This document shows, one piece after another, positions 1 to 64,000 of a DNA stretch of 64,000 nucleotides. Made by a program: the position numbers and the translations under genes. Source of the stretch: Sinorhizobium arboris LMG 14919 (GTDB lineage: Bacteria; Pseudomonadota; Alphaproteobacteria; Rhizobiales; Rhizobiaceae); the NCBI RefSeq assembly GCF_000427465.1, contig NZ_ATYB01000008.1, positions 1,178,001 through 1,242,000 of the forward strand, in the 5' to 3' direction. How positions within the stretch are numbered: the stretch's first letter is position 1; every line of letters starts with the position of its first letter. A model generated the notes under the pieces. It saw only the letters and a list, made by a program, of their open reading frames with translations, had not been told where the DNA came from and made no database searches.

Positions 1-1
1 G

Positions 2-262
2 CTCGGGCGCATCCCCAACGCCGACCCGAATGCCATGCAGAGCGCCAATCTCGATTCGATCACCGCGGTGGTGATCGGCGGCACCAGTCTCTTCGGCGGC
101 CGCGGCGGGCTCGTGGGGACATTGATCGGCGCGCTCATCGTTGGCGTCCTGCGCAATGGGCTGACGCTCGCCGGCATCGACCCGCTCTGGCAGGACCTCA
201 TAACCGGTATCCTCGTCATCATCGCCGTCGCGCTCGACCAGTTGTCCCGGAGGAAGCGATGA
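2..262 (+). CDS. ABC sugar transporter permease, RbsC/FrcC family (C-terminal part, cut by window edge)
   Basis: The reading frame is open at the left edge, so only the last 86 residues are visible. They contain the typical end of a ribose/fructose-type inner-membrane permease: an LGRIPNADPNA start, then an AVVIGGTSLFGGRGG segment, then two hydrophobic helices and a basic tail (SRRKR). In this family the glycine-rich stretch lies in the last periplasmic/transmembrane portion and is strongly conserved. The stop codon overlaps the start of the following ATPase gene (ATGA), which shows translational coupling in one operon. The substrate cannot be read from this fragment; fructose, ribose and related sugars are possible. 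The solute-binding protein gene is presumably upstream of the window. Confidence 0.9.
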   Translation, partial: LGRIPNADPNAMQSANLDSITAVVIGGTSLFGGRGGLVGTLIGALIVGVLRNGLTLAGIDPLWQDLITGILVIIAVALDQLSRRKR

Positions 263-1047
263 TCCCGGCCAGTTCCCGCACCGAAAAGCCTTCCGCCCGC
301 GTGGTTCTCGAAGCGCGCAACGTGGTGAAGACCTACGGCCACGTCACTGCGCTCGACGGCGTCGACTTCGAGCTCAGGGCCGGCGAGATCCTTGCCGTCG
401 TCGGCGACAACGGCGCCGGCAAGTCGACTCTCATCAAGACCCTGACCGGCGCCGTGCGCCCGACCAGCGGTGAAATCCTGCTCGACGGAGTGCCGGTCCA
501 CTTCAAGGGACCTCTCGATGCGCGCCATGCCGGAATCGAGACGGTTTATCAGGACCTCGCCGTGGCACCTGCGCTCGATATCGCCGCCAATCTCTTTCTC
601 GGCCGGGAGCTGCGCGCACCTGGCCTCCTCGGGAGCCTCTTTCGCCGTCTCGACAAAAAGGGCATGCGCGAGGAAGCCCGCCGGGCCATGGGAGAACTCA
701 AGTTTCGCCTGCCGGCGATCGACAATCCGGTGGAATCGCTCTCGGGAGGCCAAAGGCAGGGCGTGGCCGTGGCCCGCGCTGCGCTTTTCGCCCGCAGGCT
801 GGTGATCATGGACGAGCCGACCGCGGCACTCGGAGTGCGTGAGACGGGACAGGTGCTGCAGCTCATCCGCTCGATACGGGATCGCGGCCTGCCCGTCGTT
901 CTGATCAGTCACAACATGCCGAACGTCTTCGACATCGCCGACCGTATTCACATCATGCGCCTCGGCCGGCGTGCCGCCGTCGTTACCCCCAAGACCCATT
1001 CCATGAACGACGTCGTTGCCATCATGACCGGCGCAGCGACTGCCTGA
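259..1047 (+). CDS. ABC sugar transporter ATP-binding protein, single-domain FrcA type
   Basis: This 262-residue protein is a single ABC ATPase domain. Visible motifs are Walker A (GDNGAGKST, about residues 51-59), the signature LSGGQRQG and Walker B LVIMDEPTAALG, followed by the switch-histidine segment LISHNM. RbsA-type proteins usually have two such domains (about 500 residues). Single-domain members of about 260 residues are known from the fructose importer FrcBCA of S. meliloti and relatives. It would energise uptake through the permease encoded just upstream, whose stop it overlaps by 4 bases. The next gene follows after 27 bases with a good ribosome-binding site (aaaggagtgag), so transport and metabolism genes form one operon. 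The substrate is not determined by the sequence. Confidence 0.9.
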   Translation: MIPASSRTEKPSARVVLEARNVVKTYGHVTALDGVDFELRAGEILAVVGDNGAGKSTLIKTLTGAVRPTSGEILLDGVPVHFKGPLDARHAGIETVYQDLAVAPALDIAANLFLGRELRAPGLLGSLFRRLDKKGMREEARRAMGELKFRLPAIDNPVESLSGGQRQGVAVARAALFARRLVIMDEPTAALGVRETGQVLQLIRSIRDRGLPVVLISHNMPNVFDIADRIHIMRLGRRAAVVTPKTHSMNDVVAIMTGAATA

Positions 1048-1074
1048 CCCCCTTGTCCCGAAAGGAGTGAGACC

Positions 1075-2106
1075 ATGTATCGCCTCGACCGGAAGCTCGC
1101 GCGCATCCGCGCCGGCCAATACACCCGCAGCGACTTCATCATCGCCGACGCAAAGGACGGCGACATGGGTCCATCGATAACCTCCTGCGGTCCCAAGCGG
1201 GAGAAGGACGGCAGCTGGTCACGCCACTATACCCGTCCCGAATTTCTAGAGAATATCCGCGCCGTCGTAGAGCAGGACATCGTAGACATCATGCTCACCT
1301 CCGCCTCCAATATGGAAGCGCTGACCGAGATGGGCGTCTATCGCGACAGTGCCGTCAAGCCGGCTATCCGCGCCAACGATACGACGGACGTCTGGGTCTG
1401 CCGCGGCGCGACCTATGTGAAGGAGGCCTCGCGCCCCTTCCGCACCGCCTCCCTCTCGCGCGTGATGACCGGCTCCGTCGATCCTGCGCCTGGCGCGCCG
1501 ATCATCGGCACCGATCTTGGTCTCTACTCCATCACCTTCAACAACGATCTTGACCGCGACTACGAGGCGCTCGAAGCCTTCCGCGCCTTCCGCGAGGATG
1601 CGGCGCGCAACGGGTTCAAGTATTTCCTCGAAGTCTTCAATCCCAACGTCGACTGCGGCATCGACCCGGAAGTGCTGCCCCATTATGTCAACGACGTGAT
1701 GATGCGCTGCCTTGCCGGCGTCACCAGGGGAGACCGGCCGCAGTTCCTGAAGATCGCGTTCAACGGCGCCAGGGCGATGGAGGAACTCGCCTCCTACGAT
1801 CCGAGCGTCATCGTCGGCGTGCTCGGCGGCGGCGCCGGCACGACGCGAGATTGCTTCGAGCTGCTCCACCAGGCCGAACGCTTCGGCGCACGAGTGGCGC
1901 TGTTCGGACGCAAGATCAACCTTGCCGCGGACCCGCTTTTGATGGTGCGCCTGCTTCGCGAGGTCGCCTCCGGCACTGTCTCGCCCTCAGAGGCGGTGAA
2001 GGCCTATCATGCGGGTCTTGCCAAGGAAGGCATCACGCCGCTGCGCGATCTCGCGGCCGACAACGTCGTCACGGAAGCCGTCCTCAAACCGGAAGAGAGC
2101 CGATGA
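1075..2106 (+). CDS. Putative class I aldolase-like TIM-barrel protein (DeoC/LacD-like)
   Basis: The product has 343 residues and no signal peptide or membrane segment, so it should be cytoplasmic. The central segment with QFLKIAFNGA (Lys about 226) and the later glycine-rich VGVLGGGAGTTRDCFEL and ARVALFGRKINLA segments resemble the phosphate-binding end of class I aldolases of the DeoC/LacD/DhnA group. I take Lys226 as the candidate Schiff-base lysine, by inference only. It lies between a sugar ABC transporter and a PfkB kinase in an overlapping operon, so cleavage of a phosphorylated sugar is the natural role. Many databases would call it hypothetical. Other TIM-barrel isomerases or epimerases remain possible. 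Confidence 0.55.
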   Translation: MYRLDRKLARIRAGQYTRSDFIIADAKDGDMGPSITSCGPKREKDGSWSRHYTRPEFLENIRAVVEQDIVDIMLTSASNMEALTEMGVYRDSAVKPAIRANDTTDVWVCRGATYVKEASRPFRTASLSRVMTGSVDPAPGAPIIGTDLGLYSITFNNDLDRDYEALEAFRAFREDAARNGFKYFLEVFNPNVDCGIDPEVLPHYVNDVMMRCLAGVTRGDRPQFLKIAFNGARAMEELASYDPSVIVGVLGGGAGTTRDCFELLHQAERFGARVALFGRKINLAADPLLMVRLLREVASGTVSPSEAVKAYHAGLAKEGITPLRDLAADNVVTEAVLKPEESR

Positions 2107-3122
2107 GCGGTGGCCGGCGGGGGATTCTCACGGGCGGAACGTGGTGTGCCGACTACAACCGCACCGTCAGCCACTGGCCGGGCGAGGACGGTCTTGCCGA
2201 ACTCCTCGAGGAAGAACGCCACGGCGGGGGCTCGGGTTGCAATCTGGCGCTCGACATCAAACGCCTGGATCCGTCGATCCCCGTCGAGACGATAGGGCTC
2301 GTTGGTGACGACGACGACGGCCGCTACCTGTTGGAGGCAGCCGCGGCGGGCGGTATCGATACCCGCCAGATGACGGTGACCGGGGACGCCGCCACCCAGT
2401 TCTGCGACGCCTATGTCTCGCTGCGCTCCCGCCGGCGCACCCACATATTCCACGCGGGGTGCGCGGCACTCCTGACGCCGGACCATTTCGACTTTTCTTC
2501 GACACGCATGCGCTATCTGCATCTCGGGCTCCCCGGCGTGCACCGCATTCTTGACGCCCCCTGGCAGGGCGAGCCGAATGGATGGGTGGCGGTTCTCAAG
2601 AAGGCGCGCGCGGCGGGTCTCGAAACCAATTTGGAACTGGCGAGCATCGACCGCGCGCTCATGGCGCGTCTTGCCGTGCCGTGCCTGCCGCATCTCGACT
2701 TTCTGATCGTCAACGACCTGGAGATCGGGGCAATTGCCGGCGTGGAAACAATTCTCGATGGTGCGCCCGATGAGGCGGCATGCATGCATGCCGCACGCAC
2801 CGTTCTGGAGCGCGGCGCACTGAAACTCGTCGCCGTGCACTGCCCGGTCTTTGCGGTCGCGGTCAGCCGCGAAGGAGAAAGCGTGGCGCTGCCGTCCGTC
2901 GCGGTTCCGGAATCGGAGATAAGGGGTGCCAACGGGGCTGGCGATGCCTTCGCTGCCGGAATGCTATACGGCATTCATGAAGGCTGGAGTGTCGAGGAAT
3001 GTCTCCGGCTGGCCCATGCATCAGCGGCTGCATCGTTGCGCAGCGTCTCGACGACCGGCGCGATCGAGCCATGGAGGGAATGTTTGGCGCTCGCGGACAA
3101 CTGGGGACCTCGCAACCGTTGA
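2103..3122 (+). CDS. PfkB-family carbohydrate kinase
   Basis: The protein has 339 residues and belongs to the ribokinase/PfkB superfamily. The N-terminal half has the substrate-lid pattern GGGSGCNLALD and VGLVGDDDDGRYLLE, and the C-terminal signature is RGANGAGDAFAAGMLYG with the catalytic base Asp281. The reaction is ATP-dependent phosphorylation of a sugar or sugar-like substrate in the cytoplasm. The start ATG overlaps the stop of the aldolase-like gene (ATGA). A longer frame exists upstream but would overlap that gene by about 250 bases, so the overlapping ATG is preferred. With the transporter and aldolase-like genes it suggests an import-phosphorylate-cleave pathway for an unidentified monosaccharide. 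Confidence 0.85.
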   Translation: MSGGRRGILTGGTWCADYNRTVSHWPGEDGLAELLEEERHGGGSGCNLALDIKRLDPSIPVETIGLVGDDDDGRYLLEAAAAGGIDTRQMTVTGDAATQFCDAYVSLRSRRRTHIFHAGCAALLTPDHFDFSSTRMRYLHLGLPGVHRILDAPWQGEPNGWVAVLKKARAAGLETNLELASIDRALMARLAVPCLPHLDFLIVNDLEIGAIAGVETILDGAPDEAACMHAARTVLERGALKLVAVHCPVFAVAVSREGESVALPSVAVPESEIRGANGAGDAFAAGMLYGIHEGWSVEECLRLAHASAAASLRSVSTTGAIEPWRECLALADNWGPRNR

Positions 3123-3292
3123 GGGGCGATCACGCGCTTGGCCTTCCCTCGAACCGCCGGGTCCGCAAAGGGAAAATTCCAAGGATGACGACCGAGGGAG
3201 GTCGAGGCGGTCGGGTTCCCGAGGGATCCCAGGATCCAGAAGACATATGTGCATGCCGTAGCGAGGCGGCGGAAGCCTGTCCCGGTGTCTCT

Positions 3293-3317
3293 GGAACTTT
3301 CCCGCCGGAACGAGGTT
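3293..3317 (+). promoter_or_regulatory. Predicted EcfG/RpoE2-type general-stress promoter for the epimerase-VKOR fusion gene
   Basis: GGAAC (3293-3297), then 16 bases, then GGTT (3314-3317). This fits the general-stress sigma factor pattern of S. meliloti RpoE2 (GGAAC-N18-TT), counting the GG as the last two spacer bases. The last T lies only 9 bases before the ATG at 3327, so the transcript would be nearly leaderless. The same arrangement occurs ahead of katC and of the ZIP gene in this window. Confidence 0.55.
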
Positions 3318-3326
3318 TGCTTCGGC

Positions 3327-5870
3327 ATGCCGAAAGATGCAAACCAGCCGACCGTCCTCATCACCGGTTCGAGCGGCTTCCTGGGTCAGGCGATCGCGCA
3401 TCGTCTGAAGGACCGCTACCGGGTCATCGGACTCGACCTGTCCCCTCCGAAGGGACGCTCCGAGATCGAAGAGACGATCGAGCTCGACATCACCTCCGAC
3501 GAAAGCGTGGAGAAGGCGATCGAGGCGGCGCGCAACCGCAGCGGCGGGCACGTAGCGTCCGTGATTCATCTGGCCGCCTATTACGACACGACCGGCAAGG
3601 ACAACCCCAAATACGATGCCGTAAATGTCGAGGGAACGCGACGGCTGTTGAAGGCACTGCAGGACCTTCCGACCGACCAGTTGATATACGCGAGCACGCT
3701 CCTGGTGCAGGCACCGAGCCCCGCCAAGGGAACACGGATCGACGAGGATGCGCCATTGGACCCGGCCTGGGCCTATCCCAAGTCGAAGGCCGAGACCGAG
3801 GCGGTGATCGCGAAGGAGCGGGGGGCGATCAGGACCGCGACCCTTCGCCTCGCCGGCGTCTATGACGAGGACTGCCGCGCCGCCTTCATCGCGCAGCAGA
3901 TTGCCCGTATCTTCGAACGCCTGCCGACTGCCTATCTATTCAGCGGCGATCTCGAGGCGGGCCAGCCTTACCTGCACAAGGACGATCTGGTCGAGGCCTT
4001 CGTGCAGACCGTCGAACGCCGCAACGAACTGCCGGAGGAAAGCGTGTTCCTGATCGGCGAGGAGGAAACGCTCTCTTACGGCGAATTGCAGAAGCGCATC
4101 GGTCGGCTGGTCCACGGGGAGGACTGGCGCACGCTCGCTCTGCCCAAGAGCCTTGCCAAGCCGGGGGCATGGATGCAGACCGAGATTCTCGACCAGGACT
4201 CCGAGATCAAGCCGTGGATGATCGAGAACTCGGACGATCATTACGAGATCGACATCTCCCGTGCCCGCAACGAGCTCGGCTGGCAGCCGAGGCACAGCCT
4301 CGCTGTGACGCTGCCGGAAATGATCCGGCGGCTCAAGCAGGACCCGACCGACTGGTACGCGAAGAACAAGCTGGAGCCCTCCGTTGTCGCGGCCTCGGAT
4401 CCGGAGATCGAGCAGGCGGAGCAAAGGCTGGCTCAACCGCTGGAGCGCAGCGATGCCGAAGTCGAAGTTGCCATCGAGGAGCACCGGCTGCGCACGCTTT
4501 GGGCGCCGCTCGCAAACGTCGCGCTCGGCCTTTGGCTCGTTGCCTCGCCTGCGACGCTCGGCCTCTTCGACCCCGTCAGCGCGCCGCTGCCGCCGGCGCT
4601 TGGCCACGAGATCGCCGAACCCGCCATCCGCAATGCCCGTCTCGGGATCAGCGAGATCCTGTCCGGGTTGCTCGTTGCGGCCTTCGCCCTTCTGGGCATG
4701 TACCGGCGCTGGTCCCACGCGCAATGGATCACGGCCGCGCTCGGCGTCTGGATCATGCTGGCGCCGCTCATCTTCTGGACGACCAGTCCCGCGGCCTACG
4801 CGACGGACACGCTTGCCGGCATGCTGATCGTGGCTTTTGCGGTGATGATTGCGCCGACGCCGGGGATCCGGCCGCGGGCGCTCGCCGCCGACGACGACCG
4901 GCCGCTCGGCTGGAGCTATTCGCCGTCCTCCTTCACCCAGCGCATGCCGATCGTCGCGCTCGCCTTTGTCGGCCTCTTCGTCTCGCGCTATCTCGCCGCC
5001 TATCAGATGGGCCATGTCGACGGGCTGTGGGACCCATTCTTCGGGCCGGGTGAAGCCCCCGTTCGCAACGGCAGCGAGGCGGTCGTGACCTCCTGGGTGT
5101 CCAAAGGCTTTCCGATCGCCGATGCCGGCCTTGGCGCCTTCGCCTACGGGCTGGATATCCTGGCCGGCTCGATCGGGGACAGCCGCCGCTGGCGCACCAT
5201 GCCCTGGATGGTGCTCCTCTTCGGCCTCCTCATCGTGCCCCTCGGCGCCGTCAGCGTCTCCTTCATCATCATCCAGCCGCCGCTTATCGGCGCGCTCTGC
5301 ACGCTCTGCATCGTCCAGGCGGCCGTCACCGTCGTGCTCATCCCCTATTCGATCGACGAGGTGCTCGCCACCATCCAGTATCTCTGGCGCGTCACGAAGG
5401 CGGGCGAGCCCTTCTGGCGGACCTTCTGGATGGGTGGCCCGGCCATTTCGGAGGACCAGACGCCGGCGCCCGACCTCAACCGCCCGGCCTCCGAGCTGTT
5501 GAAGGAATTCATCGTCGGCGGCGTCAACTTCCCCTGGACGCTGGTCGCGAGCACATTGCTCGGCGCGTTCCTGATGACGACGCCCTTGGTTTTCGGCAGC
5601 GTCCCGCCGCTCTATCACAGCGACCACATCCTCGGTTGCGTCGTGATCCTGGTCGCCGTCACCGCCATGGCGGAGGTGGTGCGCCCGGTTCGCTTCCTCA
5701 ATGTGGCGCTCGGCGCCTGGGTAGCGGCCTCGCCGTTCCTGCTTGCCGGCGGCAGCACAGCGGCCACCGTCGCCAATCTCGCGATCGGTCTGGCATTGGT
5801 CGCACTCAGCCTGCCGCGCGGGACGCGCAGCGATGAGCATTATGGCGGGTGGGACCGGGCCATCGTCTGA
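3327..5870 (+). CDS. Three-part fusion: NAD-dependent epimerase + SPW membrane repeats + vitamin K epoxide reductase-like domain
   Basis: The product has 847 residues. Residues 1 to about 340 form an extended short-chain dehydrogenase/epimerase with TGSSGFLG (13-20) and Tyr150-x3-Lys154. A charged linker follows. The rest is membrane protein: helices with VALGLWLVASPA near 395-415 and ALGVWIMLAPLIF near 470, a VKOR-like block (about 550-700) with WDPFFGPG and the dithiol motif C658-T-L-C661, then another helix pair with VALGAWVAASPFLLAGG near 790-808. These short motifs resemble SPW repeats. The ATG at 3327 is chosen because the nucleotide-binding motif follows directly; a GTG at 3249 would add 26 unconserved residues. 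The redox substrate is unknown. The second, loop cysteine pair of classical VKORs is not visible. Confidence 0.8.
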   Translation: MPKDANQPTVLITGSSGFLGQAIAHRLKDRYRVIGLDLSPPKGRSEIEETIELDITSDESVEKAIEAARNRSGGHVASVIHLAAYYDTTGKDNPKYDAVNVEGTRRLLKALQDLPTDQLIYASTLLVQAPSPAKGTRIDEDAPLDPAWAYPKSKAETEAVIAKERGAIRTATLRLAGVYDEDCRAAFIAQQIARIFERLPTAYLFSGDLEAGQPYLHKDDLVEAFVQTVERRNELPEESVFLIGEEETLSYGELQKRIGRLVHGEDWRTLALPKSLAKPGAWMQTEILDQDSEIKPWMIENSDDHYEIDISRARNELGWQPRHSLAVTLPEMIRRLKQDPTDWYAKNKLEPSVVAASDPEIEQAEQRLAQPLERSDAEVEVAIEEHRLRTLWAPLANVALGLWLVASPATLGLFDPVSAPLPPALGHEIAEPAIRNARLGISEILSGLLVAAFALLGMYRRWSHAQWITAALGVWIMLAPLIFWTTSPAAYATDTLAGMLIVAFAVMIAPTPGIRPRALAADDDRPLGWSYSPSSFTQRMPIVALAFVGLFVSRYLAAYQMGHVDGLWDPFFGPGEAPVRNGSEAVVTSWVSKGFPIADAGLGAFAYGLDILAGSIGDSRRWRTMPWMVLLFGLLIVPLGAVSVSFIIIQPPLIGALCTLCIVQAAVTVVLIPYSIDEVLATIQYLWRVTKAGEPFWRTFWMGGPAISEDQTPAPDLNRPASELLKEFIVGGVNFPWTLVASTLLGAFLMTTPLVFGSVPPLYHSDHILGCVVILVAVTAMAEVVRPVRFLNVALGAWVAASPFLLAGGSTAATVANLAIGLALVALSLPRGTRSDEHYGGWDRAIV

Positions 5871-5901
5871 GCGGGCAGACATTTCGCCAGACGCGGTTCG
5901 G

Positions 5902-6681
5902 TCAGCTCATCTGCGCAAGCACCATGACAATCAGGAAGCCGACGGCGTTGGCGATCGCCGAAGATTGCTGGAACTGATGCGACTCCGCCTCCGGCACGAG
6001 GTCGGTGATGGTGAGGTAGAACATTCCGCCCGCTCCCGTCGCGAATAGAAAACCGGTGACCGGCTGGGCCAGGCCTTTCAGCAGCAGCCACCCTGCCACG
6101 GCGGACACGAAAAGGGAGAGGCCGATGAGGGAGGTCCATCCGAGTGTCCGGTGCCTCGCGTTCTTCCGCTCCTCGTCGAGCGTCAATTCGCCGATGCTCA
6201 TTCCTTCGCTGAAATTATCGATGCAGATCGCGAGACCCACGATCAGCGCCACCTTCGGCTCGAAGGTGGCGCCGACACCGATCGTCATTCCTTCGATCAG
6301 CTCTTCCGCACTCGTGCCGCCGGCGAGCACCGCGACATTGCTCCCGCGCGGCTTGCGCCGCCGATGCAGGCGATCGACCTCGGCCCTTTGGTCCGCTTCC
6401 GGTCCGGCCATTTTCCAGCGGTTGACGTAGAGGTCGAGGACATAGACGAGTCCGAGGCCGAGCAGAAATCCGGCAACGGCAAGCGGAAGACCTGCGAGTT
6501 TCATGGAGGTGGGCATCATCTCGAAAGCGAAGGTGCCCATGAGGACGCCGGCCGCGAAGCCGACGCCGATCGAGAGCACGAGGCTCGACGGCCTGAGCGA
6601 GATCGCCACCAGGCCGCCCAAGGGCGATGCGACGGCGGCGGCCGCGGCAGTCCCAAGGATGATCAGGAGATCATTATTCAT
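5902..6681 (-). CDS. ZIP-family divalent metal transporter
   Basis: This is a 259-residue polytopic inner-membrane protein with about eight hydrophobic helices. Two metal-site helices are visible: TSAEELIEGMTIGVGA and CIDNFSEGMSIGEL, where the acidic and Glu-Gly pairs correspond to the H/N-x3-E-G ligand motifs of ZIP transporters. A short basic and charged loop (KMAGPEADQRAEVDRLHRRRK) lies between helices three and four, as in GufA/ZupT-like members. It probably moves zinc, iron or manganese into the cytoplasm, but the metal cannot be told from the sequence. It ends 31 bases from the end of the convergent fusion gene. A predicted stress promoter and a possible 33-codon ORF lie immediately upstream. 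Confidence 0.85.
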   Translation of the reverse strand: MNNDLLIILGTAAAAAVASPLGGLVAISLRPSSLVLSIGVGFAAGVLMGTFAFEMMPTSMKLAGLPLAVAGFLLGLGLVYVLDLYVNRWKMAGPEADQRAEVDRLHRRRKPRGSNVAVLAGGTSAEELIEGMTIGVGATFEPKVALIVGLAICIDNFSEGMSIGELTLDEERKNARHRTLGWTSLIGLSLFVSAVAGWLLLKGLAQPVTGFLFATGAGGMFYLTITDLVPEAESHQFQQSSAIANAVGFLIVMVLAQMS

Positions 6682-6696
6682 CGCGGCCCAGGATGG

Positions 6697-6798
6697 TCAT
6701 CGGCGGGGCGCGAGTGCCCCTTGTGATTCGCATTTCGGAGACAGCGCCGAGAACGAGGACACACCCGCAGTCCCGAAAGGCAGATGTGATCCGCGCAT
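6697..6798 (-). CDS. Possible small protein or leader peptide (33 codons) upstream of the ZIP gene
   Basis: An ATG at 6798 opens a 33-codon frame ending in TGA, 15 bases before the ZIP start codon. It is preceded by a perfect Shine-Dalgarno sequence (AAGGAG, six bases before the ATG). The predicted product begins MRGSHLPFG, contains one cysteine (SPKCESQ) and ends in PRR; it has no membrane helix. It sits exactly between a predicted general-stress promoter (6822-6846) and the ZIP gene. I do not recognise a family. It could be a real small protein, a regulatory leader peptide or a chance frame. Confidence 0.35.
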   Translation of the reverse strand: MRGSHLPFGTAGVSSFSALSPKCESQGALAPRR

Positions 6799-6821
6799 GG
6801 ACCGCTCCTTGCAAGAGCTTC

Positions 6822-6846
6822 AACCGGCCCTCTCGCCAAAAGTTCC
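6822..6846 (-). promoter_or_regulatory. Predicted EcfG/RpoE2-type promoter for the small ORF and ZIP gene
   Basis: On the minus strand GGAAC (6846-6842) is followed by 16 bases and GGTT (6825-6822), the same spacing as upstream of katC and the fusion gene. Transcription would start near 6815, a few bases before the Shine-Dalgarno sequence of the small ORF, and continue into the ZIP gene. Confidence 0.5.
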
Positions 6847-6874
6847 GAGCAGATGGTGCGCAAGTGCGTAGGCT

Positions 6875-6901
6875 GTTTCAATTAAAAAGTGAAACGCTCT
6901 A
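6875..6901. repeat. Partial copy of the GAAACGCTCT palindromic repeat; short inverted repeat
   Basis: GTTTCA, nine bases, TGAAAC forms an inverted repeat (6875-6895). It continues into GCTCT, giving TGAAACGCTCT, which is the same outer arm as the perfect 43-base palindrome at 35273-35315. It touches the stop codon of the hydrolase gene and could act as a weak 3' stem-loop. It is probably a degenerate copy of a dispersed element. Confidence 0.4.
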
Positions 6902-7978
6902 TCGCGTCGCGTGATCCAGGCCCGGCAGCAGGAACTGAATGACCGCCGACAGGAAAGCTGAACGCCCCGCTTCGTTGCGGTCGAGATGCACGAAGTGGGT
7001 AGCGTCCGAAAGCTCGACGAGGCTCGCTTGCGGCGCCTCTCGCGCAATAGCCGCTGCATCCTCCGGACGGCTCCAGAAGTCGCGCTGTGAACGGATGACG
7101 AGCACCGGCATCGTCAATGCCGCCGCATTCCACTGCTTGCGGCCGAACGCCAGTTCAAAACTGTCAGCCATCGCGCCGCTCGGCGCGCGGAAACTCGGCG
7201 GCGTTCTCCGCGCGGAGGTGGGATCGGAGGACAGCGCCATGTCGGCGTAGGCGCGGGCGACAGCGGGGTCGCGCCACTCGGATTTATCGGGAACGGGGAT
7301 GCTCTTGTCCCAGGCCGCAAACAGACTTTCCGCGGTGTTGAGCCGATAGGCGCCAAGCGCATCCATGTTCAGACTGCCCGGACGATCGGGGGCCTCGAGC
7401 GGCGAGCCTCGCCCGAGCGTCGGATGCCGGTCGGAGGCACCATAAAGGCTGTTGTAGAGGATGATTCGTTCCACGCGACCCGGATGGCGGGCGGCAAAGG
7501 CCGCGGCCCATTGCCCCCCCGTCGCCCATCCGAGAATGCTGACCTTGCCGTCGCCGCTCCATTCCGCAACCGCCTCGACGGCCGCGGCGACGTCGGAGAC
7601 CGCTTCATCGGTTCGCATGAGAGGCGTGCCTCCGCCGGGCGGTGCATCCATTTCGAGCGGCCGGCTTGAGGCGCCATAGCCGCGGAGATCGAGGAGGTAG
7701 ACCGAATGGCCCTCCGCCGCCAGCTCGGCCGCGATCGAGCCGCCGGGCACCGCGAGATCGAACGAAGCGAGCGAAGGCACGCGCGCGCCATGGATCAGCA
7801 GAACGGCGGACACCGCTTGCTGCTGTTCGGCCGGTCGCACTTCGCGCACGAAAAGCCTGTCGCCCCCGGCAAGCGTCACGAATCGGTCGGTGCGCACAAG
7901 TCGATCGTCGCTCGCGAAAAGCGGCGTAGCGAGCGCAGTTGAGATGAGGGCGAGGAAGAGCGCATTGAGTCTTGTCAT
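6899..7978 (-). CDS. Secreted alpha/beta-hydrolase
   Basis: The product has 359 residues from the ATG at 7978, which has a good ribosome-binding site (GGGAG). The N terminus (MTRLNALFLALISTALATPLFA) is a clear Sec signal peptide with cleavage near ALA/FAS, so the enzyme acts in the periplasm or is a lipid-free secreted protein. The frame stays open 36 codons further upstream, but that start would bury the signal sequence. The alpha/beta-hydrolase fold is supported by LLIHGARVP (oxyanion loop), LLDLRGYGAS, and the nucleophile-elbow region ILGWATGGQWAA. The expected Ser of G-x-S-x-G is replaced by Ala-Thr (GWATGG), so catalysis may rely on Thr or may be lost. C-terminal SQRDFW and ATHFVHLD would supply Asp and His. 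It is transcribed divergently from a LysR gene that may control it. Confidence 0.75.
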   Translation of the reverse strand: MTRLNALFLALISTALATPLFASDDRLVRTDRFVTLAGGDRLFVREVRPAEQQQAVSAVLLIHGARVPSLASFDLAVPGGSIAAELAAEGHSVYLLDLRGYGASSRPLEMDAPPGGGTPLMRTDEAVSDVAAAVEAVAEWSGDGKVSILGWATGGQWAAAFAARHPGRVERIILYNSLYGASDRHPTLGRGSPLEAPDRPGSLNMDALGAYRLNTAESLFAAWDKSIPVPDKSEWRDPAVARAYADMALSSDPTSARRTPPSFRAPSGAMADSFELAFGRKQWNAAALTMPVLVIRSQRDFWSRPEDAAAIAREAPQASLVELSDATHFVHLDRNEAGRSAFLSAVIQFLLPGLDHATR

Positions 7979-8026
7979 GTCAATTCTCCCGACAATCTGA
8001 GCGCCATCAAGATCGACCGCATTCGC

Positions 8027-8045
8027 ATTCAAATCGATGATGAAT
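8027..8045. promoter_or_regulatory. LysR-type operator between hydrolase and lysR genes
   Basis: ATTC-N11-GAAT is a perfect four-base dyad with the T-N11-A spacing typical of LysR regulators. It lies in the 93-base gap between the divergent hydrolase and lysR starts, about 27 bases before the lysR ATG, where autoregulation and activation of the neighbour would be expected. Confidence 0.5.
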
Positions 8046-8071
8046 ATGGGAAACTTTGATATCATCCGCAT

Positions 8072-9001
8072 ATGGAACTTCGTCACCTACGTCATTTCGT
8101 CGCCGTGGCCGAAACCCTGCATATGGGGCGCGCCGCGCAGCTGCTCGGCATGGCGCAGCCGCCGCTGAGCCAGTCCATCGCACGGCTGGAGAGGGAGCTC
8201 GGCGTGAAGCTTTTCGAACGCGCGCACCGCCGGCTTGCGCTGACGCGGGCGGGCGCTTCGCTGCTTCCCGAGGCGCGACGGACGCTGCAGGATGCGGAGG
8301 CGGCACGGACGGTTGCCCGCGGCGCGGGTAACGGGACCGCCGGCGACGTCCGGATCGGTTTCGTCTCCGCTGCGCTGTACGAGCTGCTGCCGTCGCTGGT
8401 GGTCTCGCTGCGGCAGGAGTTTCCGATGATCCGGCCCGTGCTTACTGAAATGGCGACGAATGAACAGGTGGCCGCGCTTGCGGAGGGAACGATCGATTTC
8501 GGCATATGCCACCCGCCGCTCGGCAGTCCGGAACGACTGGACATCATTCCAGTCGCCGACGAGACGCTCATTGCCGCCATACCGGAGGACGGGCGTACTG
8601 GTCCGGTCACCATCTCCGAGCTTGCCCGAATGGGATTGGTGCTCTTCCCCGCCGCCCAGGGCCCTTCCTTGCACGCGCGCATTCTCGACGCCTTCGCGGA
8701 AGCCGGGCACGACGTTTCGATTCGGCAGCCGGCGACGCGTGCGCTGACCATGCTTTCGCTGGTTGCCGCGGGGGTCGGCGCCGCTCTTCTGCCACGCTCG
8801 ACAGAGCGCATATCGTTCAAGGGCGTTCGCTTCGCTCCCATCGAAGGTCAGCAACTGCCCGCCTTGCCTATTGCCGCGATAGCGCGGCGCCGCCCACGTC
8901 CCTTGATCGTCGACACGGTGCTCGGCGTATTCAACCACAGCCTGGAAGCAGGTATCGGCGCAGCGAACGGGATTGGGGCAAACAAGCTCAGGACGGCATG
9001 A
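8072..9001 (+). CDS. LysR-family transcriptional regulator
   Basis: This is a 309-residue regulator of standard length. The N-terminal winged helix-turn-helix is clear: MELRHLRHFVAVAETLHMGRAAQLLGMAQPPLSQSIARLERELG, followed by KLFERAHRRLALTRAG. A LysR substrate-binding domain follows from about residue 90, with VRIGFVSAALYELLPSLV and the IDFGICHPPL segment. The gene is divergent from the secreted hydrolase, with a candidate T-N11-A operator between them, so it probably controls that gene and itself. Its inducer is unknown. Its last 14 bases overlap tail-to-tail with the DNA ligase gene on the other strand. Confidence 0.9.
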   Translation: MELRHLRHFVAVAETLHMGRAAQLLGMAQPPLSQSIARLERELGVKLFERAHRRLALTRAGASLLPEARRTLQDAEAARTVARGAGNGTAGDVRIGFVSAALYELLPSLVVSLRQEFPMIRPVLTEMATNEQVAALAEGTIDFGICHPPLGSPERLDIIPVADETLIAAIPEDGRTGPVTISELARMGLVLFPAAQGPSLHARILDAFAEAGHDVSIRQPATRALTMLSLVAAGVGAALLPRSTERISFKGVRFAPIEGQQLPALPIAAIARRRPRPLIVDTVLGVFNHSLEAGIGAANGIGANKLRTA

Positions 9002-10055
9002 TCTGCTGATAGGTACATTGGCGCGGGTCCTTGTCCGGCCGCCATCGCATGAGTTTCGTACCGTGGCGAAAGCGCCGGTTGCCGACATGGTCGAACCGGA
9101 CCTCGACGACCAGTTCCGGGCGAACCGGCTCCCATTCGCCGCTGCGCTCGCTGCTCCAGCGGCTAGGCCCACCCGGTGCCTTGCCGGTGAAGCCCGGCGG
9201 TTCCCGTAAAGCCTCGAGCTGGCGCGTCAAGGCAGGCCGCTCCTTGTCCGAGATTGTAGCGGTAAAGCCCACATGGTTCAGCAGTCCCTCGGTGTCGTAA
9301 AGACCGAGCAGGAGCGAGCCGACGAGCGAACTGTTGCTCTCGTAACGGAAGCCGCCGACGACGCAATCGGCCGTCCTCAGCCGTTTGACCTTCATCATTG
9401 CCCTTTCGCCGCATTCATACGCACCGTCGCGCCGCTTTGCGACGACCCCGTCGGTGGCACCCGCCTCCCATGAGGTGAGCCACCGCCGAGCCTCCTTGAC
9501 GTCGAAGGTGAAGGGTGAAAGCACCAGCATCTCGGTAACCGTATTCTCCCTGGCGAAGGGTTCGAGGCAGGCGCGCCGTGCTGTGAGGGGCTGATCGGTC
9601 AGGACCGTTCCGTCGGTGCCGGCCAGCATGTCGAACAGGATGAGTTTGGCCGGTGTCTCCTGCGAGAGCTTTTGCACGCGGCTTGCCGCCGGATGCAGGC
9701 GCATCTGCAGGGCGTCGAAGGAAAGGCGCCCGTCGACCTCGATCACCAGTTCGCCGTCGAGGACGAACATGTCCGGCTCCAGTCGGCGCAGCAGGGCGAC
9801 GATCTCGGGGAAGAAGCGTCCGAGCGGCTTGCCGGATTTCGCCCTTATGTCGACTTCGTCGCCGGACTTGAACGCAAGGCAGCGAAAGCCGTCCCACTTC
9901 GGCTCGTATTGCCATGCGTCGCCGCCGGGGAGCTCGGTCGCGGAGCGGGCCTCCATCGGCGCCGTGCTGACGGGCAGCGGAAAGCCGCCCGCCTTCTTCG
10001 CCGCGCTTGACGGAGCGGTCTCCTTCTTCGGCTTCCCATGTGCGGGCGACGCCAT
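8988..10055 (-). CDS. ATP-dependent DNA ligase (stand-alone LigC/LigD-ligase type)
   Basis: The 355-residue protein carries the nucleotidyltransferase core of ATP-dependent ligases. Motif I is EPKWDGFR with the adenylated Lys53; DGELV, DGVVAKRRDG and MMKVKR correspond to later motifs. A C-terminal OB-fold region ends in RPELVVEVRFDHVG and FRHGTKLMRWRPDKDP, as in bacterial NHEJ-type ligases. There is no polymerase or phosphoesterase domain, so it is a stand-alone ligase rather than a full LigD. The residues before motif I are basic and disordered-looking. It starts 25 bases after katC on the same strand and is probably cotranscribed with it, suggesting repair of oxidative or stationary-phase strand breaks, perhaps with Ku encoded elsewhere. 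Confidence 0.88.
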   Translation of the reverse strand: MASPAHGKPKKETAPSSAAKKAGGFPLPVSTAPMEARSATELPGGDAWQYEPKWDGFRCLAFKSGDEVDIRAKSGKPLGRFFPEIVALLRRLEPDMFVLDGELVIEVDGRLSFDALQMRLHPAASRVQKLSQETPAKLILFDMLAGTDGTVLTDQPLTARRACLEPFARENTVTEMLVLSPFTFDVKEARRWLTSWEAGATDGVVAKRRDGAYECGERAMMKVKRLRTADCVVGGFRYESNSSLVGSLLLGLYDTEGLLNHVGFTATISDKERPALTRQLEALREPPGFTGKAPGGPSRWSSERSGEWEPVRPELVVEVRFDHVGNRRFRHGTKLMRWRPDKDPRQCTYQQIMPS

Positions 10056-10080
10056 CGTCCACTCCGTCTCAGTCTTCGGC

Positions 10081-12192
<2,112 letters not shown>

Positions 12193-12227
12193 GGCAGCAC
12201 TCCTTGGTCGAGGGCGGATGGCCACGA

Positions 12228-12252
12228 AACCTTGGCGGGGGAGGTTGGTTCC
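12228..12252 (-). promoter_or_regulatory. EcfG/RpoE2-type promoter of katC
   Basis: On the minus strand GGAAC (12252-12248), 16 bases, then GGTT (12231-12228). This matches the RpoE2 consensus GGAAC-N18-TT and lies 36 bases before the katC ATG. katC is an established RpoE2 target in S. meliloti, which makes this the best supported of the three copies in the window. Confidence 0.7.
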
Positions 12253-12338
12253 TTTCTGCGCGAAATTTACACGGCTGCTCCTGACCGCCGGCTCATCGCC
12301 AGCCCCCGTCGCCAGGGCGAAGGGCGATTGTGATCTAT

Positions 12339-12351
12339 TCCAACAGTTGGA
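12339..12351. promoter_or_regulatory. 13-base perfect palindrome upstream of katC
   Basis: TCCAAC-A-GTTGGA is a perfect palindrome about 90 bases upstream of the katC promoter and 35 bases beyond the end of the next gene. It could be an operator or a small stem-loop. No known binding-site family was recognised. The rest of the 193-base gap holds only the promoter described separately. Confidence 0.25.
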
Positions 12352-12385
12352 GCGGAATGCGGGCGGAAACCCCGCGCGCTTTTCC

Positions 12386-13306
12386 TCATCCCGCTCCGGC
12401 AAGGTCGTAGCGGATCGGTAGCGCGTCGGCGCGCCAGACGACGCGACGCGGACGGAAGCGCCAGAAGCGCTCGGCGCCGTCGAGAGGTACGCGGTTCGGA
12501 GCTTCGGACAGGAGCTCGGCCTCGCCGGTCATCTGCAGGAGGCCGCCCGTGGAGAAGTCCGGGAAAGTGAGCCCGGCGCGCGGATTGACCACGATGTTGC
12601 CGAGCGTGTTGAAGAAGCGGTTGCCGACGAAATCCGGAACCGTCAGCCAGCCGTCGTCTCCGACATGCACGAATCCCGTACGGCCGCCGCGATGGGAAAC
12701 GTCGAGCTGGCGCCCTCCGGCGAGATCGGCATAGGTTGCGACGAAGAACGTGTCCGCCTGCGCCACCAGAGTACGCGCGGCGGCGTCGAGCTCGAAGCTC
12801 GAAACGGGCGGCACGGCAGGCGGCACGGACGGGTCGCGCACGAAATGAACCCGCCGGAGCTGGATGTATTTCGGACAGTTGCCGAAGCTCTGGTCGACGC
12901 CGAGGTCGAAACCGCGGGCATGCCGTCTGAGCGTGCCGTTCAGCCGGTTGCGCCGGCGGGTGCCGAGGTCGATTCCGAGGAGGGCGAGGGGAGCGCCGTC
13001 CTCCATACCCGCCTCGGCAGGGTCCGCCGGCTCCCGCGGGAGCTCGACGGTCAGTCTTTTTTCGTCCGGCGCATGGAGGAAGCCGGGTTCGCCCGCCCGG
13101 AGCGTCGCCCAGGCGTCACCGTCGCGGTCGACCGAGCCCAGCACGACCATCGGCAGAAGCGGATAGAATTCCCGGTGCTGGTCGATCAGGTGGTCGCGCA
13201 TGACCCGGCGTCCGACCTCGTCCATGCGCGCTTCCACACCCAGCCGCTTCTGCAGGGCGATTTCGCCCCCGTGCCAGGGCGAATGTGCGAGAATGGGAGC
13301 CTCCAT
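12386..13306 (-). CDS. PNPOx-like flavin-binding family protein
   Basis: The product has 306 residues, cytoplasmic, from the ATG at 13306 behind a strong AGGAGG site. It resembles the pyridoxamine-phosphate-oxidase-like split-barrel flavoproteins. One barrel is suggested by [31 protein letters not shown], and a second by [57 protein letters not shown]. The double-barrel arrangement with this length is common among proteins annotated as pyridoxamine 5'-phosphate oxidase family or FAD-binding. True vitamin B6 oxidation is unlikely. A flavin- or heme-related redox function fits its place beside katC and a glutathione transferase. Start and end lie clear of neighbours by about 190 and 150 bases. 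Confidence 0.7.
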
Positions 13307-13459
13307 GACGATTGCCTCCTTTGGGGTGATTTGGATGCGGGCGGAAACGCGCGTGCGTCCGGCCGAGTTGAACAGCACGATTGCTTGATGACATGGCCTT
13401 CCCCGAACCTCATTCCTGTGACAGGCACAGGGATGAGGTAGAGGAAACGTACGGCCTCG

Positions 13460-14071
13460 CTAAGCCGCCAGCCCCACCGGCGTCTTTTCGAACTCGACGA
13501 AGCCCGGCAAGGCTTCGATGCGGGTGAGCCAGGCGCGGATCTCCGGATAGGGCTGGAGATCGACGTCGCCTTCGGGGGCGCGCGCTACGTAGCTGTAGAG
13601 CGCGACATCGGCGATCGTCGGCCGGTCGGCCGCAACCCAGCCTCTGCCCGTGAGTTCCTGCTCGATCAGCGCCAGGATCGCATGCGAGCGGGGGATCACC
13701 TCTTCCGGTCGGTAGGGCGCCTTGAACACGTTGATGAGCCGCGCCTGGGCCGGACCATGGGCGATCTGCCCGGCAGCCACCGAAAGCCAGCGCTGAACGG
13801 CAGCCGCCCCCGCGGCATCATCCGGCAACCAGTCCGTGCGGCCGGTCTTCTTAGCCAGATAGACGAGAATGGCGTTTGAGTCAGAGATGATCGTGCCGGC
13901 ATCGTCGAGCACCGGAACCTGACCGAAGGGATTGAGCTTCAGGAAATCCGCTTGCTTGTGTTCTCTCCCGGCGAGATCGACGACCACCAGCTCATGCTCG
14001 ACACCGAGCAGTGAGAGGAACAGGCGGGCGCGGTGCGCGTGGCCGGAGAGGGGATGGTGATAGAGTTTCAT
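13460..14071 (-). CDS. gst: Glutathione S-transferase family protein
   Basis: The 203-residue cytoplasmic protein has the two-domain GST layout. The thioredoxin-like N-terminal domain shows [23 protein letters not shown], the cis-proline [11 protein letters not shown], and the glutathione gamma-glutamyl site [11 protein letters not shown]. The helical C-terminal domain has the [20 protein letters not shown] motif (N-capping box and hydrophobic staple). The start at 14071 begins directly at the first beta strand; an upstream ATG at 14146 would add 25 unrelated residues. It is divergent from a LysR gene with a near-perfect dyad between them. The electrophile substrate is unknown. Confidence 0.9.
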
Positions 14072-14152
14072 GTCGGCCTCGTTGAATGATGGAACGAACC
14101 CAAGATGATTGTTATCCGCGGAGTTGATAAGCTCTGATGAAAACACTACACC

Positions 14153-14169
14153 ATTTCATGTGGTGAAAT
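14153..14169. promoter_or_regulatory. LysR-type operator between gst and lysR
   Basis: ATTTCA-TGTGG-TGAAAT is a perfect six-base inverted repeat that contains a T-N11-A core. It lies 17 bases before the lysR start and about 80 bases before gst, the usual place for a LysR site governing both divergent genes. Confidence 0.55.
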
Positions 14170-14185
14170 AATCGAGGCGCAATCG

Positions 14186-15091
14186 ATGGATCGCTGGCAG
14201 GCGATGCGGATCTTCGTGCAGGTGGTCGAAAGCGGCGGCTTCGCGCCGGCCGCCAAGGCGCTGCATATGAGCCCGCCATCGGTCACCCGGGCGGTGGCGA
14301 AGCTGGAGGAGCTGATCGGCACGCGGCTTCTGGTGCGCACCACCCGCTCGCTGAAGCTTACGGCGGCCGGCGAAGGCTATGTGGCCGACTGCCGGCGGAT
14401 CCTCACGGAAATCGCAGAGGCAGAAGCCAATGCGGCGGGCAGCTTCACCGCTCCTGCGGGGTTGCTCACGGTAACGGCGCCCGCGCTCTTCGGGCGCATC
14501 CACGTGCTCCCCGTCATCCTCGACTTTCTCGATCACTATCCGGCGATGCAGGTCAAGACCATCTTCGTCGACCGCGTGACCAACTTGGTCGACGAGGGCC
14601 TGGATGTGGCGATCCGCATTGCTTCGCTCCCGGCCTCAGGGCTCGTGGCGCGCCGGATCGGCTCGGTCCGGCAGGTGCTTTGCGGATCGCCGGACTATTT
14701 TGCCCGCTTCGGCGAGCCCGGCAGCCCGCAGGAGCTTGCCCGTCACCGGATCATCGGGCGCGAGGGCCTCTTCGGCCACTCGGAATGGCTCTTCGGACGC
14801 GACAGCAGCATCCGCGTTCCGATCAGCCCTCGTCTCATCTGCAACACCAATGACGCGGTCCTTTCCGCCGCCGTGGCGGGCTGGGGATTGTCGCGGTTTC
14901 AGTCCTACCAGGTGGCACCCGATGTGAGGGCCGGCAGGCTCAAGGTCGTCCTTGCCGCCCACGAGCGCGAGCCGGTGCCGATCCATATCGTGCATGCGGA
15001 AGGCCGCATGGTCTCGGCAAGGGTGCGCGCCTTCGTGGACTTCGCCGCCGGGCGTTTTCGGCGCCAAGCGGGTCTTGGCACCGAGCTTTGA
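14186..15091 (+). CDS. LysR-family transcriptional regulator of the gst gene (predicted)
   Basis: The 301-residue regulator starts with a standard LysR helix-turn-helix (MDRWQAMRIFVQVVESGGFAPAAKALHMSPPSVTRAVAKLEELIG, then RLLVRTTRSLKLTAAG). The effector domain has LLTVTAPALFGRIHVLPVILDFLDHYP and the EGLDVAIRIASLPASGLVARRIG segment typical of the DsdC/AaeR-like branch that often regulates oxidoreductase and GST genes. It is transcribed away from gst, with an inverted repeat in the 114-base gap. It ends 6 bases from the end of proC, which runs in the opposite direction. The inducer is unknown. Confidence 0.9.
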   Translation: MDRWQAMRIFVQVVESGGFAPAAKALHMSPPSVTRAVAKLEELIGTRLLVRTTRSLKLTAAGEGYVADCRRILTEIAEAEANAAGSFTAPAGLLTVTAPALFGRIHVLPVILDFLDHYPAMQVKTIFVDRVTNLVDEGLDVAIRIASLPASGLVARRIGSVRQVLCGSPDYFARFGEPGSPQELARHRIIGREGLFGHSEWLFGRDSSIRVPISPRLICNTNDAVLSAAVAGWGLSRFQSYQVAPDVRAGRLKVVLAAHEREPVPIHIVHAEGRMVSARVRAFVDFAAGRFRRQAGLGTEL

Positions 15092-15097
15092 GGGCCT

Positions 15098-15874
15098 CTA
15101 CCGGTCGTCGCCGCGCACCCGCAGCAGCACGCGTTCGAGCGCATCCGTCAGTGCCCGGTGGCCGCCGCCGCGGTCGAAGTCCGTCAGAACCTGCTCGTTC
15201 AGTCCGCCCTTGGTCGAAAATTCGCGGGCGAGTTCTTCGAGCGGCGTCCCCTCGTCCCTGACCGCCCGGTGCGCAAGGCTGGCAAGGAGCGGCGCGATAT
15301 AGGCGCGTGCCCTGCCGCGGTCGAGACCCTTCTCGGCGAACCAGCGGGTGGTCCGGTCGAGAATGCCGAGAAAGGTCGCCATCAGAGCGCTTCCGACGGC
15401 AAGCAGGTCGTATTCCTCCCTGGTTTCGCATTCGACCGCTGTCCCGAGTGCCGCAAAGATCGCGGCAACGGCGCGGTCCGGCGGATAGATCGCTGTCACG
15501 CCGTCGCGCTCGGCGACGAAGGGCAGGGGGATTGCCTGGGTGAGCTCCACCTCCTCGCCGATCCAGCCGAGGAGCGTGGAACGGTCGGTCGCGGCGATGA
15601 CGCTGACGACCTTCTGGCCCTTGCGGAACTTGAGCTTGGGGATCACCTCCTCGGCGATCTGCGGGCGGACGGCCAGGAACAGCATGCCGGCCGCGTCCAC
15701 CGCCTCCTGATTCTCCTTGACGATCCGAACGAGCGGGAAGCGGCCGGCAAGCCGGGCAGCGATTTCCCGATTGCGCGGGGAGACGAGGATTTCGGCGACG
15801 TCGAGGCCGGAACCGACGATGCCCGTCACCATCGCTTCGGTGATGGCACCGGTGCCGATGAAGCCAATACGCAT
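15098..15874 (-). CDS. proC: Pyrroline-5-carboxylate reductase
   Basis: The 258-residue enzyme reduces pyrroline-5-carboxylate to proline with NAD(P)H. The N-terminal Rossmann fold has MRIGFIGTGAITEAMVTG, followed by AVRPQIAEEVI. The C-terminal dimerisation domain keeps the P5CR pattern around FSTKGGLNEQVLTDFDRGG, where canonical enzymes have T-x-P-G-G-T. Here Thr-Pro is replaced by Ser-Thr-Lys (FSTKGGLNE), which is also seen in divergent P5CR paralogues, so a different imine substrate is possible. It lies 60 bases downstream of lacK on the same strand and may receive read-through transcription, although its function is unrelated to lactose. Confidence 0.8.
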   Translation of the reverse strand: MRIGFIGTGAITEAMVTGIVGSGLDVAEILVSPRNREIAARLAGRFPLVRIVKENQEAVDAAGMLFLAVRPQIAEEVIPKLKFRKGQKVVSVIAATDRSTLLGWIGEEVELTQAIPLPFVAERDGVTAIYPPDRAVAAIFAALGTAVECETREEYDLLAVGSALMATFLGILDRTTRWFAEKGLDRGRARAYIAPLLASLAHRAVRDEGTPLEELAREFSTKGGLNEQVLTDFDRGGGHRALTDALERVLLRVRGDDR

Positions 15875-15934
15875 CGCTGTTCACTCCCTTGATTCGTACC
15901 GGCGACATTAGATCAATTCCGGGAAACTGCGTCA

Positions 15935-17005
15935 CTAACGCAGCCGTTTTCCGTCTCCGCCGAACACCAGAACCGAAACCGGATCGAAGCGGGCTGTCAG
16001 GCGATCGCCGGCCTTGAGCCCGCGCCCGTTTTTCGTTTCGACGACGATGAGCGCGCCGTCGCCGTGGCGGGCATAGGCGAAGGTCTCGCCGCCGAGATGT
16101 TCCAGCATGTCGATGGTGAGGTCCAGCGCTGCAGGACCTGCTTCGTTGAAATGCTCGGGCCGGATGCCGATCGTCACCGGGGTGCCCGCCGCCGCTTGCA
16201 GGCTGACGGGGATCTTAGCGTCTCCATGGCCCGGCAGGCGCGCATAGGCCTGGTCGCGGTCGACTTCGATCACGCCCTCCAGAAAATTCATCTTCGGCGA
16301 CCCGATGAAGCCGGCGACGAAGAGGTTGGCCGGGTCGTCATAGAGGTCGAGGGGTGAACCCACCTGCTCGACCACGCCGGCGCGCATGACGACGATCTTG
16401 TCGGCGAGTGTCATCGCCTCCACCTGATCATGCGTCACGTAGATGATGGTGGTGGCGAGCTGCTTGTGCAGCCGCGCGATCTCGATGCGCATATGTACGC
16501 GCAGTTCCGCGTCGAGGTTGGAAAGCGGCTCGTCGAAGAGGAAGATTTTGGGATGCCGGACGATCGCCCGGCCGATCGCGACGCGCTGACGCTGGCCGCC
16601 GGAAAGCTGCCTCGGCTTGCGGTCGAGCAACGCCCCGAGCTCCAGGATTTCGGCAGCCTCGTTCACCCGCTTCTCGATTTCGGCCCTGGCTACGCCGGCG
16701 AAGCGGAGCGCGAAACCCATATTCTCGCGCACCGTCATATGCGGATAGAGCGCATAGGACTGGAAGACCATGGCGATGCCGCGTTTCGAGGGGTCGACGT
16801 CGTTCATCCTGACGTCGTCGATCGTGAGGTCGCCCGCAGTGATCTCCTCGAGGCCGGCGATCATCCGGAGCAGGGTCGACTTGCCGCAGCCGGAAGGCCC
16901 GACGAAAACGACGAACTCGCCGGATTTGATGTCGAGATCGACGCCCTTGATGACCTCGAGGCCGCCATAGGATTTACGGACATCGCTGAGTTGGAGTTCG
17001 CTCAT
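15935..17005 (-). CDS. lacK: Lactose/beta-galactoside ABC transporter ATP-binding protein (MalK/UgpC type)
   Basis: The 356-residue ATPase powers beta-galactoside import. Walker [11 protein letters not shown]-loop [10 protein letters not shown], signature LSGGQRQR, Walker [13 protein letters not shown] and the H-loop [13 protein letters not shown] are all intact. The C-terminal regulatory TOBE/OB region ([21 protein letters not shown]) is that of the MalK/UgpC family, in which one ATPase can sometimes serve several importers. The ATG at 17005 overlaps the lacZ stop (ATGA), so it is the last gene of the lacEFGZK operon; the long upstream frame lies inside lacZ and is not used. Confidence 0.92.
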
Positions 17006-19269
17006 GCGCTCGCCGCTCCTTCCGCCAGGGCGACGAGGTCGAGCTTCGCCGCGCCAAGCCGCGACGAAACGACCGAGACGACGATGGCGCCGGCGGCGCC
17101 CGTGGACTCCAGCCAGAAACCGGCGGAACCGCCCTGAAGGACAATGCGGGCCGGTCCGACGAGGTGCGCCGGACCGCGAAGCTCGATGTCGACCGCATCG
17201 TTCAGGAACGGCAGGACGTTGCCGGCCTGGTCGAGCGCGCGCAGGATGACGCGGACGCTGTCGCGGCCTTCGGCGCGGAGCGTCTTGCTGTCCGCCTCGA
17301 CGTGAAGCGTCGTCGGCACGGGGTCGGCGGCCATGCGGAGATCGGCGACCGGCTTGCCCGAGACGAAGCCGGTGAATTCCGCGCTTTCCCACTTCATGCC
17401 CCAGAGCCCGAGCTCGTCCTTGGTGAAGTGGCGGTGGTCGATGACGACCGGCGGGTGCGGCAGGTGCGGGAAATTCTCGCGGTCCGGGCCGACGCGCTTG
17501 GTAAGCGAGCCGTACTTCAGTTCGACCTCGTCGCAATTCGTCAGCACGATCAGGGGCAGCACGCCGCCGATATTGCGCTCGCCGCGCGCCCAGAAGGTGA
17601 CCGGCTTCATCACGATTTCCTCGGAGGGATCGCACTGGCTGGCATAGACATAGGCCGCGAATTTCGGCTCGCGGAACATGTCCATGACGCCGTGGTAGCA
17701 GATCCGGTCCCCGGAACCGAAGTCCTTGTGGGTGTTATAGTCGAACATGCACCAGCCGATGGCACCGGAAATGCTGGGATCGCCATAGGCGGCGTTCAGC
17801 ACTTCCAGATGCCGGCGAACATGCTCGGCCTGGCGCTGCTCCTGGTCATAGATCTTCGTCGGATACATGTGGCCGCCGAACTCGGTGATGAGATAGGGCA
17901 CTTTGCGGGAAAGCCCGGTGCATTCCTGCTGCGGGCGAAGCGCCGTGCGCGGCCGGTTCGAACCGGGCAGCTCCTCGTTGCCGAGGATGAAGTCGTTCAT
18001 CGTGTATACGTCCTCCAGGAACTCGCTGTCGGTGATGTAGCGCACACCGCCGGTTTGCCGTGTCGGATCGAGCTCGCGGGCGAGCCCGTTGGTCTCCACG
18101 TAGAAGTCGTGCGAATCCTGCGATTCGTTGATGCGTACGCCCCAGATGACGATCGAGGGATGGTTCCAGTCGCGCTCGATCATGCGGCGGACGTTCCGGA
18201 TCGCCTCCTGCTTCCACGCCTCGCCGCCGATATGCTGCCAGCCGGGGATTTCCTCGAAGACGAGCAGGCCGATGCGGTCGCAATGGTCGAGGAACCATTT
18301 CGACTGCGGATAATGCGAGGTGCGCACGAGATTGCAGTGAAGCGTGTGCTTCATGATCTCCGCGTCGCGCTCCTGGGCGGTGCGCCCCATGGCGTAGCCG
18401 ACATAGGGGAAGGCCTGATGACGGTTCAGCCCGCGGATCTTCAACGGGCGGCCGTTGAGCCGGAAGCCTTCGGTCGTGAACTCCGCCGTGCGGAAACCGA
18501 AATGCGAGGCCAAGCGGTCGGAGCCCTGATGCGTCCGTAGCTCGGCTTCGATCTCGTACAGCACCGGATCGTCGATGTCCCAGAGCGAGAGGCCTTTCAG
18601 GCCTTCCATTTCGAGGGTGAGGCTCTCGCCGGCCGTCTCGCCGGCGACCTCGGCCAGCACTTCGCCGGCCGCATTTTTGAGGAGCGCCGAGACCGTGCCG
18701 GTAAAGGCTAGCCTTTGCGGATTGGAAAGATCACACCGGACGGAGACGCCCCTGGTGTCGGAGAGCACGTCGCGGGTCTCGATCTTGATATTGGCGATCG
18801 AAACCGGATCGGTGACCTTGAGCCAGACGTCGCGATAGATGCCGGCATAGGTCAGATAGTCGATCCGGCCGCCGAAAGGCGGGATCTCCGGATTCTCGCT
18901 GCCGTCGATCTTCACCGTTATGAGGTTGTCGCCTTCGCGAAGTCTGTCCGTCAGGCGCGCCTCGAAAGGCGTGTAGCCGTCCTTATGCGTGACGATCTCT
19001 TCGCCGTTGAGATAAACGACCGCATCCGCCATTGCCGCGTCGAAGACGAGCGAGACTTCGCGGCCGGAGAAGTCCGGTCGCCAGGCGAGGACCTTCTGGT
19101 AGGTAAAGGCGCGCTGGTAGCATGTCTCGTCGAAATAGTTGAACGGCAGTTCGACGGCATTGTGCGGCAGGCTGACCGACCGGCCGGCCCGGAGCGTGCC
19201 GGCGTCGGCTTTGGCGAAGCCTTCGGAGAAGACCCACGAATCATTGAAGCAAGTAACAGAGCGCATCAT
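17002..19269 (-). CDS. lacZ: Beta-galactosidase, glycoside hydrolase family 2
   Basis: The 755-residue cytoplasmic enzyme hydrolyses lactose and other beta-galactosides imported by LacEFGK. It has the GH2 order: an N-terminal jelly-roll sugar-binding domain, an immunoglobulin-like domain, and a TIM barrel with [13 protein letters not shown], the acid/base segment [10 protein letters not shown] and the nucleophile segment [11 protein letters not shown]. It is much shorter than E. coli LacZ (about 1020) and similar to the compact rhizobial LacZ. There is no signal peptide. Two adjacent ATGs (19269 and 19266) are possible; the second has better spacing from the AGGA site. It lies 5 bases after lacG and overlaps lacK. 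Confidence 0.93.
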
Positions 19270-19274
19270 CGTTC

Positions 19275-20093
19275 CTATTTGACTGAGCCCAGCATGCCCT
19301 GGACGAACTGGCGTTGCATGAAGAAGAAGACGGCAAGCGTCGGCAGTGTCGCGAGAATCGTTCCGACCATGACGACGCCGTAATCGGGATAATAGGCGGA
19401 GGCGAGCGACGAGATGACCAGCGTGATCGTCTTGGTCTCGTTGGTCTGGAGCACGATCAGCGGCCAGAGATAATTATTCCAGGCGGTCATGAAGACGATG
19501 ACGAAGGCGGCCGCATAGGTCGAGCGCATGACCGGCACGTAGATGAACAGGAATATCTGCCATTCCTTGAGGCCGTCGACCTTGGCCGCATCGCGGAGCT
19601 CCGACGGGAAGGCCTTGGTGCTCTGCCGGAAATAGAAGATGACGAAGGCGGAGCCGATCGAGGGCAGGACGACGGCGAGATGCGTGTTGATGAGACCCGC
19701 CTTGCCCATCATGATGAAGAGCGGGATCATCAGCGCGGCGAAGGGGATCATCAGCGTGAGCAGCATCGCCCGATAGACCCGCTCGCGCCGCCGCGAGCGG
19801 AACATCTCGAAGCCGTAACCGGCGAGCGAGGAGACGGCGAGCGTGAGCACGGTGGCAAGGATCGCAATCTTCGCCGAATTCCAGAAGACGAGCGGCACGT
19901 TCACCAGCGTGAAGAAGTTGCCGACATTGGCGGCAAAGGCTGCGCCAGGCAGGAGCTTGCCCTTGATGATGTCGATCGACGAATTGGTCGCGCCGAGAGC
20001 CATCCAGATGAACGGAAAGACCGAGAGGAAGGCCATCAGGCCGAGGAAGCCATAGGTGGCCGCCATTGCCGCGAAACGTCCAAATCCGCTCAT
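19275..20093 (-). CDS. lacG: Lactose ABC transporter permease (MalG family)
   Basis: The 272-residue inner-membrane protein has six predicted helices. The EAA loop that docks the ATPase is visible as SELRDAAKVDGLKEWQIFLFIYVPVMRS. It belongs to the MalG side of CUT1-type importers and forms the channel with LacF. Its start overlaps the lacF stop (ATGA) and lacZ follows after 5 bases, consistent with one polycistronic lacEFGZK message. The pairing with a binding protein, a beta-galactosidase and LacR supports lactose or related beta-galactosides as substrate. Confidence 0.92.
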   Translation of the reverse strand: MSGFGRFAAMAATYGFLGLMAFLSVFPFIWMALGATNSSIDIIKGKLLPGAAFAANVGNFFTLVNVPLVFWNSAKIAILATVLTLAVSSLAGYGFEMFRSRRRERVYRAMLLTLMIPFAALMIPLFIMMGKAGLINTHLAVVLPSIGSAFVIFYFRQSTKAFPSELRDAAKVDGLKEWQIFLFIYVPVMRSTYAAAFVIVFMTAWNNYLWPLIVLQTNETKTITLVISSLASAYYPDYGVVMVGTILATLPTLAVFFFMQRQFVQGMLGSVK

Positions 20094-20986
20094 CGGTCAC
20101 GCTCCCTTGCTGCGAAGAACTGCACGAAGGCGAGGAGCGCGACCAGGACGACGATGACATAGGAGACCGTCGCCGCGTAGCCCAAATTGGGCATGAAGCG
20201 GAAGGTGAGATTGTAGATGTAGAGTGACAATGTGAGCGTGGCGTTGGACGGGCCACCCTTGCCCTCGGTCAGGTTATAGACTTCGTCGAAAAGCTGCAGC
20301 GTGCCGATCGTCGAAATGACTGTCGTGAAGAGGATGACCGGCTTCAGGAGAGGGATGGTGAGGTGGGTGAAGCGCGCCCAGGCCGGGACGCCGTCGATGC
20401 GCGCCACCTCGTAGATCGACTTGTCGATGTTCTGAAGTGCCGCAAGATAGAAGATCATATTGTAGCCGGTCCAGCGCCAGGTGATGGCGAGAATGACGAG
20501 CACCTTCGCCCAGAAGGGATGCGTCAGCCACGGAATGGGCGAGGCGACGAGACCGATCGCCTGGAGCGTCGAATTGACGATCCCGTCGGTTGCGAACATG
20601 CCCTTGAAGAGCACCGAATAGGCGACCAGCGAACTGACGCAGGGCAGGAAGATCGCTGTGCGGAAAAGCCCACGGCCGACGAGCCGCGGATTGTTGAGGA
20701 GCGACGCAAGGATCAGCGCGAGCAGGATCATGATCGGCACCTGCACGACGAAATAGGTCACCGTGTTGGTGAGCGCCTTGATGAAGACCGGATCGTTCCA
20801 GAGCCGAACGATGTTTGCGAAGCCCGCGAACTTCAGGGTCATACCGCGGCCGGACTGGAACGACATCCAGAGCGACCACGCGATGGGATAGACCATGAAA
20901 AGGGCGATCAGCCCGAGGGCCGGCGCGACGAAGAGCCAGCCATTGACATCGTAATATCGGCCGATACCGCGGCGCGCTCGAACCAT
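20090..20986 (-). CDS. lacF: Lactose ABC transporter permease (MalF family)
   Basis: The 298-residue inner-membrane protein has six helices and the EAA loop SIYEVARIDGVPAWARFTHLTIPLLKP, as in the MalF side of CUT1 importers. The ATG at 20986 follows a strong AGGAGGGG site. It is separated from lacE by 93 bases holding two stable GC-rich hairpins, whereas it overlaps lacG by 4 bases. That arrangement usually lets the binding protein be made in excess over the membrane components. Confidence 0.92.
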   Translation of the reverse strand: MVRARRGIGRYYDVNGWLFVAPALGLIALFMVYPIAWSLWMSFQSGRGMTLKFAGFANIVRLWNDPVFIKALTNTVTYFVVQVPIMILLALILASLLNNPRLVGRGLFRTAIFLPCVSSLVAYSVLFKGMFATDGIVNSTLQAIGLVASPIPWLTHPFWAKVLVILAITWRWTGYNMIFYLAALQNIDKSIYEVARIDGVPAWARFTHLTIPLLKPVILFTTVISTIGTLQLFDEVYNLTEGKGGPSNATLTLSLYIYNLTFRFMPNLGYAATVSYVIVVLVALLAFVQFFAARERDR

Positions 20987-21020
20987 GTTCCCCTCCTGGA
21001 AAGCCGGACAGCCGGAAATT

Positions 21021-21067
21021 GGCCGCGGCAGGAGCCGCGGCCGGAAACGGCGGGCACATGCCCGCCG
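21021..21067 (-). ncRNA. Two GC-rich mRNA hairpins between lacE and lacF
   Basis: Hairpin one pairs GGCCGCGGC (21021-21029) with GCCGCGGCC (21034-21042) across a four-base loop. Hairpin two pairs CGGCGGGC (21048-21055) with GCCCGCCG (21060-21067), also with a four-base loop. No T-run follows, so these look like mRNA-stabilising or attenuating structures rather than full terminators. They would protect the 3' end of lacE mRNA. This is a structural element, not a proven RNA gene. Confidence 0.6.
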
Positions 21068-21079
21068 CCATCCATCGCC

Positions 21080-22354
21080 TCACTGGATCTGAGCGCTGAC
21101 CTCGGCCTCGATCGCCTGCAGCACCTCGTCGACCGGCGTTCCCTGCGTCACGGCCGGGAGCTGCGCGGTGACTGCGAGATCCGCCTCGTTGGTGAAGATC
21201 CCGTAATTGACCGAAGGGACCTTCGCCAGCCAGTCGGAGAAGTTCTGCCAGACCTTCTCGCCACCGAAGAAGGGATCGGCCGCCTCGTAGGCCGCACCGC
21301 CGCGGGCGGCGAGCAGCGAGCCGACCGCACCGCGCTCCTGCAGGATCGTCTGGTAGAAATCGATGTCCTTTCCGTAGATCTCGTTCAGGAAATCGATGGC
21401 TTCCGCCTTCTCCTCGGAGCTTTCGAGCACGTACCAGCTGGAGCCGCCGAGATTGGAGGCATGCGTTGCGCCTTCGATCGAGAGCGACGGGATGGGTGCT
21501 ACGCCCCAGTTGCCGGACTGGTCGGGCTGCGCCTTGACGGTGCCGGTGATCCAGACGCCCGTGACGACGGTCGCGACGTCGCCGGAGGTAAAGGTGCCTA
21601 CCCAGTCGGACCAGCCATTGGCAGGCTTGTATATATTCGCCTGCATGATCTTGCCGATGGTTTCGAGCGCCGCCTTCAACGCGGCGTTGCCGGCGATGTT
21701 CGGCTTGCCTTCCTTGTCGAAATACCATTGCCCGGCCGACTGCATGATAATGCGCACGAGGCCGGCGTCGTTCGGGTCGAGGCCCATCATCTTCTTGCCG
21801 GTCTTCTCTTCCACCTGTTTACCGATCTCGATGAAGCGGTCCCAGGTGAGATCCTGCATATCCTCCGGCTTGAAGCCGGCGGCTTCCAGATAATCCTTGC
21901 GGTAATAGAGCCCGGTGACGCCGGAATCGAAGGGCATTCCGTAGACCTGTCCTTCGAGGGTCATCAGCTCGACCTTGTAGGGGGCGAAACCGGAATAGTC
22001 GACGGTACCGGACAGAGGCGCGAAGGCGCCCGGGAAGGATTGAAGGTATTTCTGCGCGCCGTAATCCTCGATGAGCACGATGTCAGGGAGCGCGTCGGCG
22101 GTTCCGGATGAAAGCCCGGTCTGAAGCTTCTGCTCGACGTCGAGCTTGGCGAAGTCGACGATGTTGAAGGTGACGTCCGGATGGGTTTTCGTATAGCGGG
22201 CGCCCGCTTCCTTCATGATCGCGACATTGAAGTTCGGGTCCCAGCACCAGATGGTGATTTCCTTGGCCTGCGCCGAGGCAACCCCCAAGAGGCTTGCGCC
22301 CGCGAGAGCCAGACCGGCGATACGCGGCAGATAGGCACGCGCCTGATTGTCCAT
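21080..22354 (-). CDS. lacE: Lactose/beta-galactoside ABC transporter periplasmic binding protein
   Basis: The 424-residue protein has a signal peptide (basic start with Arg, hydrophobic LAGLALAGASLLGVASA, cleavage near AQA/KE) and is exported to the periplasm. The mature part is a family 1 solute-binding protein: EITIWCWDPNFNVAIMKEAGARYTKTHPDV, then SSGTADALPDIVLIED and the hinge region GMPFDSGVTGLYYRKDYLEAAG. It captures the sugar for LacFGK. It is the first gene of the lac operon. The 5' untranslated region contains a small stem (CCGxGACAG/CTGTCxCGG) and, further up, a palindrome that matches one near lacR. Confidence 0.92.
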   Translation of the reverse strand: MDNQARAYLPRIAGLALAGASLLGVASAQAKEITIWCWDPNFNVAIMKEAGARYTKTHPDVTFNIVDFAKLDVEQKLQTGLSSGTADALPDIVLIEDYGAQKYLQSFPGAFAPLSGTVDYSGFAPYKVELMTLEGQVYGMPFDSGVTGLYYRKDYLEAAGFKPEDMQDLTWDRFIEIGKQVEEKTGKKMMGLDPNDAGLVRIIMQSAGQWYFDKEGKPNIAGNAALKAALETIGKIMQANIYKPANGWSDWVGTFTSGDVATVVTGVWITGTVKAQPDQSGNWGVAPIPSLSIEGATHASNLGGSSWYVLESSEEKAEAIDFLNEIYGKDIDFYQTILQERGAVGSLLAARGGAAYEAADPFFGGEKVWQNFSDWLAKVPSVNYGIFTNEADLAVTAQLPAVTQGTPVDEVLQAIEAEVSAQIQ

Positions 22355-22444
22355 TGTTTCCTCCCGAAATCGTGTTCCCCGAGACAGTCCTCTCTGTCCC
22401 GGCGGGAGTATTTCTTAAAACTCGAGTGGACGCAAATTATTTTC

Positions 22445-22458
22445 AGTAAATTTTTACT
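22445..22458. promoter_or_regulatory. Candidate LacR operator upstream of lacE
   Basis: AGTAAA-TT-TTTACT is a perfect six-base dyad lying about 90 bases before the lacE start. A closely related sequence (AGTAAA-AT-TTTATC) lies upstream of lacR at 24062-24075. LacI-family repressors bind such symmetric AT-rich dyads, so both are proposed LacR sites. Confidence 0.5.
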
Positions 22459-22565
22459 CCGTTTTACCGAGTGGCTGCCACGGCCCTTCTGGCAGTCCAG
22501 CTGTCACCAGCTGTCTTGCTGGCATCTCACATGTCTCCTATATCAGGGACAAAGGAGTTTCGAGC

Positions 22566-22814
22566 ATGGGCGCCCCGACGCTTTCGGTCCGAAGTGCAAA
22601 AGCGCGTGATCTGGCGCGCCGACTTGCACGGCGAGAGAACCGCTCCATTGCCGACATTGTCGAGCGTGCTCTTGAGTTATATGAAACCAGAGAAGCCGGT
22701 CGGGAGCCTGCGAGTGCTTTCTATGCGCGCTTGTTCGAGAGCTGCGGCACGGACATCGACCTCGAAGGGGTGATCAGAGAGGGCCGCAAGGCTCATCCGG
22801 GCCCTGACCTTTGA
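22566..22814 (+). CDS. VapB/FitA-like antitoxin, orphaned
   Basis: The 82-residue protein has an N-terminal ribbon-helix-helix DNA-binding segment (TLSVRSAKARDLARRLARRENRSIADIVERALELYE) and a C-terminal tail with LEGVIREGRKAH that would wrap the toxin. An AAAGGAG site lies about 7 bases before the ATG. Its stop overlaps the TTG start of a PIN-domain toxin that is cut off after about 45 residues, so the antitoxin no longer has a complete partner here. It may remain as a DNA-binding protein or be decaying. It lies between lacE and lacR on the opposite strand. Confidence 0.7.
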   Translation: MGAPTLSVRSAKARDLARRLARRENRSIADIVERALELYETREAGREPASAFYARLFESCGTDIDLEGVIREGRKAHPGPDL

Positions 22815-22949
22815 TTTTCGTAGACGCCAACGTCATTTCGGAAACGCTGCGCAAGATCCCATCCGAAGCCGTCATCGCATGGCTCGTGCGGTATGATGCA
22901 GAGCTCGCACTCCCGACGGTTACGATCGCCGAAATCGCCTTAGAAAATA
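22811..22949 (+). pseudogene. VapC-like PIN-domain toxin, truncated remnant
   Basis: A TTG start overlapping the antitoxin stop begins MIFVDANVISETLRK, a typical PIN-domain opening with the first catalytic Asp5, and Glu41 in TVTIAEIALE is also present. After about 45 residues the similarity stops at the end of lacR on the other strand. The remaining 80-100 residues, including the two distal acidic residues needed for RNase activity, are missing. The frame continues only as antisense lacR sequence with no PIN features. The toxin is therefore a remnant, probably left by a deletion whose end point is the lacR 3' end. Confidence 0.75.
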
Positions 22950-24017
22950 TTACCGGATCAGCGCGCCGCGCGTCTGATTCACGGCCTCGATGGTTGGCGC
23001 GGCCGGTGCCGGCGTGCTGCCGCGCCAGACGATTTCCGTGCCGAAAACCACCTTCTTCGCGACCTCGCGGCCCGCAAGGCGTTCGAGTAGCAGGTCGACG
23101 GCGGTCTCGCCGATCAGTTCCGCCGGGATCTTCACCGTGGAAAGCGGCGGCCCGAGAAATTGCGCGACCGGGATGTCATTGAAGCTCGCGACGGCGATAT
23201 CCTCGGGAATCCTGAACCCCATCTCGTGAATGGCCCGGTAGGCGCCGAGCGCCATATTGTCGTTGCAGGTGATGAGGATCTTCGGCGGATTGGGCTTCGA
23301 CAGCATCGCCTTGGCGAGCTTGTAGCCGCTGTCTGGTGTCATCGGCTCGACCATGCACAATTCCGGATCATAAAGCCCGGCCTTGGTCATCCAGTCGATA
23401 TAGGTGCGGCAACGGCGCTCCGAATGGATGTTGTCAGGCCCGTAGAAAGCGTCGATCCAGCCGATGAAACCGATGCGGCGGTAGCCCATGTCATGCACCG
23501 CCTCCAGGAGCCGGGTCATCGCCAGCGAGACGTCGCTGAGCACGGTGTCTTCCATATCTCCGGCGGGTGCGTAATCGGCAAAGACGAGGTGGCGGCTGTG
23601 GCGGCGCAGCCACTCGAGCTCATCGCCGTAATAATGGCCGACGGCCACCACGCCCGAGGCGCCCTCCAGGATCGTCGCCTCCGGAGGGTTACCGGTGAGG
23701 AAGACCTTGACGACTTCGCTCTTCAGCGCCTGGCAGCGGCTTTCGATGCCGAGCCGGACGCCGACATAATAGGGATCGGCAAGTTCCTGGGCGGGATCGA
23801 GGAAATGCACGAGCGCGATCTTCAGCCCGACCCCGACGGCCTGCGCTGCGGCGCGGCTGCGGTTGCGCGGCGTCGCATAGTTGAGCGCCTCCGCCGTCTC
23901 GATGATCGCCTGGCGCTTCCTGTTGGAGATCGACAGTGTCGGATCGTAGTTGAGGACGCGTGAGACGGTTGCTGACGATACGCCGACGGCCGATGCGATT
24001 TCCTTGATTGTGACCAT
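22950..24017 (-). CDS. lacR: LacI-family regulator of the lac operon
   Basis: The 355-residue repressor has an N-terminal LacI helix-turn-helix and hinge (MVTIKEIASAVGVSSATVSRVLNYDPTLSISNRKRQAIIETAEALNYATPR). A periplasmic-binding-protein-like effector domain follows, with RIGFIGWIDAFYG, ILITCNDNMALGAYRAIHEMG and FRIPEDIAVASFNDIPVAQFLGPPLSTVKIP. It is placed upstream of lacEFGZK on the same strand, separated by the vapBC remnant, and directly after agpT. Candidate operators lie in front of both lacE and lacR, indicating repression of the operon and autoregulation, with lactose or a derivative as inducer. The last codons abut the truncated toxin. Confidence 0.9.
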   Translation of the reverse strand: MVTIKEIASAVGVSSATVSRVLNYDPTLSISNRKRQAIIETAEALNYATPRNRSRAAAQAVGVGLKIALVHFLDPAQELADPYYVGVRLGIESRCQALKSEVVKVFLTGNPPEATILEGASGVVAVGHYYGDELEWLRRHSRHLVFADYAPAGDMEDTVLSDVSLAMTRLLEAVHDMGYRRIGFIGWIDAFYGPDNIHSERRCRTYIDWMTKAGLYDPELCMVEPMTPDSGYKLAKAMLSKPNPPKILITCNDNMALGAYRAIHEMGFRIPEDIAVASFNDIPVAQFLGPPLSTVKIPAELIGETAVDLLLERLAGREVAKKVVFGTEIVWRGSTPAPAAPTIEAVNQTRGALIR

Positions 24018-24061
24018 TCGGTTCCGTCTGTCCTTTGCCGTGCAGCCTGGGGTATTTCTTT

Positions 24062-24075
24062 AGTAAAATTTTATC
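24062..24075. promoter_or_regulatory. Candidate LacR autoregulatory operator
   Basis: AGTAAA-AT-TTTATC lies in the 67-base gap between agpT and lacR, about 45 bases before the lacR ATG. It matches the dyad before lacE in 11 of 14 positions. Confidence 0.45.
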
Positions 24076-24084
24076 GCGGCTTTT

Positions 24085-25026
24085 TCAATCGCCGGCCGCA
24101 GCCGGTGTGGTCACGGATCCGTTGATTCCCGCCTTGGCGCCTGCGGCAGGCACGCTTGCATACATGCCGGTGGTACGGAACTCGGTCGGGCTCGCGCCGA
24201 AGACGCGGCGGAATACCTTGGCGAAATAGTTGGGATCCCCGAAGCCGGACAGGATGGCGACTTCCTTGACTGGCAGGTCCGCAGTCTTGGTCAGCAGCTT
24301 TACGGCCCTCTGCAGGCGCTTCTGCAGCACGAATTCCGCCGGCGGCATTCCTTCGCTGGCGGCGAAGGCCCGGGAGAAATGGGCGCGGCTCAGGCCGGAA
24401 ATGCGCGCGAGCTCCTCGACCGGAAGGGGCTTGTCGAGATTGCTCATGATGTGATCGATCACGTGCTGCATCTTCCGGTATTCTTCACTGAGGACCGGAT
24501 GCGAGCCGAAGACATCGTCATAGAGCGCCATCGCCGCCTCATAGGCGATCGCCGAGGCGCTGCCCGGGGTCTCGCCGCCGGCGATGAGGCGCAGGCTGCA
24601 ATCGGCAAGATGTTCGACGGTATCCGGCTGCAGCCTTATGATGGGGCCGGTGACGGCGAGAATGGCGCGGTGGATCCTCAGCGCCTCCTCGCCGTTCATG
24701 GAGATCCAGAAGAACTCCCAGTGCCCGCCTTCCTCCAGCCAGTAGCGATGATTGTGGGGGACGAGCAGCAGCAGCGTCTCGCCCGGACGCACGCGATGGC
24801 TGCGGTTTTCATATCGCAGGTTGCCGGCCCCCCCGATCGTGTGCTGCAGGACGGTGAAGGGCGTCTGACCGCGTTTGCGCCCGTCCCAATCGTAGCTTGC
24901 ATCGGTCCTGATCTCATAGCCGGTGCTCGTCGGCATCGTGTGCAGGCTCTGGCGTCCCCGAGGCAGCGAAACTGTCCGCATCGCCGGTCCCCGATCGATC
25001 AGTTGCCGCAGCACAGAATTACCCAT
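24085..25026 (-). CDS. agpT: AraC-family activator of alpha-galactoside genes
   Basis: The 313-residue protein has an N-terminal cupin-like sensing domain (GAGNLRYENRSHRVRPGETLLLLVPHNHRYWLEEGGHWEFFWISMNG) and two C-terminal AraC helix-turn-helix motifs (LPVEELARISGLSRAHFSRAFAASEGMPPAEFVLQKRLQRA and PVKEVAILSGFGDPNYFAKVFRRVFGASPTEFR). It is divergent from agaL1 across a 194-base control region. In S. meliloti AgpT is known to be required for induction of the alpha-galactoside utilisation genes. Position and sequence type match that role. The ATG at 25026 is accepted; the AGAGG site is somewhat distant, and an ATG at 24981 is an alternative. Confidence 0.9.
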   Translation of the reverse strand: MGNSVLRQLIDRGPAMRTVSLPRGRQSLHTMPTSTGYEIRTDASYDWDGRKRGQTPFTVLQHTIGGAGNLRYENRSHRVRPGETLLLLVPHNHRYWLEEGGHWEFFWISMNGEEALRIHRAILAVTGPIIRLQPDTVEHLADCSLRLIAGGETPGSASAIAYEAAMALYDDVFGSHPVLSEEYRKMQHVIDHIMSNLDKPLPVEELARISGLSRAHFSRAFAASEGMPPAEFVLQKRLQRAVKLLTKTADLPVKEVAILSGFGDPNYFAKVFRRVFGASPTEFRTTGMYASVPAAGAKAGINGSVTTPAAAGD

Positions 25027-25220
25027 GAAAGCACAATACCTCTCTAGTCGCGCATCCGATTATACACATAATGCCCACAGATCGCGCAAGACATACGGTT
25101 ATCGCGGCGTTTGACGAGGGTTGGCGAGGAGGATGCCGCATTGCCGATCCCGGTCAGGTCAATGACTTGATTTTACCCTTATAGCGCGTAGGTCGCAGTC
25201 TGAGGAGGAATAGCACGGCC
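25027..25220. promoter_or_regulatory. Divergent agpT/agaL1 control region
   Basis: This 194-base gap carries the promoters of agpT (minus) and the agaL1-agp operon (plus). Visible elements are a strong TGAGGAGGAA ribosome-binding site before agaL1 and a TTATAG candidate -10 about 40 bases before its ATG. No convincing -35 is present at the right distance, which is common for AraC-activated promoters. No exact repeat that would mark AgpT half-sites was identified. Confidence 0.4.
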
Positions 25221-26693
25221 ATGGCCAGCTTTAAGATCGCCATCATCGGCGCCGGCAGCATCGGCTTCACCAAGAAGCTCTTCACCGACATTCTTTCCGT
25301 GCCGGAGCTTCGCGACGTCGAGTTCGCATTGACGGATCTGAGCGAGCACAACCTCGCCATGATCAAGACCATCCTCGACCGGATCGTTGAGGCGAACAAA
25401 CTCCCCACGCAGGTGACCGCGACGACCGACCGCCGCAAGGCGCTGGAGGGCGCCCGCTACATCATCAGCTGCGTGCGCGTCGGCGGCCTCGAGGCCTATG
25501 CCGACGATATTCGCATTCCGCTGAAATACGGCGTCGACCAATGCGTCGGCGACACGATCTGCGCCGGCGGCATCCTCTACGGCCAGCGCAACATTCCGGT
25601 GATCCTCGATTTCTGCAAGGACATTCGCGAGGTGGCGGAGCCCGGCGCCAAGTTCCTCAACTATGCCAACCCGATGGCGATGAACACCTGGGCGGCGATC
25701 GAATACGGCAAGGTCGACACGGTCGGTCTTTGCCACGGCGTCCAGCACGGGGCCGAGCAGATCGCCGAGATTCTCGGCGCCAGGGACGGCGAGCTCGATT
25801 ACATCTGCTCCGGCATCAATCACCAGACATGGTTCGTCGATGTCCGCCTCAACGGCCGCAAGGTCGGCAAGGACGAACTCGTCGCCGCCTTCGAGGCGCA
25901 TCCGGTCTTTTCCAAGCAGGAGAAGCTTCGGATCGACGTGTTGAAGCGCTTCGGCGTCTATTCGACTGAAAGCAACGGACATCTGTCCGAATACCTGCCC
26001 TGGTACCGCAAGCGTCCGGACGAGATCTCCAGATGGATCGACATGTCGGACTGGATCCACGGGGAGACCGGCGGATATCTGCGCTATTCGACAGAGACCC
26101 GCAACTGGTTCGAGACCGAATATCCGCGCTTCCTCGAAGAGGCGGGCCGGCCGCTGGAAACGATCAGGCGCTCGAACGAGCATGCGAGCCGCATCCTCGA
26201 AGCGCTCGAGACGGGTCGCGTCTATCGTGGCCACTTCAACGTCAAGAACAACGGTGTGATCACCAATCTGCCGGCGGATGCGATCATCGAATCGCCCGGC
26301 TTCGTCGATCGTTTCGGCATCAACATGGTGGCAGGCATCATGTTGCCGGAGGCCTGTGCGGCCACCTGCATCTCGTCGGTCAACGTCCAGCGCATGTCCG
26401 TCCATGCGGCGATCACCGGCGACATCGATCTCCTGAAACTCGCCGTGCTGCACGACCCGCTGGTCGGCGCCATCTGCACGCCGGAGGAAGTCTGGCAGAT
26501 GGTCGACGAAATGGTCGTCGCGCAAGCCAGATGGCTGCCGCAATACGCCCATGTGGTCGATGCAGCCAGGGAGAGGCTGAGCCGCGCCACGGTCGCCACC
26601 CGGGAGTGGAAGGGTGCGGCACGGCGCGAGGTGCGCTCGATCGAGGAGATCCGCGCGGAGAAGGAAGCGGCGAAGCTGCGCGCTGCGGGGTAG
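25221..26693 (+). CDS. agaL1: Alpha-galactosidase, glycoside hydrolase family 4
   Basis: The 490-residue cytoplasmic enzyme hydrolyses alpha-galactosides such as melibiose and raffinose. Family 4 enzymes use NAD and Mn in a redox-assisted mechanism. The Rossmann motif IGAGSIGFTKKLFTDIL is at residues 9-25. The metal-ligand segments GLCHGVQHG and GINHQTWFVDV follow, with NPMAMNTWA between. Length is slightly above E. coli MelA (about 450) because of a charged C-terminal tail. It opens the agaL1-agpABCD-agaL2 operon and is followed by a 250-base spacer with a RIME-type repeat. A paralogue in the same family (agaL2) closes the operon. Confidence 0.93.
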   Translation: MASFKIAIIGAGSIGFTKKLFTDILSVPELRDVEFALTDLSEHNLAMIKTILDRIVEANKLPTQVTATTDRRKALEGARYIISCVRVGGLEAYADDIRIPLKYGVDQCVGDTICAGGILYGQRNIPVILDFCKDIREVAEPGAKFLNYANPMAMNTWAAIEYGKVDTVGLCHGVQHGAEQIAEILGARDGELDYICSGINHQTWFVDVRLNGRKVGKDELVAAFEAHPVFSKQEKLRIDVLKRFGVYSTESNGHLSEYLPWYRKRPDEISRWIDMSDWIHGETGGYLRYSTETRNWFETEYPRFLEEAGRPLETIRRSNEHASRILEALETGRVYRGHFNVKNNGVITNLPADAIIESPGFVDRFGINMVAGIMLPEACAATCISSVNVQRMSVHAAITGDIDLLKLAVLHDPLVGAICTPEEVWQMVDEMVVAQARWLPQYAHVVDAARERLSRATVATREWKGAARREVRSIEEIRAEKEAAKLRAAG

Positions 26694-26713
26694 GTCTACC
26701 CCGGCGCGCGAGC

Positions 26714-26829
26714 TGCCCCTCATCCGGCCTGCCGGCTACCTTCTCCCCGCATGCGGGGAGAAGAAGACTCGCAGCGGCCGTTCGAGCCCCCTCTCCCCGC
26801 AGGCGGGGAGAGGGCTGGGGTGAGGGGCA
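26714..26829. repeat. RIME-type palindromic mosaic element between agaL1 and agpA
   Basis: The element has inverted ends TGCCCCTCA (26714-26722) and TGAGGGGCA (26821-26829). Inside are two strong palindromes: TTCTCCCCGC/GCGGGGAGAA (26741-26762) and CCTCTCCCCGC/GCGGGGAGAGG (26790-26813), each with a two-base loop. This is the structure of the rhizobial intergenic mosaic element RIME. It lies in the only long gap of the agp operon and could fold in the mRNA. Confidence 0.8.
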
Positions 26830-26943
26830 ATCGCGGCCACTGGGGTCAACCAACGGGCGTTGGAATGACTGCGCAGGGAGACATGCAGTAGGAGGAGCGC
26901 CGGCCGCCCCGGCTCGGCGAAGACAGGAGGGAGAACCCGGGAC

Positions 26944-29025
26944 ATGAAAACGCATCGACTGAATATGACCGCGAGCCTGCTGATCGGCATATCCGCCTTT
27001 GCCGTGCAGGCCTTCGCATCCGAGCCGGCCGTGGTGCCCGAGCAGCCGCCCTTTCCGGCGCAGGGCAAGATCACCTATGTGTCGCGCGATTCCATTCTCG
27101 AATTCAAAGCGCTGCCCGAATACAGGGAGCCCGAATGGGTCACCGAGAAATTCGTCAAGGCCGGCAAGCTGCCGCCGGTGGCCGAACGGCTTCCGAAGGA
27201 GCCGATGGTCTACAAGGCCGGCAACATGCCGGACGGCATGGGCGTCTATGGCGATGTTCTGCGCCACGTCATCGGCGGCCGGCCGGAAGGCTGGAACTAC
27301 AGCGCCGGCCAGACTCAAGGCTGGGGCGGCATCGACATCGGCATGTTCGAGTGCCTGACGCGCACGGCGCCGCTCTTCCAGGTGGAGGCGGACGACATGG
27401 AGCCGCTGCCGAATCTGGCGAAGAGCTGGGATTGGTCCGAGGACGGCCGCAAGCTGACCATGCACCTGATCGAGGGCGCGAAATGGTCGGACGGCGATCC
27501 CTTCGATGCCGATGACGTCATGTTCTACTGGGAGGACAATGTCCTCGACTCGAGCGTTTCGCCCTTGAACGGCGCGACGCCCGAAACCTTCGGCGAGGGC
27601 ACGACGCTCAAGAAGATCGACCAGTACACGGTCGAATGGACCTTCAAGGAGGCCTTCCCGCGTCAGCATCTTTTCGCAATGGCCTACGGAACCTTCTGCC
27701 CCGGCCCGTCGCATATCCTCAAGACCAAGCACCCGAAATATGCCGGGACGACCTATAACGAATATAAGAACGGCTTCCCCGCCGAATATATGAACCTTCC
27801 GGTGATGGGTGCATGGGTGCCGGTCGCCTACCGTCCTGACGACATCATCGTGCTGCGCCGCAATCCCTATTACTGGAAGGTGGACGAGGCCGGCAACCAG
27901 CTGCCCTACCTCAACGAGCTCCATTACAAGCTTTCGACCTGGGCCGACCGCGACGTGCAGGCGATCGCAGGATCGGGCGACTTCTCGAACCTCGAACAGC
28001 CGGAAAACTTCGTTGAATCGCTGAAGCGCGCCGCCAATGAGAGCGCGCCGGCGCGGCTTGCCTTCGGCCCGCGCGTCATCGGTTACAACATGCATATGAA
28101 CTTCTCCGGCAATGGCTGGGGAGACCCGGACGAACGCGCGAAGGCGGTGCGGGAACTCAACCGCAACCTGGACTTCCGCAAGGCCGTCACAATGGCGGTC
28201 GACCGCAAGAAGCTTGGCGAAGCCCTGGTGAAGGGTCCCTTCACGGCGATCTATCCGGGCGGGCTTTCCTCCGGCACGAGCTTCTACGACCGGAACTCCA
28301 CCATCTACTACCCCCACGATCTCGAAGGCGGCAAGGCGCTTCTCGAAAAGGTCGGTCTCAAGGACACGGACGGCAACGGCTTCGTGAACTTCCCGGAAGG
28401 GACCGCTGGTGGCGCCGACGTGCAGATCGTGATGCTCGTCAACTCGGACTACGGCACCGACCGCAATCTCGCGGAAGGCCTGGTCGGCCAGATGGAACAG
28501 CTCGCCCTCAAGGTGGTGCTGAACGCGGTCGACGGCACCAAGCGCGACGCGACGCAATATGCGGGCAAGTTCGACTGGCTCATCCGCCGCAACGACCAGG
28601 AGCTGACCTCCGTCGTGCAGAACACGACGCAGCTTGCGCCGACCGGTCCCCGTACGAGCTGGCATCATCGTGCGCCGGAGAGCGGCCAGGTCGATCTCCT
28701 GCCGCACGAGAAGGAACTCGTCGGCATCGTCAACAAGTTCATCGCCAGCCAAGATAACGAAGAGCGGGCGGAACTCATGAAGCAGTTCCAGAAGATCTCG
28801 ACGACCAATGTCGATACGGTAGGCCTGACGGAGTATCCCGGCGCGCTGATCATCAACAAGCGCTTCTCGAATATTCCCCCAGGTGCGCCGATCTTCATGT
28901 TCAACTGGGCGGAGGACACGATTATCCGGGAACGGGTCTTCGTTGCCGCCGACAAGCAGGGCGATTACGAACTTTATCCCGAGCAGCTTCCCGGCAAACC
29001 CGGCGAAAGCGGCCCGATCAACTGA
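26944..29025 (+). CDS. agpA: Alpha-galactoside ABC transporter periplasmic binding protein
   Basis: The 693-residue protein has a signal peptide (MKTHRLNMTASLLIGISAFAVQAFA) and a family 5 (DppA/OppA-type) binding fold. Recognisable segments are ECLTRTAPLFQVEADDMEPLPNLAKSWDWSEDGRKLTMHLIEGAKWSDGDPFDADDVMFYWED and LRRNPYYWKVDEAGNQLPYLN. It is larger than the peptide-binding members (about 530). Despite belonging to the peptide class, AgpA of S. meliloti is known to bind raffinose, stachyose and melibiose, so this is an oligosaccharide-binding member. A well-spaced GGAGGGAGAA site precedes the ATG. A hairpin follows the gene. Confidence 0.93.
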   Translation: MKTHRLNMTASLLIGISAFAVQAFASEPAVVPEQPPFPAQGKITYVSRDSILEFKALPEYREPEWVTEKFVKAGKLPPVAERLPKEPMVYKAGNMPDGMGVYGDVLRHVIGGRPEGWNYSAGQTQGWGGIDIGMFECLTRTAPLFQVEADDMEPLPNLAKSWDWSEDGRKLTMHLIEGAKWSDGDPFDADDVMFYWEDNVLDSSVSPLNGATPETFGEGTTLKKIDQYTVEWTFKEAFPRQHLFAMAYGTFCPGPSHILKTKHPKYAGTTYNEYKNGFPAEYMNLPVMGAWVPVAYRPDDIIVLRRNPYYWKVDEAGNQLPYLNELHYKLSTWADRDVQAIAGSGDFSNLEQPENFVESLKRAANESAPARLAFGPRVIGYNMHMNFSGNGWGDPDERAKAVRELNRNLDFRKAVTMAVDRKKLGEALVKGPFTAIYPGGLSSGTSFYDRNSTIYYPHDLEGGKALLEKVGLKDTDGNGFVNFPEGTAGGADVQIVMLVNSDYGTDRNLAEGLVGQMEQLALKVVLNAVDGTKRDATQYAGKFDWLIRRNDQELTSVVQNTTQLAPTGPRTSWHHRAPESGQVDLLPHEKELVGIVNKFIASQDNEERAELMKQFQKISTTNVDTVGLTEYPGALIINKRFSNIPPGAPIFMFNWAEDTIIRERVFVAADKQGDYELYPEQLPGKPGESGPIN

Positions 29026-29039
29026 AGCTGAACCGCCTC

Positions 29040-29066
29040 CGCCGGCTCCGGGCCAAGGAGCCGGCG
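29040..29066 (+). ncRNA. mRNA hairpin between agpA and agpB
   Basis: CGCCGGCTC (29040-29048) pairs perfectly with GAGCCGGCG (29058-29066) across a nine-base loop. No T-run follows. It sits 15 bases after the binding-protein stop codon and would favour a stable agpA message relative to the permease genes. It is a structural element, not a proven RNA gene. Confidence 0.55.
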
Positions 29067-29142
29067 AGGGTGCAAGCCCTTCACGCCGCCGCGAGCCGAT
29101 GCAGGCATGGCTCTCGCGGAACTCGAGACAGAAGGAAACGGC

Positions 29143-30156
29143 ATGTTCAGATTTCTGCTTGTCCGAATCGCCTCTGCCATTCCGGTGCTGCTCGTCCTGA
29201 GCGTGGTGACCTTCGGCATCATCCAGGCACCGCCGGGAGATTACAGCGACTACATCCGCTCGCAGCTTATCAATCAGGGCGGCGCCTCTTTCGAGGAGGC
29301 GGATGCCCAGGCGCAGGCCTATCGCAAGGAGCACGGCCTCGATAAGCCGCTGCCGATCCAGTACGTCAACTGGATAAGGGGCATCGTGACGCGCGGCGAT
29401 TTCGGCCACAGCCTCTACTACAACAAGCCCGTAGCCGACGTGGTCGGCGAGCGCCTGCCGCGAACGCTGGCGCTCGCGCTCGTATGCCACATTCTTGCAT
29501 CGGTGATCGGCATCGCCTTCGGGATCATCGCGGCGACGCGGCAATATTCCTGGATCGACAGCCTGCTTTCGACGGTATCCTTTCTCGGCATGACGGTGCC
29601 GCGCTTCCTCATGGCACTGATCATCGTCTATATCCTCGTCTTCCATTTCAATGTGAGCGAAATCAACAGCTTCCATTCCGCCCGCTACGGCGGGGCGCCC
29701 TGGTCCTGGGATAAGTTCGTCGATCTGGTGAAGCATGTCTGGCCGGTCGTGGCGATCGCCACCTTCGGCGGGCTCGCCTACAATATGCGGGTGATGCGCG
29801 GCAATCTCCTCGACACGCTGAACGCGCAATATGTCGAGACGGCGCGCGCCAAGGGCCTGAGCGAGGGCGCGGTCGTGATGCGCCACGCGGTGCCGAACGC
29901 GCTCCACCCGCTGATCATGTATCAGGGCGTCGTGCTTCCCTACATGCTGACCGGCGAGATCGAGACGGCGATCATCTTCGCGCTGCCGACCGTCGGGCCG
30001 GCGATCGTCGGTTCCATGTGGGTCGGCGACGTCTATGTGACGGCGACCTTCATGCTGGTCCTCTCCGCAACATTGATCGTCGGCAACATCATCGCCGACA
30101 TGCTGCTCGCTGCGCTCGATCCGCGCGTGCGTATGGGAGGGGGGGTACACGCATGA
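29143..30156 (+). CDS. agpB: Alpha-galactoside ABC transporter permease (DppB family)
   Basis: The 337-residue inner-membrane permease begins MFRFLLVRIASAIPVLLVLSVVTFGII, the usual first helix of DppB-type proteins, preceded by AGAAGGAA. The conserved GDFGHSLYYNKPV, the EAA-type loop VETARAKGLSEGAVVMRHAVPNALHP and the final helices are present. An upstream ATG at 29107 would add 12 residues without a better site. The stop overlaps the agpC start (ATGA). It forms the membrane channel with AgpC. Confidence 0.92.
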   Translation: MFRFLLVRIASAIPVLLVLSVVTFGIIQAPPGDYSDYIRSQLINQGGASFEEADAQAQAYRKEHGLDKPLPIQYVNWIRGIVTRGDFGHSLYYNKPVADVVGERLPRTLALALVCHILASVIGIAFGIIAATRQYSWIDSLLSTVSFLGMTVPRFLMALIIVYILVFHFNVSEINSFHSARYGGAPWSWDKFVDLVKHVWPVVAIATFGGLAYNMRVMRGNLLDTLNAQYVETARAKGLSEGAVVMRHAVPNALHPLIMYQGVVLPYMLTGEIETAIIFALPTVGPAIVGSMWVGDVYVTATFMLVLSATLIVGNIIADMLLAALDPRVRMGGGVHA

Positions 30157-31280
30157 CCATCGGAGCCGAAAGCACTCTTCCGGTGGCGATCGAGCCCGAG
30201 GAAAAGCACCACCACGAGAGCTACTCCGCCCTCGTCTGGCGGCGGTTGAAGCGTTCCTGGACCGGCCTGCTCGGCTTGGTCCTCGTCTGCCTGCTCGTCC
30301 TGATCGCCGTTTTTGCCGACTTCCTGTCGCCCGTCGACCCGAAGGCGACGGGTGTGGCCTTCGCTCAGCCGCAGGCGATCAGCTTCCGGGACAAGGAGGG
30401 CAATTTCGTCCTTCCGCCGAGGAGCTATCCGGTGCGCGAGACGGAGGAGCTCGATCCGGTCACTTTCCAGCCGATCATCGGCCCCGATTACGACAATCCG
30501 CAGGTCCTCGGCTTCTTCGTAAAGGGCGCCCCCTACAGGCTCTTCGGTTTGATTCCTGCCGAGCGCCATCTTTTCGGCGCCGTCGACGGCACGCCGGTAC
30601 ACCTGCTCGGCACCGACAAATTCGGCCGCGACGTCCTGTCCCGCATCCTCTACGGTTCGCGCATCTCCTTGATGATCGCGCTCACCGTCGTCTTCATCGT
30701 CACCGTGGTCGGGACGACCGTCGGCATGGTGTCCGGCTATTTCGGCGGGCGCTTCGATGCCTGGGTACAGCGTTTCGTCGAACTCGTGCTCGCCTTCCCG
30801 CAATTGCCGCTCTATCTGGCGCTCGCCTCGCTGATCCCGGTCACCGCGCCGACGAATGTCTTCCTCGCCTTTGTCATCATCGTGATGTCGGCGCTCGGCT
30901 GGGCGCAGATGTCGCGCGAGGTGCGCGGCAAGACCCTGGCGCTTGCCCGGATCGAATATGTGCGGGCGGCGATCGCCATCGGCGCTACGGACCGGCGCAT
31001 CATATTCCAGCACATCTTCCCGAATGTGATGAGCCACGTCATCGTCGCGGTGACGCTCGCCATCCCCCAGGTGGTGCTGCTCGAATCCTTTCTCGGGTTC
31101 CTGGGCTTTGCGGTCAAGCCGCCGCTGATCTCGTGGGGGCTGATGCTGCAGGACACGGCGAATTATTCCGCGATCGGTTCCTATCCCTGGATCCTCTCGC
31201 CGGTCGCCTTCGTGCTGGTCACCGTTTTCGCCTTCAATGCGCTGGGCGACGGCCTGCGCGACGCAATCGACCCCTATTGA
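30153..31280 (+). CDS. agpC: Alpha-galactoside ABC transporter permease (DppC family)
   Basis: The 375-residue inner-membrane permease has a His- and Glu-rich cytosolic start (EPEEKHHHES), the first helix TGLLGLVLVCLLVLIAVFADFL, a long periplasmic loop (about residues 60-150), then GTDKFGRDVLSRILYGSRISL, a hallmark of DppC/OppC proteins. The coupling loop is YVRAAIAIGATDRRIIFQHIFPNVM. The extended periplasmic loop is longer than in dipeptide permeases and may fit the large binding protein. The start overlaps the agpB stop and agpD follows after 11 bases. Confidence 0.92.
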   Translation: MTIGAESTLPVAIEPEEKHHHESYSALVWRRLKRSWTGLLGLVLVCLLVLIAVFADFLSPVDPKATGVAFAQPQAISFRDKEGNFVLPPRSYPVRETEELDPVTFQPIIGPDYDNPQVLGFFVKGAPYRLFGLIPAERHLFGAVDGTPVHLLGTDKFGRDVLSRILYGSRISLMIALTVVFIVTVVGTTVGMVSGYFGGRFDAWVQRFVELVLAFPQLPLYLALASLIPVTAPTNVFLAFVIIVMSALGWAQMSREVRGKTLALARIEYVRAAIAIGATDRRIIFQHIFPNVMSHVIVAVTLAIPQVVLLESFLGFLGFAVKPPLISWGLMLQDTANYSAIGSYPWILSPVAFVLVTVFAFNALGDGLRDAIDPY

Positions 31281-31291
31281 GGAGCATGCCG

Positions 31292-32962
<1,671 letters not shown>

Positions 32963-32982
32963 GTTCAAACAGAGGCTATCCC

Positions 32983-34356
32983 ATGACGAGACAACCCAGG
33001 ATTACTTTCATCGGCGCCGGTTCCACCGTTTTCATGAAGAACATCATCGGCGATATCTTGCAGCGGCCGGCGCTTTCGGCCGCGACCATCGCGTTGATGG
33101 ACGTCAATCCCGAGCGGCTCGCCGAAAGCGAGATCGTCGCCGGCAAACTGGTGCGCACTCTTGGCGTCAATGCCAAGATCGAATCCCATTCGAACCAGCG
33201 CAAGGCATTGGAGGGAGCGGATTTCGTCGTCGTCGCCTTCCAGATCGGCGGCTATGAGCCCTGCACCGTCACCGACTTCGAAGTGCCGAAGAAATACGGC
33301 CTGCGCCAGACAATTGCCGACACGCTGGGCGTCGGCGGCATCATGCGCGGGCTGCGCACCGTGCCGCATCTCTGGAAGATCTGCCAGGACATGCTCGAGG
33401 TGTGCCCCGAGGCGATCCTCCTGCAATATGTGAATCCGATGGCGATAAACACCTGGGCGATCGCCGAGAAATATCCGGCGATCAAGCAGGTGGGCCTCTG
33501 CCATTCGGTGCAGGGCACGGCATACGAACTTGCCCGCGACCTCGACATCCCGCTCGAGGAAATCCGCTACCGCGCCGCCGGCATCAACCACATGGCGTTC
33601 TATCTGAAGTTCGAGCATCGTCAGAAGGACGGCGGCTATCGCGACCTCTATCCGGACCTGATGCGCGGCTACCGCGAGGGGCGCTTCCCCAAGCCCAGCC
33701 ACTGGAACCCGCGCTGCCCCAACAGGGTGCGCTACGAAATGCTGACGCGGCTCGGTTATTTCGTCACCGAGAGTTCGGAGCATTTCGCCGAGTACACGCC
33801 ATACTTCATCAAGGAAGGGCGCCCCGATCTGATCGAGAAATTCGGCATTCCGCTCGATGAATATCCGAAGCGTTGCGTCGAGCAGATCGAGCGCTGGAAG
33901 GGACAGGCGGCCGCCTTCAAGGAGGCGGAGACGATCGAAGTCGCGGAGAGCCGTGAATATGCCTCCTCGATCATGAACTCGGTCTGGACCGGCGAACCTT
34001 CGGTGATCTACGGCAACCTCCGGAACAATGGCTGCATCACCTCGCTGCCGGAAAACTGCGCGGCGGAAGTGCCCTGCCTCGTCGATTCATCCGGTATCCA
34101 ACCGACCTATATCGGCGCCTTGCCGCCGCAACTTACGGCGCTGATCCGCACCAACATCAACGTCCAGGAGCTGACGGTCCAGGCGCTCGTCACCGAAAAC
34201 CGCGAGCACCTCTATCACGCGGCGATGATGGATCCGCATACCGCCGCCGAGCTCGACCTCGACCAGATCTGGTCTCTTGTGGACGATCTCCTCGCGGCGC
34301 ACCGCGACTGGATCCCGGAATGGGCCCGCGTGACGAAGAAGGTAGCGGCCGCCTGA
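32983..34356 (+). CDS. agaL2: Second alpha-galactosidase/alpha-glucosidase, glycoside hydrolase family 4
   Basis: The 457-residue cytoplasmic enzyme is a family 4 glycosidase close in length to E. coli MelA. The NAD-binding FIGAGSTVFMKNIIGDIL is at residues 9-26. Further landmarks are QYVNPMAINTWA, the metal site GLCHSVQGTAYEL with Cys and His, and AGINHMAFYLKFE. It diverges clearly from AgaL1 in the same operon, for example CHSVQ against CHGVQ, so the two may prefer different linkages or chain lengths. It is the last gene of the operon and is followed by a GC-rich terminator-like hairpin. Start ATG follows AGAGG by 7 bases. Confidence 0.92.
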   Translation: MTRQPRITFIGAGSTVFMKNIIGDILQRPALSAATIALMDVNPERLAESEIVAGKLVRTLGVNAKIESHSNQRKALEGADFVVVAFQIGGYEPCTVTDFEVPKKYGLRQTIADTLGVGGIMRGLRTVPHLWKICQDMLEVCPEAILLQYVNPMAINTWAIAEKYPAIKQVGLCHSVQGTAYELARDLDIPLEEIRYRAAGINHMAFYLKFEHRQKDGGYRDLYPDLMRGYREGRFPKPSHWNPRCPNRVRYEMLTRLGYFVTESSEHFAEYTPYFIKEGRPDLIEKFGIPLDEYPKRCVEQIERWKGQAAAFKEAETIEVAESREYASSIMNSVWTGEPSVIYGNLRNNGCITSLPENCAAEVPCLVDSSGIQPTYIGALPPQLTALIRTNINVQELTVQALVTENREHLYHAAMMDPHTAAELDLDQIWSLVDDLLAAHRDWIPEWARVTKKVAAA

Positions 34357-34382
34357 TTTTTTCTCCCGGTCGGGCGACCAAA

Positions 34383-34412
34383 CGGCCCCGGAACCGCTCG
34401 GTTCCGGGGCCG
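34383..34412 (+). terminator. Hairpin terminator after agaL2
   Basis: CGGCCCCGGAAC (34383-34394) pairs perfectly with GTTCCGGGGCCG (34401-34412) across a six-base loop. It lies 26 bases after the stop codon of the last agp operon gene. There is only a weak T content afterwards, so termination efficiency is uncertain. The remaining 250 bases to the next gene hold a smaller stem (GGTCTT/AAGACC, 34456-34474) and no further gene. Confidence 0.6.
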
Positions 34413-34669
34413 CATTGTCATGCAGACCGACGCAACCGCCGCACTCGAGATCCCGGGTCTTCAGGGTCAAGACCTAAGACCGGGCGCAAGCCTGTAGTCC
34501 AATAGACGCGGTCTGGGAGATGTGGGACAGCGACTATACGGACGCACGAAGCCGGCAACAGTCATGTTCTGCGGCAGGTACGCGCTTTCCGAAACTGGTC
34601 TTGGCGGCTTCAAGCCTGCTTTCGACAATGCCCGGTTCAAGGGCCGTAACCCACAGTAAGGAAGCTTTA

Positions 34670-35182
34670 ATGATTGACCGATTCCGTAACCTGATCCGCG
34701 CGACGATTGGCGGCCTCGCTTTCAGCGCTGTCGCAGTGTCCGGCGCGATGGCCGAGGAGACCAAGCAACAGGCTCAGGCCGAGTTCGTGAAGCGCGGAAC
34801 GCTCTCGTGCGACGTCGCAGCAGGCGTGGGTCTGGTGCTGGGTTCGTCGAAGGCGCTGGATTGCGTTTTCGAGGCAGACGGTCAGAAGGCACCGCAAAAA
34901 TATACCGGTACGATCGACAAGCTGGGACTTGATATCGGCATAACGGCTGAAAGCCGCCTGGTGTGGGCGGTTTACGCGAAGCCGAAAACCAAGCTCAAGG
35001 GTGCGCTTGCCGGCAACTATTCCGGCCTCTCCGCCGAGTTTGCGGCCGGACTGGGCCTGGGGGCGAAATCCCTGGTCGGCGCGAAAAAGGAAATCGCGCT
35101 GCAGCCGCTGAAGATCGATGGTCAGACGGGGCTGAACGTCGCTGTTGGAGTTGCCAGTGTGAAGTTGACGCCGGCGAAATAA
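34670..35182 (+). CDS. DUF992 family exported protein
   Basis: The 170-residue protein starts with a signal peptide (LIRATIGGLAFSAVAVSGAMAEE, cleavage after AMA) and should be periplasmic. The mature part shows the DUF992 pattern: RGTLSCDVAAGVGLVLGSSKALDCVFE, GTIDKLGLDIGITAESRLVWAVYAKP, LAGNYSGLSAEFAAGLGLGAKSLVGA and IALQPLKIDGQTGLNVAVGVASVKL. This family is confined largely to rhizobia and relatives and has no assigned function. It is a single-gene unit with a good AAGGAAG site, an independent terminator and no functional link to its neighbours visible. Confidence 0.8.
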   Translation: MIDRFRNLIRATIGGLAFSAVAVSGAMAEETKQQAQAEFVKRGTLSCDVAAGVGLVLGSSKALDCVFEADGQKAPQKYTGTIDKLGLDIGITAESRLVWAVYAKPKTKLKGALAGNYSGLSAEFAAGLGLGAKSLVGAKKEIALQPLKIDGQTGLNVAVGVASVKLTPAK

Positions 35183-35211
35183 ACGGGGGGAGTCCTTCGC
35201 TGCATTCGTTA

Positions 35212-35253
35212 AGCGTCGCGCGTCTCATCGGACGCGCGACGCTGTTTTGCTTT
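35212..35253 (+). terminator. Rho-independent-type terminator after the DUF992 gene
   Basis: AGCGTCGCGCGTC (35212-35224) pairs with GACGCGCGACGCT (35231-35243), 13 perfect base pairs with a six-base loop, followed by GTTTTGCTTT. The CTTTGATCTGCTG that comes next also occurs at 57199-57211, so the hairpin seems to belong to a dispersed element. Confidence 0.75.
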
Positions 35254-35272
35254 GATCTGCTGTACGTTTCCT

Positions 35273-35315
35273 TTAGAGCGTTTCAGTGTTTCGCGGAAAC
35301 ACTGAAACGCTCTAA
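35273..35315. repeat. 43-base perfect palindromic repeat
   Basis: Twenty bases (TTAGAGCGTTTCAGTGTTTC) are followed by GCG and their exact reverse complement. Such palindromes with the AGAGCGTTTCA arm are scattered in Sinorhizobium intergenic regions. A partial copy lies at 6875-6901. As RNA it would form a 20-base-pair hairpin on either strand. It lies between the DUF992 gene and paaX. Confidence 0.85.
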
Positions 35316-35423
35316 GACTTTGAAGGTAAGTATTTCCGGACGGAAAACCGCTACATGCTTTCCTGCAAGTGCTCCAGCCGGAGACGATAAGGAACCGTAC
35401 GGCAGGTCTCCAAAGGTGGTCGG

Positions 35424-36344
35424 ATGCAGGCGAATGGTAAAAATTCGGAAGAGCAGGGCTCGAGGATCATCCGGGCAATTTTGGATGAAACGCCGCTCAG
35501 GGCCGCGAGTTTCATCGTCACCATTTACGGCGACGTGGTCGAGCCGCGCGGCGGCGCGATCTGGATCGGCAACCTGATCGAGATCTGCGCTGACGTCGGT
35601 ATCAGCGAGACGCTTGTGAGAACCGCCGTGTCCCGTCTCGTCGCCGCCGGCCAGCTCGCCGGAGAACGGGAGGGACGGCGCAGCTTCTATCGGCTGACGG
35701 ATGCCGCACGCGCGGAATTCGCCGCTGCGGCGCGGGTGATCTTCGGACCGCCGGAGGAAGCGAGCTGGCGCTTCGTGCAGCTGATGGGTTCGTCGGCCGA
35801 GGAGCGGATGCAGATGCTCGAGCGATCCGGTCATGCGCGCCTGAGCCCCCGGCTCGCAATCGGCGTGCGGCCGTTCCCGAACGCGATCATGCCCGCCCTT
35901 GTCTTCCGGGCGGAGCTTGCCCAAGGCGCGAGCGAGCTGAAGGCCTTTGTCTCCGGCTGCTGGGATCTGGCACCTCACGCACAGGCGTACCGGCGGTTCC
36001 TCGCCTGTTTCGGCAAGCTCGCCGATCTTTCGGATGGCGCTGCGGCGATTACTCCCGAGGAGTGCCTTTCCGCGCGCCTCCTCCTGGTACACCAGTTCCG
36101 CTTCGTCACGCTCCGCGAGCCGCGCCTGCCGGCGGAAGTTCTGCCCGCTGATTGGCCAGGCGACGAAGCCCGCCGCCTGTTCGCCCGTCTTTATCGCCGG
36201 CTGTCTCCCCAGGCGGACCTGCATGTCGCACGGAACTTCGTCACGCTCACGGGGCCGCTGCCGAAGGCGACCGGGGCGACGGAGGACCGGCTTCGGATGC
36301 TGTGCGACGAAGCTGCGTCCGGGAAGGCAGGAGACCTCGTTTAA
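35424..36344 (+). CDS. paaX: PaaX-family transcriptional repressor of phenylacetate genes
   Basis: The 306-residue regulator has the PaaX arrangement: an N-terminal winged helix (ASFIVTIYGDVVEPRGGAIWIGNLIEICADVGISETLVRTAVSRLVAAGQLAGEREGRRSFYRLTD) and a C-terminal effector domain with ARLLLVHQFRFVTLREPRLPAEVLPADWPGDEARRLF, where PaaX senses phenylacetyl-CoA. It lies 250 bases upstream of paaA in the same direction, with an independent promoter region and operator-like repeats in between. By analogy with E. coli it should repress the paa genes until phenylacetyl-CoA appears. Confidence 0.92.
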   Translation: MQANGKNSEEQGSRIIRAILDETPLRAASFIVTIYGDVVEPRGGAIWIGNLIEICADVGISETLVRTAVSRLVAAGQLAGEREGRRSFYRLTDAARAEFAAAARVIFGPPEEASWRFVQLMGSSAEERMQMLERSGHARLSPRLAIGVRPFPNAIMPALVFRAELAQGASELKAFVSGCWDLAPHAQAYRRFLACFGKLADLSDGAAAITPEECLSARLLLVHQFRFVTLREPRLPAEVLPADWPGDEARRLFARLYRRLSPQADLHVARNFVTLTGPLPKATGATEDRLRMLCDEAASGKAGDLV

Positions 36345-36440
36345 AGCTGCTGCGTTTCGGCGGCCGTGGAGGGCGACTTCTCCCCTCTTCGTCCTTCGCG
36401 TTTGCGTCCGGCCGCGAACGGACGCAATCACCGCCAATTA

Positions 36441-36481
36441 ATGTCACAAAAAATCGTGAAAATTCCGTTGAACTGTGACAT
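36441..36481. promoter_or_regulatory. Long inverted repeat around the paaA promoter
   Basis: ATGTCACA (36441-36448) and TGTGACAT (36474-36481) form a perfect eight-base inverted repeat separated by 25 bases. The second arm lies between the -35 and -10 of the predicted paaA promoter. The symmetric placement suggests binding of a dimeric regulator to both arms, possibly PaaX. Confidence 0.5.
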
Positions 36482-36496
36482 GTCCTGCGTTAGATT
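36468..36496 (+). promoter_or_regulatory. Predicted sigma-70 promoter of paaABCDE-Z
   Basis: TTGAAC (36468-36473), a spacer of exactly 17 bases and TAGATT (36491-36496). Transcription would start near 36503, about 95 bases before the paaA ATG. This is the best housekeeping-type promoter seen in the window. Confidence 0.6.
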
Positions 36497-36497
36497 C

Positions 36498-36515
36498 TAA
36501 CTGATCGGTCGGTTA
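36498..36515. promoter_or_regulatory. Operator-like dyad at the paaA transcription start
   Basis: TAACTGATCGGTCGGTTA fits the symmetric pattern TAACNGANCGNTCNGTTA and directly follows the -10 box, where a bound protein would block initiation. A related sequence lies between paaG and the dehydrogenase gene (43814-43829). The pattern resembles TetR-type sites reported for phenylacetate regulons in betaproteobacteria. Confidence 0.5.
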
Positions 36516-36597
36516 ATGGTTGGGCATGCCGGCCGCCGAGCCGGAAGGAGTAGCACTCAGCTCATTCTCGAGCGCCTCCGGCGGAGGAGAGAGCAGC

Positions 36598-37596
36598 ATG
36601 TATGCTCAAACGGTGAAGACGGGCGCCCCCAGGGTCAAGACACCCGAGGAGATGGACCCGCAGGAACGCGCTTTCCAGGAGCGGATCGACGCGGGTCAGA
36701 AGATCGAGCCAAAGGAATGGATGCCCGAAGGCTATCGCAAGACGCTCATCCGCCAGATCAGCCAGCACGCCCATTCCGAGATCGTCGGCCAGCTCCCGGA
36801 AGGCAACTGGATCACCCGAGCGCCGACGCTCGAGCGCAAGGCGATCCTGCTCGCCAAGGTTCAGGACGAGGCGGGGCATGGTCTATATCTCTACTGCGCC
36901 GCCGAGACGCTGGGAGTAAGCCGCGACACCCTTTACGAGCAGCTTCACTCGGGCAAGGCCAAGTATTCGTCGATCTTCAATTATCCGACGCTCAGCTGGG
37001 CCGATATCGGTGCCATCGGTTGGCTGGTCGACGGTGCGGCCATCATGAACCAGGTGCCGCTGCAGCGCTGTTCCTACGGCCCTTATTCGCGCGCGATGAT
37101 CCGCATCTGCAAGGAGGAGAGCTTCCATCAGCGCCAGGGCTACGACATCCTGATCAAGATGATGAAAGGCACCCCTGCCCAGAAGGCCATGGTGCAGGAC
37201 GCGCTGGACCGCTGGTGGTGGCCGTCGCTGATGATGTTCGGCCCTGCGGACGACGCCTCGGTCCATTCGGCCCAGTCGATGGCCTGGAAGATCAAGCAGA
37301 ACTCGAACGACGAACTCAGACAGAAATTCGTCGACCAGACCGTACCGCAGGCCGGATTTCTCGGACTGACCATCCCCGACCCGGATCTGAAGTGGAACGA
37401 GGAAAAGGGCGGCTACGATTTCGGCGAGCCGGACTGGGACGAATTTTTCGAAGTGGTCGCCGGCAATGGCCCCTGTAATGCCGAGCGCCTCGGTGCGCGC
37501 AGAAAGGCCTGGGAGGACGGCGCCTGGTTCCGGGATGGCGTGACGGCGCATGCCGAAAAGGCCGCACGTCGCGCGCAGCCGGTCGCCGCGGAATGA
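36598..37596 (+). CDS. paaA: 1,2-phenylacetyl-CoA epoxidase, catalytic subunit A
   Basis: The 332-residue subunit holds the diiron centre that epoxidises the ring of phenylacetyl-CoA. Four-helix-bundle ligands are visible as E-x-x-H motifs: [13 protein letters not shown] and [13 protein letters not shown]. Family landmarks such as [32 protein letters not shown] and [20 protein letters not shown] are intact. The ATG at 36598 follows GGAGGAGAG; longer in-frame starts exist but are unconserved. It is the first gene of paaABCDE and needs PaaC as structural partner and PaaE for electrons. Confidence 0.97.
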
Positions 37597-37615
37597 ACAT
37601 CGGGAGCGAGACGTT

Positions 37616-37900
37616 ATGTCCAGCGAGTGGCCCCTCTGGGAGGTCTTCATCCGCGGCCAGCACGGCCTGAACCACCGCCACGTGGGAAGCCTGCATGCGC
37701 CCGATGCCGAAATGGCGATCAACAACGCCCGCGACGTCTACACCCGCCGCAACGAGGGCGTCAGCATCTGGGTGGTGCGTTCGAGCGACATAGCGGCAAG
37801 TGCGCCCTCGGAAAAGGGTCCATTGTTCGAGCCTGCGAATGCGAAGGTCTATCGCCACCCGACTTTCTTCGACATTCCGGATGAGGCGGGGCACATGTGA
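37616..37900 (+). CDS. paaB: 1,2-phenylacetyl-CoA epoxidase, subunit B
   Basis: The 94-residue protein matches PaaB: EWPLWEVFIRGQHGLNHRHVGSLHAPDAEMAINNARDVYTRRNEGVSIWVVRS. It is the small bridging subunit of the epoxidase complex and has no catalytic centre of its own. Start ATG at 37616 follows GGGAGCGAG. The stop overlaps the paaC start (TGATG). Confidence 0.96.
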   Translation: MSSEWPLWEVFIRGQHGLNHRHVGSLHAPDAEMAINNARDVYTRRNEGVSIWVVRSSDIAASAPSEKGPLFEPANAKVYRHPTFFDIPDEAGHM

Positions 37901-38685
37901 TGGTTCAGCCAACCGCCATGGAAGCTGCCGTCGACCGGGCCGCGCTTTTCGAGTTCCTGCTCGGCATGGGCGACAATGTGCTGATCCTCGGCCATCGGCT
38001 TTCGGAATGGTGCGGCCATGGCCCGGCTCTCGAAGAAGATATCGCGCTCGCCAACACGGCGCTCGACCTCATAGGCCAGACGCAGCTCTGGCTCGGCCTT
38101 GCAGGCGAGGTCGAGGGAAGGGGCCGCAGCGCGGACGACCTTGCCTATCTCCGCGATACGCGCGACTTCCGCAACCTGCTGATCACCGAACGGCCGAACG
38201 GCGATTACGGCAGGACGCTGATGCGCCAGTTCCTGTTCGATGCATGGCACTATCTCGCACTGAAGGTCCTTCGCAGCTCCTGCGAGCCGCGCATCGCCGG
38301 GATCGCCGAGAAGGCGTCGAAGGAGGCGGCCTACCATCTCGAACGGAGCCGCGACCTTGTGATCCGCCTTGGCGACGGAACCGCGGAAAGCCACGCCCGC
38401 ATGCAGGAGGCGCTGGACGAGCTCTGGCCCTATACCGGCGAGATGTTCGTGAGCGAGGCGCACGACGCGGCCCTTGCAGCTGCCGGCGTAGCACTGGAGC
38501 CGGACAGCCTCAAGGCCGAATGGGACGCGGTCATCGCCGGGGCACTCCGCGCGGCGACGCTCGAAAAACCGGAGGACGGTTACATGCACAGGGGCGGCAA
38601 GCGCGGCCTCCATACGGAGCATCTCGGTTATGTGCTCGCCGAGATGCAGTTCCTGCAGCGCGCCTATCCCGGCGCCAGCTGGTAG
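37900..38685 (+). CDS. paaC: 1,2-phenylacetyl-CoA epoxidase, structural subunit C
   Basis: The 261-residue protein is a ferritin-like paralogue of PaaA and pairs with it in the epoxidase core. Landmarks are LFEFLLGMGDNVLILGHRLSEWCGHGPALEEDIALANTALDLIGQ, RNLLITERPNGDYGRTLMRQFLFDAW and AYHLERSRDLVIRLGDGTAESHARMQEALDELWPYTGEMF. It lacks a complete set of iron ligands, as expected for PaaC. Start ATG overlaps the paaB stop by one base. Confidence 0.96.
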   Translation: MVQPTAMEAAVDRAALFEFLLGMGDNVLILGHRLSEWCGHGPALEEDIALANTALDLIGQTQLWLGLAGEVEGRGRSADDLAYLRDTRDFRNLLITERPNGDYGRTLMRQFLFDAWHYLALKVLRSSCEPRIAGIAEKASKEAAYHLERSRDLVIRLGDGTAESHARMQEALDELWPYTGEMFVSEAHDAALAAAGVALEPDSLKAEWDAVIAGALRAATLEKPEDGYMHRGGKRGLHTEHLGYVLAEMQFLQRAYPGASW

Positions 38686-38694
38686 GAGGCTCAT

Positions 38695-39219
38695 GTGGCG
38701 ACGGCGATACGTCCCTCGATCGCAGATGTGTGGCACTGGCTCTCGCAGGTGCCGGACCCGGAAATTCCGGTCATCTCCGTGGTCGACCTCGGCATCGTCC
38801 GCCGCGTCGCCTGGGATGGGGAGACGCTGGTGGTGACGGTGACGCCGACCTATTCGGGCTGTCCCGCCACGGCGGTCATCAATCTCGATATCGAGCGGCG
38901 GCTCAAGGAGAACGGCATCGACAATGTCAGGCTGGAACGCCAGCTCTCGCCCGCCTGGACCACCGACTGGATCAGCGCGGAGGGCCGCGAAAAGCTTGAA
39001 AGCTACGGCATTGCGGCGCCCGTCGACGGCACCGGAGCCGAGGGCAGGCTGTCGAAACGGATCGAAAGTCTCACGGGCGGCGCGGTGCTGATGGTCTCCT
39101 GTCCCCGCTGCGGCTCCACCCGGACCGAGAAGGTCAGCCAGTTCGGATCGACGCCCTGCAAGGCGAGTTATCGCTGCCGGGACTGTCTGGAGCCCTTCGA
39201 CTATTTCAAATGCATCTGA
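38695..39219 (+). CDS. paaD: Phenylacetate-CoA oxygenase assembly protein PaaD (MIP18/DUF59 family)
   Basis: The 174-residue protein has an N-terminal MIP18/DUF59 domain (VWHWLSQVPDPEIPVISVVDLGIVRRV, PTYSGCPATAVI) and a C-terminal zinc-ribbon-like segment (CPRCGSTRTEKVSQFGSTPCKASYRCRDCLEPFDYFKCI). PaaD is thought to help mature the iron centres of the epoxidase, by analogy with iron-sulfur assembly factors. It starts with GTG at 38695; TAGGAGG overlaps the paaC stop and supplies the ribosome-binding site. Confidence 0.95.
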   Translation: MATAIRPSIADVWHWLSQVPDPEIPVISVVDLGIVRRVAWDGETLVVTVTPTYSGCPATAVINLDIERRLKENGIDNVRLERQLSPAWTTDWISAEGREKLESYGIAAPVDGTGAEGRLSKRIESLTGGAVLMVSCPRCGSTRTEKVSQFGSTPCKASYRCRDCLEPFDYFKCI

Positions 39220-39247
39220 CGTAATGCGAGGCGGGAAGAACGCTCGA

Positions 39248-40324
39248 ATGGCACGTTTTTATCCTCTTCAGGTCACCGAAGTCCGGCGCGATACGCGCGA
39301 TGCCGTGGTCGTGACGCTCGAGCCGCGCGAGGAGCACCGCGCCGCGTTCGATTTCACCCAGGGGCAATATCTGACGTTCCGCCGCCTCTTCGGCGGCGAG
39401 GAGCTGCGCCGGTCGTATTCGATCTGCGCCGGTCTTGACGAAGGCGCCCTGAAGGTCGGCATCAAGCGCGTTGATGACGGCTGCTTCTCCAGCTGGGCGA
39501 CTGAACAGCTCAAGCCGGGCGACACGCTGGAAGCCATGCCGCCGATGGGGGCATTCTTCACGCCTATCGAGCCGGAGGCGGCCAAACACTATCTTGGCTT
39601 TGCGGGCGGCAGCGGCATCACGCCGGTGCTCTCGCTCATAAAGACGGTGCTCGCGCGCGAGCCGCGGTCCGCGTTCACGCTGGTCTATGCCAACCGCCAC
39701 TTCAGCTCGATCATGTTCCGCGAGGAACTGGACGATCTCAAGAACCTCTATCTGGGGCGGCTTTCCGTTCTGCACATCCTCGAGAGCGAAGCCCAGGAGA
39801 TCGACCTGTTCAGCGGGCGGCTCGATCAGGAAAAATGCACTGCCCTGTTCCGTAGCTGGATCGACGTGCAGTCGGCCGATATCGCCTTCATCTGCGGGCC
39901 TGAGCCGATGATGCTCGCCGTCGCTGCAGCGCTTCGCGCGCACGGTCTCAGCGACGATCGCATCAAGTTCGAACTGTTCGCCGCTTCGCAGCCGGGCCGC
40001 GCCCCCCTGAGGGTCGCAAGGGGCGAGCATGCCGACCGGCATGCGACCTGCCAGGCGACGGTCATCCTCGACGGCGGTGCGCGCAGCTTCGCCTTGGCGA
40101 AGGAGGGGCGGAGCATCCTTGAAGCCGCGCTCGAAAATGGAGTGGACGCACCTCATGCCTGCAAGGCGGGGATCTGCTCTTCGTGCCGCGCAAAGGTGTT
40201 GGAAGGCGAGGTGGAGATGGAGGCCAATCACGCGCTGGCGGATTACGAGGTGGAGCAGGGCTATGTGCTGACCTGCCAATCCTATCCGCTCAGCGACCGC
40301 ATCGTCGTCAGCTACGATCAGTGA
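39248..40324 (+). CDS. paaE: 1,2-phenylacetyl-CoA epoxidase reductase subunit
   Basis: The 358-residue flavo-iron-sulfur reductase delivers electrons from NADPH to PaaA. Order of domains: FAD-binding barrel (RRSYSICAG), NAD-binding domain (GFAGGSGITPVLSLIKTVL, FICGPEPMMLAV) and a C-terminal plant-type [2Fe-2S] ferredoxin with the cysteines in HACKAGICSSCRAKVLEG and LTCQ. The chosen ATG at 39248 begins MARFYPLQVTEVRRDT; the upstream in-frame start at 39224 has no conservation. It closes the epoxidase set; paaZ follows after 50 bases. Confidence 0.96.
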   Translation: MARFYPLQVTEVRRDTRDAVVVTLEPREEHRAAFDFTQGQYLTFRRLFGGEELRRSYSICAGLDEGALKVGIKRVDDGCFSSWATEQLKPGDTLEAMPPMGAFFTPIEPEAAKHYLGFAGGSGITPVLSLIKTVLAREPRSAFTLVYANRHFSSIMFREELDDLKNLYLGRLSVLHILESEAQEIDLFSGRLDQEKCTALFRSWIDVQSADIAFICGPEPMMLAVAAALRAHGLSDDRIKFELFAASQPGRAPLRVARGEHADRHATCQATVILDGGARSFALAKEGRSILEAALENGVDAPHACKAGICSSCRAKVLEGEVEMEANHALADYEVEQGYVLTCQSYPLSDRIVVSYDQ

Positions 40325-40374
40325 CCGCCGATACCGAGCCGACGCTCAGTCTGAACTGATGGGAGGATCATCCG

Positions 40375-42441
40375 ATGAACGTAGTGGCGGACCGGCCGCG
40401 CCGGCTCGAAAGCTATATCGCCGGCGCCTGGATGCGCGGTGCGAAGGACGGCGTGACCCTTCGCGATGCTGCGACGGGCGCGCCGGTGGCGCTCGTCGAT
40501 TCCAGCGGCATCGATTTCGCCGCCGCGCTTGCCTATGGACGCGAAAAGGGCGGGCCGGCGCTTCGCCGGATGTCGTTCCACGAGCGGGCGATGATGCTGA
40601 AGGCGCTTGCCCAGGCACTGATGGAGCGCAAGGAGGAATTCTATGCGCTCTCCACCGCCACGGGCGCCACGCGCCCGGACAGCTGGATCGACATCGAAGG
40701 CGGCATCGGCACGCTTTTCTCCTATGCCTCGAAGGGCAGGCGGGAATTGCCGAACAGCCATGTGCTCCTCGATGGCGGTGTCGAGGCGCTGTCACGCGAC
40801 GATACGTTTTCCGGCCAGCATATTTTGACAGCGTTTCAGGGCGTCGCTGTGCATATCAACGCCTTCAACTTTCCCTGCTGGGGCATGCTCGAAAAGCTCG
40901 CGCCGACGCTGCTGGCGGGGATGCCTGCGATCGTCAAGCCTGCGAGCCCGACCGCCTATCTCGCCGAGCTGATGGTGCGGCGGATCGTCGACACCGGTTT
41001 GCTTCCGGAAGGGGCGCTCCAGCTCGTCTGCGGCTCCTCGGGCGATCTCCTGGATCATGTCGGCGGCCAGGACGTGGTGACCTTCACCGGCTCGGCTACG
41101 ACCGGGCGCAAGCTCAAGACCCACCCCGCGATCGTCGGGAATTCGGTGCGCTTCACCATGGAGGCCGACAGCCTCAATGCGGCGGTTCTTGGGCTCGATG
41201 CGGTCCCTGGAACGGAGGAATTCGATCTCTTCGTCCGCGAAGTCGCCCGCGAAATGACGTCGAAGGCGGGGCAGAAGTGCACGGCCATCCGCCGGGTGAT
41301 CGCGCCGCGCGCCCATTGCGACGCGCTGGGTGCAGCTCTCGGCGAGCGTCTCGCCAAGGTTCAGCTCGGCGATCCGGCTGACGAAAAGGCCCGGATGGGG
41401 CCGCTCGCAAGCATCGACCAGCGCGAAGAGGTAAGGGCGCGCATCCGCGATCTCACAACGGATGCAGAGATCGTCGCAGGCGATCCGGCAAGGCCGCAGC
41501 TTGTCTCCGGCGACCCGGAGGCGGGGGCTTTCCTCAATCCCGTCCTTCTCTATTGCGCCAAGCCGGGCGCAGCGCGGTCGGTTCACGATGTCGAGGCCTT
41601 CGGCCCCGTGAGCACCGTCATGCCCTATGATACGGCGGAAGAGGCGGTTGAACTCGTCCGGCGCGGAAGGGGGAGCCTCGTCACCTCCGTCTTCACCAAT
41701 GATCCCGATATCGCGCGGGATCTGGTGATCGGCATGGCGCCGTTCCATGGCCGCGTGATGATCGGCAACCGCCTGAGCGCGAAATCCTCGACCGGGCACG
41801 GCTCGCCCCTGCCGGCTCTCGTCCACGGCGGCCCCGGGCGGGCGGGAGGCGGAGAGGAGCTGGGCGGCATGCGGGGCGTCATGCATTACATGCAGCGCAC
41901 GGCCGTCCAGGGGCCGCCGGGTCTCATCTCGGCTGTCACCGGCCGATGGATGGAGGGAGCGCCCGCGCGGATCGGGGGTGAGCACCCCTTCCGCAAGTCG
42001 CTCGCCGAATTACGGATCGGCGACCAGCTGGTCACGGAGACACGCACGGTCAGGCTCGAAGATATCGAGCAGTTCGCCGATTTCACCGGCGACACCTTCT
42101 ACGCGCATATGGACGAGGAGGCTGCGCGCGCCAATCCGTTCTTCGACGGCCGCGTCGCGCATGGCTATCTCGTCGTCTCCCTGGCCGCCGGTCTTTTCGT
42201 CGACCCCGCCCCGGGGCCGGTGCTCGCAAACTACGGCGTCGACAGGCTGCGCTTCCTGACGCCCGTCTATCCGGGCGACACGCTTCAGGTCCGGCTCACC
42301 TGCAAGGAGATCAGTCCGCGAATGAATGCCGAGCATGGGGAGGTGCGCTGGGACTGCCACGTCACCAACCAGACTGGCGCAACTGTCGCGCAGTATGATG
42401 TATTGACGATGGTGGCGAAGACGAGAGGCGGGGAAGGATGA
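40375..42441 (+). CDS. paaZ: Bifunctional oxepin-CoA hydrolase / 3-oxo-5,6-dehydrosuberyl-CoA semialdehyde dehydrogenase
   Basis: The 688-residue protein carries two activities in one chain. Residues 1 to about 530 are an aldehyde dehydrogenase with the catalytic Cys302 (KAGQKCTAIRR) and Glu263 (FTMEADSLN). Residues from about 545 form a MaoC-like R-hydratase with DFTGDTFYAHMDEE and GRVAHGYLVVSLAAGL, which opens the oxepin ring. The enzyme converts ring-epoxide-derived oxepin-CoA to the open-chain acid. The stop overlaps the thioesterase start (ATGA), so that gene is in the same operon. Confidence 0.95.
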   Translation: MNVVADRPRRLESYIAGAWMRGAKDGVTLRDAATGAPVALVDSSGIDFAAALAYGREKGGPALRRMSFHERAMMLKALAQALMERKEEFYALSTATGATRPDSWIDIEGGIGTLFSYASKGRRELPNSHVLLDGGVEALSRDDTFSGQHILTAFQGVAVHINAFNFPCWGMLEKLAPTLLAGMPAIVKPASPTAYLAELMVRRIVDTGLLPEGALQLVCGSSGDLLDHVGGQDVVTFTGSATTGRKLKTHPAIVGNSVRFTMEADSLNAAVLGLDAVPGTEEFDLFVREVAREMTSKAGQKCTAIRRVIAPRAHCDALGAALGERLAKVQLGDPADEKARMGPLASIDQREEVRARIRDLTTDAEIVAGDPARPQLVSGDPEAGAFLNPVLLYCAKPGAARSVHDVEAFGPVSTVMPYDTAEEAVELVRRGRGSLVTSVFTNDPDIARDLVIGMAPFHGRVMIGNRLSAKSSTGHGSPLPALVHGGPGRAGGGEELGGMRGVMHYMQRTAVQGPPGLISAVTGRWMEGAPARIGGEHPFRKSLAELRIGDQLVTETRTVRLEDIEQFADFTGDTFYAHMDEEAARANPFFDGRVAHGYLVVSLAAGLFVDPAPGPVLANYGVDRLRFLTPVYPGDTLQVRLTCKEISPRMNAEHGEVRWDCHVTNQTGATVAQYDVLTMVAKTRGGEG

Positions 42442-42941
42442 CGACGGAGCAGGAGACGCGGCATCTGGTGATGACGGTTTTGATGACGCCGGACATGGCG
42501 AATTTCAGCGGAAAGGTTCATGGCGGAGCGCTTTTGAACCTGCTCGACCGCGTGGCCTTCTCCTGTGCGTCGCGCTTTTCGAAGCAATATGCGGTGACGC
42601 TTTCCGTTGATCAGGTGATCTTCAAGGAGCCGATCCATGTCGGTGAGCTCGTTACCTTCCGCGCGGCGATCAATTATGCCGGCCGTACCTCGATGGAGGT
42701 CGGCATAAGGGTGGAGGCGGAAAACATCCGGGCGGGCACACGGCGGCACACGAATTCCTGCTATTTCACGATGGTCGCCGTCGACGATGCAGGCCGTCCG
42801 GTCGCGGTGCCGGAGTACCATCCGGAGACGGCAACCGAGAAACGCCGCCACCAGGCAGCCGAATTGCGGCGCACGCTTCGGCGCGAATTCGCCCATCGGC
42901 TGAAGACGGTCGCAGAAACCGGGCGGGATGTGGGGGAATAG
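42438..42941 (+). CDS. Acyl-CoA thioesterase, hot-dog fold (YciA/BACH type)
   Basis: The 167-residue protein has the single hot-dog domain of acyl-CoA hydrolases: MTVLMTPDMANFSGKVHGGALLNLLDRVAFSCASRF, VTLSVDQVIFKEPIHVGELVTFRAAINYAGRTSMEVGIRVEAENI. The HGG motif and Asp in NLLDRVA mark the active site. It is of the YciA/BACH branch rather than the PaaI branch, although it holds the paaI position, directly overlapping paaZ. A role in releasing CoA from dead-end intermediates of phenylacetate breakdown is inferred. The C-terminal 35 residues are a charged helix. It ends 33 bases from the convergent paaG. Confidence 0.88.
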   Translation: MTTEQETRHLVMTVLMTPDMANFSGKVHGGALLNLLDRVAFSCASRFSKQYAVTLSVDQVIFKEPIHVGELVTFRAAINYAGRTSMEVGIRVEAENIRAGTRRHTNSCYFTMVAVDDAGRPVAVPEYHPETATEKRRHQAAELRRTLRREFAHRLKTVAETGRDVGE

Positions 42942-42974
42942 GAATGCCCGTCTGGCGCCGATACCGACCCCTTG

Positions 42975-43766
42975 TCACCGGCCCCTGAATTCCGGCTTAC
43001 GTTTATCCAGGAAAGCCGTCACGCCCTCCGCATAGTCGGCGGTGCGGCCGGCTTCGCGCTGCAGGTCGCGTTCGAGGTCGAGCTGTTCGTCGAAGGAGCG
43101 GGTGGCGGCGGCCTGGATCGCGCGCTTGGTCAGACCGAACCCCTTGGTCGGTCCGGCCGCGAGCCGCGCTGCAAGCGCGGAAGCTTCGTCCATCAGCGCC
43201 GCGTCGTCGACGGCACGCCAGATCAGCCCCCAACTCGCCGCCGTCTCCGCATCGAGCGGTTCGGCCGTCATCGCCAGCGCCTTGGCACGGGCTTCGCCGA
43301 TGAGCCGCGGCAAGCTCCAGGTCCCGCCGGAATCGGGCACCAGTCCGATTTTTCCGAAGGCCTGGATGAAGCGGGCGGAGCGGGCGGCAAGCGTGATGTC
43401 GCAGGCGAAAGCGATATTGGCGCCGGCACCTGCAGCTACCCCGTTGACGGCGCAGACGATCGGTTTTTCCAGACCGCGGATCAATCTCAGGAGTGGATTG
43501 TAGAAGGTCTCGATCGTGTGGCCGAGGTCCGGCATGCCGCCTTTGCGGGGATCGCGGTCGCCGAGATCCTGGCCGGCGGAAAAGCCGCGCCCCGCTCCCG
43601 TCAGGATCACGGCACGCACATCGTCGTCCGAATGGGCGCGCTTGAAGCCGGCGCGCAGCGCCAGATGCATTTCCTCATTGAAGGCGTTGAGCTTGTCGGG
43701 TCGGTTGAGAGTCAGGCGCAGCACGCCGCCTTCAATCGCCGACAGCACGGTGTCGGTATCGGACAT
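42975..43766 (-). CDS. paaG: 2-(1,2-epoxy-1,2-dihydrophenyl)acetyl-CoA isomerase
   Basis: The 263-residue crotonase-fold protein matches E. coli PaaG in LTLNRPDKLNAFNEEMH, GAGRGFSAGQDLGDRD, CAVNGVAAGAGANIAFACDI and GLVPDSGGTWSLPRLIGEARA, including the Asp of PDSGGTW that does the isomerisation. It converts the ring epoxide to oxepin-CoA. The ATG at 43766 follows GGGAGG; the long frame upstream of it lies within the opposite-strand gene. It is divergent from the hydroxyacyl-CoA dehydrogenase gene and convergent with the main paa operon, so it is a separate transcription unit. Confidence 0.93.
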   Translation of the reverse strand: MSDTDTVLSAIEGGVLRLTLNRPDKLNAFNEEMHLALRAGFKRAHSDDDVRAVILTGAGRGFSAGQDLGDRDPRKGGMPDLGHTIETFYNPLLRLIRGLEKPIVCAVNGVAAGAGANIAFACDITLAARSARFIQAFGKIGLVPDSGGTWSLPRLIGEARAKALAMTAEPLDAETAASWGLIWRAVDDAALMDEASALAARLAAGPTKGFGLTKRAIQAAATRSFDEQLDLERDLQREAGRTADYAEGVTAFLDKRKPEFRGR

Positions 43767-43813
43767 GTTTCCTCCCTGCACCATCTGGTTCCCGCCCAGA
43801 AAAGCCTTGCATG

Positions 43814-43829
43814 GACCTATCGGCGGGTC
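43814..43829. promoter_or_regulatory. Candidate shared paa operator between paaG and the dehydrogenase gene
   Basis: GACCTATCGGCGGGTC has symmetric ends (GACC/GGTC) and a CG centre. Aligned with the dyad at the paaA promoter it shares 10 of 15 positions (pattern ACyNATCGGyNGGTy). It lies in the 91-base gap between the two divergent starts. Confidence 0.4.
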
Positions 43830-43857
43830 AATCATCCCCCGACGGAGGACGAGCATC

Positions 43858-45174
43858 GTGACGCTCAGCATCGTGCATAGAGGCGGGATCGCCGACGTCA
43901 CCGCCGGCAATCCTTTGCGCCATGTTTTCCTTACCGAGCGGGCGGCCCGCCACCCGCCCGAGCTTGCCGGCATAGAGCCGCGCCCGATTCGTTCGGCGGC
44001 GGTGGTCGGCGGCGGCACGATGGGGGTCGGCATCGCCGCCGCCCTGCGCAGCGCCTGTCTTCCGCTCGTCCTGATCGAACGGGACCATGCGGCGGTGGAG
44101 GGGGCGCTTGCCAGGCTTCGCGCACTTTTCGACGGTGCGGTGAAGCGGGGCCGCATCTCCGCCGGGCTGGCGGCCGAGCGTATGGCAGGCGTTACGGGCT
44201 CGACGGATTGGGCAGCGTTGGCCGAGGCGGATCTCATCATCGAGGCCGTCTTCGAGGATCTGGATGTGAAGCGCGGCGTCTTTCAAAGCGTCGCTGCGGT
44301 CTGCCGCGAAGATGCCATTCTCGCGACGAACACGTCCTATCTCGATCCCGAGCGGATCGCCGAGGGCATCGGGGGGCCGGAGCGATTTCTCGGCCTGCAT
44401 TTCTTCAGCCCGGCACAGGTAATGAAGCTTGTCGAGATCGTCCCGACGCACGCGACGGCGCCCGAGGTGCTGGCGACCGGTTTCGCGTTGGCCCGGATGC
44501 TGAACAAGATCCCTGTGCGCGCCGGTATTTCGGACGGTTTCATTGGCAACCGCCTTCTCAGGGTCACCCGGATGCAAGCCGAGCGGCTGCTGCTCAGCGG
44601 GGCGACACCGGCGGGAGTCGATGCCGCCATGCGCGCCTTCGGGCTGCCGATGGGGCCATTCGAGGCACAAGACCTCGGCGGGCTGGACATCGCCGCCTCC
44701 CAGCGCCGTACCGCCCGCGCCCGCGGCGAGACGCCTTTTGCGCCGGTCGCCGATCGCCTCGCGGCCATCGAGCGCTTCGGCCAGAAGAGCGGCGGCGGCT
44801 GGTACGACTACGCGCCCGGCGACCGCACACCGCGGCCTTCCGCGACAGTCGCCCGCATCATTGCGGAGGAAGCGCAGGGCTGGCCTGGTCGCGATTGGAA
44901 CGACGCATCCATGGTAGAGTGCATCCTCTGGCCGATGGTCAACGAGGCTGCACGGACTATCGAGGACAGGACGGCTCTGCGGGCCGCCGATATCGATCTC
45001 GTGGAAATCCACGGCTACGGCTTTCCGCGCTGGCGGGGCGGGCCGATGTACTATGCGGAAGCGCGCGGCCTCGACGGGGTCGTCGCTGCGCTGAGCGCAA
45101 TGGCGGAGGAGGGGTTCGCCGAGCCGCCTTGCGGCAGGCTTTTCCAGGCTGCCGCGCGCGGCCGTTTTTCCTGA
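43858..45174 (+). CDS. paaH: 3-hydroxyacyl-CoA dehydrogenase, FadB/FadJ-like without the hydratase domain
   Basis: The 438-residue protein oxidises a 3-hydroxyacyl-CoA with NAD and fills the PaaH step. It begins with about 45 residues (NPLRHVFLTERAARHPPELAGIEPRPIRSAAVVGGG) that resemble the linker following the hydratase domain of FadB/FadJ. The Rossmann motif GGGTMGVGIA, the HFFSPAQVMKLVEIVP segment and two 3HCDH C-terminal domains follow, ending in HGYGFPRWRGGPMYYAE as in FadJ. No hydratase domain precedes it. The start is a GTG at 43858 with a perfect GGAGGA site; longer frames run antisense through paaG. Classical PaaH lacks the linker and ends differently, so the symbol is given for role only. 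Confidence 0.8.
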   Translation: MTLSIVHRGGIADVTAGNPLRHVFLTERAARHPPELAGIEPRPIRSAAVVGGGTMGVGIAAALRSACLPLVLIERDHAAVEGALARLRALFDGAVKRGRISAGLAAERMAGVTGSTDWAALAEADLIIEAVFEDLDVKRGVFQSVAAVCREDAILATNTSYLDPERIAEGIGGPERFLGLHFFSPAQVMKLVEIVPTHATAPEVLATGFALARMLNKIPVRAGISDGFIGNRLLRVTRMQAERLLLSGATPAGVDAAMRAFGLPMGPFEAQDLGGLDIAASQRRTARARGETPFAPVADRLAAIERFGQKSGGGWYDYAPGDRTPRPSATVARIIAEEAQGWPGRDWNDASMVECILWPMVNEAARTIEDRTALRAADIDLVEIHGYGFPRWRGGPMYYAEARGLDGVVAALSAMAEEGFAEPPCGRLFQAAARGRFS

Positions 45175-45287
45175 GGGACATCAGCAGAGTTCGGGGCGCA
45201 TGTTTTCTCGGCGGACTGAGCCGGGTTGCACAACCGGCCTCATTTTCCTAGGAGGACCCTTCGGATTCAGAACGGATAGGTCCTGCC

Positions 45288-46385
45288 TTGATCGATACGC
45301 CCTATTATCTCATCGACAAGTCCAAGCTCACCCGCAACATGGAGAAGATCGCCCATGTGCGCGAGAGGTCCGGCGCCAAGGCTCTGCTGGCTCTCAAGTG
45401 CTTTGCCACCTGGTCGGTGTTCGAACTCATGCGCGACTATATGGACGGAACCACGTCTTCCTCGCTCTTCGAGGTCAGGCTCGGCCGGGAGAGGTTCGGC
45501 AAGGAGACCCATGCCTATAGCGTCGCCTATGGCGACAACGAGATCGACGAGGTGGTCTCGCATGCGGACAAGATCATCTTCAATTCGATATCGCAGCTGG
45601 AGCGCTATGCCGACAAAGCGGCGGGCATCGCGCGCGGATTGCGCCTCAACCCCCAGGTGAGTTCGTCAAGCTTCGACCTCGCCGATCCGGCGCGCCCCTT
45701 CAGCCGACTTGGCGAATGGGACGTGGCGAAGGTCGAGGCCGTTATGGACCGGATCAACGGCTTCATGATCCATAACAATTGCGAGAACAAGGATTTCGGC
45801 CTCTTCGACCGAATGCTCGCACAGATCGAGGAAAGGTTCGGCTCGCTCATCGCCCGCGTCGACTGGGTAAGCCTCGGGGGCGGCATTCACTTCACCGGAG
45901 ACGACTATCCGGTCGAGGCCTTCTCGGCGCGCCTCAGGGCGTTTTCCGACCGCTATGGTGTTCAGGTCTATCTGGAGCCGGGAGAGGCTTCCATCACGAA
46001 GAGCACGACGCTCGAAGTGACGGTGCTCGACACACTCTACAACGGCAAGAATCTTGCCATCGTCGACAGTTCGATCGAGGCGCATATGCTGGATCTGTTG
46101 ATCTATCGCGAGACCGCCAAGGTCTTGCCGAACGAGGGACCGCATAGCTACATGATCTGCGGCAAATCCTGCCTCGCCGGCGATGTCTTCGGCGAGTTTC
46201 GCTTCGCAGACGAGCTGAAGGTCGGCGACCGCATCTCGTTTCAGGACGCTGCCGGCTACACGATGGTCAAGAAGAACTGGTTCAACGGCGTGAAGATGCC
46301 GGCGATCGCCATCAAGGAACTTGACGGAAGCGTCAGGACCGTCCGCGAATTCACCTACGCGGACTACGAGCAGAGCCTCTCCTGA
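45288..46385 (+). CDS. nspC: Carboxynorspermidine/carboxyspermidine decarboxylase
   Basis: The 365-residue pyridoxal-phosphate enzyme belongs to the alanine-racemase-fold decarboxylases. It begins MIDTPYYLIDKSKL, with the cofactor lysine Lys37 in LLALKCFATW. Further landmarks are the phosphate-binding DWVSLGGGIHFTG, YLEPGEA and the C-terminal MICGKSCLAGDVFGE that carries the active-site Cys and Asp. It removes CO2 from carboxyspermidine to give spermidine (or carboxynorspermidine to norspermidine). It starts at TTG 45288; no better in-frame ATG exists. The synthase gene follows after 43 bases, forming a two-gene operon. Confidence 0.9.
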   Translation: MIDTPYYLIDKSKLTRNMEKIAHVRERSGAKALLALKCFATWSVFELMRDYMDGTTSSSLFEVRLGRERFGKETHAYSVAYGDNEIDEVVSHADKIIFNSISQLERYADKAAGIARGLRLNPQVSSSSFDLADPARPFSRLGEWDVAKVEAVMDRINGFMIHNNCENKDFGLFDRMLAQIEERFGSLIARVDWVSLGGGIHFTGDDYPVEAFSARLRAFSDRYGVQVYLEPGEASITKSTTLEVTVLDTLYNGKNLAIVDSSIEAHMLDLLIYRETAKVLPNEGPHSYMICGKSCLAGDVFGEFRFADELKVGDRISFQDAAGYTMVKKNWFNGVKMPAIAIKELDGSVRTVREFTYADYEQSLS

Positions 46386-46428
46386 GGCTTCACGTAAGTA
46401 AGACGGGTAGAAGGAGATATCCCCCGAA

Positions 46429-47670
46429 ATGAAAAAGAACGTTCTCATCATCGGCGCCGGTGGCGTGGCACAGGTCGTGGCGCACAAATGCGCCCAGAAC
46501 AGCGATGTATTGGGAGACATTCATATTGCGTCGCGCACCCTCGAGAAGTGCCGCAAGATCGTCGAGTCCGTGCGTGAAAAGAAGAGCCTCAAGACCGAGG
46601 TGAAGCTCGAGGCGCATGCCCTCGACGCCCTCGACATCGAGGCGACGAAGGCTCTCATCGTGAGCACCGGCTCTCAGATCGTGATCAATGTCGGCTCCGC
46701 CTTCGTCAACATGTCGGTGCTTCGCGCCTGCATGGACACGGGCGTGGCCTATATGGACACGGCGATCCACGAGGAGCCGAACAAGATCTGCGAAACGCCG
46801 CCGTGGTACGGGAACTACGAGTGGAAGCGGGCCGCAGAGTGCAAGGAGAAGGGCATTACCGCCATTCTGGGAGTCGGCTTCGACCCGGGCGTGGTCAACG
46901 CCTATGCACGCCTCGCAAAGGACGAATATTTCGACAAGATCACGGATGTCGACATCGTCGACATCAATGCCGGCAACCACGGCAAGTATTTCGCCACCAA
47001 TTTCGATCCGGAGATCAACTTCCGCGAATTTACCGGCGTCGTCTATTCCTGGCAGAAGGGTGCCTGGCAGACGAACCGGATGTTCGAAGTGGGCAAGGAG
47101 TTCGACCTGCCCGTCGTCGGCAAGCGCAAAGCCTATATGACCGGCCATGACGAGGTTCACTCGCTGTCGAAGAACATGGACGGGGCCGATGTGCGCTTCT
47201 GGATGGGCTTCGGCGACCATTACATCAACGTCTTCACGGTTCTGAAGAATCTGGGCCTCCTGTCCGAGCAGCCGGTCAAGACGGCCGAGGGCCTCGAAGT
47301 GGTGCCCCTGAAGGTGGTCAAGGCAGTCCTGCCCGACCCGGCTTCACTCGCGCCCGGCTACGAGGGAAAGACCTGCATCGGCGATTTCGTCAAGGGCCTC
47401 AAGGACGGCAGGGAGCGCGAGGTGTTCATCTACAACGTCGCCGACCACAGGCAGGCCTATGAAGAAGTGGGCTCGCAGGGGATTTCCTACACGGCGGGCG
47501 TTCCACCGGTGGCGGCCGCGATGCTGATCGCCAGCGGCGAGTGGGACGTGAAGCAGATGGCGAACGTGGAAGAACTGCCGCCACGACCTTTCCTCGACAT
47601 CCTGAACCGCATCGGTCTGCCGACGCGCATCAAGGATGAAGAGGGCGACCGGCCGCTCAGCTTTTCGTAG
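46429..47670 (+). CDS. Carboxy(nor)spermidine synthase/dehydrogenase (saccharopine dehydrogenase family)
   Basis: The 413-residue enzyme has an N-terminal Rossmann domain (MKKNVLIIGAGGVAQVVAHKCAQN, then IHIASRTLEKC) and a C-terminal saccharopine-dehydrogenase-like domain (GITAILGVGFDPGVVNAYARLA, DINAGNHGKYFATNFDPEINFREF). It condenses aspartate beta-semialdehyde with putrescine or diaminopropane using NADPH, giving the substrate of the decarboxylase encoded just upstream. This is the S-adenosylmethionine-independent route to spermidine known from Vibrio, gut bacteria and rhizobia. An AAGGAG site precedes the ATG. Confidence 0.92.
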   Translation: MKKNVLIIGAGGVAQVVAHKCAQNSDVLGDIHIASRTLEKCRKIVESVREKKSLKTEVKLEAHALDALDIEATKALIVSTGSQIVINVGSAFVNMSVLRACMDTGVAYMDTAIHEEPNKICETPPWYGNYEWKRAAECKEKGITAILGVGFDPGVVNAYARLAKDEYFDKITDVDIVDINAGNHGKYFATNFDPEINFREFTGVVYSWQKGAWQTNRMFEVGKEFDLPVVGKRKAYMTGHDEVHSLSKNMDGADVRFWMGFGDHYINVFTVLKNLGLLSEQPVKTAEGLEVVPLKVVKAVLPDPASLAPGYEGKTCIGDFVKGLKDGREREVFIYNVADHRQAYEEVGSQGISYTAGVPPVAAAMLIASGEWDVKQMANVEELPPRPFLDILNRIGLPTRIKDEEGDRPLSFS

Positions 47671-47711
47671 GAGGAGCGAGGAAGCGGCGGGAATGGACGT
47701 CTGTGCCTGAA

Positions 47712-47739
47712 AGCCCCCTCCCCACAAGCGGGAGGGGCT
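47712..47739. terminator. GC-rich hairpin after the carboxyspermidine synthase gene
   Basis: AGCCCCCTCCC and GGGAGGGGCT pair with one bulged base across a short loop. It sits 42 bases after the stop codon. There is no T-run, so it may be a terminator or a remnant of a RIME-type palindrome. Confidence 0.4.
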
Positions 47740-47809
47740 AGCGACGACGCGCGGCACATGCCGCCCCGCCGTTACGCAACCCCGCTCGCGAAAAATCATA
47801 CTTATTTGC

Positions 47810-47860
47810 AGAGAAAACCTTTTCCCATATTGACTCCGCGCATGAGAAAAGGTTTTCTCA
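47810..47860. promoter_or_regulatory. Pair of LacI-family operators with an embedded -35 box
   Basis: Operator two, TGAGAAAAGGTTTTCTCA (47843-47860), has perfect eight-base arms. Operator one, AGAGAAAACCTTTTCCCA (47810-47827), is the same pattern with two mismatches. Their centres are 33 bases apart, three helical turns, so a repressor tetramer or two dimers would face the same side. TTGACT (47830-47835) lies between them as a likely -35. Confidence 0.7.
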
Positions 47861-47888
47861 GTCGCAGTTTCTCTGGGAGGAGGCGAAA

Positions 47889-48914
47889 CTGAGCTCGCAG
47901 CGCGGTAGAGGACATCGGGTCACCATTCACGATCTGGCAAGGGTTGCCGGCGTGAGCGTTTCCACCGTGTCGAAGGCGCTCAACGACAATGGCCGAATGG
48001 CCGCCGAAACGCGCGAGCGGATCAAGAGCCTGGCGGCGGAAATAGGCTTTCGCCCGAATGCGCTGGCGCGCGGCCTGCTCAGCAACCGGAGCTTCACGGT
48101 CGGCCTTCTGACGAACGATACCTATGGCCGGTTCACGCTGCCGGTCATGGCCGGGATTTCCGAGGCGTTGGTTGATCATGGGGTATCGGTCTTCCTCTGC
48201 GCCATCGAGGACGACCCGGCGCTTGGGAAAATCCATGTCGACGCCATGCTGGACAAGCAGGTGGACGGCATCATCGCGACAGGCAAGCGGGTCGACAGGT
48301 CTCTCCCGGTCGATCTCGCTGGCCTGCCGGTGCCGGTCGTCTATGCTTTCACCAAGGGCGAGCCCGGCAGCGTGACGCTGACCTCCGACGACGGTCACGG
48401 CGCGCGGCTGGCGGCGGAATGGCTGAAAAAGACGGGCAGCAAGCGGCTGTCGCACATTACCGGCCCACGGGAATTCGTTTCCGCCGTCGAGCGCGCCGAG
48501 GCGTTTCGGGAGGTGGCGGGCGCTGGGGCGCCGATTCTGCACGGCGTCTGGTCAGAGGCGTGGGGGCACGAGGCGATCGACCGAATCTGGAATGAGGGCG
48601 GAGAGAGGCCGGACGGCATCTTCTGCGGCAACGACCAGATTGCCCGCGGTGTTGTCGATGCGCTGCGTGAGCGGGGTGTCAGAGTGCCGGAGGACGTTTC
48701 CGTCATCGGTTTCGACAACTGGGAGATCATGGCGGCGCAGACCCGGCCGCCGCTGACGACGATCGACATGAACCTGAAGGAGCTCGGGCGGGAGGCCGGG
48801 CTGATGGTGCTCGCGCTTGCGGAGGGGCGGACGATCGAACCCGGCCTGCGCAAACTGCCCTGCAGGCTTGTCGTACGGGACTCCTGCGGAGGCAGGGGCC
48901 GACAGACTGATTGA
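47889..48914 (+). CDS. LacI-family regulator of the arabinoside operon; predicted CTG start
   Basis: The regulator has about 341 residues. The helix-turn-helix reads VTIHDLARVAGVSVSTVSKALNDNGRMAAETRERI, and the effector domain follows with SFTVGLLTNDTYGRFTLPVMAGISEAL and RVPEDVSVIGFDNWEIMAAQTRPPLTTIDM. The first ATG/GTG/TTG in frame is the GTG at 47952, which would remove the first half of the DNA-binding motif. The CTG at 47889 lies 4-6 bases behind GGGAGGAGG and restores the whole domain with a 12-residue lead, so I take it as the start. Two operators upstream indicate autoregulation. The sugar operon begins 49 bases after the stop. Confidence 0.85.
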   Translation: MSSQRGRGHRVTIHDLARVAGVSVSTVSKALNDNGRMAAETRERIKSLAAEIGFRPNALARGLLSNRSFTVGLLTNDTYGRFTLPVMAGISEALVDHGVSVFLCAIEDDPALGKIHVDAMLDKQVDGIIATGKRVDRSLPVDLAGLPVPVVYAFTKGEPGSVTLTSDDGHGARLAAEWLKKTGSKRLSHITGPREFVSAVERAEAFREVAGAGAPILHGVWSEAWGHEAIDRIWNEGGERPDGIFCGNDQIARGVVDALRERGVRVPEDVSVIGFDNWEIMAAQTRPPLTTIDMNLKELGREAGLMVLALAEGRTIEPGLRKLPCRLVVRDSCGGRGRQTD

Positions 48915-48963
48915 GGAGATGGGGTTTCACCCAGGGTGGCCCCGCATTTGGGAGGAATGCAAG

Positions 48964-50199
48964 ATGTTCGCGAAGTTGATGGCTGCAACGGCCCTTATAT
49001 CGGCCAGCATGATTTCGGTCGCGTCGGCCGAAACGATCAGCATGTGGGTCCGCTCGGGAATCGGGGACTCTTTCAAGGAAGTCGTCAAGGCCTACAATGC
49101 AGGTCACGAGAACAAGGTGGAGCTCACGGAGGTGCCCTTTGCCGAACTCGTGCAGAAATATGCCACTGCGATCGCCGGCGGTCAGGCGCCCGACGCGCTT
49201 TCGCTCGACCTGATCTACACGCCGGCTTTCGCCGCCGCCGGCCAGCTGGAGGATCTCACCGACTGGGCGAAGGCGCTGCCCTACTTCAATTCGCTCTCGC
49301 CTTCGCATGTGAAGCTCGGCACCTATGAGGAAAAGATCTACGGCCTGCCGCTCACGGTCGAGACCTCGATCTTCGCCTGGAACAAGGACCTCTACAGGAA
49401 GGCCGGCCTCGATCCCGAAAAGGCGCCGCAGACCTGGGAGGAAATCACCGCCAATGCCGAGAAAATCCGCGCGCTCGGCGGCGACACCTACGGCTTCTAT
49501 TTCTCCGGCGGCGGCTGCGGCGGCTGCATGATCTTCACCTTCACGCCGTTGACCTGGGGCGCGGGCGCCGACATCCTTTCGGCCGACGGCAAGACCGCGA
49601 CGCTCGATACGCCGCAAATGCGCAAGGCGGTCGATATCTACCGCAACATGGTCGAGAAGGACCTCGTTCCGGCGGGTGCCGCGAGCGACAACGGCGTGAA
49701 TTTCCTGAGCTTCACCAATGGCAAGATCGGCCAGCAGAGCCTCGGCGCCTTCGCCATAGGCACGCTGGTGACGCAGCATTCCGAGATCGATTTCGGTGTG
49801 ACGCTGATACCCGGCGTCGACGGCAAGCCGTCCTCCTTTGCCGGCGGCGATAACTTCGTCGTCACCAAAGGCACGCCGAAGCTCGAAGAGGTCAAGGAAT
49901 TTCTCGAATATACCTATTCGCCGGAAGGCCAGAAGATCATGGCGAAATTCGGCAGCCTGCCGACCCGCGGCGACATCGCCAATGAGGTGCTCGAAGGCCT
50001 CGACCCGCGCCTGAAGGTCGGCATGGAGGCGATCGCCGTCGCCCAGACGCCTTATACGCTGCAGTTCAACGATCTGATCAACAGCGCCAACGGGCCGTGG
50101 GCGACCTTCACCAATGCCGCGATCTACGGCGACGACGTCGACGGGGCGTTCTCGACCGCACAAGACGAGATGCAGTCGATCATCGACGCGGGGCAGTGA
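48964..50199 (+). CDS. ABC transporter periplasmic sugar-binding protein (CUT1 family)
   Basis: The 411-residue protein has a signal peptide (MFAKLMAATALISASMISVASA, cleavage before ETIS) and a family 1 solute-binding fold: ETISMWVRSGIGDSFKEVVKAYNAGHENKVELTEVPFAELVQKYATAIAGGQAPDALSLDLIYTPAF and GLPLTVETSIFAWNKDLYRKAGLDPEKAPQTWEEI. A GGCGGCM stretch with two cysteines (SGGGCGGCMIF) could form a disulfide near the binding site. It should deliver the sugar cleaved by the GH127 enzyme of this operon, probably a beta-arabino-oligosaccharide. Start ATG follows GGGAGGAA. Confidence 0.9.
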   Translation: MFAKLMAATALISASMISVASAETISMWVRSGIGDSFKEVVKAYNAGHENKVELTEVPFAELVQKYATAIAGGQAPDALSLDLIYTPAFAAAGQLEDLTDWAKALPYFNSLSPSHVKLGTYEEKIYGLPLTVETSIFAWNKDLYRKAGLDPEKAPQTWEEITANAEKIRALGGDTYGFYFSGGGCGGCMIFTFTPLTWGAGADILSADGKTATLDTPQMRKAVDIYRNMVEKDLVPAGAASDNGVNFLSFTNGKIGQQSLGAFAIGTLVTQHSEIDFGVTLIPGVDGKPSSFAGGDNFVVTKGTPKLEEVKEFLEYTYSPEGQKIMAKFGSLPTRGDIANEVLEGLDPRLKVGMEAIAVAQTPYTLQFNDLINSANGPWATFTNAAIYGDDVDGAFSTAQDEMQSIIDAGQ

Positions 50200-50237
50200 G
50201 GCCGGGAAGGAGCGGTGTTCTGCTTCATGAACGGCGG

Positions 50238-50297
50238 GTGGGGGACAACCCCCCCCTCTGCCCTGCCGGGCGTCTCCCTCCAAAGGGGGAGATCGGC
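50238..50297. repeat. Rhizobial intergenic palindromic repeat between binding-protein and permease genes
   Basis: The stretch has G-rich and C-rich runs (GGGTGGGGGGACAACC, then CCCCCCTCTGCCCTGCCGGGCG) followed by TCTCCCTCC-AAA-GGGGGAGAT, a strong hairpin. The CCCCTCTG-CCTGCCGG-CATCTCCCCC pattern is a familiar dispersed repeat of rhizobia. It fills most of the 188-base gap between the first two transport genes. Confidence 0.6.
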
Positions 50298-50387
50298 AAG
50301 AAGCAGGGCCTGCGCCAGCCGCAACATGAAGATGCCCAGAGGGTGTCACCCCGCCACCGATGTCTCGCAACCCTTGAAAGCGCATCC

Positions 50388-51305
50388 ATGACGACGTCAG
50401 CACTCACAGCCACCACCCGCCGACGCTGCCCGAAGCGGCAAACCGGATGGCGCGGGCTCATCTATATCGCGCCCGCCATGGCCCTCGTCACGCTCTTCTT
50501 CGTGCTGCCGGTGCTGTTCACGCTGTGGATGAGCCTCCACAAATGGCCGCTGCTCGGCGAGCCGGCCTGGATCGGCCTGCGTAACTATACGCGGATGCTC
50601 ACCGATGCGCGGTTCTTCAACGCTCTCGGTTTTACCGCCCACTATACCCTGATCGTTACGATGGCGATTTTCGCGGTCGCCTTTCCGCTGGCGATTTTCG
50701 TGGAGAAGCAGAGGCCGTTGGTCTCGCTCTACCGGACCATCGTCTTTCTGCCTGTCGTGGTGGGGCTCGCGTCCGCCTCGCTGCTCTGGGTCTGGCTCGC
50801 CAATGTCGACAGCGGGCTCTTCGCGCCGCTCTTCGACACGGTGGGCCTGACCTCCGGGCGGGTCAACCTGCTCGCGAAGTTCGATACCGCCTTCCTGACG
50901 ATCGTCGTCATGGTGGTATGGAAGATCGCAGGCTTCACCATGATCATCCTGCTGACGGGGCTGCAGGCCATCCCGGCCGAACTGACCGAGGCCGCCCGCA
51001 TCGACGGCGCCGGTCGCTGGCAACGCTTCCGCCACCTGACGCTGCCCCTCATGCGCCGGACCATGGCGCTGGCGCTCATCCTTTCGGTCACCGGCTCGAT
51101 CCTCGCCTTCGACCAGTTCTACATCATGACCAGCGGCGGACCGCAGAACAAGATGATCTCCGTCGTCTACTATATCTTCAACCAGTCCTTCGTGTCCTTC
51201 AATCTCGGCTATGGCGCGGCACTGTCGATCGCACTGCTCCTGATCCTGGTGACGCTCAGCGTCGTCCAGCTCTGGCTGCTCAAGGTGGGGGATGAACGCC
51301 CATGA
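50388..51305 (+). CDS. ABC sugar transporter permease (MalF family)
   Basis: The 305-residue inner-membrane permease has an Arg-rich cytosolic start (TTRRRCPKRQTGWRG) and six helices, with the coupling loop AIPAELTEAARIDGAGRWQRFRHLTLPLM. It pairs with the next gene, whose start overlaps its stop (ATGA). The gap before it is occupied by a palindromic repeat and no clear ribosome-binding site is seen near the ATG, so its translation may be low or depend on RNA folding. Confidence 0.9.
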   Translation: MTTSALTATTRRRCPKRQTGWRGLIYIAPAMALVTLFFVLPVLFTLWMSLHKWPLLGEPAWIGLRNYTRMLTDARFFNALGFTAHYTLIVTMAIFAVAFPLAIFVEKQRPLVSLYRTIVFLPVVVGLASASLLWVWLANVDSGLFAPLFDTVGLTSGRVNLLAKFDTAFLTIVVMVVWKIAGFTMIILLTGLQAIPAELTEAARIDGAGRWQRFRHLTLPLMRRTMALALILSVTGSILAFDQFYIMTSGGPQNKMISVVYYIFNQSFVSFNLGYGAALSIALLLILVTLSVVQLWLLKVGDERP

Positions 51306-52165
51306 GGACGCGCCGCGAAATCCGCGTCCGCAAGGCGCTCCGGGACAGGATCGTCTATCACGGCATCGGTATCGGCACGGCCTTCTTCTTCCTGGCGCCC
51401 TTTGCCGTTTCCTTTCTTGCCTCCTTCCGGCCGAACAGCGAATCCGGGAGACCGCCGCTGCCGCCATGGCCGATCTCGGGGCTGAGTTTCGACGCCTATC
51501 GGGCGCTCGACAGTTTCGGTGCCGGCATCTGGCAGCACATGTTCAATTCGCTCCTCGTGTCGATCGGAACGGTCGTCCTGACCGTCGCGGTCAGCGTGTT
51601 CGCCGGCTACGGCTTCTCCCGGTACCGCTTTCCGTTCAAGAACGCTCTCTTCGTGCTGGTCATCGCGACGCTGATGATCCCGTTCCAGTCGATCCTGACG
51701 CCGCTTTTCATCATTCTGGCGCGGCTCGGGCTCAACAATTCGCTCGTCGGGCTGATGCTCGTCTATGTGACGCTGCAGCTTCCCTTCTCCGTCTTCATGA
51801 TGCGCAACGCCTTCGATGCCGTTCCCAAGGAGATCGAGGAGGCGGCCCGCATCGACGGCGCCCGCGACCTGAAACTTCTCGTGCGGGTGCTGCTGCCGCT
51901 GGTCATGCCCGGGATTGCCACCGTATCGATCTTCGCCTTCCTCAATGCCTGGAACGAATTCTTCGCCGCGCTCGTCCTCCTGTCCAGCAACGACAATTAC
52001 ACGCTGCCGGTGCTGATGACTGCCGTGCGCGCCGGCCGCCTCGGCGCGATCAACTGGGGCGCGGTGCAGGCCGGCGTCGCGGTGATGGTCGTGCCCTGTC
52101 TCTTCGTCTTCCTTCTTCTGCAACGCTATTACATGCGCGGGCTGATGGCCGGCGCGGTGAAATGA
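51302..52165 (+). CDS. ABC sugar transporter permease (MalG family)
   Basis: The 287-residue inner-membrane permease has the MalG-type first periplasmic loop (FRPNSESGRPPLPPWPISGLSFDAYRAL), then FNSLLVSIGTVVLTVAVSVFAGYGFSRYRFP and the coupling loop DAVPKEIEEAARIDGARDLKLLVRVLLPLVMPG. It completes the membrane channel. The GH127 gene follows after 19 bases. Confidence 0.92.
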   Translation: MRTRREIRVRKALRDRIVYHGIGIGTAFFFLAPFAVSFLASFRPNSESGRPPLPPWPISGLSFDAYRALDSFGAGIWQHMFNSLLVSIGTVVLTVAVSVFAGYGFSRYRFPFKNALFVLVIATLMIPFQSILTPLFIILARLGLNNSLVGLMLVYVTLQLPFSVFMMRNAFDAVPKEIEEAARIDGARDLKLLVRVLLPLVMPGIATVSIFAFLNAWNEFFAALVLLSSNDNYTLPVLMTAVRAGRLGAINWGAVQAGVAVMVVPCLFVFLLLQRYYMRGLMAGAVK

Positions 52166-52184
52166 TCCGAGAGAAAGTGACCTC

Positions 52185-54107
52185 ATGACAAAGACCGTGA
52201 AAGACCGCCAGTTCCGTCCCGTTGCCGTTCCCGACGTCGAGCTCGGCGGCTTCTGGGGCAAATGGCAGGATGCCGTCTGCCAATCCACCGCCGAAACCCT
52301 GCTCGACCGCTGCGTCGAGGCGGGCATGATCAAGGCGATCGACGTCAGTCATCCGAGCCCCGGCATCGTCATCCCCATCCAACCCTGGGGCGGTACCACC
52401 CAGATGTTCTGGGACTCCGACCTCGGCAAGTCGATCGAGACGATCGCCTATTCGCTCTATCGCCGCCCGAACCCGCAACTCGAGGCGCGCGCCGACCGGA
52501 TCATCGACATGTATGAGAAACTGCAGGACGAGAACGGATATCTCAATGCCTGGTTCCAGCGCGTGCAGCCCGACAGGCGCTGGACCAATCTGCGCGACCA
52601 CCACGAGCTCTATTGCGCCGGCCATCTGATCGAGGCCGCCGTCGCCTATTACCAGGCGACCGGCAAACGCAAACTTCTCGACATCATGTGCCGCTTTGCG
52701 GACTACATGATCTCGGTCTTCGGGCGCGGCGAAGGGCAGATCCCTGGTTATTGCGGCCACGAGGAGATCGAGCTCGCGCTCGTCAAGCTTGCGCGCGTGA
52801 CGGGCGAGAAGAAATATCTGGACCTTTCGAAGTTCTTCATCGATGAGCGCGGCACCGAGCCGCATTTCTTCACCGAGGAAGCCAGACGCGACGGCCGCGA
52901 CCCGGAAAGCTTCATCCAGAAGACCTACGAATACGGCCAGGCGCACCAGCCGGTGCGCGAACAGAAAAAGGTCGTCGGCCACGCCGTGCGCGCGATGTAT
53001 CTCTATTCCGGCATGGCCGACATCGCGACCGAATACAGGGACGACAGCCTGACGGCCGCCCTGGAAACGCTGTGGGACGACCTCACCACGAAGCAGATGT
53101 ACATTACCGGCGGGATCGGGCCTGCCGCCTCGAACGAGGGCTTCACCGGTTACTACGACCTGCCCAACGACACGGCCTACGCCGAGACCTGCGCTTCGGT
53201 CGGCCTTGTCTTCTGGGCGAGCCGCATGCTCGGCCGCGGCCCGAACCGCCGCTATGCCGACATCATGGAGCAGGCACTCTATAACGGCGCGTTGCCCGGT
53301 CTTTCCATCGACGGCAAAACCTTCTTCTACGACAACCCGCTCGAAAGCACCGGCAGGCACCACCGATGGAAGTGGCATCATTGCCCCTGCTGCCCGCCCA
53401 ATATCGCACGGCTCGTGACCTCGATCGGTTCCTATATGTATGCGGTCGCGGAGGACGAGATCGCCGTCCATCTTTACGGCGAAAGCACGGTGCGGCTGAA
53501 ACTCGCGAGCGGCGCCGAGGTCGAGCTCAGACAAGAGACCAACTATCCCTGGGAGGGGACGATCGCCTTCACGACGAAGCTCGACAGGCCGGCGAAGTTC
53601 GCGCTGTCCTTGCGCATACCGGAATGGGCGGCGGCGGCGACGCTCAGCGTCAACGGTACGATGCTCGATCTCTCGCCGCATTTGACCGGCGGCTATGCCC
53701 GCATCGAACGCGAATGGTCGGACGGCGACCGCGTGGCGCTTTATCTGCCGCTGGCGCTTCGGCCGCAATATGCCAATCCGAAGGTCCGGCAGGACGCCGG
53801 CCGCGTGGCGCTGATGCGCGGTCCGCTCGTCTATTGCGTCGAGACGACGGACAATGGCGAGGACCTGAACGCGATCGTCCTTCCTCGCGAACTGCCGTCT
53901 GCCGAGACCGTCGTGCTCGACGATCTGAACGGTGCGGTCGCCATCGACATTTCCGTCGAGCGCGAGGAAACGGAGAACTGGGGCAAGGCGCTTTACAGGG
54001 AGGCACCAGCCGGGCGCCGGCCCCACAGGGCCCGCTTCGTGCCCTACCATCTCTGGGATAACCGGGCGCCGGGAGAGATGCTCGTCTGGGTGCGGTCGGA
54101 CAAATAG
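52185..54107 (+). CDS. Beta-L-arabinofuranosidase, glycoside hydrolase family 127 (formerly DUF1680)
   Basis: The 640-residue enzyme has no signal peptide and should act in the cytoplasm on imported oligosaccharide. The (alpha/alpha)6 barrel shows GGTTQMFWDSDLGKSIETIAYSLYRRPN and RDHHELYCAGHLIEAAVAYY. The Zn-Cys active site of the HypBA1 type is complete: Glu334 and Cys336 (AYAETCASVG), Cys402 and Cys403 (HHCPCCPPN). Two beta domains follow (RIPEWAAAATLSVNG, LRPQYANPKVRQDAGRVALMRGPLVYCVE). Family members release L-arabinofuranose from beta-1,2-linked arabinosides of plant hydroxyproline-rich glycoproteins. Its position between transporter genes supports that role here. Confidence 0.92.
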   Translation: MTKTVKDRQFRPVAVPDVELGGFWGKWQDAVCQSTAETLLDRCVEAGMIKAIDVSHPSPGIVIPIQPWGGTTQMFWDSDLGKSIETIAYSLYRRPNPQLEARADRIIDMYEKLQDENGYLNAWFQRVQPDRRWTNLRDHHELYCAGHLIEAAVAYYQATGKRKLLDIMCRFADYMISVFGRGEGQIPGYCGHEEIELALVKLARVTGEKKYLDLSKFFIDERGTEPHFFTEEARRDGRDPESFIQKTYEYGQAHQPVREQKKVVGHAVRAMYLYSGMADIATEYRDDSLTAALETLWDDLTTKQMYITGGIGPAASNEGFTGYYDLPNDTAYAETCASVGLVFWASRMLGRGPNRRYADIMEQALYNGALPGLSIDGKTFFYDNPLESTGRHHRWKWHHCPCCPPNIARLVTSIGSYMYAVAEDEIAVHLYGESTVRLKLASGAEVELRQETNYPWEGTIAFTTKLDRPAKFALSLRIPEWAAAATLSVNGTMLDLSPHLTGGYARIEREWSDGDRVALYLPLALRPQYANPKVRQDAGRVALMRGPLVYCVETTDNGEDLNAIVLPRELPSAETVVLDDLNGAVAIDISVEREETENWGKALYREAPAGRRPHRARFVPYHLWDNRAPGEMLVWVRSDK

Positions 54108-54120
54108 GGTGATCTCAGGG

Positions 54121-55206
54121 ATGGCGAACGGCATCAGCAACAAGAGCGTCGTGCTCAGCGACATCCGCAAGAGCTATGGCGGCCTGGAGGTCATTCACGG
54201 CATCGACCTAACGATCGAGGAAGGCGATTTCGTCGTCTTCGTCGGCCCGTCCGGCTGCGGGAAATCGACCCTGCTGCGGATGATCGCGGGGCTCGAAGAG
54301 GTGACCGAGGGGGAGATCGCCATCAATGGCAGGGACGTGACCGACCTCGACCCCTCCGAGCGCGGCATCGCCATGGTATTCCAGTCCTATGCGCTCTACC
54401 CGCATATGAGCGTCAGCGAAAATCTCGGCTTCGGGCTCAAAATGGCGCGAACGGACCCGGCCGAAATCGAGCGCCGCGTCGCGCAGGTCTCGGCCATCCT
54501 CAAGATCGACCATCTGCTCGACCGGAGGCCCGGCCAGCTTTCGGGCGGCCAGCGCCAGCGCGTGGCGATCGGCCGGGCGATCGTGCGCAAGCCCGAGGTC
54601 TTCCTCTTCGACGAGCCGCTTTCCAACCTCGATGCGGAACTGCGCGTCTCCATGCGTATCGAGATCGCCCGCCTGCACCGCGAACTCGGCAACACGATGA
54701 TTTACGTGACCCACGACCAGACGGAAGCGATGACGCTTGCCGACCAGATCGTCGTGCTCCGGGACGGCCGGATCGAGCAGGCCGGCAGCCCCCGCGACGT
54801 TTACGAGGACCCGGCCAACATGTTCGTGGCGGGCTTCATCGGTTCGCCGCGGATGAACTTCCTCGATGCGGAATGGCAGGGGGACGGTAACGTCCGGATC
54901 GGCAGTGCGACGATGAGGGTTCAGATCGACGGCGGCGGCCTCGCACGGGGCGAGCGCCTGCGGCTGGGCATAAGGCCGGAGCATATCACGGTGGCCGAAC
55001 CGGGTCCGGAGCGGCTCACCGCGCAGGTCGAATTCTCGGAATATCTCGGCGGAACGCGCTACCTCTACTGCCAGTTCGAGGACGGGCAGAGCCTCGTCGT
55101 CGAGCAGCGCGATGGGCCGGACTGGCAAGCGGGTGAAAGGCTTTCCTTCGCCGTGCCCGAGGACCGAAGGCGGTTCTTCGCCGAAGACGGGCGGCGTTTG
55201 CGGTAG
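54121..55206 (+). CDS. ABC sugar transporter ATP-binding protein (MalK/UgpC type)
   Basis: The 361-residue ATPase has Walker [36 protein letters not shown], Walker [13 protein letters not shown] and VTHDQTEAMTLADQ, and the C-terminal OB-type regulatory domain (LRLGIRPEHITVAEPG, VEFSEYLGGTRYLYCQF). It is strongly similar to lacK in this window (for example SYGGLEVI and the same Walker blocks), so the two may have arisen by duplication or may substitute for each other. It is the last gene of the arabinoside operon; ATG 54121 follows a CAGGG site. Confidence 0.93.
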   Translation: MANGISNKSVVLSDIRKSYGGLEVIHGIDLTIEEGDFVVFVGPSGCGKSTLLRMIAGLEEVTEGEIAINGRDVTDLDPSERGIAMVFQSYALYPHMSVSENLGFGLKMARTDPAEIERRVAQVSAILKIDHLLDRRPGQLSGGQRQRVAIGRAIVRKPEVFLFDEPLSNLDAELRVSMRIEIARLHRELGNTMIYVTHDQTEAMTLADQIVVLRDGRIEQAGSPRDVYEDPANMFVAGFIGSPRMNFLDAEWQGDGNVRIGSATMRVQIDGGGLARGERLRLGIRPEHITVAEPGPERLTAQVEFSEYLGGTRYLYCQFEDGQSLVVEQRDGPDWQAGERLSFAVPEDRRRFFAEDGRRLR

Positions 55207-55253
55207 CGAGATGCCGCCCCCTTTCCGATTGCCGCACGGGCCGTGCTTGCTTG

Positions 55254-55273
55254 TGTAGATGCAGGGGTCTACA
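55254..55273. promoter_or_regulatory. Operator-like inverted repeat before vapBC
   Basis: TGTAGA-N8-TCTACA, with a further TCTACA at 55289-55294, lies within 52 bases of the antitoxin start. VapBC and similar complexes usually bind such repeats to repress their own operon. Confidence 0.5.
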
Positions 55274-55305
55274 TTATTCAACAAGCGATCTACATGGAGG
55301 CCGCC

Positions 55306-55551
55306 GTGCCGATCAATGTCAACAACCCCGAGGCGGATGCCCTGACGCGCAAATTTGCGCACATGGCCGGGGTCAGCATCACCGAGGCGATCGTCATCGC
55401 CATGAAGGAGGCGATTGAGCGCCGGCGAAACCTGGAAACGCCGCTGCAGACTGCAAGAAGGCTCCGGGAGAAACACGGCATCGCGCTCAGCAATGCCGCG
55501 AGGAAACCGCTCCCGCGAGAGGCCTTTGACGCGATGTGGGACGAAAGCTGA
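55306..55551 (+). CDS. vapB: VapB-type antitoxin
   Basis: The 81-residue protein is of the VapB class that begins PINVNNPEADALTRKFAHMAGVSITEAIVIAMKEAIERRRN, a transcription-factor-like N terminus, with a C-terminal toxin-binding segment LPREAFDAMWDES. It should neutralise the VapC encoded one base downstream and repress the pair. The GTG at 55306 follows GGAGG at the right spacing; the ATG at 55294 is a possible longer start. The stop overlaps the toxin ATG. Confidence 0.88.
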   Translation: MPINVNNPEADALTRKFAHMAGVSITEAIVIAMKEAIERRRNLETPLQTARRLREKHGIALSNAARKPLPREAFDAMWDES

Positions 55552-55928
55552 TGTTCGTCGATGCATGTGCCATCATCGCGTTGCTGTCGGACGAACCGGA
55601 GGCTGGCCGCGTTTCCGACGCTATCGCGTCTTCGCCGAGCCCGATGACCTCCCCGGTTGCGGTACTCGAGGCTGCCCTTGGCCTTGCCCGCCCCGACAAA
55701 TTCAACCTCCCGGTCGATGCGGTCGAACCCGTTCTTCTCGAGTTTCTCGAAGAGCGCGGCATTGAGGTCCATGACCTGCCGCCGGCAAGAGAAACCACCC
55801 GCCTCGCGCTTTCCGCCGCACACCACCTCGGTGACTGCCTGCATTATGCCTGCGCCAAGTACCAGGGCGTACCGATCCTGGCCACTGACGACGAGTTTCG
55901 GCAGACCGATCTTGAGATCGTGCCCTGA
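55551..55928 (+). CDS. vapC: VapC-type PIN-domain ribonuclease toxin
   Basis: The 125-residue protein has a complete PIN domain: Asp4 (MFVDACAIIALLSDEPE), Glu40 (VLEAAL), Asp95 (HHLGDCLHYACAKYQGVPILATDDEF) and Asp113 form the Mg-dependent RNase site. It is expected to cleave RNA when VapB is degraded. Unlike the pair near lacE, all four acidic residues are present, so it should be functional. Gene order, overlap and operator are standard for vapBC. Confidence 0.92.
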   Translation: MFVDACAIIALLSDEPEAGRVSDAIASSPSPMTSPVAVLEAALGLARPDKFNLPVDAVEPVLLEFLEERGIEVHDLPPARETTRLALSAAHHLGDCLHYACAKYQGVPILATDDEFRQTDLEIVP

Positions 55929-56020
55929 GTAAAACAGTGGCTGGATCGAACGGGGCCAGCGCGTTTTCTATCGGAAGGCCCCCGCAATGCCCTGACGTTT
56001 CGGGCGTTCCGGGGCACCCT

Positions 56021-56656
56021 CTACGAAGTCTTTCCAAGAGCAGCCGGCTTCCACACCAGATCTCTGTCGGCCATAGCTGAAAGATCCACGGTTACCCGAA
56101 TGCCGCTCCTGATCCGCCGTCGTAAGATATCGGAGCGGTCTGGTTTCGTCCGAAGCAAAGCGTTCTGATGGAGTGCGCTCAACTGAGAACGCGAGATCCT
56201 TAGCTCCAAGGCAAGCAAGCGATCCAGGCGCGTGCTGCTCGGCAATGGAACCGAAAGCTCGATTTCCAAATGCTCCCAATCAGCGGCCTCGTTCAGCAGC
56301 TCCTTTCGGACCTCGAAATCGGAAAACTCATCAATCCTTTGCGACTTCCGCCTGAGCGCTTCGAGATTGAAAGTCTCCGCTCGAATCCAAGAGGGATCGT
56401 TGGATTGTAGCGCGTCGAGGACAGCCGGACTGATGTTGCGAACATTCCGGCGTTCGAATATTGGGCGGTTCCATGTCCTGTCACACGTCAGGCACTTGTA
56501 GATAAGCCATGCATCAAGCTTCCGACCATTGGCATTGAGCCTGATCTTGTTGCTGCTTTGGAAGGCTCTAAGGCCTCCGCAGCCGCTGCATGCGACCCAG
56601 GGCCGAGGTGGAATTACGGGAATGATGGTCCAGCGGACCTGAAGTGTATTGCACAT
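56021..56656 (-). CDS. DUF1062 family protein
   Basis: The 211-residue cytoplasmic protein has the DUF1062 layout: MCNTLQVRWTIIPVIPPRPWVACSGCGGLRAFQSSNKIRLNANGRKLDAWLIYKCLTCDRTWNRPIFERR. Two C-x-x-C pairs (CSGCGG and CLTCDR) probably bind zinc. The remainder is helical and charged (RIDEFSDFEVRKELLNEAADWEHLEIELSVPLPSS). The C-terminal part keeps LDRLLALELRISRSQLSALHQN, reminiscent of a helix-turn-helix. Function is unknown. The gene and its surroundings look lower in GC than the rest of the window, which suggests acquisition. It is isolated between vapBC and a gene-poor region. Confidence 0.75.
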   Translation of the reverse strand: MCNTLQVRWTIIPVIPPRPWVACSGCGGLRAFQSSNKIRLNANGRKLDAWLIYKCLTCDRTWNRPIFERRNVRNISPAVLDALQSNDPSWIRAETFNLEALRRKSQRIDEFSDFEVRKELLNEAADWEHLEIELSVPLPSSTRLDRLLALELRISRSQLSALHQNALLRTKPDRSDILRRRIRSGIRVTVDLSAMADRDLVWKPAALGKTS

Positions 56657-57277
56657 GCCGTCTTGGCCTTCCGTTCGGAAGTCCACCAAGATGGGAGCGT
56701 GAGAAAACCACTAGGGCACGGCATGGCGGCGTTCGGGGGTGAAGAGCTGAGACAGCGGGGCTGCACTTGGCACATTTAAACGATGCCAGACCGGTCTCAT
56801 GCCACCACCCGATGAACGCATTCATACCCCACCGGCTCTCGTCAGCCGGCGGCAGTACGGGTGAGAAATGGATTGAGACCGGTATTTACTTAGGCAAAGC
56901 GGACCTCTGCATGCCAACGCTCTTCACCAGAGCGATAACAAATGATCCGCTTCGGTTGGAGCCCTCATTACGCCAGACCCGACAAAGATGTCGCTTGCTG
57001 CATTTTTGCAACTCTGCGATGTGATCGGACCATGTAGCGCACTCGTTTTCCGCCTTCGAGGGCTGCGTCCACGGCGTGCAGGAATGGCCGCCTTAAAGCC
57101 CTTCCAGGAAACATGTTTAACGGTTTCCGTCCGGAAGTGCGTCGAGTCAAATGCTCTGCAGCGCCGCATCTAGCAGACGGGCAAGGATCGTTGTGGCACT
57201 TTGATCTGCTGCATGTTTTTGCCCTTTGATCGACCAGGATTAAAGAAAGCGCGCAGGAGGTCTTCTTTGCCTCTCCC
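56657..57277. other. 620-base stretch without a supported gene; contains dispersed repeat sequence
   Basis: No frame in this stretch has a ribosome-binding site, a conserved motif or a codon pattern like the neighbours. Near 57160-57240 it carries CTGCAGCGCCGC, GGCACTTTGATCTGCTGCATGTTTTT and TTAAAGAAA. The CTTTGATCTGCTG part (57199-57211) is shared with 35250-35262, marking a dispersed element. The region looks lower in GC, as does the DUF1062 gene beside it. Confidence 0.5.
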
Positions 57278-58264
57278 TCAGCCCTCGCCGACGGTAAATG
57301 TCGGTGCTTCTGCCGGTTCGGAGCCGCGATAGTGGCTTGGCGGCAGGCCGATCACACGCTTGAAGGCGCGGCTGAACGAGGCCTCCGAATCGTAGCCGAG
57401 GCGGCGCGCGACGACGGAGATGCGCATGCGGTCGCGGGTCAGCCATTGCCGTGCCTGGTGCATGCGCACCTGTGTGAGGTAACGGGCCGGCGTCTCGCCG
57501 ACCACGGCGGCGAACTGCTGGGCGAAGCCGGAGCGCGAGGCGCCCATGAGCTTGGCGAGGGAATCGACTGACCAGGCTTTCTCCGGGTCGAGGTGCATGG
57601 CCGCGATGACGCGGCCGAGTCCTGGGTGGCGGACCGCCGCCACCCAGCCGTTGGTATTGCCGCATCCGTGCTCCACCCAGGAGCGGATGATGAGCGCCGC
57701 AAGCACGTCGGCGAGCCGCGCCAGCACGCCGCCGGAGCCGACGCGGCTGGCGCCGACTTCCCGCGCCATGGCGTCGAGCATGTGCGGGATCGCCGGCTCG
57801 CTGGCCGTCAGCGCGTCGATGCGCATCACGTCGGGCATCATGCGCAGCAACGGATGCATGGCATCCATGTTGAACCGCAGGCTGCCGCAGAAAAGGATGG
57901 TGGTCTCACCGCGCCCGCCCCCGCAGACATCGTAGACGCGATGGCATACCTTCTGGACCGAGTAGGCTTCGAGCGGCGACAGCTTCTCGCCGGGCGCGCT
58001 CGCCAGCGCATGCGCGCCGCCGCGCGGCAAAAGCACCGCATCGCCGCGCTTCAGTTCGATCCAGTCTCCGTCGGCTACCCGCAGCCAGCAGTCTCCGCAG
58101 ATGAAGTGGAAGCGCGCCGCCTCCTGCGCCGGAAATGAAATTCCCCAGGGCGCGGTCAATTCGCAACGGACGTAATCGACGCCGTCGAGGCGCAATCCGC
58201 GCAGGAGTTCGCTGAGAAAATCCTCCGAAGCGGAAGGCGAAGTTTTGGACGAATGATCAAGCAT
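57278..58264 (-). CDS. AraC-family regulator with cupin sensing domain
   Basis: The 328-residue protein has an N-terminal cupin of the AraC_binding_2/cupin_6 type (FHFICGDCWLRVADGDWIELKRGDAVLLPRGGAHALAS, VCGGGRGETTILFCGSLRFN) and two C-terminal helix-turn-helix motifs (WSVDSLAKLMGASRSGFAQQFAAVVGETPARYLTQVRMHQAR and ISVVARRLGYDSEASFSRAFKRVIGLPPSHYR). Such regulators usually control the adjacent divergent gene, here an MFS exporter starting 76 bases away. The ATG at 58264 is preferred; an ATG at 58300 would add 12 residues. The inducer is unknown. Confidence 0.88.
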   Translation of the reverse strand: MLDHSSKTSPSASEDFLSELLRGLRLDGVDYVRCELTAPWGISFPAQEAARFHFICGDCWLRVADGDWIELKRGDAVLLPRGGAHALASAPGEKLSPLEAYSVQKVCHRVYDVCGGGRGETTILFCGSLRFNMDAMHPLLRMMPDVMRIDALTASEPAIPHMLDAMAREVGASRVGSGGVLARLADVLAALIIRSWVEHGCGNTNGWVAAVRHPGLGRVIAAMHLDPEKAWSVDSLAKLMGASRSGFAQQFAAVVGETPARYLTQVRMHQARQWLTRDRMRISVVARRLGYDSEASFSRAFKRVIGLPPSHYRGSEPAEAPTFTVGEG

Positions 58265-58340
58265 TGCGGAATTTCTAGCATGGAATGTCCAGGGCGTCAC
58301 GCCTTATCTAAGCCGGACCCCTCTCAAGGAGACCGCTCTT

Positions 58341-59546
58341 ATGACAGATTCAGCGACCACCCTGGACGCCAGTTTCATACCGGAAAGCGAGGAGCGCATC
58401 GATCCGGCATGGGCCGGGGTCGGCTCCCTCGCGCTTGGCGTGTTCGGCCTCGTCACCGCAGAATTCCTCCCCGTCAGCATTCTGACGCCGATGGCCGCCG
58501 ATCTCGGGATCAGCACGGGCACGGCCGGCCAGGCGGTGACGGCGACAGCCGTCGTCGGCGCGGTCGCCGGGCTGACGATCGCCATTGCCACGCGCCGGTT
58601 CGACCGCCGGCTCGTGCTTTGGGGCTTCACCCTGGCGCTGATCGCCTCCAGCCTGCTTGCGGCTTGCGCCACCAATCTCGCCATGCTCCTTGCCGCACGC
58701 GTCGTCCTCGGCATCGGGCTCGGCGGCTTCTGGTCGATGATGGCGGCAATCGCCTTGCGACTCGTGCCGATGTCGCTGGTGCCGCGCGCCATGTCGATCG
58801 TCTTCACCGGCGTCTCGGTGGCAACCGTCTGCGCGGCACCCATAGGCGCCTATATCGGCGATCTCTGGGGCTGGCGCGCCGCATTCCTGATGGCCGCGGC
58901 GGTCGGTGCCGTAACGCTGATCGTGCAAATGGCGACCATACCGCGGCTGCCGCCGCAATCGGCCCCCAGCCTGAAGCTCCTCTTCGACCTCATGCGCGTG
59001 CCGAGCATCCGCATCGGGATCATCACTGTTCTGCTTTTTGTCTCGGGCCATTTCGCCGGCTTCACCTATGTGCGCCCGTTCCTCGAAAACGTCCCGGAGT
59101 TCGGGATCGAGGCGATCTCGCTGATCCTGCTGGCTTACGGCATCGGCGGCTTCTTCGGCAATCTCGCCGGCGGGCTCATCATCGAACGCAGCATCACGGC
59201 GGCCGTCAGCATCGGAACGCTGCTCATCGCGGCGATGGCGTTTGCCCTCGTGACCTTCGGTTCGCTCGATGTCGTGTCGGCCGTGGCGGTGACCGTCTGG
59301 GGCTTCGCATTCGGGGCGCTGCCGGTCGCCGTCCAGACCTGGATGGTGCGAGCCGCGCCCGACCATGCGGAAAGCACGGGCGGCCTCATCGTCGCGACCT
59401 TCCAGGTCGGCATCGCCAGCGGCGCCGTCCTTGGCGGGCTCTTCGTGGACGGCTTCGGCCCGCTCGGCGCCATCACCTATTGCTCCGCAGCGACGCTCGC
59501 GAGCGGGCTCTATGTCATGGCCACGCGGCGCAGCATAGCGGTCTGA
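58341..59546 (+). CDS. MFS transporter, NepI/AraJ-like exporter
   Basis: The 401-residue inner-membrane protein has 12 predicted helices. The first helix FGLVTAEFLPVSILTPMAADLGISTGTAGQAVTATAVVGA is characteristic of the DHA1 drug/nucleoside exporters related to NepI and YdhP. Loop 2-3 motif A is weak (TRRFDRRLVLW), and helix 5 has APIGAYIGDLWGWRAAFLM. It probably exports a small hydrophobic or nucleoside-like compound. It is divergent from the AraC regulator, its likely controller. It starts with ATG at 58341 after a CAAGGAGA site. Confidence 0.88.
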   Translation: MTDSATTLDASFIPESEERIDPAWAGVGSLALGVFGLVTAEFLPVSILTPMAADLGISTGTAGQAVTATAVVGAVAGLTIAIATRRFDRRLVLWGFTLALIASSLLAACATNLAMLLAARVVLGIGLGGFWSMMAAIALRLVPMSLVPRAMSIVFTGVSVATVCAAPIGAYIGDLWGWRAAFLMAAAVGAVTLIVQMATIPRLPPQSAPSLKLLFDLMRVPSIRIGIITVLLFVSGHFAGFTYVRPFLENVPEFGIEAISLILLAYGIGGFFGNLAGGLIIERSITAAVSIGTLLIAAMAFALVTFGSLDVVSAVAVTVWGFAFGALPVAVQTWMVRAAPDHAESTGGLIVATFQVGIASGAVLGGLFVDGFGPLGAITYCSAATLASGLYVMATRRSIAV

Positions 59547-59570
59547 TTGCCGCCGGGTCGCGGCATCGTC

Positions 59571-60665
59571 TCAACGCCGTTCGGGAAAGAGCGCTATAAG
59601 CCCTTCCGGTGAGGGCGTGGCGATACCGCGCTCAGTGATGAGACCGGTGATCAGGCGCGCGGGCGTCACGTCGAAGGCGGGATTTGCCGCGGGACTGCCC
59701 TCCGGCGAGATGCGCACACTGGCGATGGAGCCGTCGAAGGCGCGTCCCTGCACGAAGCTCACCTCGTCGCCGGGCCGTTCCTCGATCGGAATTTCCTTGA
59801 CCCCGTCATGGACCGTCCAGTCGATCGTGGGTGACGGCAGGGCGACATAGAAGGGCACGCCGTTGTCCCGTGCGGCGAGTGCCTTGAGGTAGGTGCCGAT
59901 CTTGTTGCAGACGTCGCCATTGGCCGTGGTGCGGTCGGTGCCGACGATCACCATGTCCACGTCGCCGTGTTGCATGAGATGCCCGCCGGCATTGTCGACG
60001 ATCAACGTGTGCGGCACGCCATGGCTGCTCATCTCCCAGGCGGTGAGATAGGCGCCCTGGTTGCGCGGCCGCGTCTCGTCGACATAGACGTGCACCGGTA
60101 TGCCTTCCTCGACCGCCATGTAGATCGGCGCCGTCGCGGTTCCGTAATCGACGGTCGCCAGCCAGCCGGCATTGCAGTGGGTGAGGATGCGAACCGGCTC
60201 GCCCGGCTTCTTCTCTGCGGCGATTTCGCGGATGACCTTGAGACCGTTCGCGCCGATAGCCCGGTTGAGTTTGACGTCCTCTTCCGCGATTTCCGCGGCG
60301 CGCTCGTAGGCGGCGTCCGCGCGTTCTGCTTCCGGCAGCGGGCGCAGATGGTCCCGCATTGCGTCGAGGGCCCAACGCAGGTTGATGGCGGTCGGTCGCG
60401 TTTCGTGAAGCTCGTCCCAGACGGCATCAAGATGCGTATTCGATGGGTTCTTCGCCATGGCGATGGCAACGCCGTAGGCGGCGGTGACGCCGATCAGCGG
60501 CGCGCCGCGCACCCACATGTCGCTGATGGCGAGGGCCACGTCGGCGACAGTCTTCAGCGTCACGACACGCAAGTCGTGCGGCAGCCAGCGCTGGTCGATG
60601 ATGTCGATGGAGCGGCCATCCTCGTTGAGCCAGATCGTGTGGTAATGACGTTCTCCGACTTTCAC
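59571..60665 (-). CDS. mtnA: S-methyl-5-thioribose-1-phosphate isomerase
   Basis: The 364-residue enzyme converts methylthioribose-1-phosphate to methylthioribulose-1-phosphate in methionine salvage. It has the eIF2B-like fold with [32 protein letters not shown] (catalytic Cys) and [26 protein letters not shown] (catalytic Asp). [18 protein letters not shown] closes the domain. It overlaps the stop-start junction with mtnK by 4 bases, mtnK being upstream, so the kinase and isomerase are made from one message. The later salvage enzymes are not in the window. Confidence 0.96.
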
Positions 60666-61933
60666 GCGAGTGTCTCCTTCTGAAGCCGCTCCGCCGTGGC
60701 GCGGATATCCCTGAGGCTGTGGATGCGATGCCGGTTGACGGCGAGATGACGTCCGAGCTTCAACGCCTTGCTTTCGCAGGCGGCGCGGCGGTCGGGATCG
60801 GCAATCGTTTCGAAATCGGCATTGTGGGCGAGGCCGAGAATGCGGCGGTGGATCTCAATTCCGGCAAAGCCCAGCATCTCGCGCCAGATCTCGTCGATGA
60901 CGATGTTGAGCGCCTGCTCGGCGCCGAGCGGGTCGTTCCTGTCCTCGAAAACGCGCGCCTGATAGAGGATGCCCATGCGCTCGGTCCGCCAGAGTCGGGC
61001 GAATTCCGAGCGGAACGTTTCCCAGATCGTTTCGATCGTCTCGAGCAGATAGGCGCGCATGCTGTTGCGCGCGCCGGTCGCGCCCTCCTGGCCGCTCTGC
61101 GAGAAGTAGCTCATCCAGAAATTGGCGAGGAGCATGCCGACGTCGAAGCTGATCGGTCCGTAGAAGGCGAACTCTGGGTCTATGACGCGGGTCTCAGCGT
61201 CCGTGACCATCACCGAGCCGGTATGCAGGTCGCCGTGGCAGAGCGTTTCCGCCTTGGCGGAGAAGAGATGCTTCAGCCGCTGCGCCTCGACCTTGAGATC
61301 GCGGTCGGAGCGAAGCTCCTTCACGATCGGGTCGAGCTGCGGCGCGGTGTGGCGATTGAGTTCGGCTTCGAAATAAGGGTCGGAAAAGACAAGGTTTTCC
61401 GTGATGTCGCACAGCTCGACATTGTCGGCAAAGAGCGCCAGGTCCGCTTTCTTTTCGCGTGTCGCCATGGAAAGGTCCGAACCGCGGAAAAGCGTGCGGG
61501 CGGCAAAAAGGCCGAGATCGCAGCCTATATTGGGCAGTTCGCGTCCATCGATCAGCGCGCGACGCAGGATGACGTGCGGCGTCAGATACTCCATGACGAT
61601 CAGCGCCTGCGTCTCGTCGAAGAAGAAGATCTCCGGCACCATACCGGGAGCACGCGCAGCCTGGCGCACCAGCGCGTGGTACTCGAAGAAGGAGCGTTTC
61701 AGAGGCAGCGGCCAGCTCTCGCCGACAAGGCGCACATAGGGCAGGGCCTGCTTGACGACCGCCGTGCCCTTGCTGCCCGTGACGATGAACACGAGGTTGA
61801 GATTGCCGTCGCCGACCTCCTGGACGGTCCAGCGCGAGGCGTCCTCGCCGATCTTCTCCCTGAGCGCGGAATTGCCGCCGAGCCGGTGCGGCAGTGTCTC
61901 GGCGCTGAGCGCCTCGAAGACTTGCTTGTCCAT
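60662..61933 (-). CDS. mtnK: 5-methylthioribose kinase
   Basis: The 423-residue enzyme phosphorylates methylthioribose with ATP. It is a member of the aminoglycoside-phosphotransferase-like fold with [12 protein letters not shown] (nucleotide loop), [10 protein letters not shown] (Lys), the catalytic loop [12 protein letters not shown] and the metal-binding [17 protein letters not shown]. Use of MtnK means the cell handles free methylthioribose, from nucleosidase action on methylthioadenosine or from uptake. It heads an operon with mtnA and is divergent from a ribose-type ABC transporter, which may import the substrate. Confidence 0.96.
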
Positions 61934-62002
61934 ATCCTCCTCCTGCGCATGCCGCGGCCTCCACCGCTCGCCATGGCACAGCTAAGGCATCATTCTGTCA
62001 AA

Positions 62003-62019
62003 TGTCAATGGCCTTGACA
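62003..62019. promoter_or_regulatory. Operator-like inverted repeat between mtnK and the ABC operon
   Basis: TGTCAA-TGGCC-TTGACA is a perfect six-base dyad in the 129-base gap between the divergent mtnK and ABC genes. An extra TGTCAA lies just beside it (61996-62001). It is placed to control both operons. No regulator gene is adjacent within the window. Confidence 0.5.
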
Positions 62020-62062
62020 ATTGATGAAAGCCTATCCTAACGTGCAGCGTCGGGAGGAGACA

Positions 62063-63586
62063 ATGAGCGGACAGGCAGTGTTTCGCATCGAGGGCGTGCG
62101 CAAATCCTTTGGACCAGTGCAGGTCCTCCGGGGGGTGGATCTCGATCTTAAGGCCGGGGCGGTAACCATTTTGATGGGTGCCAACGGCGCCGGAAAATCC
62201 ACCCTCGTGCGCATTCTCTCCGGCGTCTATGCGCGCGACTCCGGCGCGATCACGCTTGCGGATGCAGCTTTCGAGCCGGTGACGCCTGCCGAGGCGATCC
62301 GCGCCGGCGTCGTCACCGTGCACCAGAACATCAATGACGGAGTCGTCGCCGACCTCGACGTCGCAACCAATCTGACGTTCGACCGGCTGAACGGGCGTGG
62401 CTCGCGGTTCTTCTTCAATCCGCGCCGCGTCCGGCGTGAGGCGGCAGCGGTCGCCGCCCATATGGGGCTCTCCATCGATCTTGCCGCCAACGTCAACGAC
62501 CTGACGCTTGCCGACCGGCAGATGGTGGCGATTGCCCGCGCGATGTCGCATGAGCCGAAGGTGCTGATCCTCGACGAGCCGACGTCCTCCCTCTCGAGCG
62601 CCGAAGCGGACCGCCTCTTCGATCTCGTCGACCGGCTAAAGGCGCGCGGCGTCGCCATTCTCTATATCTCGCACCGCATGTCGGATATCCGCCGCCTCGC
62701 CGACCGCATCGTCTCGCTCCGTGATGGCCGGATCACGGGTCGTTTTGAGGGGCCCGATCTCGACTACGAGGGCGCCGTCGACGCGATGCTGGGCCGCAAG
62801 GTCTCGGCGGGCAAAATCGCGGTGCGCAAGGCCGGCGGGCCGATTTTCAAGGTGCGCAGCCTGAAGCTCTCCGACCATGCGCGGCCTTTCGATTTCGATC
62901 TCCTCGATGGCGAGATTGTCGCGGTCACCGGCTTGGTGGGGGTCGGCAAGACGGCGCTTGCCGAAACGCTGTTTGGAGCGCGCTTCCCGGTGGCCGGCGA
63001 AATGACCCTTGACGGCTTGCGCTATGCCCCGAAGACAACCGGTCAGGCGATTGCGCGCGGTGTTTTCCTCGTTGCGAAGGATCGCGCCGAAAGCGGCATC
63101 GTGCCCGATTTCAACCTCTACGAGAACATCAGCCTGCCGTTCCTGAGCAGGCTCTCCCGCTTCGGCATCTCGAGCCGCAGGGCCGAAAGGGCCAAGGCGC
63201 GCGGGCAGATCACCTCGCTCGGAGTCATCTGCCGGAACGAACGTGACGAGATGCAGACACTTTCAGGCGGAAACCAGCAGAAGGTGATGGTCGGACGCTG
63301 GCTCTGCGAACCTTCGCGTTTGCTCATCCTCGACGAGCCGTTCCAGGGCGTCGACATCGCCGCCCGCCGGGACATCGGCCACAAGCTGCGCATCTCGGCC
63401 GCGGGCCGTTCCACCATCCTCTTCCTGACCGAACTCGACGAAGCGTTCGAGGTCGCCGACCGCATCCTCGTCATGTCGGAGCAGACCATCGTCGGCGAAC
63501 ATCGAAACTCTGAAGTCGATGTCGAGCGCCTGCTGTCGCAGATCGCCGGTCAATCCCATCAGCAGGTCATGCATCATGAGCAGTGA
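62063..63586 (+). CDS. Ribose-type ABC transporter ATPase, two domains (RbsA family)
   Basis: The 507-residue protein has two ABC domains. The first has Walker A GANGAGKST, a signature-like LTLADRQMVAIARAM and VLILDEPTSSLS. The second has a degenerate Walker A (GLVGVGKTA), the signature LSGGNQQKVMVGRWL and LLILDEPFQGVD, as is normal for RbsA and relatives. It powers import through the permease that overlaps its 3' end. ATG at 62063 follows GGGAGGAGA. Facing mtnK-mtnA, it probably carries methylthioribose or a nucleoside; sugar import in general is certain, the substrate is inferred. Confidence 0.9.
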   Translation: MSGQAVFRIEGVRKSFGPVQVLRGVDLDLKAGAVTILMGANGAGKSTLVRILSGVYARDSGAITLADAAFEPVTPAEAIRAGVVTVHQNINDGVVADLDVATNLTFDRLNGRGSRFFFNPRRVRREAAAVAAHMGLSIDLAANVNDLTLADRQMVAIARAMSHEPKVLILDEPTSSLSSAEADRLFDLVDRLKARGVAILYISHRMSDIRRLADRIVSLRDGRITGRFEGPDLDYEGAVDAMLGRKVSAGKIAVRKAGGPIFKVRSLKLSDHARPFDFDLLDGEIVAVTGLVGVGKTALAETLFGARFPVAGEMTLDGLRYAPKTTGQAIARGVFLVAKDRAESGIVPDFNLYENISLPFLSRLSRFGISSRRAERAKARGQITSLGVICRNERDEMQTLSGGNQQKVMVGRWLCEPSRLLILDEPFQGVDIAARRDIGHKLRISAAGRSTILFLTELDEAFEVADRILVMSEQTIVGEHRNSEVDVERLLSQIAGQSHQQVMHHEQ

Positions 63587-64000
63587 ACAGAGCAAACCCG
63601 CCGCAGCCCCCGTACTTCCAGGCACGTGGGGCATCAGGGAAACCGCGATCAAGTACGGCTTCCTCATGCTGCTCGCCGGCATGGTTCTTTATTTCTCGCT
63701 CGTAACCGGAGGTTTTGCCTCCCCTCAAAGCGCCGTCTTCATTTTGCAATCCGTGTCGATAACCGGCATTCTCGCCCTCGGCGTGACGGCGACGCTTGTC
63801 GTCGGTGGGTTCGACCTCTCCATAGGCTCGGTCGCCACCACCGCGATGATGGCTTCCTCCTATGTCATGGTGGTGATGGGGGGCGACGCGCTTACGGCGG
63901 CGCTCGTCTGTCTTGCCGTCGGCGCGCTCGTTGGCCTGATCAACGGCTTCATCATCGTCTACATGCGCGTTCCGGACCTTCTGGCTACCCTCGGCATGAT
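63576..64000 (+). CDS. Ribose-type ABC transporter permease (N-terminal part, cut by window edge)
   Basis: An ATG at 63576, overlapping the ATPase gene by 11 bases, opens a frame that is still open at the window end after 141 codons. It reads MSSEQSKPAAAPVLPGTWG, then the first helix YGFLMLLAGMVLYFSLVTGGF, then GILALGVTATLVVGGFDLSIGSVATTAMM and LVGLINGFIIVYMRVPDLLATLGM. The GGFDLSIGS motif is diagnostic of RbsC-type permeases. In this family a second permease or the binding protein would be expected beyond the window. Confidence 0.92.
   Translation, partial: MSSEQSKPAAAPVLPGTWGIRETAIKYGFLMLLAGMVLYFSLVTGGFASPQSAVFILQSVSITGILALGVTATLVVGGFDLSIGSVATTAMMASSYVMVVMGGDALTAALVCLAVGALVGLINGFIIVYMRVPDLLATLGM

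Follow-up and report, generated by a model that had tools for sequence, protein, structure and literature searches.

The window, a 64,000-nucleotide stretch of the Sinorhizobium arboris LMG 14919 genome, carries on its forward strand an open reading frame (3327..5870) that starts with ATG and encodes an 847-residue fusion of an extended SDR, an SPW part, a VKOR-like part and a further SPW part; an alternative in-frame GTG upstream would give 873 residues. Based on Pfam, Epimerase is matched at residues 10–244 (89.7 bits) and VKOR at residues 541–676 (77.5 bits), both above the curated cut-offs. SPW is matched over three stretches, the best of which (residues 737–829, 73.9 bits against a cut-off of 31.5) places the protein in the SPW repeat family. 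The extended SDR domain, which is NAD-dependent epimerase-like, occupies 3354..4361 (about residues 10–345). It is followed on the same strand by a probable first SPW-type four-helix region at 4494..4847 (about residues 390–507; placed from the three SPW stretches, the sequence and the helices), by the VKOR-like four-helix domain at 4932..5396 (about residues 536–690) and by the second SPW domain at 5535..5819 (about residues 737–831, Pfam). We assign twelve membrane helices to the chain, four of which form the VKOR fold. RNA structure at the gene start was not notable (z −1.3). The earlier note described an 847-residue chain in which an epimerase is fused to SPW and VKOR-like parts, and both Pfam and 57 loci bear this out.

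All of what we take to be the marks of the extended SDRs are present in the first domain, namely TGxxGxxG (TGSSGFLG), an acidic residue after strand 2 (D37), a Ser/Thr (T124) and Tyr-x3-Lys (Y150-x3-K154). Tyr150 and Lys154 are kept in 84 out of 85 aligned members from the loci. In structural comparison the domain comes closest to sugar-nucleotide epimerases, along with other extended SDRs. Compared with the named sugar epimerases of NCBIfam, the domain lies under the cut-off for all 25 models among the matches listed, and the best E-value among these belongs to TIGR03466 (56.5 bits against a cut-off of 367.65). One fusion (L094) has Leu at the position of Tyr150 and Met at that of Lys154, and retains the CxxC of the membrane part.

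Membership of the membrane part in the VKOR family is indicated by both the profile and a four-helix fold. The full-length predicted model is moderate (pTM 0.56), the VKOR matches from Foldseek by itself were weak (best E 0.053), and helical bundles can attain a Z such as that of our fold comparison through arrangement. The VKOR-like profile had no sequence match among solved VKOR chains up to E 10, and the link to VKOR therefore rests on Pfam and the fold. The fusion gene is the sole VKOR family match in the S. arboris LMG 14919 genome, which also encodes one DsbB. Among 44 members with less than 55% identity, conservation is highest in the VKOR-like region (mean identity 57%, with 49% for the SDR), and positions at least 98% conserved in the whole alignment make up 26% of the VKOR-like part, 12% of the SDR and 6% of SPW.

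Among the matches listed, the nearest public DNA is pSymB of Sinorhizobium meliloti (92.4% over 9 kb). The copy in strain Rm1021 (NC_003078, about 16.5–19.0 kb, reverse strand) has 93% protein identity. We guess that this region of Rm1021 carries the tags SMb20010–20013, of which SMb20013, tabled as a putative oxidoreductase, may be the fusion gene. The block in common with pSymB sets in near 3290, just three bases ahead of the promoter-like site described below, and the genes upstream of it differ between S. arboris and S. meliloti.

A search of contigs returned 57 distinct named loci with best-segment identities of 44–92%, 56 of them matching residues 10–846 or more, in Sinorhizobium, Mesorhizobium, Bradyrhizobium, Rhodopseudomonas, Geminicoccus, roseobacters, Stappia, Halomonas, Massilia and others. 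Of 394 genomes sampled from the same family, 35 (S. arboris counted) have the VKOR-like part, with an open frame of at least 830 residues in 35 of 42 rows. Of 398 sampled from the phylum, 6 (S. arboris counted) have it, with such a frame in 7 of 7 rows. Thus, given the 57 loci and the long open frames across sampled genomes, the fusion is no chance read-through. At the level of the class, 8 out of 385 genomes had a VKOR family match, of which five were of the SDR/SPW/VKOR fusion type and three were not. Some genomes hold two copies of the fusion family. One partial protein of 314 residues (P0216, from a Ktedonobacterales MAG) opens with SPW and lacks an epimerase, so the membrane part may exist by itself as well. 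Two homologues (P0181 and P0262) bear the public name polymerase subunit epsilon or DNA polymerase III subunit epsilon, apparently wrongly.

A promoter-like site of the EcfG/RpoE2 type, a relaxed match to GGAAC-N18-TT, lies at 3293..3318 on the forward strand, 34 bases before the ATG, as it does in three other loci (L004, L005 and L054); with this spacing the transcript may be nearly leaderless. The pattern GGAAC-N-CGTT is what we take to be the EcfG/RpoE2 motif. It agrees with promoter examples in the portion of PMC6180224 that we used. The strict form (GGAAC-N15..18-CGTT) is absent before the fusion gene, and its two matches in the window, with 1.75 expected, are both elsewhere. Upstream of the relatives, GGAAC-N16,17-CGTT occurs in 18 out of 53 regions versus 1.1% of stretches drawn at random from these loci, and relaxed GGAAC-N18,19-TT in 37 out of 53 versus 3.6%. 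The contrast is rough, since the random stretches consist largely of coding sequence and the set includes several closely related loci. This count covers plus-strand loci with at least 250 bases upstream. In a further 28 loci, counted without the split genes L099 and L118, GGAAC-N16,17-CGTT was present in 9. The Sinorhizobium group contributes 14 of the 18 strict sites, and in 14 of 17 such loci the CGTT form stands between −46 and −66. For the stress promoter proposed in the earlier note there is a relaxed match here and enrichment among relatives, and the strict form is absent before this gene. Elsewhere in the window, a relaxed site of the same type lies 60 bases upstream of the long catalase gene (reverse strand, start taken at 12192), at 12227-12252 on the reverse strand (GGAACCAACCTCCCCCGCCAAGGTTT); this site is weak because the looser pattern also precedes ZIP and LysR genes (eight genes tried).

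No conserved operon partner is common to all loci. Across 87 loci, an ATP-dependent ligase/LigD gene is a neighbour at 11 and Ku at 7, and genes for cytochrome oxidase subunit II, subunit I and a CtaG-like protein are neighbours at 9, 8 and 8 loci, respectively. One representative of each neighbour family, plus the ligase and the catalase of the window, was confirmed with Pfam. Within 10 kb of 33 target places in 28 genomes, CtaG was found 6 times (0.15 expected), the ligase 6 times (0.33) and Ku 4 times (0.19). The corresponding Poisson values are overstated, because the families were picked post hoc from the same loci and related genomes were counted separately. For this comparison 28 of the 40 matching genomes were used, and short fragments of the target gene and two second CtaG pieces were omitted.

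According to the part of PMC7462613 that we consulted, the four cysteines of VKOR are absolutely conserved, and in the portion of PMC4555120 consulted DsbB and human VKORC1 have two completely conserved cysteine pairs in common. The fusion protein has the active-site CxxC expected of a VKOR, C658-T-L-C661 (CTLC, 5298..5309), where the eighth membrane helix meets the periplasm. Its only cysteines are C183, C658, C661 and C771, and therefore it has no loop cysteine, as the earlier note had claimed in describing a lone CxxC. Of 57 aligned members, 56 keep C658, 56 keep C661, 42 keep C183 and 44 keep C771 (L001, L003, L039, L051, L058, L059 and L060 were left out of this alignment and four N-terminally cut loci kept). 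We considered whether the loop cysteines might lie elsewhere in the chain and rejected this, C183 and C771 being only partly conserved, a result that favours the earlier note. The loop pair was present in 0 out of 240 listed homologues (two lists, best 120 each), and loop cysteines in 0 out of 66 further matches and 0 out of 86 loci. The homologue lists used in this work hold the best 120 of 3144, the best 120 of 849 and the best 120 of 3089.

What stands at the loop positions was compared by hhalign with two four-cysteine proteins. The first, from locus L067 (1483-1944), is a stand-alone VKOR-like protein of 153 residues with WCPIFG in its loop; the ORF adjoining its gene is presumably DoxX-like. 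In this alignment WCPIFG falls on WDPFFG (residues 568–573, 5028..5045) and GCE on GSE (582–584), with a probability of 94% and an E-value of 1.4e-7. This places D569 at the first loop cysteine and the serine codon 583 (5073..5075) at the second. Alignment with the second protein (L062) is weak (13%); it agrees on residue 583, but here the first cysteine falls on G573. Judged by one relative, L067, WDPFFG thus appears to occupy the place of the first loop cysteine, and the replacement proposed in the earlier note gains support from it. Residue 569 is Asp or Glu and residue 583 is Ser or Thr in all 87 aligned members from the loci. Should L067 be the right guide, a conserved acid and a conserved hydroxyl would have taken the place of the loop pair, which is more than simple loss.

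The CxxC itself is kept, with both cysteines, in 84 out of 87 aligned loci members, 119 out of 120 close homologues (best-120 list) and 66 out of 66 further matches, and is therefore under selection in most members. Among VKOR-part homologues it is absent in 34 out of 120 (best-120 list), mostly as S-x-x-A, and one more is cut there. It is absent in 37 of the 206 sequences assessed in a merged set, which includes the S. arboris protein and from which rows of at least 50 gaps and one row gapped at the CxxC had been removed. Based on parsimony on a midpoint-rooted FastTree tree, this requires at least four changes, with 30 of the 37 in one clade (support 0.88). All 37 keep P570, S589, D599, R621, W622, R623, Q650 and P651, and 35 keep W568. 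Three of them are long-frame fusions in which the SDR Tyr-Lys pair is intact: L066 (857 residues, the first 60 of which lie outside its locus), L095 (833) and L107 (832). The genomes of L066 and L095 each have a single VKOR-part match. Most other CxxC-less sequences are short database pieces in which the fusion context is not visible. From these alignments, the CxxC appears to be dispensable in some lineages that keep the rest of the core. One genome (G920) encodes two fusions, L106 and L107, one with CxxC and the other with S-x-x-A, and so provides a natural test pair.

Counts of Lys and Arg put the SDR side in the cytoplasm and the CxxC loop in the periplasm in 87 out of 87 sequences, with 19.7 such residues per chain on the SDR side versus 1.8 on the CxxC side (136 and 71 loop residues, respectively). 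On the cytoplasmic side, the segment RWRTMPW (residues 621–627, 5187..5207) forms a loop and the start of a helix, and R621 and R623 are present in 87 out of 87 sequences. With the SDR and the CxxC placed by charge on opposite faces of the membrane, there is no evident path for NAD(P)H to the CxxC.

Because most members keep the CxxC, a DsbB/VKOR-like thiol oxidase without shuttle cysteines stays the main rival explanation. A periplasmic dithiol would reduce C658-C661 and the electrons would pass to quinone, with the SDR as a tethered, separate activity. The CxxC is at the usual VKOR place and face and has the near-universal retention in loci members, close homologues and further matches given above. 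The residue at CxxC+4 is alanine (A665), as is frequent in VKOR according to the portion of PMC11208910 consulted, and the heme-copper oxidase neighbours would suit a quinone or respiratory link. We nevertheless consider this explanation unlikely, given that the CxxC is missing in 37 out of 206 sequences through at least four changes while the rest is kept, and that the genome has its own DsbB. In addition, a crude thioredoxin-type pattern, applied without a positive control, found one ORF near the 87 loci and none with a homologue at another locus.

Another rival is a non-catalytic sensor or scaffold, in which NAD(H) bound by the SDR would serve as a signal, and an oxidase or envelope complex would be recruited or regulated by the membrane part. 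The stress-type promoter, the oxidase-assembly neighbours and the loss of the SDR catalytic pair in L094 are consistent with it, but Tyr150 and Lys154, which binding alone does not need, are kept in 84 out of 85 members, and we regard it as improbable. The membrane redox device fed by NAD(P)H that the earlier note put forward, with the SDR passing reducing power to the CxxC, has in its favour that a single chain carries both parts and that nearly all aligned loci have both motifs, but it is very hard to credit and was rejected, because the two sites are on opposite faces by charge in 87 out of 87 sequences, we know of no thiol or flavin relay that an SDR has of its own, and the CxxC is lost in some lineages, with L066, L095 and L107 keeping the SDR site without it and L094 showing the reverse.

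The explanation that we prefer, and hold tentatively, is that the protein is an inner-membrane enzyme, associated with a general-stress-type promoter, in which the cytoplasmic SDR acts on something held by a thiol-optional VKOR fold. Judging from the fold, the VKOR-like bundle may retain a hydrophobic pocket and hold a lipid-type ligand (a quinone, a polyprenyl or a sugar-lipid). The SDR would oxidize, reduce or epimerize whatever portion of that ligand, or of some partner substrate, extends to the cytoplasmic face, the location of the invariant RWR loop. Where present, the CxxC would face the periplasm and have an accessory function, for example as a switch or a stabilizing disulfide, and would not be the core catalyst. 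A role in the upkeep of the envelope or the respiratory chain in stressed or resting cells would be expected. L094, which keeps the CxxC and has lost the SDR pair, is the opposite of what the preferred enzyme reading leads one to expect. A bolder proposal, which we find rather doubtful, is that the VKOR fold has become a thiol-independent membrane site, with a conserved Asp/Glu-Ser/Thr pair in place of the shuttle cysteines and an optional CxxC, which works with the SDR on a lipid- or quinone-type substrate in an undescribed stress pathway of many Proteobacteria.

The family keeps the VKOR fold without the loop pair in every relative checked, and drops the CxxC in several lineages. Loss of cysteines with the fold kept suggests that the VKOR fold can serve without thiol chemistry, an old redox fold being reused. 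Such fusion proteins should accordingly not be named vitamin K epoxide reductases. The tie to general-stress-type promoters and the recurring DNA-end-joining and heme-copper oxidase genes make this a concrete, testable gene, with a copy on S. meliloti pSymB. Literature searches combining VKOR with SPW repeat, or epimerase with general stress, found no paper on the fused protein, a search with VKOR and loop cysteine found none on it by title among the papers listed, and a search with EcfG and vitamin K epoxide reductase found no paper. The gene is not mentioned in the portion of PMC6180224 consulted, terms for the fusion gene are absent from the main text of PMC3616915, and the words fusion and fused are absent from that of PMC4555120.

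Compared with known systems, the fusion protein has in common with the VKOR family (human VKORC1 and Synechococcus VKOR, 3kp9/4nv5) the four-helix fold and a CxxC that starts the last helix. It differs from these in the loop pair, which is missing in 240 out of 240 listed homologues, in the CxxC, which is missing in 34 out of 120 listed VKOR-part homologues, and in the fusion to SDR and SPW. In the four-cysteine protein of L067, WCPIFG, GCE and CFYC align with WDPFFG, GSE and CTLC, but unlike the fusion protein its 153 residues stand alone and have all four cysteines. With extended SDRs such as UDP-galactose 4-epimerase (8rdh), MoeE5 (6kvc) and an Agrobacterium SDR (4id9) the SDR domain has its fold in common, as well as the Thr-Tyr-Lys site that we take to be expected of that family; unlike them it is membrane-anchored and falls below the NCBIfam cut-offs of the models listed. 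The SPW repeat proteins (PF03779) have SPW in common with the fusion protein, in which it forms three stretches, but here SPW comes after an SDR and flanks a VKOR-like domain.
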